Assembly (NCBI GenBank): GCA_017415025.1
Contig: JAFQJH010000012.1
Location: 1-34,870 of the forward strand
DNA: 34,870 nucleotides
Direction: 5' to 3'
From: Clostridia bacterium
GTDB lineage: Bacteria > Bacillota > Clostridia > Oscillospirales > Acutalibacteraceae
Positions 1-34,870 of this stretch are shown one piece after another (position 1 is the stretch's first letter; each line of letters opens with the position of its first letter). The translations under genes and the position numbers were made by a program. The notes under the pieces were generated by a model. It was not told where the DNA came from, did no database searches, and worked only from the letters and a program-made list of their open reading frames with translations.

Positions 1-254
1 AAAATTCTAAAGATTTTGGTGTAGCAAGGTGTTTTGAGTTGCCGACATACGCGCGTATTTCAAGACGAAAAACGGCTTGATACGCTGAAAGATTTAAATT
101 TTAGGCGTACAGGGTTCGGCTTCCTATACCCTAAGATTTTTTAGATGATTTTTGGATGTTGAGGATGCCGATAGGCTGTCGCCTTTCAAAGCCGAAACGC
201 CGAAAAGCACTGAAAAGACTCGCTTTCGGGCAGGTTCGGTTTACTACCGTCACC
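1..254. other. Non-coding stretch with palindromes, possible structured repeat
   Basis: I see no convincing gene here. The stretch has several self-complementary parts: a perfect 12-base palindrome ATACGCGCGTAT at 47-58, a TCAAG/CTTGA stem at 60-64 and 76-80, and an AGGGT/ACCCT stem at 111-115 and 128-132 followed by a T run. This density suggests a structured RNA or dispersed intergenic repeat, but no family is recognised and there is no second copy in the window. Confidence 0.3.
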
Positions 255-1409
255 CTACAGATAATCTCTGTTAAATCTTTGTCTGAATGTGAGTGAGCCG
301 TCCTTCGCAACGTTGACAACCGTTACGCCCTGAATCCAATCCTTTTCGGGCCAGCCGAGTCTCTCGCCGATGGTGTAGGTATTGTAGCCGTTACACTGTG
401 CATAGACGAGGTAAACTCCCTTATACAGCGCACAGAAATCGTTGATGTGGTCGTGACCCGCAAAAACGGCATTCGTACCGCCGAGCTCGAGAATTGCATC
501 GAAGAGTCCGCTGTTATAGGGTGATGAGCCGACGTCCTCGCGCATTTCGCCGAAGAGGATTTCCGCCTCGCCCGTCGGGATATAGCCGCCGTTGCCGTCA
601 GGCTTTGCAACCTCCTCGTATTCCTTGAGAGGGATATGCATAAGCACCATTGACTTGAACTTTCCGTGCTCGGCTTCAAGCTCCTTTATGCTGTTTTTGT
701 ACCAATCAATCTGACCTTTTTTAATAAAGTCATAGCCCTCCATATCGGCAGGCAGACCGTGCGCCACATTGTGTTCGGGCTCCATATCACGGCCCGAATC
801 GAACATAAAGATGCTCTGCTTTATCGTATTGTCGGCATTCATAATATTAATTTTGAAGTTGCCGTAGCCGAAAAGCGACGGGTCGCCGAACTTTGAAAGA
901 CAGTGCGGGAAGCTTTCAATATTTTTGAGCATAAAGTATTTGTGGAATTCCTTTTCCGCTCTTGCCTCGTGATTGCCGAAGCAGTATGCCCAATAGATAC
1001 CCGTTTTTTCCATAAACTTACCGAACTGAATGCAGTCAAGCTGCTGAAAATCGGTAAGGATTGCATCACCCGTTATAAGCAGAAGGTCGGGCTTTTCCGC
1101 CGCAAGATGCTTTGCAAGCATATCGAGCGACTTTTCAATAAGGTCTTTCTTATTCCATAAATGCAGGTCGGTTGTGACCATTATTTTGAAATTACCGTTA
1201 TCAATTCTGCCCTTTGCATCGTACTTTGCGATGTAGGTAGTGTCGTCGGTTTCTTTTAAAATTCTGACACTGCTGCCGACATATTTCGGCTCAGTCTCAA
1301 ATATATTAGGAACAAGCTTGCCTCCGCCCAACTTTTTAACGGCAGTTTCCGCAGAAATAAAAGCCTTGAAAGTGTTGTGCAGGACAAACGATTTAGCTTC
1401 TCTGAACAA
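255..1409 (-). CDS. Calcineurin-like metallophosphoesterase
   Basis: This is a cytoplasmic-looking phosphoesterase of the calcineurin/purple acid phosphatase superfamily; its substrate is unknown. The metal-binding motifs appear in order: DLHLW (D-x-H), TGDA, GNHE, MHIP and GHDH. No signal peptide is seen. The open frame reaches an ATG at 1430, but a strong AGGAGGGG lies inside that extension and sits five bases before a TTG codon at 1407-1409. The -10 box of its own promoter ends at 1439, so transcription would begin almost on the upstream ATG. I therefore chose the TTG start, which gives about 384 residues. The fold is sure; the substrate and whether it is a phosphodiesterase or a monoesterase are not. 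Confidence 0.85.
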   Translation of the reverse strand: MFREAKSFVLHNTFKAFISAETAVKKLGGGKLVPNIFETEPKYVGSSVRILKETDDTTYIAKYDAKGRIDNGNFKIMVTTDLHLWNKKDLIEKSLDMLAKHLAAEKPDLLLITGDAILTDFQQLDCIQFGKFMEKTGIYWAYCFGNHEARAEKEFHKYFMLKNIESFPHCLSKFGDPSLFGYGNFKINIMNADNTIKQSIFMFDSGRDMEPEHNVAHGLPADMEGYDFIKKGQIDWYKNSIKELEAEHGKFKSMVLMHIPLKEYEEVAKPDGNGGYIPTGEAEILFGEMREDVGSSPYNSGLFDAILELGGTNAVFAGHDHINDFCALYKGVYLVYAQCNGYNTYTIGERLGWPEKDWIQGVTVVNVAKDGSLTFRQRFNRDYL

Positions 1410-1438
1410 AATATCCCCTCCTGAATGCATATAGAAAT

Positions 1439-1467
1439 ATTATACAATTATAATCAAAGCCAGTCAA
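1439..1467 (-). promoter_or_regulatory. Sigma-70-type promoter of the phosphoesterase gene
   Basis: On the minus strand TTGACT (1462-1467) and TATAAT (1439-1444) are separated by 17 bases. The predicted start of transcription is near 1432, which supports the downstream TTG start of the gene. Confidence 0.7.
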
Positions 1468-1516
1468 TGATTTTCACAGAAATTGATACCGCTTTTTCGA
1501 CAGGCTTATTTTTATA

Positions 1517-1545
1517 TTGACATAAAAGAACAAATAGTATAGAAT
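1517..1545 (+). promoter_or_regulatory. Sigma-70-type promoter of the zinc-ribbon gene
   Basis: TTGACA (1517-1522) and TAGAAT (1540-1545) are 17 bases apart. The promoter is divergent from the phosphoesterase promoter and sits just upstream of an AGGGAGGAG ribosome site. Confidence 0.7.
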
Positions 1546-1576
1546 TGAGATACCATATAACAGGGAGGAGACATCT

Positions 1577-1939
1577 ATGGCATATTGCAGAAATTGCGGC
1601 GCAGAAATCCACGATGAAGCAGTTGTGTGCGTTAACTGCGGAGTTGCGGTTGAACTGCCGAAGAAAACGAACCCCAATGATAAGAAAAGCGGAGGCTTTG
1701 CTTTCCTGTGCTTCCTTATCCCCATACTCGGTCTTATTCTTTATCTCGTATGGAAGGATGAATATCCGCTGAAGGCGAAGAGCTGTGCAAAAGGCGCGAT
1801 AGTAGGCGTTGTGCTCGGACTTATCGGCAGCATCATCGGCGGTATACTCGGCGCGGTAATAGGTATGGGAACTATCGCTTACCTTGAAGATCCCGCACTT
1901 TTCGAGTCATACGAATACCTTATGATTAATTTCATATAA
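1577..1939 (+). CDS. Small zinc-ribbon membrane protein
   Basis: The 120-residue protein starts with a zinc ribbon of four cysteines (CRNC near residues 4-7 and CVNC near 19-22, each followed by G). A short polar linker leads to one hydrophobic helix (about 41-57, rich in F, L and I) and a Gly/Ile-rich membrane stretch (about 72-100). Proteins of this layout are common in Clostridia and have no assigned function. The start follows GGGAGGAG with good spacing. The gene is monocistronic, with its own promoter and a strong terminator. Two other proteins at 9985 and 10530 begin with the same kind of ribbon but have different C-terminal parts. Confidence 0.75.
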   Translation: MAYCRNCGAEIHDEAVVCVNCGVAVELPKKTNPNDKKSGGFAFLCFLIPILGLILYLVWKDEYPLKAKSCAKGAIVGVVLGLIGSIIGGILGAVIGMGTIAYLEDPALFESYEYLMINFI

Positions 1940-1949
1940 TCAGCTTTAT

Positions 1950-1987
1950 AGGCTTGCAGAAAAAACTGCAAGCCTTTGTTTTTTTTT
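1950..1987 (+). terminator. Rho-independent terminator
   Basis: A perfect 10-bp stem (1950-1959 with 1966-1975), an A6 loop and a T-rich tail follow the zinc-ribbon gene. Confidence 0.9.
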
Positions 1988-2055
1988 GCAAAAATGAAGA
2001 AAACGATTTATTCGCCGAAGATGTATGTGATACTTCAAGACGGATAAAATGCTTA

Positions 2056-2101
2056 AAAATAAAAATCGGCTTACCGTTAAGTAAGCCGAAATTTTTATTT
2101 T
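2056..2101 (-). terminator. Terminator of the fucose operon
   Basis: A 9-bp stem (2066-2074 with 2081-2089) is flanked by A-rich and T-rich runs on both sides, so it could work in both directions. On the minus strand it closes the fucI operon. Confidence 0.8.
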
Positions 2102-2128
2102 GTTCTTCGCTTCGCGGGGAAGCATCAA

Positions 2129-3928
2129 TTATTTGTAAAGAGGGCCGTAAACCTCGCAAGCCTTAACATCCGCTGCTTCAAGATCCTTTGTGCCGAATGC
2201 ATTCCAGCAAGCGGGACGGAAAATCTTCTCGTCGGGAACGTTGTGGAGTGTTACGGGGATGCGGAGCATTGAGCAGAGTGTGATGATATCTGCACCGATG
2301 TGACCGTAGGAGATTGCACCGTGGTTAGCACCCCAATGATTCATAAGGTCATAAGCTGACTTGAACGGGCCTTCGCCTGTGCAACGCGGTGCGAACCATG
2401 TGCAGGGCCATGTGTAGTCTGTTCTCTTCCAGATTGTGTCTGAAACCTCGTCGGGAAGTGCAACTGTGTAGCCTTCTGCAATCTGAACAACGGGGCCGAG
2501 ACCCTTAACGAGATTGAGACGAATCATAGTTGCGGGCATCTCTGACTTTGTAAGGAAGCGTGAAGAATAGCCTGCGCCGCGGAAATAACCGTTATCAGCA
2601 GGACACCACTCTGTTGCCTTGTTACAAGCGTCGATGTCTTCCTGTGTCATATTGTACCACTCTTTGATAACAGCGTTGCCGTTCTCATCCTTAACCTCAC
2701 CGCAAGCGTCAAGACAGCAAGCACCGGAGTTGATAAGGTGGATAAAGCCGTCTGCTTCCTTTGCCTTACCCTCAAGGTCATAGCCTGTTACGCGCTTAAC
2801 AGCGTCTGTTGACCAATATGTACGAACGTCTGCAAACATCTGTGCTCTGTTTGTAAGCAGCTTCATAAAGAGCATTGAAATGCCGTTGAGAACGTCATTT
2901 TCTGTTGCAAGGATGTACGGCTCACGAGCGCCGTTCCAGTCAAATGATGTATTGCAAAGAGCCTCTGCAAAGTCTGCGTTCGGGTAGAAGTCTGTCCACT
3001 GACGCTGACCCTGGAAGCCTGCTGCGATAGCGTTGTGACCAACCATTTCTTCTTCGCAGCCCTCGGGAAGGTTCTTATTGCCGTTCATAAGGTCCTTGAT
3101 GATAACCATCATCTTGACAACGAATTCCCAATCCTTTTCCTTCTGCTCGTCTGACTTTCTTACGAACTCGGGGTTCTTGTCGAAGCCTTCCTTGCAGTTT
3201 TCCTTTGTCCACTTGAGTGCCTTCTGGAATTCAGCCTCGTCGTAGATGCCTTCTGTCATTCGTCTGATGATTTCTACCTCGTCAACTGACTCAACGCGGA
3301 GACCGAGATACTCCTCGAGGAAGTTCGGGTCGATTGATGAGCCTGCGATACCCATACAGATTGAGCCGATCTGAAGATATGACTTGCCCTTCATTGTTGC
3401 AACTGCAACAGCGGCACGTGCGAAGCGGAGAAGCTTCTCTTCAACGTCTGCGGGAATGTTATCTGATTCGTCAGCCTCCTGAACGTCATGACCGTAGATG
3501 CCGAATGCGGGAAGACCCTTCTGTGCGTGAGCAGCAAGAACTGATGCAAGGTAAACCGCACCCGGACGCTCTGTTGCGTTGAAGCCCCATACGCCCTTGA
3601 TTGTCATCGGATCCATATCCATTGTTTCTGAACCGTAGCACCAGCAGGGAGTAACGGAAAGAGTAATCATAACGCCCTCTTTCTTGAACTTTTCTGCGCA
3701 AGCAGCAGCCTCTGCTACACGGCCGATAGTTGTGTCAGCGATAACAACCTTAACGGGTTCGCCGTTTGAATACTTGAGGTTTTCTTCAAAGAGCTTCTTT
3801 GCAGCCTTTGCCATACCCATTGTCTGGTCCTCAAGACCCTCTCTTACCTTAAGAGGACCTCTTCTGCCGTCGATAACGGGGCGGATACCAATTACGGGAT
3901 AATCGCCGATAAATCTGTTTTCTGCCAT
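2129..3928 (-). CDS. fucI: L-fucose isomerase
   Basis: FucI converts L-fucose to L-fuculose using Mn2+ in the cytoplasm. The 599 residues match the family length (E. coli has 591) and the similarity runs from end to end. The three metal ligands known from the E. coli enzyme (Glu337, Asp361, His528) are present here in [18 protein letters not shown] and HWGANHGA. The family C-terminus YGPLYK is intact. The start follows AAAGGATG. It is the last gene of a minus-strand group with fucU and an FGGY kinase, which are the first steps of fucose breakdown; a fuculose-phosphate aldolase and a transporter are not in the window. The close relative L-arabinose isomerase can be excluded by length and motifs. 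D-arabinose is a known side substrate of this family. Confidence 0.96.
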
Positions 3929-3953
3929 TATAATATCATCCTTTCAGATTAAT

Positions 3954-4466
3954 TTACTTTATTTCAAGCTTTTCAGCTTGGTTGCAATGTTTTTCAATCC
4001 ACACTCTCGGATTATGTTCAATATACTCCCATATTTCTGCATAATCGTTTTCGTTGCGGATTATGTGGTCAAAATAGGACTTTTGCCAGAAAGAAATTTT
4101 TGATTCCTTTGTAACCCATCTTTTCATCTGACCAATTACCCTTGACATCGTAGGGGCGGATATCATCCGCCCGTCCGTTGACGAGATTAAAAGGTGTATG
4201 TGATCTGGCATGATGCTGAATTTATCAACCGAAACATTCTCGTAATGGTCGGGAATATTTCTTATTGCTTTTTCAACAATCAATCCGTATTTTGACAGAT
4301 TGATATTTTTCGGGCGGATAATATCCGCCCCTACGAAATCCCAGAAAATTCTTCTCCTGTCTTTCACACAAACGGTTATGAAATACGCACCTGCTGAAGA
4401 ATAGTTATATTCCTTCAGCCGAATTTTCTTTCGTTTAGGAAAATCGTTTTTATTGTTTATTTCCAT
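3954..4466 (-). CDS. REP-associated tyrosine (Y1) transposase, RAYT type
   Basis: This 170-residue protein belongs to the IS200-like Y1 HUH transposase superfamily, RAYT group, whose members are thought to handle single-stranded REP palindromes. The HUH motif is seen as MPDHIHLL, preceded by the typical AYFITVCVKDRR start region. The tyrosine-containing C-terminal segment (SYFDHIIRNENDYAEIWEYI) fits the catalytic helix. The gene lies five bases after the kinase stop and 25 bases before fucI, so it should be co-transcribed with the fucose genes. No clear ribosome site precedes its ATG, so its translation is probably weak or coupled. Its coding sequence contains two facing REP-like palindromes, encoding VGADIIRP and DGRMISAPT. 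It looks intact. Activity is unproven. Confidence 0.88.
   Translation of the reverse strand: MEINNKNDFPKRKKIRLKEYNYSSAGAYFITVCVKDRRRIFWDFVGADIIRPKNINLSKYGLIVEKAIRNIPDHYENVSVDKFSIMPDHIHLLISSTDGRMISAPTMSRVIGQMKRWVTKESKISFWQKSYFDHIIRNENDYAEIWEYIEHNPRVWIEKHCNQAEKLEIK
4148..4173 (+). repeat. REP-like palindrome, copy 1, inside the RAYT gene
   Basis: GGGCGGAT (4154-4161), a three-base loop and ATCCGCCC (4165-4172) form a perfect stem preceded by TCGTAG. The 26-base unit matches copy 2 at 25 positions and points towards it. It is read in frame by the transposase as DGRMISAPT. Confidence 0.8.
4311..4336 (-). repeat. REP-like palindrome, copy 2, inside the RAYT gene
   Basis: GGGCGGAT (4312-4319), a three-base loop and ATCCGCCC (4323-4330) form the stem. 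The unit is in inverted orientation to copy 1 with 137 bases between them, like a BIME doublet. It encodes VGADIIRP. Confidence 0.8.
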
Positions 4467-4471
4467 AAAAG

Positions 4472-5938
4472 TTATTTCACGATTGCAAGAAAACTACCGT
4501 AAGCCTCTTCCCACTTTTCAACGTCCTTCGGCTCGTAAACCTTGAGTTCGGAGGATGCCGCAACAATTTTTCTTGCCTCGCTTATATTTGCAACTGCATT
4601 GTCGGACATAAGCTGAACTGCAACGTTACCCATAACCGTTGCCTCAATCGGGCCTGCCTTAACCGTGCGGTTGCAGGAATTTGCGGTAAGCTGACAAAGA
4701 AGAGTATCCTTTGTGCCGCCGCCGATAACGTGGATTACGGGGTAATCGCGCTCTGTGCATTCGCAGAGCTTTTCGAACGTGAGCTTATACTTCATTGCAA
4801 GGCTTTCGTAAATGCAACGCATAATCTCGCCGACCGTCTGCGGAACGTACTGTCCTGTCTTTTCGCAGAACTCCTGAACGCGCTTTGGGATATTGCCGTG
4901 AGGCACAAACTCGGGTGCATCGGGGTCGATAAAGCACTTGAACGGTTCTGCCGCAAGAGCCTCTCTCTCAAGGTCAGCGTAGGAATAATCCTCACCCTGT
5001 CTCTGCCACTGACGGCGGCTTTCCTGAATGAGCCACAAGCCGATAATATTTTTAAGGAAGCCGACGGTATCGTCAAATCCGCCCTCGTTTGTGATATTGA
5101 TATTAAGTGAAGTTTCATTTACAATCGGCTTTTCTAGCTCTGTACCGAAAAGTGACCACGTACCGCTCGAAAGGAAAGCGAAATTACCGCTTTCGCACGG
5201 AACGGATGTGATTGCCGACTGTGTATCGTGACCGCAGACTGAAATTACGGGAACGGGCTCAACTCCGCACTCCTCGCAGATTTCGGGAGTAAGTGTTCCG
5301 AGAACCGTTCCGGGCTTTACGAGCGGAGCGAAGATGCTTTCCTTGATACCGAATGCCTCAAGAAGCTCCTTTGACCAGCTTTTTGTCTGTAAATCAATGA
5401 GCTGTGACGTTGATGCGATTGAATATTCCGCACACATCTTGCCCGTGAGCATATATGCAAAAAGGTCGGGCATAAAGAGCATTTTATCCGCACGCTCGAG
5501 CATCCAAGGTCTGTATTTTTTAAGTGAAATAAGCTGATAAATTGTGTTCAGCTCCATAAACTGAATGCCCGTGATGCCGTACTGCTTTTCCTTCGGCATT
5601 GTCTTGAACGATTCCTCAACAAGACCGACCGTTCTTGTATCACGGTAATGAATGGGGTTTTCCATCAGCTTGCCCTCGGCATCAATAAGGCCGAAGTCAA
5701 CGCCCCAGGTGTCAATACCGATGCTGTCAAAGCCGCCTGCCATACGAGCCTTGATGATGCCCTGCTTAATCTCGTGGAAGAGACGAAGCACATCCCAATA
5801 AACCGTACCGCCGACGCTTACGGGGTCATTCGAAAAGCGGTGAACCTCCTCAAGGGTGATTTTCTCACCGTCGAAGCAACCGATAATCGCACGTCCGCTT
5901 GAAGCACCGAAGTCAAACGCAAGAACTCTTTTAGTCAT
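4472..5938 (-). CDS. FGGY-family sugar kinase, rhamnulokinase-like; probably fuculokinase here
   Basis: This cytoplasmic kinase phosphorylates a ketose sugar with ATP. The 488 residues cover both FGGY domains. The N-terminal phosphate-binding loop is FDFGASSGR, followed by GIDTWGVDFGLID, the sugar-contact region; the C-terminal half has CGHDTQSA, LSSGTWSLFG and the ATP-site motif VIGGGTKD. By sequence it resembles RhaB, and automatic annotation would call it rhamnulokinase. Its neighbours are fucU and fucI, with no rhamnose isomerase or rhamnulose-phosphate aldolase nearby, so L-fuculose is the more likely substrate. This substrate is inferred from context only. Its start overlaps the end of fucU by eight bases, which points to translational coupling. 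Confidence 0.9.
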   Translation of the reverse strand: MTKRVLAFDFGASSGRAIIGCFDGEKITLEEVHRFSNDPVSVGGTVYWDVLRLFHEIKQGIIKARMAGGFDSIGIDTWGVDFGLIDAEGKLMENPIHYRDTRTVGLVEESFKTMPKEKQYGITGIQFMELNTIYQLISLKKYRPWMLERADKMLFMPDLFAYMLTGKMCAEYSIASTSQLIDLQTKSWSKELLEAFGIKESIFAPLVKPGTVLGTLTPEICEECGVEPVPVISVCGHDTQSAITSVPCESGNFAFLSSGTWSLFGTELEKPIVNETSLNINITNEGGFDDTVGFLKNIIGLWLIQESRRQWQRQGEDYSYADLEREALAAEPFKCFIDPDAPEFVPHGNIPKRVQEFCEKTGQYVPQTVGEIMRCIYESLAMKYKLTFEKLCECTERDYPVIHVIGGGTKDTLLCQLTANSCNRTVKAGPIEATVMGNVAVQLMSDNAVANISEARKIVAASSELKVYEPKDVEKWEEAYGSFLAIVK

Positions 5939-6359
5939 TGATTACAACACCCTTTTGAAGAATAATGTTTGCATAAATTGCAGTTTCGCCCGTTGCGATG
6001 ATAGCAAAAGCTCCCTTTGCCTTATCGTAAAAATCGAAGCGTTCAACAAGCTCAATGCCCTTTTCGCCCTCGTTCTTTTCGATGATATCCTTGTAAACTG
6101 CCCAGATTTCGGGACGGTTGTCGGGGTCGCCGTTATCCATAAGACCAACGGGATTTTCAACATAAGTGTCAAGGGGCATAAGCTTAAGAATAGCATCAAG
6201 AATCTCGGGCACACCGTGACCGTCACAGCGGATGAGACGCTTTGCATTAGTTGCTGCGGGGAAATTGCCGTCACCGATTACAAGATAATCGCCGTGACCC
6301 ATTTCCATAAGTGTTTTTAAAAGCTCGGGCGAAAGCACCGAGGGAATGTTTTTAAGCAT
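5931..6359 (-). CDS. fucU: L-fucose mutarotase, RbsD/FucU family
   Basis: FucU interconverts the anomers of L-fucose, feeding the isomerase with the right form. The 142-residue protein begins MLKNIPSVLSPELLK and contains MGHGD (the histidine lies in the family active site) and the C-terminal FDFYDKAKGAFAIIATGE, all as in E. coli FucU (140 residues). An in-frame ATG 13 codons upstream exists, but AAGGAGA sits seven bases before the ATG at 6359, so I use that start. It is the first gene of the operon fucU-kinase-RAYT-fucI. A ribose pyranase (RbsD) is the alternative, but the fucI neighbour and the sequence favour fucose. Confidence 0.93.
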   Translation of the reverse strand: MLKNIPSVLSPELLKTLMEMGHGDYLVIGDGNFPAATNAKRLIRCDGHGVPEILDAILKLMPLDTYVENPVGLMDNGDPDNRPEIWAVYKDIIEKNEGEKGIELVERFDFYDKAKGAFAIIATGETAIYANIILQKGVVIND

Positions 6360-6411
6360 AACTATTCTCCTTGTTTTCTGATTTAAAAGGCTAAACATAC
6401 CTATTTAGTGT

Positions 6412-6440
6412 ATTATACAATAACCGTTAATAAAAATAAA
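6412..6440 (-). promoter_or_regulatory. Likely promoter of the fucose operon
   Basis: A consensus TATAAT (6412-6417, minus strand) stands 53 bases upstream of fucU. The -35 at 17-base spacing is poor (TTTATT), which would suit an activator-dependent sugar operon. No operator could be identified. Confidence 0.45.
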
Positions 6441-6449
6441 GTAAATTAC

Positions 6450-6478
6450 TTGAAAAAATTGCATAAATTTGCTTTAAT
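6450..6478 (+). promoter_or_regulatory. Likely promoter of the yifB-like gene
   Basis: TTGAAA (6450-6455) and TTTAAT (6473-6478) with a 17-base spacer lie 28 bases before the ATG. Confidence 0.45.
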
Positions 6479-6505
6479 ATTTTTATCAAAGTTTGAGGTG
6501 ACAGT

Positions 6506-8035
6506 ATGTTTGCGAGGGTAAATAGTTTAGGTATATACGGTATGGAGGTTTTCCCCGTTACCGTTGAAGCGGATATCTCGGGCGGACTTCCGAATTTTAA
6601 TATTGTCGGACTCCCCGACTCTGCCGTACGTGAATCCACAGACAGAGTTCACTCCACAATAAAAAACTGCGGTTTCACCTTTCCCGTCAGCCGTATCACC
6701 GTCAACCTTGCACCCGCTGACAGGAGAAAGGAAGGCCCGATTTACGACCTTGCAATTTTTGTCACCCTTCTGCTCGCATCCGAACAGCTTGACGCGGACA
6801 CAAGCGGCTACGCATTTCTCGGTGAGCTTTCACTCGACGGAAAAATCCGCCACGTCAACGGCGTTCTGCCTATGGTTATCAGTGCGTGTCAGAACGGATT
6901 TCACAGCATTTTTGTCCCTGCCGTGAATGCAAATGAAGCGGCGGTCGTGCAAGGGATCAAGGTTCTGCCCGTTGACAGCGTTATGCAGGTTATCGACCAC
7001 CTGAAGGGCCTTTATAAAATAACACCTGCCGTTCCGCACGAGGAAAACGATGAGGACTCTTACCTCTATATGCCAGATTTTGCGGACGTCAAGGGTCAGT
7101 TTGAGGCAAAGCGTGCACTCGAGGTTGCCGCCGCGGGCGGACACAACACACTGATGATAGGCAGTCCCGGCACGGGCAAGAGTATGCTTGCCAAAAGAAT
7201 ACCGTCCATTCTGCCCTCAATGACCTTTGAGGAAAGTCTTGAAACAACGAAAATATATTCAATCGCGGGCGCACTCAAAGGTAAATCCCGTCTTATAACC
7301 TCACGTCCGTACCGCTCGCCTCACCATACCGTTTCCACTGTCGGACTTTCGGGCGGCGGCGCAATACCGAAGCCGGGCGAACTTTCTCTTGCGCACAACG
7401 GCGTGCTTTTCCTTGACGAGCTGCCCGAATTTTCACGGCAGTCAATGGAGATTATGCGACAGCCTCTCGAGGACGGAAAAATCACAATTTCACGCGCCTC
7501 GGGAACCTCGTGTTATCCGTGCTCGGTTATGCTCGTATGTGCGATGAACCCTTGCCCGTGCGGATATTACGGTCATCCCGTGAGGGACTGTACCTGCCGC
7601 GAGGGTGCGGCATCGCGATACCTTTCGAAGGTCAGCGGCCCGTTGCTCGACAGAATTGATATTCATATCGAGGTACCGCCCGTAGATTTTGACAAACTTT
7701 CCGATACTCACAGAGGTGAGCCCTCGGCGAAGATAAAAGAACGGGTGGAGGCGGCAAGAAAAATTCAGCAGGAAAGACTTAAAGGCACAAATGCAAACTG
7801 CAATGCGCAGATGAATTCAGCAATGACGAGAGAATTCTGCGCTGCAAGCGAACCTGCAATGAAAATGCTGCAAATGGCTTTCGATAAGCTCGGACTCTCC
7901 GCACGTGCTTATGATAAAATCCTGCGCGTCGCAAGAACGATTGCCGACCTTGACGGCTCCGAAATCATCGAGGCAACGCACATCGCCGAAGCAATCCAGT
8001 ACCGCTCCCTCGACAGAAAATTCTGGAATAAATAA
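6506..8035 (+). CDS. YifB/ComM-family Mg-chelatase-like AAA+ ATPase
   Basis: This 509-residue protein matches the full YifB/ComM family. The first 140 residues form the Lon-protease-like ChlI domain (GMEVFPVTVEADISGGLP, NIVGLPDSAVRES). The AAA+ module has Walker A GSPGTGKSMLAKR, Walker B VLFLDELPEF and the family's Cys-rich NPCPCGYYG...CTC segment. The C-terminal helix domain ends in YRSLDRKFW. ComM is a branch-migration helicase that helps integrate DNA during natural transformation in Haemophilus and Vibrio; in Clostridia the role is inferred. GAGGTGA precedes the ATG. It is divergent from the fucose operon and stands alone. Confidence 0.95.
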   Translation: MFARVNSLGIYGMEVFPVTVEADISGGLPNFNIVGLPDSAVRESTDRVHSTIKNCGFTFPVSRITVNLAPADRRKEGPIYDLAIFVTLLLASEQLDADTSGYAFLGELSLDGKIRHVNGVLPMVISACQNGFHSIFVPAVNANEAAVVQGIKVLPVDSVMQVIDHLKGLYKITPAVPHEENDEDSYLYMPDFADVKGQFEAKRALEVAAAGGHNTLMIGSPGTGKSMLAKRIPSILPSMTFEESLETTKIYSIAGALKGKSRLITSRPYRSPHHTVSTVGLSGGGAIPKPGELSLAHNGVLFLDELPEFSRQSMEIMRQPLEDGKITISRASGTSCYPCSVMLVCAMNPCPCGYYGHPVRDCTCREGAASRYLSKVSGPLLDRIDIHIEVPPVDFDKLSDTHRGEPSAKIKERVEAARKIQQERLKGTNANCNAQMNSAMTREFCAASEPAMKMLQMAFDKLGLSARAYDKILRVARTIADLDGSEIIEATHIAEAIQYRSLDRKFWNK

Positions 8036-8063
8036 TTTTTTTGCAGTTGTTATCTCATAGATA

Positions 8064-8117
8064 TTTCCCCTGAAAGGGGAAACGTCGCGTAGCGACAAAG
8101 GGGTGCCCGCAAGGGCA
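8064..8117. repeat. Three consecutive small palindromes before the DUF559 gene
   Basis: Three hairpins follow each other: TTTCCCCT/AGGGGAAA (8064-8071 with 8075-8082), GTCGC/GCGAC (8084-8088 with 8092-8096) and TGCCC/GGGCA (8104-8108 with 8113-8117). The same modules recur in reverse arrangement after the gene. Confidence 0.7.
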
Positions 8118-8149
8118 AGGCACTAACCTGTATAAAGGAGTAAACCTAT

Positions 8150-8527
8150 ATGGCAAAAGATTTTAAATATACAGGCTACAACGAAGATCTAAAAAACATT
8201 TCCCGAACCTTGCGAAAAGGAATGACACCGCAGGAAAAGAAGCTTTGGTATCAATTTTTAAAGAATTATCCTGTCCGCTTCAACCGGCAGCGACCAATAG
8301 ATAAGTTTGTTGTTGACTTTTATTCATCAAAAGCAAATCTCGTAATAGAGCTTGACGGCAGTCAGCATTATGAAGAAAACAAAAAACGGGAGGACGAGGA
8401 GCGTACGCGCATAATTAATAGCTACGGTATTGATATTTTGCGTTTTTCAAACCACGATATTGACACAAACTTTGAAGGTGTTTGTATGCAGATTGATAAA
8501 ATCATCAGCGAAAAGATGAAAAATTAA
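8150..8527 (+). CDS. DUF559 domain protein, endonuclease-like fold
   Basis: The 125-residue protein matches DUF559, a family with the fold of Vsr and restriction endonucleases. Visible family features are TPQEKKLWYQFLK, the RQRPIDKFVVDFY strand with its Asp, and the core VIELDGSQHYE, in which Asp and Glu could bind a metal. The C-terminal part has the family GIDILRFSNHDI. Such proteins are suspected nucleases of mobile elements, but no activity has been shown for this one. AAAGGAG stands before the ATG. The gene is flanked on both sides by clusters of small palindromes, so it may have travelled as a unit with them. Confidence 0.85.
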   Translation: MAKDFKYTGYNEDLKNISRTLRKGMTPQEKKLWYQFLKNYPVRFNRQRPIDKFVVDFYSSKANLVIELDGSQHYEENKKREDEERTRIINSYGIDILRFSNHDIDTNFEGVCMQIDKIISEKMKN

Positions 8528-8548
8528 AGCCTGATTTTTGATTTTTAA

Positions 8549-8602
8549 GTCGCTTGCGCGACACCCATCCGCCCTGTCGGGCACCTTCCCTTTCAGAGAA
8601 GG
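8549..8602. repeat. Palindrome cluster after the DUF559 gene
   Basis: GTCGC/GCGAC (8549-8553 with 8558-8562), GCCC/GGGC (8571-8574 with 8579-8582) and CCTTC/GAAGG (8584-8588 with 8598-8602) form three hairpins. Read on the minus strand they contain CTGAAAGGG, GTGCCC and GTCGC modules like those at 8064-8117, in a different order. Confidence 0.65.
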
Positions 8603-8689
8603 TTGCTTGTTTTTAGTCATTGGCAAAACCAAAAAACATCGACAATTATCAATTGATCAAACTGTTTTGTCAAAAAAATAAATTTTTTA

Positions 8690-8718
8690 TTGACAAAACA
8701 ATAATTACGATGTATTAT
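8690..8718 (+). promoter_or_regulatory. Promoter of the TPP riboswitch/thiT transcript
   Basis: TTGACA (8690-8695) and TATTAT (8713-8718) have a 17-base spacer and end about 13 bases before the riboswitch. TTTTGTCAA at 8665-8673 and TTGACAAAA at 8690-8698 form a 9-bp inverted repeat that covers the -35 box. Confidence 0.75.
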
Positions 8719-8730
8719 TTAGAAAATCAA

Positions 8731-8805
8731 ATACAGGGGTGCTGTGCAAACGGCTGAGATTATACCCTATAACCTGATGCGGATAATGCCGACGTAGGAA
8801 GATAT
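8731..8805 (+). promoter_or_regulatory. TPP riboswitch (THI element)
   Basis: The conserved parts of the thiamine-pyrophosphate aptamer appear in order: ACAGGGGTGC, CGGCTGAGA, TACCC, AACCTGAT, GGATAATGCC and GACGTAGGAAG. It is followed by a terminator and then thiT, so binding of TPP should stop expression of the thiamine transporter. Confidence 0.96.
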
Positions 8806-8822
8806 TGTTATACTAAAGACTT

Positions 8823-8858
8823 ACGCTCGGTTTAGCTAACCGAGCGTTTTCCGTTTTT
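8823..8858 (+). terminator. Riboswitch-controlled terminator
   Basis: A 10-bp stem (8823-8832 with 8838-8847) followed by a T-rich tail lies 17 bases after the TPP aptamer. This is the expected expression platform for transcriptional control. Confidence 0.85.
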
Positions 8859-8943
8859 CTGCCACTTTCCCGGGATGTTGCAGAACGATTTGCAGAGTTT
8901 GCTTCAGTTGCAGGGGTAATTTCGTCCGAGGCAGTCCCTCTGT

Positions 8944-8962
8944 TGACTGATAGAATCAGTCA
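8944..8962 (+). promoter_or_regulatory. Hairpin directly before the thiT ribosome site
   Basis: TGACTGAT (8944-8951) and ATCAGTCA (8955-8962) form a perfect 8-bp stem with a three-base loop. The ribosome site GGAAAGGAG begins at the next base. It leaves the site exposed, so it may act as an insulating stem. Confidence 0.5.
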
Positions 8963-8981
8963 GGAAAGGAGATAAAATTTT

Positions 8982-9629
8982 ATGAACAGTCAAAATAAAA
9001 CAAATGAAAACACGATGAAGCTGACAGTCAGCGCGATTATGGTCGCGATGTCAACCGTGCTGTCGTTTATCAAATTCAGTGAGCTTCCTTACGGCGGCTC
9101 GGTAACGCTTTTCAGCTTTGTACCGATTCTTTTTGTCGGCTATGCTTACGGCGCAAAATGGGGACTTTCTGCAGGCATTGTCTACGGAATACTGCAAACT
9201 ATTTTCGGTATTTCGGGTGCTGTCGCAGGCGCGGGCTTTGCGTGGTATCAGGTTCTTCTTTGTGCCCTGCTTGACTATATCGTCGCGGGTGCAATGCTCG
9301 GACTCGGAGGAATCTTCAAAAAAGCAATCAAAAACCCCCAGCTTTCGTTCGGACTCGGCGCGCTGACCGCTTGTATTTTCAAGTACATTTCACACTTCCT
9401 TTCGGGCTATATCCTTTTCGGCACCTATGCCGAGTGGTTCTTCACCGAGGGCGCAGGTATGGACTACGGTGCAGGTATTCTTGCAACATATTCGGGCGAC
9501 GTATTGAGCGCGGTTTATTCGTTGATTTACAACGCAACGTTTATGCTCCCCGAAACAATAATAACAGTGATTATGGCTTGCATCATCATTTCCGTAAAAC
9601 CGATCAGAAAGGCTTGCGGAGTTAAATAA
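8982..9629 (+). CDS. thiT: ThiT-type thiamine transporter, ECF S component
   Basis: ThiT binds thiamine in the membrane and works with a shared ECF energising module (EcfA, EcfA', EcfT), which is not in the window. The 215-residue protein has about six hydrophobic helices after a short polar N-terminus. Family features are GGSVTLFSFVPILFVG, the GL.AGIVYGILQ segment and the Trp/Tyr-rich stretch from FKYISHF to WFFTEG, in which the thiamine-binding aromatic residues of ThiT lie. The TPP riboswitch upstream fixes the substrate class. AAAGGAG precedes the ATG and a strong terminator follows. The gene stands alone, as thiT often does in Firmicutes. Confidence 0.93.
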   Translation: MNSQNKTNENTMKLTVSAIMVAMSTVLSFIKFSELPYGGSVTLFSFVPILFVGYAYGAKWGLSAGIVYGILQTIFGISGAVAGAGFAWYQVLLCALLDYIVAGAMLGLGGIFKKAIKNPQLSFGLGALTACIFKYISHFLSGYILFGTYAEWFFTEGAGMDYGAGILATYSGDVLSAVYSLIYNATFMLPETIITVIMACIIISVKPIRKACGVK

Positions 9630-9635
9630 AAATCC

Positions 9636-9675
9636 AAAAGCTGTCTCAGTTGTTCGCTACTGAGACAGCTTTTTT
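9636..9675 (+). terminator. Terminator of thiT
   Basis: AAAAGCTGTCTCAGT (9636-9650) pairs with ACTGAGACAGCTTTT (9659-9673), followed by more T. The A/T symmetry lets it also serve the minus-strand gene that ends at 9674. Confidence 0.9.
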
Positions 9676-9859
9676 ATTGATTATTTTCATTCTCTTCCTT
9701 GAGATTTTCCAAAGCAATCCGCACCGCTTCGACTACAAACGCCGTGAAGGTGCACTGTTTTCCCTCTATCGCCTTTTCAACATCTTCTATAACATTGTTA
9801 GGAAAACGTATACATTTATTGGTTGTCGGCGGAACGGCAGGAATTTGAAATTTCTTCAT
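9674..9859 (-). CDS. Ribbon-helix-helix-like small DNA-binding protein
   Basis: The 61-residue protein has the layout of a ribbon-helix-helix (Arc/MetJ/CopG fold) protein: a short beta strand KCIRFP, helix A NVIEDVEKAIEGK, a turn, and helix B TFTAFVVEAVRIALENLKEE. Such proteins bind operators as dimers and often regulate their own region or act as antitoxins. A longer frame begins five codons upstream, but GAGGTG sits five bases before the ATG at 9859, so that start is chosen. No toxin gene is next to it. It faces two zinc-ribbon genes, and a 7-bp inverted repeat lies between them. The specific family is not recognised. Confidence 0.7.
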   Translation of the reverse strand: MKKFQIPAVPPTTNKCIRFPNNVIEDVEKAIEGKQCTFTAFVVEAVRIALENLKEENENNQ

Positions 9860-9920
9860 AGCAACACCTCGCAATACAATTATATATATTATCGTATCGA
9901 AAATTTATATATAAATATGC

Positions 9921-9939
9921 ATTGCAAATGTATTGCAAT
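9921..9939. promoter_or_regulatory. Candidate operator: inverted repeat over a -35 box
   Basis: ATTGCAA (9921-9927) and TTGCAAT (9933-9939) form a perfect 7-bp inverted repeat with a five-base spacer. The right arm is the -35 box of the zinc-ribbon promoter. It lies in the divergent region next to the ribbon-helix-helix gene. Confidence 0.45.
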
Positions 9940-9961
9940 ATTAAAAAAGATATGATATAAT
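9933..9961 (+). promoter_or_regulatory. Promoter of the zinc-ribbon gene pair
   Basis: TTGCAA (9933-9938) and TATAAT (9956-9961) have a 17-base spacer, and TGA before the -10 makes it an extended -10 promoter. Confidence 0.7.
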
Positions 9962-9984
9962 TCACGTAAAGGAGGAATTGTATT

Positions 9985-10527
9985 ATGTTTTGCACAAAAT
10001 GCGGAAAAGAGCTTTTTGATGAAGCTGTGATGTGCCCACAATGCGGTACACCAACATCTAACGCACAATTACAATCTTTTGAAGAAACAATCCGGGACAA
10101 AGAAATTTCCACACCGTCGCGGTCGCCAGACGTTAAGATACTATACCACATCGGCGAAATCGGAGAAAAATTCCCTATGGGACTTAACCTCGAATTTGGT
10201 AATTTTTACTTTGAGGACACTTACCTTATAATTGAAAGTTTTGCTTCAAGTGCTCGAGTTAAAACAGGAACCGTAAAAATTGATTATTCGGATCTCCAAG
10301 TTAAAAAAAATATATCCAAACAAATGATGCTTAATAAATTCAGAGTATTAGTTTTCAATGCTGCCGGTTTTGTTTTTTCTGTCTACGCACAGGATGGTTT
10401 TATGGGCAAGCAGGTCGACACTCTTCTTTCCGGTGGCAAGGAAGGTTCAATGGCCGAATTCAACGCAACGCTTTCAAAATTAGAAAAACTTGAAAATATG
10501 CTGAATTTAAAATTAGGAGGTATTTAA
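9985..10527 (+). CDS. Zinc-ribbon protein with unknown C-terminal domain
   Basis: The 180-residue protein opens with a zinc ribbon (CTKC and CPQC, residues about 3-20). A polar linker follows, then a soluble mixed alpha/beta domain from about residue 48 (ILYHIGEIGEKFPMG onward) ending in a helix rich in Leu, Lys and Glu. There is no membrane segment, unlike the neighbouring ribbon proteins. The middle, with alternating strands such as YLIIESF, VKIDYSDL and RVLVFNAAGFVFSVYA, could be a PH-like barrel, but this is only an impression. AAAGGAGG precedes the ATG. It is the first gene of a two-gene operon with 10530. Function unknown. Confidence 0.75.
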   Translation: MFCTKCGKELFDEAVMCPQCGTPTSNAQLQSFEETIRDKEISTPSRSPDVKILYHIGEIGEKFPMGLNLEFGNFYFEDTYLIIESFASSARVKTGTVKIDYSDLQVKKNISKQMMLNKFRVLVFNAAGFVFSVYAQDGFMGKQVDTLLSGGKEGSMAEFNATLSKLEKLENMLNLKLGGI

Positions 10528-10529
10528 AT

Positions 10530-11024
10530 ATGTTCTGTTCAAAATGTGGCAAAGAAATTGATGACTCTGCCGTTGTTTGCATTGGCTGTGGCTGTCCGAC
10601 AGCAAAATACAACTCTAATCAAGCACAGCAAAACGCTCAGTCTCCGACACCCTCAGTAACGCGAACAACCTATGGCAACGTTTCAACTCCGCAAGCACCG
10701 TCTTACACAAGTGCCTATTCAGAAGATGATAAAATTATCATTCCGAAAATCCGTCAGTACATCAGTGAGGTTAATTCAATCTTTATTTTATCAATTATCA
10801 GTATTTTTCTTTCAATGGGAATCGGATTTATTTTTGCAATAATCGGATTTGTAAAAATAAAAAATCTGCCTGCCATAGATAAAAGTATCGAAGATCCAAA
10901 TTTGATTGCCGATTTTCAAAAAGCGCAGAAAAAACTTGGCACTGCAACCATTTTAATGATGTTAACTTTTCTCGTTTTTGTTATAGCTATTTTTGTCGGA
11001 TTTATCGCAGGAATATTTGCGTAA
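10530..11024 (+). CDS. Zinc-ribbon membrane protein
   Basis: The 164-residue protein has an N-terminal zinc ribbon (CSKC and CIGC), a low-complexity linker rich in Gln, Ser, Thr and Pro (about 31-65), and two membrane helices (about 86-107 and 138-160) separated by a charged loop. The first two codons follow the stop of the upstream gene by two bases, and AGGAGG lies inside the end of that gene, so the pair is translationally coupled. The layout suggests a cytoplasmic ribbon tethered to the membrane. The family is unknown. Both genes are AT-richer than the surrounding core genes. Confidence 0.75.
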   Translation: MFCSKCGKEIDDSAVVCIGCGCPTAKYNSNQAQQNAQSPTPSVTRTTYGNVSTPQAPSYTSAYSEDDKIIIPKIRQYISEVNSIFILSIISIFLSMGIGFIFAIIGFVKIKNLPAIDKSIEDPNLIADFQKAQKKLGTATILMMLTFLVFVIAIFVGFIAGIFA

Positions 11025-11048
11025 TTAACGTTCAGAATTTCAAAAGAG

Positions 11049-11081
11049 GCGCTGTGTCGAGTAACACGGCGCTGTTTTTTG
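11049..11081 (+). terminator. Terminator of the zinc-ribbon operon
   Basis: GCGCTGTGT (11049-11057) pairs with ACACGGCGC (11064-11072, one G-T pair), followed by TGTTTTTT. Confidence 0.85.
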
Positions 11082-11099
11082 CACAAATTGTAAATTTAG

Positions 11100-11333
11100 G
11101 GTATCCGTTTTTGCACAAGGTGTTATTCATTTTCTTGCTCCAGTGCGCTATCATATACTCACACAAGCACAAGAGCGTGTTTGTCAGATGAAGTGCATCG
11201 CCCGTCGGCATATTTCACCGCTTCGGCGCAGGGTATTTATAGAGCGAGTCCCATAAAGGGAAGCAAGGGAAAGAAAACGTATTATGTCGGCGATATCCTG
11301 TGCCGTCGCCTTGCGGTAAAATGGAGTTTGTAG
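11100..11333 (+). pseudogene. Possible gene remnant
   Basis: A 77-codon frame is open between stops at 11097 and 11331 but has no start codon or ribosome site where one would be needed. Its second half reads like real protein (for example KGSKGKKTYYVGDILCRRL followed by AVKWSL and a stop). I do not recognise the family. It could be the 3' remainder of a deleted gene or a chance frame. Confidence 0.25.
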
Positions 11334-11369
11334 GATGTTAATTTTTGATTGAAGTTAAGTATAGCATAG

Positions 11370-11518
11370 CCTCCCTTGCCTAAAGGGAGGTGGATTTTGC
11401 GTAGCAAAAGACGGAGGGATTTTATAAGCAATGTTTTACATTCGCATAAAAGGTCTGCGACGCAGAATATCCTCCCGTCACGGCTGTCGCCGCGCCACCC
11501 TCCTTTAGGCAAGGAGGG
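11370..11518. repeat. Inverted pair of a dispersed palindromic repeat
   Basis: The left unit has a CCTCCCTT/AAGGGAGG hairpin (11370-11377 with 11383-11390), a TTTTGC/GCAAAA hairpin (11395-11400 with 11404-11409) and GACGGAGGGAT. The right unit has the same parts in inverted order: CCTCCCGTC at 11471-11479, then a CCCTCCTT/AAGGAGGG hairpin (11498-11505 with 11511-11518). About 50 bases lie between them. The pair resembles a miniature element with inverted ends. Confidence 0.65.
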
Positions 11519-11540
11519 CAAAGCACCTTTTGAATTTGTG

Positions 11541-11566
11541 CGGTAGGGCGGTGGCTTGCTACCGCC
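11541..11566. repeat. Short palindrome GGCGGT/ACCGCC
   Basis: GGCGGT (11547-11552) pairs with ACCGCC (11561-11566), and CGGTAG (11541-11546) with CTACCG (11559-11564), giving two alternative stems. It looks like another REP-type palindrome. The rest of the gene-free stretch from 11082 to 11636 holds only the features listed here. Confidence 0.5.
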
Positions 11567-11636
11567 GGATTCTCCCCGACAAATTAAAATTTGACACAAA
11601 GGCACAAACTCTATAAAATATAATGAGGTGATATAA

Positions 11637-11861
11637 ATGATTGAATTTTTATTGACAGTAATTTTCATTGTGCTTTTCGTATGGACGGCAAAGCTCCTTT
11701 TCAAGATTTCGTGGGGAATTGCGAAAATAATTGCAACCGTTCTGCTTGTGCTCGCACTGCCCGTTCTTGTCGTCTGCTTTCTTCTCGCAGGCGGTGTCGC
11801 TCTGCTGATACCGATAGCTATCGTCGGCGGTGTTGTAGGAATAATCAAGCTGTTCACATAA
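11637..11861 (+). CDS. Small hydrophobic membrane protein
   Basis: The 74-residue protein is almost entirely hydrophobic: one helix near residues 3-22, a short WGIAK turn, and a second long stretch from about 30 to 72 that is rich in Val, Leu, Ala and Gly and could form two helices. It has its own GAGGTGA ribosome site eight bases before the ATG and a strong terminator right at its stop, which support it as a real gene. No family is recognised. Confidence 0.65.
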   Translation: MIEFLLTVIFIVLFVWTAKLLFKISWGIAKIIATVLLVLALPVLVVCFLLAGGVALLIPIAIVGGVVGIIKLFT

Positions 11862-11887
11862 AAAAGCAGGGTCTCCCCTGCTTTTTT
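11860..11887 (+). terminator. Terminator after the small membrane protein
   Basis: GCAGGG (11866-11871) and CCCTGC (11876-11881) are flanked by A6 and T6, so the hairpin extends to 12 bp and overlaps the stop codon. Confidence 0.9.
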
Positions 11888-12000
11888 CGCTTTTGTCCGT
11901 AAATATATTAAATGTTAAGAAAACGGGCGGTATTTCCAAGATAAGTTGGTAGAAATAATCCCGTAAAAATGTTATTGTTGTAATGAAAGGAGCTGATAAA

Positions 12001-12552
12001 ATGAATCTTGGAAATCAAATTTATGAATTAAGGAAAAAATCAAATCTATCGCAAGAGCAATTGGCTGAAAAAGTCGGTGTCACACGGCAAACCATATCCA
12101 AATGGGAGTTAGGTGAGACGTCGCCCGATATCAGGCAAGGTCAAGCACTATCGCAAATTTTCGGCATCAGCCTCGACGAGCTTACGGGTAACGAAACAAA
12201 AGAAATGATTTACGAAAAAGTAAGCAATACCGAAAAGCTCGCCGGCATCGTGATAAAAATATTAAAGGTGCTTGGAATATTGATTTCGGTATCGGTAGTT
12301 GTTACGATTATCAGCGTTATTCTTATAATATGCCTAAGGCAAAGCAACGCTGTTGATACTTTGGGAATAGAAGAATATGTCGGCGACAGCTCTTATTCAA
12401 TCGAAATCGGAACAGACGGAACGTTTAACACATACGGAATATCGCCCGAGGTAAAAGAAGACCTTCTTGATATGGTAGATTTCAACGATTTGGAAAAAAG
12501 CGAACAAAATATAAGACAATATTTTGAAGAATTGCGCGGTGAAACTGAATAA
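12001..12552 (+). CDS. XRE-family regulator with a membrane segment
   Basis: The first 60 residues are an XRE/Cro-type helix-turn-helix (LGNQIYELRKKSNLSQEQLA, VTRQTISKWELGETSPD, then FGISLDELTG). A membrane helix follows (about 83-110, LKVLGILISVSVVVTIISVI), and a soluble C-terminal part of about 70 residues lies beyond it. This layout is common in Firmicutes and may couple an external signal to DNA binding; the target is unknown. The frame starts at 11983, but that ATG lies just before AAAGGAG, and the ATG at 12001 has the right spacing, so I use it. The gene is AT-rich like the other genes of the 9.7-12.6 kb stretch. Confidence 0.85.
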   Translation: MNLGNQIYELRKKSNLSQEQLAEKVGVTRQTISKWELGETSPDIRQGQALSQIFGISLDELTGNETKEMIYEKVSNTEKLAGIVIKILKVLGILISVSVVVTIISVILIICLRQSNAVDTLGIEEYVGDSSYSIEIGTDGTFNTYGISPEVKEDLLDMVDFNDLEKSEQNIRQYFEELRGETE

Positions 12553-12555
12553 GTA

Positions 12556-12588
12556 AAGGCAGTTCATTTGTGAACTGCCTTAATTCTT
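12556..12588 (+). terminator. Terminator of the XRE gene, overlapping the end of tadA
   Basis: AAGGCAGTTCA (12556-12566) pairs perfectly with TGAACTGCCTT (12571-12581), followed by a weak T-rich tail. The right arm overlaps the convergent tadA stop at 12580. Confidence 0.75.
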
Positions 12589-13035
12589 TGATTCTCTTAA
12601 CTTTTTAAAAAACTCCGTCAGCTTCTGTGCACATTCTTCCTGCATAAAGCCTGCGGTAACCTCGGGCTTATGGTTATAGGGCAAATCAAAAAGGTTGACC
12701 ACACTGCCGCACGAGCCTGCCTTATAATCCGATGCGCCGTAGACAAGACGCTTTATCCTGCTGTTGATTATCGCACCCGTGCACATCGGGCAGGGCTCAA
12801 GCGTAACGTACATATCGCATTGCCACAGCCGCCAGCCGCCGAGAGTGCGGCAAGCCTCATTGATAGCTTCAAGCTCCGCGTGCGCAAGAGCGTTCTTATC
12901 CTTTTCTCTGCGGTTACGTCCCCTGCCGACAATTCTGTCGCCCAAGGTTATCACCGCACCGACAGGAACCTCACCCTCAAGAGCCGCTTCATCTGCAAGG
13001 CGGAGAGCTTCCTTCATAAAATCTGTATCATTCAT
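12580..13035 (-). CDS. tadA: tRNA-specific adenosine deaminase
   Basis: TadA deaminates the wobble adenosine of tRNA-Arg(ACG) to inosine, using zinc. The 151-residue protein carries the deaminase motifs HAE (His52, Glu54) and PCPMC (Cys82, Cys85), which bind zinc and the catalytic water, plus the N-terminal FMKEALRLADEA and EVPVGAVI typical of TadA. The open frame extends 13 codons upstream, but the extension overlaps the CPBP gene, and the ATG at 13035 lies four bases after its stop, so this start fits an operon. The ribosome site is weak (AGGTTGATG). A free cytidine/guanine deaminase is less likely given the TadA-like sequence. Confidence 0.93.
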   Translation of the reverse strand: MNDTDFMKEALRLADEAALEGEVPVGAVITLGDRIVGRGRNRREKDKNALAHAELEAINEACRTLGGWRLWQCDMYVTLEPCPMCTGAIINSRIKRLVYGASDYKAGSCGSVVNLFDLPYNHKPEVTAGFMQEECAQKLTEFFKKLRESKN

Positions 13036-13039
13036 AGCA

Positions 13040-14263
13040 TCAACCTGAAATTCCGAATACTGATAAAATCGCAAGTCCGCCGAGCACCGCTGTCAGCACC
13101 ATAGAAACGGTATAGCTTTTGCGCGGTTTAAGCTGCGGATCCTTCTTTGCGATCAGAGTCCACTTGAAAAGGAAATACATCAGCAGGGTACCGAGCACGA
13201 TAAGAAGCACTCTGCCCGAGGCACTGTAAACCGTTGCAAGCGAAAGAGACGTATCAACCGCGATAAAAAGCGAAACTATCATCGACGGCGCACAGACAAA
13301 CGCGAATTTTTTGATTGCACCGTGCTTTGCAAGTATCGAGGTATCCTTCCTGAGCTTATGGTGGCAATTCTTTTTGAAAATAACCATCGCAATCGCACCG
13401 ATAAAAATCGCAGATGCAGTAAGGATGTAATAAGTGAATGCACCCGTTTCGGGATTTTTTTCAAAATACATTGTCATAATAACCGAATAAAGGTTGTTCA
13501 GAAAATGTATCGAAACACTCGTCCAGATGCTCTGCGTTTTGATGCAGAAATATCCGAGCGCAACGCCCACTATAAAAGCAAAGGGAATCTGCACCATATT
13601 GCCGTGCAGGATTGCAAAAGCAAATGACGAAGCAAAAATCGCGAACCAGTCGCCGTATTTTCTCAACGGCTGAAGAAGAACTCCGCGGAATGCAAACTCC
13701 TCGAAAAGCGCGGGCGCAACGGCAAAGTTCAGAATATTAAGTATTATACCCAGAGCGGAGGTGGGTGAAGCAAGACCTTCCATTCCGGAATTGAATTCAA
13801 TTTCAAAAAACGAAAACAATACGGAAAGTGACGACGTTGCGCTGTTGCCGATAACGCAGAACATAAAGCCCGCAAAAAGAGCAAGAATATACAGCTCCTT
13901 GGATTTCGGCAAATCAAAAACAAGAATTTCCTTTTTATCCTCTCGCTTGCTGAACAGATACAATGCAAGGAAAGGCAAAAAAGTATAAGCAAACTGAGCA
14001 ATGATGCTTACCGCGTGGTAATAAGTCACGTCATTCATATACATTGCCCACATCGGAGACAATCCGATGAGAGTTCCGATAACCGTCTGCATAACAACGC
14101 TCGCAATCAGCACAAGTCCCGTTAACGTCCCGTAACGGCGAAGCTGTGAATAGCGGTCATCAACGAGCGGATTGTGTCCGCCGAACATATTATATATATT
14201 CTGGCTGTAAGTATGATTCGGCGCGTCATTCTGCGCATAAAAGTTGTAACCGTTGGTATCCAT
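13040..14263 (-). CDS. CPBP-family intramembrane glutamic protease
   Basis: The 407-residue protein has about nine to ten hydrophobic helices. The CPBP/ABI (CAAX protease and bacteriocin-processing) domain is seen in the middle: EEFAFRGVLLQPL with the catalytic Glu pair and Arg, FAILHGN with a His, and HFLNN with a His and Asn. A soluble N-terminal stretch of about 45 residues is rich in Asn and Tyr, and extra C-terminal helices lie after the domain. Substrates of such bacterial proteins are mostly unknown. AGAGGTGA precedes the ATG. It is the first gene of a two-gene unit with tadA, four bases apart. Confidence 0.88.
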   Translation of the reverse strand: MDTNGYNFYAQNDAPNHTYSQNIYNMFGGHNPLVDDRYSQLRRYGTLTGLVLIASVVMQTVIGTLIGLSPMWAMYMNDVTYYHAVSIIAQFAYTFLPFLALYLFSKREDKKEILVFDLPKSKELYILALFAGFMFCVIGNSATSSLSVLFSFFEIEFNSGMEGLASPTSALGIILNILNFAVAPALFEEFAFRGVLLQPLRKYGDWFAIFASSFAFAILHGNMVQIPFAFIVGVALGYFCIKTQSIWTSVSIHFLNNLYSVIMTMYFEKNPETGAFTYYILTASAIFIGAIAMVIFKKNCHHKLRKDTSILAKHGAIKKFAFVCAPSMIVSLFIAVDTSLSLATVYSASGRVLLIVLGTLLMYFLFKWTLIAKKDPQLKPRKSYTVSMVLTAVLGGLAILSVFGISG

Positions 14264-14293
14264 CGTTTCACCTCTTACCTGACTTCTTTTTTC

Positions 14294-14322
14294 ATTATAT
14301 CCTATATTACTACTTTTATCAA
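14294..14322 (-). promoter_or_regulatory. Promoter of the CPBP-tadA operon
   Basis: TTGATA (14317-14322) and TATAAT (14294-14299) on the minus strand are separated by 17 bases. Confidence 0.7.
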
Positions 14323-14363
14323 GGCTGTCAATTGTTAACTTTTTGATAACATTATAATTACAC

Positions 14364-14392
14364 TTGTTTTTTATGGTAATTTATTGTATACT
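14364..14392 (+). promoter_or_regulatory. Promoter of the 582-residue membrane protein
   Basis: TTGTTT (14364-14369) and TATACT (14387-14392) have a 17-base spacer and lie 33 bases before the ATG. Confidence 0.55.
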
Positions 14393-14425
14393 GTATGATG
14401 TATAAAATTTTAAGGAGATGACTCT

Positions 14426-16174
14426 ATGGATCCAATCAAGGTTGACTTCACCGGCGGTTCTTCAAACGGACCCGATAAAAAGACGAGTGTTGTTATCCCT
14501 CCCGAGAAAAAGGGACTTAAAATTGTTATAAACATCATCGCCACACTTCTTTTCGGCGCTGTGCTTTATTACTTTATGCTTCCCGTTTTCAACTTCAAGT
14601 CAATTATGATGTACGCTTTCTTCGGCGCATTGGCAGTTTTCTATATCGCTGTCAATTACGTTACAAGCGGCGCTCTGCGTACACCCGACTATTCACCCTA
14701 TGCCCGCAAATCGTCTCTTGTACCGAAAATCCTTATCGGCGTGCTTGCGGCTGTTGTTGCCGTCGGCTTTATCGTTTCGTCGGTTTTCTTCCGCGCTTCA
14801 AGCTATGCAAAGATTATTGACGTTCAGACGGGTGACTTCTCTGCAGAGGTTACAGAGGCAGACTTTGCAAGCGTTCCCGTAATTGATGAAACAACAACTG
14901 CAGTTATGGCTGACCGTGCACTTTCCGATCTTTCAGAGCTCGGACTTGTTTCACAGTTCACAGTTCAGCCGAACTACTATCAGATCAACTACAAGGACAC
15001 TCCCGTCCGTGTTGCCTGCCTGCAGTATTCAAACATCATCAAGTGGTTCACCAACACAAAGAACGGTCTTCCCGCTTACATCATCGTTGATGCAACAACA
15101 CAGAAGGCTGAGCTTGTTGAGGTTGAGGGCGGTATCAAGTATTCAACAGCCGACCACTTTAACAAGAATGTTATCCGTCACGTGCGTTTCCAGTATCCGA
15201 CATACATTCTCGACACTCCGACCTTTGAGATTGACGAGACAGGACATCCGTACTGGATTTTCGCAAAGCTCGATATGACTATCGGTCTTTTCGGCGGTAA
15301 GGACGTTACAGGCGCAATCATCGTTGACGGCGTTACAGGCGAAAGCACAGAATATTCAATTGAAGACATCCGCACAAAGGCTGAGCTTCAGTGGATTGAC
15401 CGCGTTTACTCTGCACAGCTTCTCAACGAGCAGTACAACTTCTTCGGCAGATATCAGGACGGCTTCTGGAACTCAATCCTCAGCCAGAAGAATACCTACT
15501 CAACAACAGAGGACTATTCTTACCTCGCTATGAATGACGACGTTTATATGTACACAGGTGTTACATCTCTTACAAATGACGAGTCAATCACAGGCTTTAT
15601 CCTTATCAATCAGCGTACAAAGGATGCAAGATATTATGTAATGTCAGGTGCTAAGGAATCCTCGGCACAGTCATCGGCAGAGGGTCTTGTTCAGCAGTAT
15701 GATTACCGCGCATCCTTCCCGCTTCTTCTTAACATCGACGGTGAGCCGACATACTTTATGTCACTCAAGGATGCAAGCAGCCTTGTTAAGGGCTATGCTA
15801 TGATTAACGTCGGTCAGTATTCAATCGGTGCAACAGGCACAACCCTCACCGCTTGTATTGACAACTACGTCAAGGAGCTTGCAAAGAACAACATCAAGGT
15901 TGACGTTGATACAGACGAAATCGTTGATAACCCGACAGACGGCGTTACAAACGAAAATATTACCGCAACGGGTACGGTTACCGAAATCCGTACAGCGGTC
16001 ATCGACGGTAACAGCGTTTACTACATCAAGCTTGATTCTTCCGACAGCTACTATTCAGTAAAGGCTGCGGATGCCGAAAACGTTGTTCTCGTAAATAAGG
16101 GCGACAGCATTACCGTTACAATCACGACAGATAAGGGCAGCATCATCCCCGCTTCTGCGCTTGAGGTTAAATAA
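14426..16174 (+). CDS. Large membrane-anchored protein of unknown function
   Basis: The 582-residue protein starts with about 30 polar residues, then three membrane helices (about 33-52, 58-80 and 99-122). Nearly all the rest (125-582) is soluble and probably outside the cell. That part has no catalytic motif I recognise. A last domain from about residue 515 (ITATGTVTEIRTAVIDGNSV onward) alternates strands and looks like an OB-type or other small beta barrel. Codon choice is narrow (many ACA, GTT, CTT, AAG), which suggests strong expression. AAGGAGATG precedes the ATG, and a terminator follows. Relatives appear to be common hypothetical proteins in Clostridia. No function is claimed. Confidence 0.8.
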   Translation: MDPIKVDFTGGSSNGPDKKTSVVIPPEKKGLKIVINIIATLLFGAVLYYFMLPVFNFKSIMMYAFFGALAVFYIAVNYVTSGALRTPDYSPYARKSSLVPKILIGVLAAVVAVGFIVSSVFFRASSYAKIIDVQTGDFSAEVTEADFASVPVIDETTTAVMADRALSDLSELGLVSQFTVQPNYYQINYKDTPVRVACLQYSNIIKWFTNTKNGLPAYIIVDATTQKAELVEVEGGIKYSTADHFNKNVIRHVRFQYPTYILDTPTFEIDETGHPYWIFAKLDMTIGLFGGKDVTGAIIVDGVTGESTEYSIEDIRTKAELQWIDRVYSAQLLNEQYNFFGRYQDGFWNSILSQKNTYSTTEDYSYLAMNDDVYMYTGVTSLTNDESITGFILINQRTKDARYYVMSGAKESSAQSSAEGLVQQYDYRASFPLLLNIDGEPTYFMSLKDASSLVKGYAMINVGQYSIGATGTTLTACIDNYVKELAKNNIKVDVDTDEIVDNPTDGVTNENITATGTVTEIRTAVIDGNSVYYIKLDSSDSYYSVKAADAENVVLVNKGDSITVTITTDKGSIIPASALEVK

Positions 16175-16189
16175 CTCTTAACAACAAAT

Positions 16190-16226
16190 AAGCAGTATCA
16201 ATCCGACGATTGATACTGCTTTAATT
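16190..16226 (+). terminator. Shared terminator between convergent genes
   Basis: A perfect 14-bp stem (16190-16203 with 16208-16221) with a four-base loop is followed by TAATTTTA. It ends the plus-strand gene and can serve the TRIC gene on the other strand. Confidence 0.85.
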
Positions 16227-16886
16227 TTATTTCGTTTCCTTCAGCTTAACCTTAGGCAGGTCAAGCTTGAATATTGTTGCAAGAATTCTTATGATAAACG
16301 TTACAAGCACGGCAATCACGATTGCACGCGTTCTGTCAAAATCTGCGTTGTGCAGGTGATAATAAACCGTACCGCCCGCTATTGAGGCAAGGGCATAAAT
16401 CCTCTTTTTGAGAACAAACGGAATTTCACGCAGCATAACGTCACGCAGGACACCGCCGCCGATTCCCGTAATAACGCCGAGACACACGGCAAGGATTCCG
16501 TTGAGTCCGAAACCCGAATCAATGGCAACCTGAACACCCGTTACCGTGAAAAGTCCGAGACCCACGGCATCAAAAATATTGTTGACACTGTCAACCGCCT
16601 TCGCCTTCTGCTGATAGCGTTCTCTGAAAATATAGGCGATTATAAAAACTACCGTTGAGACGATAACCGCAACCATAACATAGCGGTAATCCGAAAACAT
16701 ACGCGGAGGTGTTGCACCGATGAGAATATCTCTGATTGCACCGCCGCCGAGAGCCGTAATCGAGCTTAAAACAAGCACGCCGAAAATATCAACCCTCTTG
16801 TTAATGGCAACCATCGCGCCCGAGGTTGCAAAAGCAATCGTTCCGATGATTTCAACGATAAAATATATCAGTTCTTCAAGCTCCAC
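16227..16886 (-). CDS. TRIC-family cation channel protein (UPF0126)
   Basis: The 219-residue membrane protein has seven predicted helices in two repeats, each with the family motif GGGxxRD: ALGGGAIRDILIG and GIGGGVLRDVML. These are the bacterial relatives of trimeric intracellular cation channels; they conduct monovalent cations in vitro, and their role in cells is unclear. The start is a GTG at 16884-16886, preceded by GGAGGCG at good spacing. It overlaps the end of the upstream lysozyme gene by 11 bases, so the two are co-transcribed and coupled, although a functional link between a channel and a secreted lysozyme is not obvious. Confidence 0.9.
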   Translation of the reverse strand: MELEELIYFIVEIIGTIAFATSGAMVAINKRVDIFGVLVLSSITALGGGAIRDILIGATPPRMFSDYRYVMVAVIVSTVVFIIAYIFRERYQQKAKAVDSVNNIFDAVGLGLFTVTGVQVAIDSGFGLNGILAVCLGVITGIGGGVLRDVMLREIPFVLKKRIYALASIAGGTVYYHLHNADFDRTRAIVIAVLVTFIIRILATIFKLDLPKVKLKETK

Positions 16887-18699
16887 TCAAAACGCCTCCG
16901 TTGACGACAAACTGCAGAATTGCAAGAGCATCCGTTGAATTGATTTTTCCGTCATCCGTCATATCACCGCTGAGTCTGCGCGCAGGGCCGAGAGTGGTTA
17001 TTCCGACCGCATACTGCAGAACAACAAGCGCATCTGTCGAATTGACCTTACCGTTCATATCGGTATCACCTTTGACCGATATCGTGTATTCCGCAAGCGT
17101 TTTTGAGTCCGCTGTGATTTTAAGCTTCGAGCCTGTCGCGACAACTCCGCCGACAGTTCCCGTAATACTCGCGATTGCGCTGCCTTCAAGGATAAGGTAT
17201 TTCTTCGTGAAATTACCGGGCGTAAGCTTCTGACCAATGCCTGAAATAATTTTTGTTGTTTTATCAAGCACCGCGCCGTCAACCGCCTTGAATTCATAAG
17301 ACGGATTTACAACGGGAGGCTTCGGTGTGCCGTTTCCGCTCATTCCGAGATCTTTGATAATTCTGGGATAATTATAGTAACAGTAATTAAGGTCAACGTT
17401 GCCCTCAATTCCCGGTACGGAGCCCTTGTCGCTGTACTGCCACATTCCGTAAGCACCGTCATAGGTGCAGGCATTCGCGTACTGTGCAATCCAGAAATGA
17501 TAGTCCGAAAGCTCGGTCGCCTTCAGCTCGTCACGGGCAAAAAACTTGTCACAATATATGCCTGCGTAATATCCGTTCGCTTCGATAGTCTCGCAGAACT
17601 CTCTTGCAATCGCAGTTGCCGTTGTTGCGCTGAGCGCACGCTGGTCATCGGTTTCCATATCGAAGTATACGGGCATTTCGAAAACACAGTCATTGTCCTT
17701 GATTTGCTTAAGAACAAATTCCGCCTCTTCTCTTGCTTCGCTGACACTCAGAGCCGCGCTGAAGAAATAACAGCCGACGGGGATACCCTGTGCCTTTGCC
17801 TCGCGGTAAAATTCGGCAAATTTTACATCCTTGCCGATACCCTTGCTGACAGTTGCACGGTAGCCTATACGAAGAATTACACCGTCAACATTATCCGCAA
17901 TCTTATCCCAGGAATTAATCTCGTTCCAATAGGAAAGGTCAATAACATCCCAATTGACCTCGCCGTGACCGGGTTCGGGCGCGGCAGGTGCAGTAACGGT
18001 AAAGGTTCTTTCAAGGAGCACCTTGTCTTTATTATATGTATCACTCGCAATAATGCGGTAAACGTAAGTGCCCGCCTTGAGCTGTGAGAAGGTCATATAG
18101 CGGTCGATGCTGTTGATATTAAAGGAGTTTGCGTTCGGGTTTACGGTTTTTGTAAACTGCAGAGAGCCGTTCGTGCTTCTGACAGAGCAGGTAACCGACG
18201 TTATTGTATACTCTGACTTAACCGTTCCGTAAACCGAAAACGTACTGCCCTCAAGGAAAGACCACGGAGCCGTAGGGTTTTCGAGCTTCAGGGTGTCAAA
18301 CTGTTCCTTTGAGATAACCGAAAACTCTTTTTCAAGAAGGACTACTCCGCTTTCCACGGTATCAGTTGCGACAATTTTATAGATGTACTCGCCTTCGGTG
18401 AGCTTTGAGAAGGTCATCAGGTAATCAACGTTATGTATATCGTAGGTTTTTGTACCCGGCTTACCCGTATATTCAAAGGCGGCTTTGCCGTCATAATCAT
18501 AAACACCGATTGTAACCGACATAATCTTATTGCCAGATGTTACAACGCCGTAAACGGAAAAGGTATTGCCCTGTATAATCTGAGTCGGATAAACTTCGTC
18601 TGTGAGTGTAATGTCTGACGCCGCCATCACAGGCATAGTGAGACAAAGAAGCATTGTAATTACAGCCAAAAGAGCTGAACCGAGTTTCTTCATCAACAT
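16876..18699 (-). CDS. Secreted GH25 lysozyme-like protein with C-terminal dockerin
   Basis: This secreted 607-residue protein has a signal peptide (1-26, ending VMA). Two related beta-sandwich, Ig-like repeats follow (about 30-133 and 134-238; both contain a GNTFSVYG/GSTFSVYG strand and a YLMTFSKL/YMTFSQL motif). A GH25 muramidase domain spans about 248-450, with the opening VIDLSYWN and the catalytic FDMETD. After a Pro-rich linker and a small beta domain, residues about 541-607 form a type I dockerin with two calcium loops, DTDMNGKVNSTD and DMTDDGKINSTD. The start has GGAGG nine bases upstream. It should cut peptidoglycan or anchor to a cohesin partner, neither of which can be seen here. 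Confidence 0.92.
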   Translation of the reverse strand: MLMKKLGSALLAVITMLLCLTMPVMAASDITLTDEVYPTQIIQGNTFSVYGVVTSGNKIMSVTIGVYDYDGKAAFEYTGKPGTKTYDIHNVDYLMTFSKLTEGEYIYKIVATDTVESGVVLLEKEFSVISKEQFDTLKLENPTAPWSFLEGSTFSVYGTVKSEYTITSVTCSVRSTNGSLQFTKTVNPNANSFNINSIDRYMTFSQLKAGTYVYRIIASDTYNKDKVLLERTFTVTAPAAPEPGHGEVNWDVIDLSYWNEINSWDKIADNVDGVILRIGYRATVSKGIGKDVKFAEFYREAKAQGIPVGCYFFSAALSVSEAREEAEFVLKQIKDNDCVFEMPVYFDMETDDQRALSATTATAIAREFCETIEANGYYAGIYCDKFFARDELKATELSDYHFWIAQYANACTYDGAYGMWQYSDKGSVPGIEGNVDLNYCYYNYPRIIKDLGMSGNGTPKPPVVNPSYEFKAVDGAVLDKTTKIISGIGQKLTPGNFTKKYLILEGSAIASITGTVGGVVATGSKLKITADSKTLAEYTISVKGDTDMNGKVNSTDALVVLQYAVGITTLGPARRLSGDMTDDGKINSTDALAILQFVVNGGVLSGA

Positions 18700-18743
18700 T
18701 TTTGTTTTCCTCCGTAAATTCTGCTATATCTGCTATTATTTTT

Positions 18744-18772
18744 ATTATAGCATAAATTAGGCTCCGTGTATA
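18744..18772 (-). promoter_or_regulatory. Promoter of the GH25-TRIC operon
   Basis: On the minus strand an extended -10 TGCTATAAT (TATAAT at 18744-18749) has a -35 TATACA at 18767-18772 with a 17-base spacer. Confidence 0.6.
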
Positions 18773-18773
18773 C

Positions 18774-18802
18774 TTGAAAAGCAAAATTTTTATTGGTATA
18801 AT
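18774..18802 (+). promoter_or_regulatory. Promoter of tcdA
   Basis: TTGAAA (18774-18779) and TATAAT (18797-18802) have a 17-base spacer and TGG before the -10. Its -35 box is one base away from that of the divergent promoter. Confidence 0.7.
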
Positions 18803-18824
18803 TTAGTAAATTGAGGTGACATCT

Positions 18825-19517
18825 ATGGGTATTTTTGACAGAAGTGAAGCTTTGTTGGGTGCTGATGCTCTGCACACGCTGAAGAATTCGCACGTTGCGG
18901 TTTTCGGCATCGGAGGTGTCGGCTCTTATACCGTTGAGGCACTCGTCCGCGGCGGTATTGGAAGGCTGAGCATCTTTGACGGCGATACGGTCAGCGAGAC
19001 GAACATCAACCGTCAGCTTGTTGCAACAACGAAGACTATCGGTGAGGATAAGGTTGCTGTTGCCGAGAAGCACGCACTCGAGGTAAATCCCGATATTCAG
19101 ATAAATGCCGAAAAAATCTTTTTCTGTTCAGAGAATGCCGACAGCATCGACTTTTCACAGTTTGATTACGTTGTCGATGCGATTGATACGGTTTCGTCAA
19201 AGCTTCTGCTGATTGAAAAATCGAAGACGGCAGGAGTTCCCGTAATAAGCTGTATGGGGGCGGGCAACAAGCTTGACCCTACGCGTTTTGAGGTTGCAGA
19301 CATCAGCAAAACGAGCGTTTGTCCGCTTGCAAAGGTTATGAGATACGAGCTGAAGAAGCGCGGAATCAATAAGGTTAAGGTCGTCTATTCCAAGGAAGAG
19401 CCGATAAAGCACGGACTTACCGAAAACGGAAGACCTTTGCCGGGAAGCGTTTCCTTCGTTCCGTCCGTTGCAGGCTTGATTATCGCGGGAGAAGTAATAA
19501 AAGATTTGCTGAAATAA
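18825..19517 (+). CDS. tcdA: tRNA threonylcarbamoyladenosine dehydratase
   Basis: TcdA (CsdL/YgdL) is an E1-like, ATP-dependent enzyme that cyclises t6A at position 37 of tRNAs to ct6A. The 230-residue protein has the ThiF-type nucleotide loop VFGIGGVGSYTVEALVR, the FDGDTVSETNINRQL motif, and the dimer/adenylation region with VVDAIDT. SCMGAGNKLDPTRF and SVCPLAKVMR are characteristic of TcdA as opposed to ThiF or MoeB. A GTG at 18816 lies within the ribosome site GAGGTG, so the ATG at 18825 is the start. The gene is monocistronic, divergent from the lysozyme operon. Confidence 0.94.
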   Translation: MGIFDRSEALLGADALHTLKNSHVAVFGIGGVGSYTVEALVRGGIGRLSIFDGDTVSETNINRQLVATTKTIGEDKVAVAEKHALEVNPDIQINAEKIFFCSENADSIDFSQFDYVVDAIDTVSSKLLLIEKSKTAGVPVISCMGAGNKLDPTRFEVADISKTSVCPLAKVMRYELKKRGINKVKVVYSKEEPIKHGLTENGRPLPGSVSFVPSVAGLIIAGEVIKDLLK

Positions 19518-19520
19518 AAT

Positions 19521-19560
19521 ATCACCGATATGCACATTGAAGCATATCGGTGATTTGTTT
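19521..19560 (+). terminator. Shared terminator of tcdA and the phosphatase gene
   Basis: ATCACCGATATGC (19521-19533) pairs perfectly with GCATATCGGTGAT (19542-19554), followed by TTGTTT. It lies between convergent genes. Confidence 0.85.
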
Positions 19561-19563
19561 TTA

Positions 19564-20325
19564 TCAGAAGCCTGAACGCTTGCGGATTTCCTTACGTTCA
19601 AGATGCGGTACAGCTTCATCTGCAAGCACTGCCGCCGCGCCGTCACGGAGCATAACCTCAAGGTTACGCTTGCTGATATCAGCAGGGAAAAATCTCATCA
19701 TCTGTGACAGATTATTCGACCTGTGCACGAGTGAATGCGCATCCGTGCCGATAAAAGTCGCAAGACCGCTATAAGCCATTGAGTAAGCAAGCTCAAATTC
19801 CTGTCTGCCGTCCAAGCTTGCAAGGCTTGCGGCATTGAGTTGAAAAAGAACTCCGTTTTTCGCAAGAGAATTTACCGCCTCGTAATCCTGCTGAAAATAT
19901 TCATATCTTTCGGGATGTGCAATAATCGGCACAAGACCCATTCGCACAACCTCATCCAGATATTCGTAAATCTTGCGCAAACGAAGATTTCTGAACGCAA
20001 ATTCAATAAGCAGATAGCGGCTGGAATTGATTGTCAGCCGTGTCAGGTCATTTGCAAAGAAAATATCGTCGTCAACGTAAACCTCCGCACCAGAACAGAT
20101 TTCAACGTCAATATTCTCCTCTGTGAGCTTTTCGCGGAGAATTCGGATTTTATTATCCCTTTGCCGAATAAAATCATCAATGTTATCCATCGTTCTTACG
20201 TGCGGTGTTGCGACAATACGATTGATACCGTTTTCCAACGCAACACGACACATCCTCAGCGAGGTTTCAAGGTCGCGCGCACCGTCATCAATATTATTGA
20301 GAATGTGACTGTGGATATCAATCAT
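19564..20325 (-). CDS. CpsB/CapC-type tyrosine-protein phosphatase (PHP fold)
   Basis: This 253-residue protein belongs to the PHP-fold phosphatases that act on tyrosine kinases of capsule assembly (Streptococcus CpsB, Bacillus YwqE). Metal-binding motifs are present: MIDIHSHIL, DDGARD, ATPHV, AHPERY and GTDAHS. The open frame starts six codons upstream, but AAGGAGT lies in that extension and the ATG at 20325 has correct spacing. It follows the CapD-like gene by 21 bases on the same strand, which supports a role in surface polysaccharide. No kinase, polymerase or flippase of a capsule locus is nearby. Confidence 0.9.
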   Translation of the reverse strand: MIDIHSHILNNIDDGARDLETSLRMCRVALENGINRIVATPHVRTMDNIDDFIRQRDNKIRILREKLTEENIDVEICSGAEVYVDDDIFFANDLTRLTINSSRYLLIEFAFRNLRLRKIYEYLDEVVRMGLVPIIAHPERYEYFQQDYEAVNSLAKNGVLFQLNAASLASLDGRQEFELAYSMAYSGLATFIGTDAHSLVHRSNNLSQMMRFFPADISKRNLEVMLRDGAAAVLADEAVPHLERKEIRKRSGF

Positions 20326-20346
20326 TATTCCCGACTCCTTCACATT

Positions 20347-22254
20347 TTAGTGGATTATGCCGTGGGATTGCTGTTCAACATAATTTGGAACAATTTCCTT
20401 AAGAATACGTCTGATGTCGCTCTCCTGAGCGTTTCTGAGCTCGTCGAGCTTCTTTTCAAAGAGTTCATCGTCCATCTTGAGCGGCTTTGTAACAAAAATC
20501 TTGTTGTTTGCCGTCATTTTGCGCTCGTTACTCTCCTCTTCAAGAGAAAGCTCCTCGTAGAGCTTTTCGCCCGGACGCAGACCGGAGAACTTGATTTCGA
20601 TTTCGGAATACGGCTTGTAACCCGAAAGTCTGATAAGATTTTCCGCAAGGGAAAGAATCTTGACAGGCTCACCCATATCAAGAACAAAAATCTCGCCGCC
20701 TGTTGCAAGTCCGCCTGCCTGAGCAACAAGCTGAGAGGCTTCGGGTATTGTCATAAAGTAGCGTGTGATATCGGGATGAGTAACGGTAACGGGACCGCCC
20801 TCTTTAATCTGCTCTGTAAAAATCGGAATAACGCTGCCGTTTGAGCCGAGAACGTTACCAAAGCGTACAGCGGCAAACATCGTGCTTCCGCCGCACTTGC
20901 GCTGGAAATACTGCACAACCATTTCCGTAACGCGCTTTGTTGCACCCATAACGTTTGCAGGATTGACTGCCTTATCCGTAGAGATGCTTACGAAACGCTT
21001 GACGCCGAAATCAATTGCGGTCTTTGCAACATTATATGTGCCGAAGACATTATTCTTGACCGCTTCCTTCGGGCTGTCCTCCATAAGCGGAACGTGCTTA
21101 TGCGCCGCCGCGTGGAAAACAACTGTCGGCTTGAACTCTTCAAACACCTCAATCAATCGTTTTTCATCACGGATTGAGCCTATACGGATATGAACCTCGG
21201 GATAGCCGTGATTGATTGAATCGAGCTGGTTTTTGAGCATATATGCATTGTTTTCGTAAATATCGAAAACAACAATTTTTTCGGGATTGTACTTTGAAAT
21301 CTGACGGCAAAGCTCACTGCCGATTGAACCGCCGCCGCCCGTAACGAGAATTGTCTGTCCTGTGATGTAGTTGCAGACCTCGGGGTCAAGCTTAACCTCG
21401 GGACGTGCAAGAAGGTCGGAGATATTAACATCACGGATTCTTCCGACCTCAACACCCTCCGACATTTCATTGATTGTCGGGGAGGTTTTGAGCTTACAGC
21501 CCGTCTCAACGGCAAGTCGCATAATCTCCGTCTGACGCTCGTTGCTAGCTGACGGTATACACATAATGATTGTATCTATATCGTACTTGCGTGCAAGCTC
21601 GGGAATAGCATTACAGCTTCCCTTGACGGGAACCCCGCGAAGACGCTTGCCGATTTTATAGGGATTGTCATCAACTGCAACAACAGGCTTGCCCTTCGCG
21701 TAGTTTGAAGCGCCGAGCTCGCTGATGATAATCATAGCCATATCGCCCGCGCCGACAATCATAACCTTGTCGATTTTATGATGCATATTAAAGCGTTTTG
21801 CCCTTATCATACGGCGGATAACGCGGTAAAAGAATCTCATTCCGCCGATGAACAGCGCCGCAAGAATTGTTCCGAGGATGTAGACATATATGCTCAGGCA
21901 TCCGCGGTCTATCTGCGCCATTGCGAGTCCGAATTCCGTCATTGCAAGGTCAATGGCAACGCTCGAGAGACCGCCTATCAGCACGGCGGCACAGATATTT
22001 GAAAGCTCTCTTATACCTGCATATTCCCACATACTGATATAAACCTTGAAAGCGTTGAGCAATATAAGGAAAACAAGCGTGACAGGTATTGCGCGCTGGG
22101 CAAAAATCGAAACCCAGACATCAAAGCTCGCCTCGTTGAATACAGTATTGATAGAAAGCTGTGCTAAAATATAAGCAAGATTGACCGCAATAAGGTCATA
22201 CGCGACCATCATTATCCTTTTGGTGACAGTCGCCTGCCAATTTATACGTCCCAT
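20347..22254 (-). CDS. CapD/FlaA1-type nucleotide-sugar 4,6-dehydratase, membrane form
   Basis: The 635-residue protein has four to five N-terminal membrane helices (about 10-145), a Rossmann-like CoA-binding-type domain from about 163 (VMIVGAGDMAMIII), and a short-chain dehydrogenase domain from about 300 (ILVTGGGGSIGSELC). The catalytic segment is STDKAVNPANVMGATK, where the usual Tyr of the Y-x-x-x-K pair is Met; this is the pattern of the WbpM/CapD group. Such enzymes act on UDP-GlcNAc in the synthesis of rare sugars such as QuiNAc or diacetyl-bacillosamine. GGAGG precedes the ATG. It is the first gene of a two-gene operon with the phosphatase. Confidence 0.93.
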   Translation of the reverse strand: MGRINWQATVTKRIMMVAYDLIAVNLAYILAQLSINTVFNEASFDVWVSIFAQRAIPVTLVFLILLNAFKVYISMWEYAGIRELSNICAAVLIGGLSSVAIDLAMTEFGLAMAQIDRGCLSIYVYILGTILAALFIGGMRFFYRVIRRMIRAKRFNMHHKIDKVMIVGAGDMAMIIISELGASNYAKGKPVVAVDDNPYKIGKRLRGVPVKGSCNAIPELARKYDIDTIIMCIPSASNERQTEIMRLAVETGCKLKTSPTINEMSEGVEVGRIRDVNISDLLARPEVKLDPEVCNYITGQTILVTGGGGSIGSELCRQISKYNPEKIVVFDIYENNAYMLKNQLDSINHGYPEVHIRIGSIRDEKRLIEVFEEFKPTVVFHAAAHKHVPLMEDSPKEAVKNNVFGTYNVAKTAIDFGVKRFVSISTDKAVNPANVMGATKRVTEMVVQYFQRKCGGSTMFAAVRFGNVLGSNGSVIPIFTEQIKEGGPVTVTHPDITRYFMTIPEASQLVAQAGGLATGGEIFVLDMGEPVKILSLAENLIRLSGYKPYSEIEIKFSGLRPGEKLYEELSLEEESNERKMTANNKIFVTKPLKMDDELFEKKLDELRNAQESDIRRILKEIVPNYVEQQSHGIIH

Positions 22255-22309
22255 AAAAATCCTCCGTCTATAAAACCATCAATAGGTATGTCTATAAATA
22301 ACCGATTAT

Positions 22310-22338
22310 ATTTTAATACAGCAACATATAAAAGTCAA
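22310..22338 (-). promoter_or_regulatory. Promoter of the CapD-phosphatase operon
   Basis: TTGACT (22333-22338) and TAAAAT (22310-22315) on the minus strand are 17 bases apart; a second TATAAT overlaps the -10. Confidence 0.65.
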
Positions 22339-22358
22339 GTGATGCACACTTCTAAATA

Positions 22359-22387
22359 TTGACATAACAGATAAATTATGTTACTGT
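22359..22387 (+). promoter_or_regulatory. Promoter of the 103-residue gene
   Basis: TTGACA (22359-22364) and TACTGT (22382-22387) are 17 bases apart. The -10 is weak. Confidence 0.5.
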
Positions 22388-22427
22388 TTTGATAATAACA
22401 CCAATAAAACGAAAAGGAGTTTTTGAT

Positions 22428-22739
22428 ATGATAGGTCTCGGCACATGGGAAGCCCCGATTAACACAATGCTGTTCAGAGGAACAGGCAGAGTTACAATCA
22501 GCGATGTCAACGGCGAATACGATTTTAAATTTGAACTCGTCGGCGAAAATCTTCCGAAAATTACGGTCAAGGACGTTGAGGAGGACGGCAACACCCTCAC
22601 CGCAGTAGGTGAATGCGAAGCATTCCCCGGCAAAGAAATACCCGTGACGGTTGACTTTGAGGACGACACCTTCGTGTGCGTTGTCAAGCTCCCGTTCGTA
22701 GGTAAAATTAAGTTAAGCGGAAATAAAATTGCAGATTGA
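22428..22739 (+). CDS. Small beta-rich protein of unknown function
   Basis: The 103-residue protein has no signal peptide, membrane helix or cysteine cluster. It alternates short strands and turns (for example GRVTISDVNGEYDFKFEL, PKITVKDV, TLTAVGECEAF, PVTVDFEDDTFVCVVKLP), as in a small beta barrel or lipocalin-like fold. The start at 22428 follows AAAAGGAG; an in-frame ATG 13 codons upstream has no such site. It has its own promoter and a strong terminator. No family is recognised, and the acidic character suggests a soluble cytoplasmic protein. Confidence 0.7.
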   Translation: MIGLGTWEAPINTMLFRGTGRVTISDVNGEYDFKFELVGENLPKITVKDVEEDGNTLTAVGECEAFPGKEIPVTVDFEDDTFVCVVKLPFVGKIKLSGNKIAD

Positions 22740-22750
22740 TATGCATAGTA

Positions 22751-22787
22751 AACGGCTCGCTTCGGTTGAAGCGAGCCGTTAATTTTA
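22751..22787 (+). terminator. Terminator after the small beta-rich protein
   Basis: A perfect 13-bp stem (22751-22763 with 22768-22780) with loop GGTT is followed by AATTTTATTT. It may also serve the convergent beta-helix gene. Confidence 0.85.
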
Positions 22788-24413
22788 TTTAGCCTCATTC
22801 TTAAGGTAATTGATTTCTCTCTTGATAATATTGAAAAGCTGGCGGAAGAAGCGAATGATTTTTTCAACGAGCCACTCTCTGTCGTATTCGCCGTCCTCAC
22901 CGTCACCTGCGTAACAGCCGATGTTATTGCTTGTGATTTCGTTACCGAAGAAGTCCGTTGTAAGGTCATCCTCAATCACCTTACCCTTGCCGATAAGCGG
23001 TGAATCCGCAACGAGCTGATATGCCTCATAGCCCTCCCCGCCGACAAAGCCGGGAACGGTATTCTTTGAGGAAATTATATCGAAAATCGGCTTCGGGCAG
23101 TTATAGTAGCAGTTGTTCGAGAAATCCGTTCCCGAGCCGATGATGTGGTCAAATTCGAAATAGATTTTCTCGCCGTCCTTCGGGATGATGATATTGTTTG
23201 CAAAAACGCTGTCATAAAGACTCGTTACCTGAAACTCACCGCAACCGATAATCGTGTTGTTGTAGAACTTGAAGCCGTACTCACCTGCGGATGAGCTCGT
23301 CTTGCTTCTTCCGCCGCCGTCATTGACGGAAAGGCAGTATCTTACAGTATTGTTGTGCTGACCGCTGTAATTCGCGTTGTTGCACATAAAGCGCATGTTA
23401 TCGTGAGAATAGATGTACTGGTACGTGCAGTTGTTTGTATGAGAGTCAAAGTCAACCGACATTCCGTCGCCGAAGTTCTTCTGTCCTGCGATTTCACAGT
23501 ACTGAATGATGCTGTTCTCACTGCCCCAGAACCACATAGCCGCCGTAAAATAAGTCGGCTCGCCGTTTTCGTCAACTCCGCTGCCCTGACAGCAGTCAAT
23601 TGAACGGCAATGGGTAACGAGAGCACCGTCGCACATACCGACGATAATTGCCTCGCTGTCCATATCGTGGAAATAACATCCCTTTACAAGCAAGCCCGTG
23701 TTATAAACGGGGTCAATTTCTTCTTCTGTTTCGCACCACGGTGTCTGCGAGTCGTTCCATGAGCCCCAGACATTGATGCCGTTGCCGCAATCGTACATTT
23801 CACAGTTCGTAATCGTAAGGTCGTTTACGGCATAACGTGAGCGCGCGGGAAGTCCCTTAACCATAATACAGCATCTTGCGACTGCCGCACCTGCCGATGT
23901 GTTGTCTCTTGCAGGCAGATGATAGTCCTGAATGTCGTGGAACTCAACGTTATCAATCGTGATACCGTAGGAGGTTTCGTTAAGTGTATCAATCCAGATT
24001 CCGCCGCCGTTAGGTGCAGTAATTTCAAGATTTGAAACGGTTATGTAGCTGCAGTCGAAAAGGCGCAGAACCTCTGTTGCCTCATTTGTTGTCAGAAGAG
24101 GCTTTTCACCCTCACCGTAGGAGGAAATAACAATCGGATTTTCCTTTGTTCCCGAGGTGGTCAGAGTTGCCGCACATTCATAAGTGCCGCCGCATCTGAA
24201 CAGGATGTTCACACCCGCAACAATAGGAACACCTCCAAGGTTGTTTATGGTTTTCCACGGCTTTGCAAGAGTACCCTCGCCCGTTGTATCGTCACCGTCG
24301 ATTGAGTCGATGTAATAGCAGACCGTGTCAGCGGCAAATGCCGTCGGAAGGCTGATTGCAATTACTGAAAAAAGCATTACAACCGACATTAAAACTGAAA
24401 GTATTTTTTTCAC
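22785..24413 (-). CDS. Secreted right-handed beta-helix protein
   Basis: The 542-residue protein has a signal peptide (about 1-29, VKKILSVLMSVV through AFAA). The rest has the short repeated strands of a right-handed parallel beta-helix, as in pectate lyases and related polysaccharide-cleaving enzymes: ITVSNLEI, ITIDNVEFHDI, LTITNCEMYDCGNGI, LLVKGCYFHDM, NNTIIGCG. No enzyme class can be assigned; a pectate-lyase-like or other sugar-active role is possible. The C-terminal 30 residues form a basic amphipathic helix (REWLVEKIIRFFRQLFNIIK and beyond). The start is a GTG at 24411-24413, seven bases after AAAGGAGG; the ATG 13 codons upstream lies before this ribosome site. Confidence 0.88.
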   Translation of the reverse strand: MKKILSVLMSVVMLFSVIAISLPTAFAADTVCYYIDSIDGDDTTGEGTLAKPWKTINNLGGVPIVAGVNILFRCGGTYECAATLTTSGTKENPIVISSYGEGEKPLLTTNEATEVLRLFDCSYITVSNLEITAPNGGGIWIDTLNETSYGITIDNVEFHDIQDYHLPARDNTSAGAAVARCCIMVKGLPARSRYAVNDLTITNCEMYDCGNGINVWGSWNDSQTPWCETEEEIDPVYNTGLLVKGCYFHDMDSEAIIVGMCDGALVTHCRSIDCCQGSGVDENGEPTYFTAAMWFWGSENSIIQYCEIAGQKNFGDGMSVDFDSHTNNCTYQYIYSHDNMRFMCNNANYSGQHNNTVRYCLSVNDGGGRSKTSSSAGEYGFKFYNNTIIGCGEFQVTSLYDSVFANNIIIPKDGEKIYFEFDHIIGSGTDFSNNCYYNCPKPIFDIISSKNTVPGFVGGEGYEAYQLVADSPLIGKGKVIEDDLTTDFFGNEITSNNIGCYAGDGEDGEYDREWLVEKIIRFFRQLFNIIKREINYLKNEAK

Positions 24414-24442
24414 AGAAAAACCTCCTTTAGAACTCTGTTTTA

Positions 24443-24471
24443 AACATAGCACAAGTGGGCAAATAAGTCAA
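24443..24471 (-). promoter_or_regulatory. Promoter of the beta-helix gene
   Basis: TTGACT (24466-24471) and TATGTT (24443-24448) with TGC before the -10 are separated by 17 bases. The -35 abuts the tail of the preceding terminator. Confidence 0.6.
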
Positions 24472-24506
24472 TTAAAAAGTGCAGTAAGATTCACATCCTA
24501 CTGCAC
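24472..24506 (-). terminator. Terminator of the CNNM/CorC-type gene
   Basis: On the minus strand GTGCAGTA (24499-24506) pairs with TACTGCAC (24479-24486), followed by TTTTTAAT. Confidence 0.75.
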
Positions 24507-24511
24507 CGGTT

Positions 24512-25906
24512 TTATTCATTGTTTTTGCGTGAAAATCTGAATGTTGATTCCTCGTCATCCTCGTCCTCATCCTCTTCCTTTTTTTCTTCAGGCAGGATTT
24601 CAACGCGGACCTTTTCGATTCTTTTGTTATCAACTGCAAGAACGGTGAACTTGATATTTTCAAACATTACCTCGTTCATCTCGCCGTCCTTGGGCAGATA
24701 GCCGAGCTCACTGATTATAAAGCCTGCAACGGTATCATAATCATCCTCGGGAAGCTTCTTACCCGTCAGCTCGTAAATTTCATCAATATTCATAATACCT
24801 TCAACGGTGAAGGTCGTTTCGTTAATTCGTGAGAACTCTTCTTCCTCGTCGTCATATTCGTCCTGAATATTGCCGACGATAGCCTCAACTATATCTTCAA
24901 GAGTTACAATACCCGCTGTTCCGCCGTACTCGTCAACAACAACAGCCATCTGCATCCTTGCCGAGGTCATTTCCTTGAACAAATCACCGCAGATTTTCGA
25001 CTCAGGCACAAACATCGGCGCACGCATAACGTCCTTAAGCGATGTTTCGGGCATATCCTTGCCGACGTATTTGAGCAAATCCTTGATATAAACTATACCA
25101 ACAATATTGTCGGGGTCGTCATCAAAAACAGGGATTCGCGAATATCCGTGCTCAATGCTGAGGTTAACGGCATCCATAATCGGGTCGTTAAGCTCAACAG
25201 CAGTCATATCCGTTCTGTGGGTCATAATATCGCCCGCATCAAGGTCGTCAAATTCGAAGATGTTGTTAATCATCTCCTTCTGAACGTCCTCAATAACTCC
25301 CTTTTCGCCGCCGACATCAACCATCATACGGATTTCTTCCTCCGTAACGGTCTCTTCATCCGCGTGGGGATTGAAGCCCAGAATTCTTACAACGCCGTTG
25401 GTTGAAAGTGAAAGCACCTTAACCACAGGGCTGAAGAATTTGGAAATGAAGAGCAGAACGCCGACAACCTTGAAGGATATCTGTTCAGGCTTCTGCATAC
25501 CGATTTTTTTCGGAACAAGCTCGCCGAATACGAGAGAGAAATAGGACATAATCAGCGTGATTACAACAACGGAAATTCCGTTGATTAAGCTCGCGCCGAG
25601 CACCCTTTCCACTGCCGTGCCCGCGAATGCGCCTGCAAGCATATCCGCAAAATTCTGCGAAGCACTTGCTGAAGTAAGGAAGCCCGCAAGGGTAACGCCT
25701 ATCTGAATTGTCGAGAGAAATCTGCTCGAATTCGAGGTAAGCTTTGCCACCATTTTTGCTTTTTTGTGGCCTTCCTCTGCCATTTTGTCGATTTTGTTGT
25801 CATTAAGGGATATAATCGCAATCTCACTCATAGAGAAAAATGCGTTCACCAAAATAAGCACGATAAGTAAAACTAATTTCAGTATAATCCCAGCCGGGTC
25901 ATCCAT
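24512..25906 (-). CDS. CNNM/CorC-family membrane protein (DUF21-CBS)
   Basis: The 464-residue protein has the full layout of the hemolysin C/CNNM family. A DUF21 membrane domain (about 1-190) contains NAFFSMSEIAIISL and SLVFGELVPKKI; two CBS domains follow (about 210-340, with MTHRTDMTAVELNDPI and MQMAVVVDEYGGTAGIVTLEDIVEAIVG); a CorC_HlyC domain ends the ordered part (about 355-440). The last residues are very acidic (EEKKEEDEDEDDEES). Members export or regulate Mg2+; the old name hemolysin is misleading. AAAGGAG precedes the ATG. The gene is monocistronic with a strong promoter and terminator. Confidence 0.93.
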   Translation of the reverse strand: MDDPAGIILKLVLLIVLILVNAFFSMSEIAIISLNDNKIDKMAEEGHKKAKMVAKLTSNSSRFLSTIQIGVTLAGFLTSASASQNFADMLAGAFAGTAVERVLGASLINGISVVVITLIMSYFSLVFGELVPKKIGMQKPEQISFKVVGVLLFISKFFSPVVKVLSLSTNGVVRILGFNPHADEETVTEEEIRMMVDVGGEKGVIEDVQKEMINNIFEFDDLDAGDIMTHRTDMTAVELNDPIMDAVNLSIEHGYSRIPVFDDDPDNIVGIVYIKDLLKYVGKDMPETSLKDVMRAPMFVPESKICGDLFKEMTSARMQMAVVVDEYGGTAGIVTLEDIVEAIVGNIQDEYDDEEEEFSRINETTFTVEGIMNIDEIYELTGKKLPEDDYDTVAGFIISELGYLPKDGEMNEVMFENIKFTVLAVDNKRIEKVRVEILPEEKKEEDEDEDDEESTFRFSRKNNE

Positions 25907-25961
25907 TATGGACTAACTCCTTTCAGTTTTTTAAATGTACTTTTTATTAAAAGTCCATAGT

Positions 25962-25990
25962 ATTGTAGCACATTATTTTATAATAGTCAA
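25962..25990 (-). promoter_or_regulatory. Promoter of the CNNM/CorC-type gene
   Basis: TTGACT (25985-25990) and TACAAT (25962-25967), with TGC before the -10, are separated by 17 bases. Confidence 0.7.
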
Positions 25991-26035
25991 TTGTTAGAGA
26001 TTTATTCATTTATTGCCTGTTTGTAAATTTTGTTG

Positions 26036-26071
26036 TTTTGTCAATTGACTTGTGATGATAATGTGACAAAA
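26036..26071. promoter_or_regulatory. Inverted repeat TTTTGTCA/TGACAAAA upstream of the dnaD-type gene
   Basis: TTTTGTCA (26036-26043) and TGACAAAA (26064-26071) form a perfect 8-bp inverted repeat with a 20-base gap. A near copy with an 18-base gap lies over the thiT promoter. A TATAAT at 26146-26151 is the likely -10 of the dnaD-type gene, but no good -35 is seen. The gene-free stretch 25991-26193 shows nothing else. Confidence 0.35.
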
Positions 26072-26193
26072 GCACAATTTCTTGTGGATTTAAAAACGGG
26101 ATGTAGAAACTGTTTTTTGCTATTTTCTTTTGACCGTTTTGTGTGTATAATGATATTTGGTATTTTAGCGAAAAATGATAAGGAATGTGAAAA

Positions 26194-27174
26194 ATGGCTT
26201 ATTCAATTAACCCTGCGGTATTCGGCTCAATGTTTGCCGTGCCGTCGCAGGTCGTTGACAACAACATAAAACTCGCAAGTGCATCACAGCTCAAAACCCT
26301 GCTGTGGATTTTCCGCCACGCATGCGAACCGATTGACCCTGCCGTTATCAGCAAGGAAATCGGCTACGGTGAAAGCGACATCATTGATGCACTCACCGTG
26401 CTTTGCGAATGGGGTGTGCTTGCAACTGACGGCAAGGTGATAACTCCCCTGCCCGCACCCGAAGCACCTTCACCAAAAGCATCAGAAGCAAAAAAGGAAT
26501 TACCCGAGCTTGTACCCGTCAAGCCGACCTACGAGCAGGTTGTAAAGCGCTGTCAGGAATCTCCTGTTATCGCGAATATGTTCAGCGACATTGAGGGTCT
26601 TCTCGGCAAAACAATCGGCTATGACAGCCAATGTATTCTCCTTATGATGCACGACCAGTACGGTCTGCCCGTCGAGGTAATATATATGCTCATCAGCTAC
26701 TGCGTTTCTGTCGGCAAGAGCAACCTTGCATACATAGCAAAGGTCGGCAAAACCTGGGGCGAAAAGGAAATCGACACCATTGAAAAGGCGGACGAGCAGA
26801 TAAAAATCCTCAATTCCTGCATTTCTCTTTGGAAAGAGTTCGCACAAATGGCAGGTATTCAGAATCCCCGCCCGACATCGTCGCAGGCGGCTTATCTCAA
26901 AACGTGGTCAACGGAATATAAATTCGGTGCTGATATGATCTACCTCGCTTATGAGGAAATGCTCGACCATTCAGGTAAAATCAGCTTTGCATATATGAAC
27001 AAGGTGCTTGCCAACTGGCACGAAAAGGGACTTAAAACACCCGAGGACGTTGAACGGGACAAACAGGCATACCGTGAAAAGAATAAAAAAGCAACAGACA
27101 CAACAACATCATACGATATGAACGAATTTAACCGCAGGGCAAATCAGTTGCCTATTTACAAAAAGGGGGAATAA
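26194..27174 (+). CDS. DnaD-domain primosomal protein
   Basis: The 326-residue protein resembles DnaD/DnaB-type helicase-loading proteins of Firmicutes. The first 95 residues look like a winged-helix domain (ASQLKTLLWIFRHACEP, SDIIDALTVLCEWGVL). Two DnaB_2/DnaD-type helical modules follow, each with the Y...W signature: NLAYIAKVGKTWGEKEIDTI and FAYMNKVLANWHEKGLKTPE. The C-terminal tail is charged. DnaD-type proteins remodel DNA at origins and restart sites and help load the replicative helicase. AAGGAATG precedes the ATG. The gene lies three bases before the DnaC-like ATPase, its expected partner. Confidence 0.92.
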   Translation: MAYSINPAVFGSMFAVPSQVVDNNIKLASASQLKTLLWIFRHACEPIDPAVISKEIGYGESDIIDALTVLCEWGVLATDGKVITPLPAPEAPSPKASEAKKELPELVPVKPTYEQVVKRCQESPVIANMFSDIEGLLGKTIGYDSQCILLMMHDQYGLPVEVIYMLISYCVSVGKSNLAYIAKVGKTWGEKEIDTIEKADEQIKILNSCISLWKEFAQMAGIQNPRPTSSQAAYLKTWSTEYKFGADMIYLAYEEMLDHSGKISFAYMNKVLANWHEKGLKTPEDVERDKQAYREKNKKATDTTTSYDMNEFNRRANQLPIYKKGE

Positions 27175-27177
27175 ACC

Positions 27178-28143
27178 GTGGCATTCAGCAAGGATACTTA
27201 CGAAAAAGCCGAGCGTGAAATAAAAAAACGCCGTAACGAGGCACTTTTAGAGCGTGAAAGGCGTCACGACGAGGCCGTGAATAAAATCCCCGAGCTTCTC
27301 GAAATTGAGGAGACAATGGCGCGCGCAGGTCTTGCGACAATCAAGGCGGTCGGAATGGGCAACGGCGGTGAGGATTACATAAAAACTCTTGCCGAGGTAA
27401 ACCTTGATGCACAGTCAAAGCGCCGTTCCTTACTCATCAGAAACGGCTATCCCGAGGATTGGCTCGAGGCAAAGTTCACCTGTCCGAAATGTGAGGACAA
27501 GGGCTCCGTCGGAGGCTATGTCTGCGACTGCTTCAAGCTTCTTCTGCGCTCAATCGAATATGAAAAGCTTTGCTCAAAGCTCCCCGTAGACAAGTGCAGA
27601 TTTGACAACTTCAGGCTTGACTATTATCCCGACGGCGCGGGCATCAGCCCCCGTCAGCGAATGGAAAGCGTTCTCGGCTACTGCAAGGCTTATGTCGACG
27701 ATTTCAGTATGAAATCCCCCAGCCTTCTGCTTTACGGCAAAACAGGACTCGGCAAGACCCACCTTTCGCTTGCAATTGCAGGCAAGGCGGTTGAAAAGGG
27801 CTACGGCGTTATCTATATGACTGCGCAGAATCTCTTTAACCGTCTTGAACGTGAAAAATTCGGCAGAGGCGACGGCGAGAATACCGAGCAGGCAATCCTT
27901 GACTGTGATTTGCTCATCATCGACGATCTCGGCGCGGAATTCAGCACACAGCTTACCGTTTCCGCACTTTACAACATCGTCAACTGCCGCGGTCTTGAGG
28001 AAAAACCGACGGTAATCAGCACAAACCTCACTCCCGAGGCAATCAAAAACACTTACAGCGACCGCATCGCTTCAAGAATACTGAGCACGTACACAATTCT
28101 GCAGTTTGACGGTGCGGACATCAGACAGCTCAAAACTATTTAA
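27178..28143 (+). CDS. DnaC/DnaI-like helicase-loader ATPase
   Basis: The 321-residue AAA+ protein has Walker A GKTGLGKTHLSLA, Walker B LLIIDDLGAE and the sensor segment VISTNLTPEAI. The N-terminal part is a coiled, charged region followed by a four-cysteine cluster CPKC...CDC (about 102-118), likely a zinc site as in DnaI. The IstB helper of IS21 is an alternative of the same fold, but no IstA is present and the DnaD-type neighbour supports helicase loading. The start is GTG, three bases after the previous stop with a purine-rich AAAAAGGGGG site. It is cotranscribed with dnaD and probably tex. Confidence 0.92.
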   Translation: MAFSKDTYEKAEREIKKRRNEALLERERRHDEAVNKIPELLEIEETMARAGLATIKAVGMGNGGEDYIKTLAEVNLDAQSKRRSLLIRNGYPEDWLEAKFTCPKCEDKGSVGGYVCDCFKLLLRSIEYEKLCSKLPVDKCRFDNFRLDYYPDGAGISPRQRMESVLGYCKAYVDDFSMKSPSLLLYGKTGLGKTHLSLAIAGKAVEKGYGVIYMTAQNLFNRLEREKFGRGDGENTEQAILDCDLLIIDDLGAEFSTQLTVSALYNIVNCRGLEEKPTVISTNLTPEAIKNTYSDRIASRILSTYTILQFDGADIRQLKTI

Positions 28144-28161
28144 CATATTACAGGAGACTTT

Positions 28162-30324
28162 ATGGATATTATTTCAGCACTCACCAATGAATTTAAGCTT
28201 CAGTCGTGGCAGGTAGAGAACGTTGTCGGACTTATCGACGACGGCAATACAATCCCCTTTATTGCACGTTACCGTAAAGAGGCGCACGGCACGCTCGACG
28301 ACCAGACTCTGCGTGAGATTTCGGAAAGACTTGAATATCTGCGCAACCTCGACAAAAGACGCGAAGAGGTGCGTTCTTCAATAGAATCACAGGAAAAGCT
28401 CACCGATGAAATCGCTGCCGCGCTCGACAAAGCCGCAACTCTTGCAGAAATTGAGGACATCTACCGTCCCTTTAAGCCAAAGAGAAAAACCCGTGCCTCC
28501 GTTGCACGCGAAAAAGGGCTCGAGCCTCTCGCCGCCGCAATTTATGCACAGTTAAAGAATAGCCCTGCCGCAATCGAGCTTGCGCAGGAGTATATAAACG
28601 AAGAAAAAGAGGTTCTCACTGCAGAGGATGCTTTGCAGGGCGCTATGGATATTATCGCAGAGGACATTTCCGACAATGCGGACATCCGCCGCAGACTGCG
28701 CAATCTCTTCACCGTGCTCGGTGTGGTTAATGTAAAGGCTTCGGACGAAACGGCACAGAGCGTTTACGAGCAGTATTACGATTTTTCACAGCCTGTTGAT
28801 AAAATTGCAGGCCACAGAGTGCTTGCAATCGACCGCGGTGAGCGCGAGGGCTTCCTTAAGGTAAGTGTTGAGCTTGATAAGGTAAAGGCTTCAAACGTTA
28901 TCACATCCGTTACACTTTCGGACAGCGGCTCACTCTGCACGGACACAGTCCGCGATGCAGGTGCGGATGCCTACGACAGACTTATTTATCCGTCAATCGA
29001 GCGTGAGATCCGTTCAATGCTGACCGAAAATGCCGCAACTGCCGCAATCAAGGTATTTTCTTCAAATCTTAAAGAGCTTTTGCTTCAACCGCCCGTAAAG
29101 GGCAAGGTTGCACTCGGTCTTGACCCGGGTTACAGAACGGGCTGTAAGGTTGCCGTTGTTGACGAGACCGGCAGAGTACTTGACACAGGTGTTGCTTACA
29201 TCACCCATTCCGCCGCACAGCAGGAAAGCGCAAAAACTCTTATTAAAAATATGATTAAGCGCTACGGCGTTAAGATTATCGCAATCGGTAACGGTACGGC
29301 ATCAAAGGAAACCGAAATCTTCACCGCAAATCTTCTTAAGGAGCTTGATACAGACACCGCATATATGGTTGTCAGCGAGGCAGGTGCTTCCGTTTATTCG
29401 GCATCAAAATTGGCGGCAGAGGAATTTCCGCAGTTTGACGTTTCGCTCCGAAGCGCAGTTTCAATCGCACGCCGTCTGCAGGACCCCCTTGCAGAGCTTG
29501 TAAAGATTGACCCGAAGGCAATCGGTGTCGGTCAGTATCAGCACGATATGCCCAAAAAGGAGCTTGACAATGCACTCAACGGTGTTGTTGAGGATGCTGT
29601 TAATAACGTTGGAGTTGACGTGAACACCGCTTCCCCTTCTCTTCTTACAAGAGTTTCGGGCATCAACAGCACAGTTGCAAAGAATATTGTTGCTTTCCGC
29701 GAGGAAAACGGAGCGTTCACAAGCCGTGCACAGCTTAAAAAGGTTCCGAAGCTCGGCGCGAAGGCTTATGAGCAGTGTGCAGGCTTTATGCGCGTTGCGG
29801 AGAGTAAAAACCTCCTTGATAACACGGGTGTTCATCCCGAAAGCTACGATGCCGCAAAAGCACTTCTCGAGCTTTGCGGATATACCGTAAAGGATGCCGC
29901 CAACGGCAAGCTGGACACACTTTCAGAAAAAATTGATGCAATCGGCAAGGAAGCTGCCGCCGAGAAAATCGGCGTGGGCGTGCCGACAATGCTTGACATT
30001 ATAAAGGAGCTCAAGCAGCCGGGCCGCGACCCGCGTGACGAGCTTCCGCCGCCGATGCTCCGCACGGACGTTATGGATATGAACGACCTCAAGCCGGGTA
30101 TGGAATTACAGGGCACGGTTCGTAACGTTATCGACTTCGGCGCATTTGTTGACATCGGCGTTCATCAGGACGGACTTGTCCATATCTCACAGATTACGGA
30201 TAAATACATCAAGCACCCGTCCGAGGTGCTCAAGGTCGGTCAGGTAGTTACCGTATGGGTAATTTCCGTTGACACGGCAAAAAAACGAATTTCACTTACA
30301 ATGAAGGAACCGAAAAATGGCTAA
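28162..30324 (+). CDS. Tex-family RNA-binding protein
   Basis: Tex is a conserved cytoplasmic nucleic-acid-binding protein linked to transcription. The 720 residues cover all domains: a helical N-terminal part (1-300, with GNTIPFIARYRKEAHG), a YqgF-like RNase H fold (ALGLDPGYRTGCKVAVVD, about 322-340), helix-hairpin-helix motifs (VNTASPSLLTRVSGINSTVA, about 498-560) and an S1 RNA-binding domain (GMELQGTVRNVIDFGAFVDI, about 645-715). AGGAGA precedes the ATG. The gene lies 18 bases after the helicase loader and overlaps rlmD by eight bases, so four genes share one transcript. Confidence 0.96.
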   Translation: MDIISALTNEFKLQSWQVENVVGLIDDGNTIPFIARYRKEAHGTLDDQTLREISERLEYLRNLDKRREEVRSSIESQEKLTDEIAAALDKAATLAEIEDIYRPFKPKRKTRASVAREKGLEPLAAAIYAQLKNSPAAIELAQEYINEEKEVLTAEDALQGAMDIIAEDISDNADIRRRLRNLFTVLGVVNVKASDETAQSVYEQYYDFSQPVDKIAGHRVLAIDRGEREGFLKVSVELDKVKASNVITSVTLSDSGSLCTDTVRDAGADAYDRLIYPSIEREIRSMLTENAATAAIKVFSSNLKELLLQPPVKGKVALGLDPGYRTGCKVAVVDETGRVLDTGVAYITHSAAQQESAKTLIKNMIKRYGVKIIAIGNGTASKETEIFTANLLKELDTDTAYMVVSEAGASVYSASKLAAEEFPQFDVSLRSAVSIARRLQDPLAELVKIDPKAIGVGQYQHDMPKKELDNALNGVVEDAVNNVGVDVNTASPSLLTRVSGINSTVAKNIVAFREENGAFTSRAQLKKVPKLGAKAYEQCAGFMRVAESKNLLDNTGVHPESYDAAKALLELCGYTVKDAANGKLDTLSEKIDAIGKEAAAEKIGVGVPTMLDIIKELKQPGRDPRDELPPPMLRTDVMDMNDLKPGMELQGTVRNVIDFGAFVDIGVHQDGLVHISQITDKYIKHPSEVLKVGQVVTVWVISVDTAKKRISLTMKEPKNG

Positions 30325-31762
30325 AGGAAATACAACTGCCCACAAGAAGGCTGAATTTTGTCCCGTTGCAAAAAAATGCGGCGGATGCCAGCTTCAGAAT
30401 CTCACCTATCCCGAACAGTTAAGCTACAAGCAGGCGAAGGTTATCCGTCTGCTCGGCAAGTTCTGCCGCGTTGAGGATATTATCGGTATGGAAAACCCGT
30501 ACAACTACCGCAACAAGGTGCAGGCGGCTTTCGGTATGACAAGGGGCGGTAAGATAATTTCGGGCGTTTATCAGTCCAAGTCGCACAGAATTGTCTGCGT
30601 TGACGAGTGCAGACTTGAAGATAAAAAAGCGGATGAAATCATCGTCACAATCCGCAATATGATGAAGCACTACCGTATGCTCCCCTACAACGAGGACACG
30701 GGAGTCGGATTTTTGCGCCACGTGCTTGTCAAGCGCGGCTTTACAAGCGGACAGATTATGGTTGTACTCGTCACGGGTACGCCGATGTTCCCCGGCAAGA
30801 ATGCTTTCGTAAAGGAGCTTCTTAAAAAGCATCCCGAAATCACGACAATCATTCAGAACATCAACCGCGAGCATACAAGTCTCGTCCTCGGCGAGACGGA
30901 AAAGGTGCTCTACGGCAAGGGCACGATTGAAGATACGCTGTGCGGATGCGTTTTCAGAATTTCGGCAAAGTCTTTCTATCAGATAAACCCTGTGCAAACC
31001 GAAAAGCTTTATTCAACGGCTATTGATTTTGCAGGACTTACGGGCAACGAGACCGTTATTGATGCTTATTGCGGAATAGGCACAATCGGAATTATTGCCG
31101 CGCAGAAGGCGAAGGACGTTATCGCGGTCGAGGTCAACAAGGATGCTGTTTTTGATGCGAAGAATAACGCAAGACGAAACGAAACGCAGAATATAAAATT
31201 CTACTGCGCGGATGCAGGCAAATTTATGACGAATATGGCGGCTGACGGCAAGACGGCGGACGTTGTTTTTATGGACCCTCCCCGTGCAGGCAGTGACGAG
31301 GCTTTCCTTTCAAGCGTTGTAACCCTCGGTCCGAAGAAAATCGTCTACGTCTCCTGCAACCCCGAAACGCAGGAACGTGACCTTAAATATCTGATTAAAA
31401 ACGGCTATAAGGTCAAGAAAATCCAACCCGTCGATATGTTCCCGCACACGAATCACGTCGAGACGGTTGTTCTGTTGTCCCAACGCAAAGCGGACACACA
31501 TATCGACATAAAGCTTGACCTTTCAGAGGTTGATATTACTGCTGCTGAAACCAAGGCAACATATCAGGAAATCAAGGATTATGTGCTTGAAAAGTCTGGC
31601 TTAAATGTGTCCTCACTCTACATTTCACAAGTGAAAACCAAGTGTGGCATTATTGAACGTGAGAATTATAACAAGGGCAAAGAAGGACACCGAGTGCCGA
31701 AATGTCCGAAGGAAAAAGAAGAAGCCATAATGGATGCATTAAAACATTTTAATATGATATAA
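30317..31762 (+). CDS. rlmD: 23S rRNA (uracil-5-)-methyltransferase RlmD type, with C-terminal extension
   Basis: RumA/RlmD-type enzymes methylate C5 of a uridine in 23S rRNA with S-adenosylmethionine. The N-terminal iron-sulfur cysteines are seen as C15, C21 and C24 (FCPVAKKCGGC) and in IVCVDEC. The methyltransferase part has DAYCGIGTIGI, MDPPRAG and the catalytic YVSCNPETQERDL. There is no TRAM domain. The expected end of the enzyme is near HTNHVETVVLLS (about residue 395), but about 85 more residues follow, from QRKADTHIDI to the stop. In this part base use shifts towards A/T. The extension resembles tails found with integrated elements. The target position (1939, or the RlmCD pair of 747 and 1939) cannot be settled. 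Confidence 0.9.
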   Translation: MAKGNTTAHKKAEFCPVAKKCGGCQLQNLTYPEQLSYKQAKVIRLLGKFCRVEDIIGMENPYNYRNKVQAAFGMTRGGKIISGVYQSKSHRIVCVDECRLEDKKADEIIVTIRNMMKHYRMLPYNEDTGVGFLRHVLVKRGFTSGQIMVVLVTGTPMFPGKNAFVKELLKKHPEITTIIQNINREHTSLVLGETEKVLYGKGTIEDTLCGCVFRISAKSFYQINPVQTEKLYSTAIDFAGLTGNETVIDAYCGIGTIGIIAAQKAKDVIAVEVNKDAVFDAKNNARRNETQNIKFYCADAGKFMTNMAADGKTADVVFMDPPRAGSDEAFLSSVVTLGPKKIVYVSCNPETQERDLKYLIKNGYKVKKIQPVDMFPHTNHVETVVLLSQRKADTHIDIKLDLSEVDITAAETKATYQEIKDYVLEKSGLNVSSLYISQVKTKCGIIERENYNKGKEGHRVPKCPKEKEEAIMDALKHFNMI

Positions 31763-31787
31763 AATTACATATCCACACATTCGACTA

Positions 31788-31832
31788 ACCTCCTGTTATA
31801 AGGTAGAATAAAGCTACCAAATAACAGGAGGT
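31788..31832 (+). promoter_or_regulatory. Long hairpin that contains the ribosome site of the next gene
   Basis: ACCTCCTGTTAT (31788-31799) pairs perfectly with ATAACAGGAGGT (31821-31832). An inner stem GGTAG/CTACC (31802-31806 with 31814-31818) is set off by AA on each side. The GGAGG of the next gene is inside the right arm, and CATTTTTT follows, so the hairpin could be a terminator, a translation lock, or both. Confidence 0.75.
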
Positions 31833-31840
31833 CATTTTTT

Positions 31841-31996
31841 ATGAGTAGAAAGACAAAAATTAAGTTTACGGATTTTGAGTGCAACTTACTTATCAACGGT
31901 ATGAATGAGTTTCGCAATATGCTCTTGGCGGAGAATTTGCCCACCGAGGATGTTGACGAGCTGTTATTGAAAATCATTGATAAAAGTGAAAAATAA
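31841..31996 (+). CDS. Small protein associated with a mobile element
   Basis: This 51-residue ORF starts at an ATG eight bases after an ACAGGAGGT ribosome site and ends in TAA that overlaps the ribosome site of the next gene. The sequence (SRKTKIKFTDFECNLLINGM, then a helix with FRNMLLAENLPTEDVDELLL) is mostly helical, without a signal peptide. Small proteins of this type are common next to tnpV in Clostridia transposons and conjugative elements; the function is unknown. The upstream hairpin occludes its ribosome site. Confidence 0.6.
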   Translation: MSRKTKIKFTDFECNLLINGMNEFRNMLLAENLPTEDVDELLLKIIDKSEK

Positions 31997-32009
31997 GGAG
32001 GCTGTAATT

Positions 32010-32369
32010 ATGTCAAACAAAATTCAATATCGCCGTGTTGGTGACTATTTAATTCCTAACCTCATCTTACCACCCGAAGAAGCAAAAGTCACACTTGGGA
32101 AGTGGGGTATTATGCATAAAACATATCTTGAAAAGCATAAGTATGTATTCTTTAACACACTGCTTATGCAAGGTAAGCTTTATCAGCACTGTGCTGAAGT
32201 TGAGAGGCAGGCTCGTGATATGTTTGATACTCTCATTGAACAAATGAAAGCGGCTGAGGGTGTTACTGAGCAGTTGAAAGAAGAAAATCAACTTGAATGG
32301 GTACAGAGAATGAATAACATTCAGCAACAAGCAAAAGAAATTGTACTTGATGAACTGATATACAAATAA
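32010..32369 (+). CDS. tnpV: TnpV-like transposon protein
   Basis: The 119-residue protein resembles TnpV of Tn4451-type and related elements of Clostridia: RVGDYLIPNLILPPEE, GKWGIMHKTYLEKHK, a Leu-rich middle, and the conserved EWVQRMNNIQQQAKEIVLDELIY end. TnpV has no proven activity. The start at 32010 follows AAGGAGG directly after the stop of the small upstream gene; an in-frame ATG at 31977 lies before this site. No TnpX-type recombinase, relaxase or resistance gene follows, so this is probably a remainder of an element inserted at the end of rlmD. Confidence 0.8.
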   Translation: MSNKIQYRRVGDYLIPNLILPPEEAKVTLGKWGIMHKTYLEKHKYVFFNTLLMQGKLYQHCAEVERQARDMFDTLIEQMKAAEGVTEQLKEENQLEWVQRMNNIQQQAKEIVLDELIYK

Positions 32370-32399
32370 AAACAGCCAGACATTTGAATATTGTATAGC

Positions 32400-32442
32400 A
32401 ACAGCACGACTTTCAAGAAACTGTAAGCCGTGCTGTTTTGTC
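32400..32442 (+). terminator. Terminator-like hairpin after tnpV
   Basis: AACAGCACG (32400-32408) pairs with CGTGCTGTT (32429-32437), followed by TTG and TCTATTT. The loop is 20 bases long. Confidence 0.65.
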
Positions 32443-32494
32443 TATTTATAATATTATACAGAAATAGCATCTCTCATTAAACGAGATATACAAT

Positions 32495-32527
32495 CCTGTA
32501 ATAAGAGATATATTATCTATATACAGG
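32495..32527. repeat. Imperfect palindrome at the edge of the mobile remnant
   Basis: CCTGTA (32495-32500) and TACAGG (32522-32527) form the outer arms and GATA/TATC (32507-32510 with 32513-32516) the inner part. It could be a recombinase site or a chance AT-rich structure. Confidence 0.35.
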
Positions 32528-32545
32528 CGATTAAAACGCATATTA

Positions 32546-32584
32546 AAAAGCCAAGATACCGATAGAAGCAGTATCTTGGCTTTT
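32546..32584 (-). terminator. Terminator of trpB
   Basis: A perfect 14-bp stem (32546-32559 with 32571-32584) is followed on the minus strand by TTTTTAATA; its A/T symmetry also allows termination in the other direction. Confidence 0.85.
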
Positions 32585-32603
32585 GGAGTTATTTGTTTTT
32601 ACA

Positions 32604-33824
32604 CTATCTAATACCGTATTTTTCAATGATATAGTCCATATCCTTATCGCCTCTGCCCGAGAGGTTGATAAGCACGGAACCCTTGCCCATCGTCTTTGCA
32701 AGCTTCATACCGTAAGCAACGGCATGGGAACTTTCAATAGCCGGGATGATACCCTCCATTCTGGAAAGCTCAAAGAATGCATCAATGGTTTCGTCGTCAG
32801 TAACAACATCATATTTTACTCTGCCCAAGTCGTGCAGGAATGCGTGCTCCGGTCCGCAGGATGGATAATCCAAACCGCTTGCCACGGAATACACGGGAGC
32901 AGGATCACCGTTTTCATCCTTCAGCATAATGCTGTTAAAGCCATGCATGATGCCTTCTTCACCATAGGTGAGACTTGCGGCGTGGTCACCCATTTTAATG
33001 CCTCTTCCGAGAGGCTCTACACCGTAAATATCAACGGGGTCGTTCAAAAAGCCTGAGAAAAGTCCCATTGCGTTTGAGCCGCCGCCCACACAGGCAACCA
33101 CCGCGTCGGGAAGCTCACCCGTCATATCAATGAACTGTTCTCTTGCTTCAATACCAACAACACTCTGAAAGTCTCTCACCATCATCGGGAACGGATGAGG
33201 GCCGACGACTGAACCTATGCAGTAGATAGCGTCCTTATACTCATTGCAATATGCGGCGAAGGCAGCGTCTACTGCTTCTTTCAAGGTTTGCAGACCATCT
33301 GTAACCTCGACCACTCTTGCACCAAGGATCTTCATTCTTGCCACATTGGGAGCCTGCTTTTTAATATCTACAGCACCCATATAGATATCACACTCCAAGC
33401 CGAAATATGCGGCGGCGGTAGCAAGAGCCACACCGTGCTGACCTGCACCTGTTTCGGCAATGACCTTTTTCTTTCCCATATACTTTGCCAGCAGCACTTC
33501 ACCCATACAGTGATTGAGCTTGTGTGCGCCGGTGTGGTTCAAATCCTCGCGCTTCACATAGAGCTGAACGCCTGTGCCGATTTTATCCGAAAGCCTTGCA
33601 AGATGGGAGATTGGTGTCGGTCTGCCTTGAAATTCCTTGCGTATACGGCGAAGCTCGTCGATAAATTTGCGGGACTTGCAGATGGTCTGGTATGCTTCGC
33701 TGATCTCATTCATAGCGACCTGCAGTTCGGGCGGGATATAGGAGCCGCCGTACTTGCCGAAGTAGCCGTTTGTGTCGGGATAGTTCTTAAAATAGGTATC
33801 AAAATCAATATTGTTAAATTTCAT
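32604..33824 (-). CDS. trpB: Tryptophan synthase beta chain, orphan copy
   Basis: TrpB joins indole and L-serine to tryptophan with pyridoxal phosphate. The 406-residue protein has [13 protein letters not shown], the PLP lysine in [15 protein letters not shown] (Lys102), [10 protein letters not shown], the phosphate loop VGGGSNAMG and LSGRGDKD. The frame extends five codons upstream, but GGAGG lies inside this extension, so the ATG at 33824 is chosen. No trpA or other trp gene is next to it, so the enzyme probably uses indole from outside or partners with a TrpA encoded elsewhere. The upstream T-box and leader peptide control it by tryptophan supply. GC content and codon use differ from the genes on its right side in the window only slightly. 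Confidence 0.95.
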
Positions 33825-33853
33825 TGTGGTTTCCTCCATAAATAAGTTTTGTT

Positions 33854-33937
33854 TTAGGTTGGTTTGGGGTTTACGATCTCTTTCTGTTTGATTTCATATA
33901 TTCGGCGCAAGGAGCGCCACCAGCGTTTTGTCATCAT
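33854..33937 (-). CDS. Trp-rich leader peptide of trpB
   Basis: A 27-codon ORF with an AAGGAGG ribosome site before its ATG (33935-33937) lies between the T-box terminator region and trpB. Its residues 4-12 are KRWWRSLRR, and the two consecutive Trp codons lie at 33917-33922. A GGCGC/GCGCC hairpin (33904-33908 with 33914-33918) overlaps the second Trp codon. The stop is 29 bases before the trpB start. The arrangement is that of a ribosome-stalling leader, similar in idea to the leader peptide of the Bacillus rtpA (anti-TRAP) operon. Confidence 0.7.
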
Positions 33938-33960
33938 TATATTTACCTCCTTAATACAGG

Positions 33961-34001
33961 AAAAAGCTCCTTTGACTTATATCTTCCGTCAAAGGAGCTT
34001 T
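33961..34001 (-). terminator. Second terminator-like hairpin in the trpB leader
   Basis: On the minus strand a 14-bp stem (33988-34001 with 33963-33976) is followed by TTTTT. It lies between the T-box terminator and the leader peptide and has no obvious antiterminator of its own. Confidence 0.75.
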
Positions 34002-34009
34002 CATGTAAA

Positions 34010-34312
34010 ACAAAAACGTCCTTGACAGAAATATAAACTCTGTCAAGGACGAATAGGTACAAATAAAGTACGACACTATCCGCGGTGCCACCTTGATTCA
34101 CGGTATGACCCGTGCACTTAGCAGGATACCAACATATCCCCGGCAACTGACGTATGCCAACACGTTGCAGAATACTCTGGGAAATCCCATTTGACTGCAC
34201 CCTCAGCGGTCCATTTGACAACTTGTTTCTTACCTGACTCTCAGCAACACAGGTTCTCTGTAAAGGCATTATTGCCGTTATCTCCGCTTCAACGGTTTGA
34301 AATATTAACTTG
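34010..34312 (-). promoter_or_regulatory. T-box riboswitch, tryptophan type
   Basis: The leader has the hallmark antiterminator motif AGGTGGCACCGCGG (minus strand, 34081-34094 region), the GCTGAGAG element of stem I, and a terminator with a 13-bp stem (34017-34029 with 34039-34051) followed by T5. The likely specifier codon is UGG (34211-34213) in AAATGGACCGC, which reads tRNA-Trp and fits trpB downstream. Uncharged tRNA-Trp should favour the antiterminator and let transcription pass. Confidence 0.93.
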
Positions 34313-34318
34313 CTATAT

Positions 34319-34347
34319 ATTATACTCACATCATATGCTCGTGTCAA
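34319..34347 (-). promoter_or_regulatory. Consensus promoter of the trpB leader
   Basis: TTGACA (34342-34347) and TATAAT (34319-34324) on the minus strand are separated by exactly 17 bases, a perfect sigma-70 promoter. It is strong, as is usual when expression is limited by attenuation. Confidence 0.85.
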
Positions 34348-34436
34348 TAGTTTCACGGTAAAATCTCAAAATAAAGAGTTCATTTATTGTTCTATTAGTC
34401 TGTTGATAAATCTCACTTTCCATTTCTGATTCCTCT

Positions 34437-34870
34437 TTATGAATATGTTTTAATAATTTCTTCTGCAACAATCCGTTTTGAAATGCATCGATCCATCGCC
34501 TGTTTTTCTATGTAACGATGTGCCTCCGGTTCGTCCAATTTGAGTTCGCGGATAAGTATCCATTTTGCGCGGTTGACGATACGGATTTCTTCCATTTTTT
34601 CTTCAATGGATAGTGTTTTCTTTTCAGTCTTTCTAAGTTTTTCCCGTGCACTTGAAAGCCAGCTGAGAGCAATTGCCATTGTCGGCTTTGAGGTTGGCTT
34701 TGGAAGCACAAACACACCGTGTTCTGCAACCTTGTCGTAGATTTCTTCTTGAAGTTCTGCCCGTACCATCAGGAGTACGACGGTCTCTTTTGAACTACCT
34801 GTGTCAATCGCAAAACGAGTACCTATATCATCAGGGAGCGGAGAGTTGATGATAACAAAATCAAAAGCAC
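34437..34870 (-). CDS. ANTAR-domain response regulator, 5' part outside the window
   Basis: The frame stays open to the window edge, so the N-terminal part is missing here. What is visible begins inside a receiver-like domain (FDFVIINSPLPDDIGTRFA, VVLLMVRAELQEEIYDKV, GVFVLPKP) and ends with an ANTAR RNA-binding domain (KMEEIRIVNRAKWILI through AHRYIEKQAMDRCISKR). ANTAR regulators of this NasT/AmiR type bind tandem hairpins in leaders, often of nitrogen genes such as glutamine synthetase. An ATG at 34769 is internal to the receiver fold and is not the start. The target cannot be told from this window. Confidence 0.85.
   Translation of the reverse strand, partial: AFDFVIINSPLPDDIGTRFAIDTGSSKETVVLLMVRAELQEEIYDKVAEHGVFVLPKPTSKPTMAIALSWLSSAREKLRKTEKKTLSIEEKMEEIRIVNRAKWILIRELKLDEPEAHRYIEKQAMDRCISKRIVAEEIIKTYS

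What the first reader, a model, noticed from the sequence alone, without database searches (positions are those of the whole stretch)
33854..34312. Layered tryptophan leader: T-box, second terminator and a Trp-Trp leader peptide before an orphan trpB
Seen: a consensus promoter, a T-box with a UGG specifier and its terminator, a second terminator-like hairpin, and then a 27-codon ORF with two adjacent Trp codons and a strong ribosome site, all before one trpB gene. Established: Bacillus rtpA uses a T-box plus a Trp leader peptide, so two sensing layers on one mRNA are known. Inferred: charged-tRNA level is sensed during transcription and again by ribosome stalling during translation. The second hairpin has no visible antiterminator, and the leader peptide is longer than known examples. 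This combination on trpB itself seems little described.
Basis: partly seen in the sequence, partly recalled or inferred. Interest (0 to 1): 0.72.

Follow-up and report, generated by a model that had tools for sequence, protein, structure and literature searches.

The report
Tryptophan-gated leader with conserved one-Trp mini-ORF
Upstream of a lone tryptophan-synthase gene in an uncultured Clostridia bacterium lies a tRNA-sensing RNA switch, a second terminator that seems wired to the same switch, and a tiny Trp-containing reading frame shared by many relatives, which suggests a second way of sensing tryptophan that has not yet been tested in the laboratory.

Summary
The interpretation needs changing. 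(1) What is conserved is not WW or the length but a short uORF, M-x-L-L-T-K-R-W, one Trp at codon 6-8, mostly CGA-UGG-CGN: 62 of 101 related trpB leaders (0.15 expected), 6 of 18 in a second batch. It also precedes TrpX-like, TrpB-like and ECF-transporter genes. CGA, 4% of Arg codons in trpB, precedes Trp in 62 of 69 uORFs. (2) T2 has a candidate antiterminator, the 3' arm of T1: the pairing is stronger within loci than after swapping (47 of 100,000 permutations), the mirror pairing is not. T2 looks like a backup terminator slaved to the T-box, though only kinetically. (3) rtpA-type spacing is absent; ermC-type unmasking of the trpB ribosome site has weak support in some relatives (9 of 68) and none in the window. 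How the uORF acts remains inference.

The parts
34319..34347 (-). sigma-70-type promoter, TTGACA-17-TATAAT
   Evidence: 12 of 12 consensus
34063..34301 (-). T-box leader, specifier UGG (AAAUGGACC at 34216-34208), T-box sequence 34094-34080
   Evidence: Rfam RF00230, 84.7 bits, E 7e-19, below gathering score 93; coordinates
34017..34051 (-). T1, T-box terminator: 14-bp stem and U-tract
34017..34037 (-). T1 loop and 3' arm: proposed antiterminator strand for T2
   Evidence: 17 bp with T2 5' arm + loop, -17.1 kcal/mol; swap tests
33962..34002 (-). T2, second terminator-like hairpin, 15 bp; short U5 tract
   Evidence: 13 of 85 T-box trpB loci scanned hold a T2 by my inspection
33945..33952 (-). 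Shine-Dalgarno sequence of the uORF (AAGGAGGU)
   Evidence: sequence
33854..33937 (-). u[30 protein letters not shown]
   Evidence: conserved core [L/M]-T-K-R-W
33917..33922 (-). two Trp codons; the first is the conserved one
33904..33919 (-). hairpin UGGCGC-UCCUU-GCGCC directly after the first Trp codon, of a kind seen where the CGA codon is missing
   Evidence: -10.6 kcal/mol
32607..33824 (-). orphan, monocistronic trpB (406 aa from ATG 33824)
   Evidence: TIGR00263 530 bits; no trpA or IGPS found in the MAG
32546..32584 (-). hairpin with U-tract after trpB, probable terminator
   Evidence: sequence read by eye; not listed by the scan

Best explanation
A three-tier tryptophan leader on one mRNA. 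Tier 1 (anatomy shown, mechanism known for T-boxes): uncharged tRNA-Trp bound to the UGG-specifier T-box captures the 5' arm of T1, so T1 does not form. Tier 2 (complementarity shown, action inferred): the 3' arm of T1, now free, pairs with the 5' arm and loop of T2 as they emerge and holds T2 open; when T1 forms, T2 is free to stop polymerases that leak past T1. Tier 3 (conservation shown, action inferred): a ribosome starts at the strong SD just after the terminators and reads a short uORF whose one critical Trp codon sits at position 6-8, mostly after a rare CGA (I:A wobble), in the window's clade with a hairpin at the Trp codon instead. When charged tRNA-Trp is short, the ribosome pauses there. 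Because the place of Trp is fixed relative to the uORF start but free relative to trpB, and the window shows no unmasking of the trpB site, the pause most likely raises trpB output by parking one ribosome near the 5' end of the read-through mRNA, protecting it or keeping it coupled; in some relatives unmasking of the trpB SD may add to this.
For: T-box: Rfam match; 9 of 12 tested uORF-bearing leaders match RF00230 at E 0.01 or better, 5 of them above the gathering score. uORF: 62 of 101 trpB leaders, 59 of them with T-box motif, 0.15 expected from shuffles; Trp at codon 6-8 in 58 of 62; second batch 6 of 18 close and 7 of 21 more distant trpB leaders. Leu, Thr and Lys codons vary synonymously (83 rows pre-selected on a loose codon pattern, so the core is partly conditioned). 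CGA before Trp 62 of 69 against 4.2% of Arg codons in 66 trpB ORFs. Same uORF before TrpX-like, TrpB-like and ECF genes, in 18 of 245 genomes of the order (13 judged real) and 11 of 216 of the class (10 judged real), reversed-pattern control 0 in both. T2: within-locus pairing -16.5 against -14.5 kcal/mol swapped, 47 of 100,000 permutations, 15 loci; mirror pairing 86,773 of 100,000; 7 of 50,000 with 12 loci, 2 of 50,000 with 9 of them. L234 keeps the complementary apex on an unrelated GC-rich lower stem. L092 has a T1 3'-arm change that leaves a mismatch in T1 but pairs with T2. Seven uORFs without CGA have hairpins at Trp, median -10.6 against -1.7 kcal/mol for 62 with CGA, p 2.6e-5, 9.7e-5 without L030.
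Against: At equilibrium T2 still forms in the modelled ON state in 11 of 13 loci, so the slaved antitermination must be kinetic; in 3 of 13 (L030, L092, L019) the model forms the cross-pair strongly even without blocking T1, and partly in the window, L094 and L100. T2 is in only 13 of 85 scanned T-box trpB leaders; 4 of 13 fail the loop-shuffle test at 0.05. The window's U-tract after T2 is short. 24 of 83 and 7 of 13 T-box trpB leaders lack the strict uORF. A modelled ribosome at Trp frees the trpB SD more than in shuffles (0.091 against 0.028, p 0.015; 9 of 68 loci at 0.05, 3.3 expected), which favours a rival. One of the seven non-CGA hairpins (L033) is weak (-3.0), 12 of 62 CGA uORFs reach -4 or lower, and five of the seven are probably one clade (no tree made). 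trpB of order- and class-level carriers is still 82-95% identical to the window's, so the spread may be horizontal transfer or misbinned contigs. No expression, ribosome or RNA-end data.
Confidence: 0.45

Rival explanations
1. Translation attenuation, ermC-like: the ribosome stalled at Trp opens a structure that hides the trpB ribosome site (or, rtpA-like, a ribosome finishing the uORF covers it).
For: Masking a ribosome at Trp raises SD access by 0.091 on average against 0.028 in shuffled spacers (Wilcoxon p 0.015); 9 of 68 loci at 0.05 or below, 3.3 expected, p 0.006; the gain is largest with the ribosome at Trp among six positions tried (uncorrected). L024, without T-box, has CAAGAUAA after Trp complementary to UUAUCUUG beside the trpB SD (by eye). 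rtpA is T-box regulated and also controlled at translation (passages of PMC11255114).
Against: The SD is not more hidden than in shuffles (0.44 against 0.46 unpaired, 68 loci); no gain in the window (-0.04) or L030 (-0.14), nor a significant one in L024; other ribosome positions give weaker gains of the same sign; stop-to-ATG distance ranges from -4 to over 100 nt, 29 nt in the window; window segment z -0.45.
Confidence: 0.25
2. T2 is a lineage-specific duplicate of T1 acting as an independent backup terminator, with no switch of its own.
For: T2 5' arms resemble T1 5' arms (CUCCUUUGAC against CCUUGACAG); T2 wins at equilibrium in 11 of 13 ON models.
Against: Mirror pairing is not kept (86,773 of 100,000); T2 loops are complementary to T1 3' in 9 of 13; L234 T2 has an unrelated lower stem but complementary apex; 22 of 76 T1-to-uORF segments are complementary to T1 3' at 0.05 or below (3.8 expected; two near-copy pairs among them), 17 of them outside the T2 set.
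Confidence: 0.25
3. The uORF is an arrest peptide that senses free L-Trp in the ribosome tunnel, as TnaC does, not the charging of tRNA-Trp.
For: Amino-acid-level conservation of L-T-K-R before Trp with free synonymous choice; a single Trp; 6 of 83 aligned uORFs have a UGA stop right after Trp.
Against: Arrest by free Trp before a Trp synthesis gene makes sense only if it represses; a peptide of 6-8 residues is very short; the near-fixed CGA codon points to decoding.
Confidence: 0.13
4. The T-box does all the regulation; the uORF is a decoy ribosome site or an SD-based mRNA stabiliser in which the Trp codon has no role.
For: 24 of 83 and 7 of 13 T-box trpB leaders do without the strict uORF.
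Against: Trp is kept in place in 62 of 101 leaders against 0.15 by chance, and the uORF is tied to Trp genes.
Confidence: 0.12

Closest known systems
T-box leader (Rfam RF00230), tRNA-Trp type, as on trpXYZ of Streptococcus suis (PMC9382623, passages read)
   Same: UGG specifier, T-box sequence, antiterminator/terminator choice, Trp gene downstream
   Different: Second terminator with a candidate antiterminator supplied by T1, and a conserved Trp uORF; the term 'leader peptide' does not occur in the main text of the S. suis paper
Bacillus subtilis rtpA (yczA) leader: T-box plus Trp leader peptide (Chen and Yanofsky 2003, 2004; seen only as references in PMC11255114, details recalled)
   Same: T-box and Trp leader peptide in series on one mRNA
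   Different: Target is trpB, not anti-TRAP; one conserved Trp in L-T-K-R-W context rather than several; stop codon not held near the downstream SD
erm-type leader peptides (recalled; abstract starts of PMC5118997 and PMC9178857 seen in the listing)
   Same: Short uORF with an early stall site. PMC9178857 names stalling and mRNA stabilisation as believed mechanisms for ermB; the title of PMC5118997 says mRNA stability acts independently of stalling
   Different: No SD-hiding hairpin common to all members; linked to an amino acid, not to antibiotics
rimP leader with a second terminator in tandem (PMC2965389, passages read)
   Same: Two terminators in series with a potential antiterminator
   Different: Found in Gammaproteobacteria; described without a T-box or larger conserved element

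Membership tests
T-box riboswitch (RF00230) | Covariance-model match at gathering score | tested here: inconclusive
   84.7 bits against 93, E 7e-19, full length 1-219; of 12 uORF-bearing relatives 5 reach 98.6-111.4 bits, 4 match below 93, 3 do not match
T-box riboswitch (RF00230) | T-box sequence UGGNACCGCG and alternative antiterminator/terminator | tested here: met
   GGUGGCACCGCGG at 34094-34080 in the Rfam alignment; T1 at 34051-34017
T-box riboswitch (RF00230) | Binding of uncharged cognate tRNA | not testable with these tools
   UGG specifier read from sequence only
rtpA-type T-box plus leader peptide | Leader peptide with several Trp codons (recalled) | tested here: not met
   The window has two, but only one is conserved; WW in 3 of 69
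rtpA-type T-box plus leader peptide | uORF stop placed so that a terminating ribosome covers the next SD (recalled) | tested here: not met
   Stop-to-ATG -4 to over 100 nt; 29 nt in the window
ermC-type translation attenuator | Downstream SD hidden by a structure opened by the stalled ribosome | tested here: inconclusive
   Not in the window (gain -0.04); SD not more hidden than in shuffles; but mean gain 0.091 against 0.028 over 68 relatives, 9 significant
Classical trp attenuator (trpL type) | Terminator after the leader peptide, before the structural gene | tested here: not met

The most novel reading that the evidence does not exclude
A Trp regulon shared by many Clostridia uses a minimal charged-tRNA sensor in translation: a near-invariant CGA-UGG codon pair at codons 5-8 of a tiny uORF, where the weak inosine-adenine pair in the P site makes one Trp codon enough to arrest the ribosome; it works downstream of a T-box whose terminator's spent arm disarms a second terminator.
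Probability: 0.3. Interest if true: 0.8.

Novelty: new variant of a known kind. Interest (0 to 1): 0.62.

Why it matters
T-box plus leader peptide in series is known to me (recalled) from one Bacillus case. Here a single conserved uORF motif marks several types of Trp genes in many Clostridia genomes, so it is a regulon signature that annotation can use and a test bed for how one codon pair can sense tRNA charging. The slaved second terminator shows how a one-input RNA switch could get a tighter off state without a second sensor, a design that can be tested in vitro.

Tried and rejected
Family-wide hiding of the trpB SD: not found (68 loci); a later control of the stalled state gave modest support for unmasking in some relatives, so this is kept as a rival and my odds were lowered for the best explanation (0.50 to 0.45) and raised for this rival (0.17 to 0.25). 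Pairing of the freed T2 3' arm (AAGGAGC) with GCUCCUU in the uORF: present in the window, weakened in L030, absent in L015 and L084 by eye. An overlapping ORF from the AUG inside CGAUGG: lost in CGC variants, often stops at once (by eye). Frameshift at CGA-UGG into trpB: Trp-to-ATG distances are not in one frame. A promoter hidden in TTGACA/TTAACA codons: these codons vary synonymously. Mere duplication of T1: see mirror and L234 tests. Phage records: no megablast match of 32600-34400.

Rows dropped or added: L106 (chance-like ORF); 4 of 105 upstream regions (under 150 nt or under 80% identity). Of the 40 stretches fetched, only 3 entered, because 60 coding bases rarely gave a tblastn match; 39 of the 40 (one too short) were counted later: close group, T-box with uORF 6, T-box without 7, neither 5; distant group, T-box with uORF 3, uORF without T-box motif 4, T-box without uORF 5, neither 9. 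L030 was dropped as near copy before the permutation tests, 18 of 85 loci had two or more hairpins and I kept 13 as T2 by inspection (dropped L117, L108, L126, L149, L054). The 9-locus set was chosen by me and still holds the one pair flagged as over 0.8 alike (L019, L142). L237 was dropped as near copy of L232; L235 was left out because it is identical to L085 (800 of 800 bases). T2 limits of L232, L234, L237 and L238 were set by eye. In one search the script took T2 for T1 in L016 and L092. In one search, 5 of 18 hits (L210-L213, L224), 7 of 25 hits, and, 1 of 12 places (L212) were judged chance.

Novelty limits: two T-box reviews (PMC2650889, PMC2271356) are not held, so a description there cannot be excluded. 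Listings that showed no such uORF or slaved terminator; passages read of PMC2965389, PMC9382623, PMC9481103 and PMC11255114.

Full report
Setting. The window is contig 11 of a MAG of 2.09 Mb, 84% complete. The finding lies on the minus strand at its right end. Reading 5' to 3': a 12-of-12 promoter (34347-34319), a T-box (34301-34063, 84.7 bits, E 7e-19, below the gathering score of 93) with AAAUGGACC as specifier region, T1 (34051-34017), T2 (34002-33962), SD AAGGAGG, the 27-codon ORF (33937-33854), SD GGAGG and trpB from ATG 33824. The leader folds better than 100 of 100 shuffles. trpB is canonical, stands alone and is followed by a hairpin. Neither trpA nor indole-glycerol-phosphate synthase was found in the MAG, while both searches ring in 14 of 14 control genomes; so the gene may serve indole salvage (inference; the MAG is incomplete).

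The uORF. I collected trpB relatives from 300 genomes of the family (258 with a match, only the closest used), from named genome contigs, mostly titled Clostridia or Oscillospiraceae (best 80 of 585 kept), and by fetching further stretches. Of 112 usable upstream regions 105 were distinct. 69 held a short ORF with Arg-Trp near its start (one, L106, looks like chance). In a stricter count 101 regions were examined (4 dropped): 83 have a T-box motif, 62 have [KR]RW within the first 14 residues behind an SD, 59 have both; shuffling the region after the T-box gives 0.15. The 24 T-box leaders without it include some with degenerate forms (L015, L033, L095). Trp is codon 6 to 8 in 58 of 62. Most of the 40 fetched stretches had missed these counts; examined afterwards, 6 of 18 close and 7 of 21 more distant trpB leaders have the uORF, a lower rate. 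The consensus is M-x-L-L-T-K-R-W-R. Leu, Thr and Lys codons change synonymously (Thr: ACA 41, ACC 15, ACT 6, ACG 6 of 83), which speaks for translation (rows chosen by a loose codon pattern). The codon before Trp is CGA in 62 of 69 (CGC 4, others 3), although CGA is 4.2% and AGA 45% of Arg codons in 66 trpB ORFs. The codon after Trp is CGN in 55 of 69, never AGA or AGG. The window has CGC and two Trp codons; a second Trp is in 3 of 69.

The uORF marks Trp genes, not only trpB. A pattern of SD, ATG and the core hit 25 places in 23 of 300 family genomes, with 6 hits of the reversed pattern. By upstream T-box and downstream gene I judge 18 real and 7 chance. Downstream genes include TrpX-like substrate-binding proteins (best NCBIfam model ABC_SBP_TrpX, 144-259 bits, below its cut-off of 390), TrpB-like enzymes (TIGR01415 above cut-off) and, from the order search, an ECF S component (PF07155). 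In the order, 18 of 245 genomes hit (control 0), 13 real by downstream gene, in 7 families; in the class, 11 of 216 (control 0), 10 genomes in 8 families with 11 places, each with a T-box motif. Their trpB is 82-95% identical to the window's where present, and one class-level locus, L235, is identical to L085; so the trpB-leader unit may have moved between lineages, or contigs may be misbinned. L024 (trpB), L098 (trpB) and L227 (TrpB-like) have the uORF without a T-box match at E 0.01. L232 and L237 hold two uORFs in series, L139 a doubled motif.

T2 and its antiterminator. In 85 T-box trpB leaders scanned I accept 13 as having a second terminator-like hairpin. The loop and 3' arm of T1 pair with the 5' arm and loop of T2: 17 bp, -17.1 kcal/mol, in the window. 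If this were only a trace of duplication, the mirror pairing (T1 5' with T2 3') should be as good. It is not: for 12 loci -16.8 within loci against -13.9 swapped (0 of 20,000 permutations), mirror -7.3 against -8.3. With row and column effects removed and L100 trimmed: 7 of 50,000; in a subset of 9: 2 of 50,000; with 15 loci: -16.5 against -14.5, 47 of 100,000, mirror 86,773 of 100,000. Shuffling only the T2 loop weakens the pairing at 0.05 or less in 9 of 13 (the window and L030 are near copies). L234 has a T2 whose GC-rich lower stem is unlike T1, yet its apex holds CUUGGCAGAAA, complementary to UUUCUGUCAAG of T1. Beyond T2, 22 of 76 segments between T1 and the uORF are more complementary to the T1 3' arm than 95% of shuffles (3.8 expected), 17 of them outside the T2 set. 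In L085, L086 and L214 the uORF SD lies in or pairs with this element (by eye), so the same trick may control uORF translation there (inference).

Limits of the T2 model. With the T1 5' arm blocked, transcripts reaching the T2 loop form the cross-pair in 13 of 13 loci (5.7 to 20.2 expected pairs), but complete transcripts return to T2 in 11 of 13, and in L030, L092 and L019 the cross-pair also appears without blocking. The switch must therefore be kinetic; that this is usual for attenuators is recalled.

How the uORF acts. The trpB SD is not more hidden than in shuffles (mean unpaired 0.44 against 0.46, 68 loci); the window's uORF-trpB segment is not unusually structured (z -0.45). Stop-to-ATG distance runs from -4 to over 100 nt, while Trp stays at codon 6-8. 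So what is fixed is the place of Trp relative to the uORF start, not to trpB, which fits a ribosome parked early on the mRNA. Against this, a ribosome modelled at Trp raises SD access by 0.091 against 0.028 in shuffles (p 0.015; 9 of 68 loci at 0.05, 3.3 expected, p 0.006), most at Trp but with weaker gains at other positions (six tried, uncorrected); the window gives -0.04. Unmasking may therefore operate in some relatives. The seven uORFs without CGA carry a hairpin at the Trp codon (median -10.6 kcal/mol; L033 only -3.0), the 62 with CGA mostly do not (median -1.7; 12 at -4 or lower), p 2.6e-5; by trpB identity at most about three independent origins, no tree made. Both features could slow a ribosome at this codon. 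That I:A pairs decode poorly is recalled; the papers listed were not read.

Verdict. Observation confirmed; interpretation partly supported and changed: a conserved single-Trp uORF of a Trp regulon, and a second terminator probably slaved to the T-box. The kind (T-box plus Trp leader peptide) is known from rtpA; the motif, its spread and the slaved terminator I did not find described.

Noticed in passing
window 34437-34769 (-): ANTAR-domain protein (PF03861, E 1.3e-16) directly upstream on the same strand; an RNA-binding domain, probably a separate transcript.
   Followed up: partly
G000 contig 25, 47669-48102 (-) (L011, L013): Two T-box matches 15 bases apart (74.7 and 49.5 bits, both below gathering score), perhaps a tandem T-box.
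   Followed up: no
window 8725-8818 (+): TPP riboswitch, 65 bits.
   Followed up: no
L232, L237: Two Trp uORFs in series (MFIFSKRWQGLKHE and MYILSKCW...), the second with a strong hairpin right after Trp and no CGA.
   Followed up: partly
L139: The motif LLTKRWR is duplicated within one uORF (MLLTKRWRSLLTKRWRGLNESEN).
   Followed up: no
L214, L118: Between T1 and the uORF an element CCUCCGGCAGAAC can pair with the uORF SD and is complementary to the T1 3' arm: a possible translation switch for the uORF.
   Followed up: partly
G000: No trpA and no IGPS found in the MAG although trpB is present; possible indole salvage.
   Followed up: partly
L228-L237 and L215-L226: trpB with its leader is 82-95% identical to the window's even in order- and class-level genomes: horizontal transfer or misbinned contigs.
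   Followed up: partly
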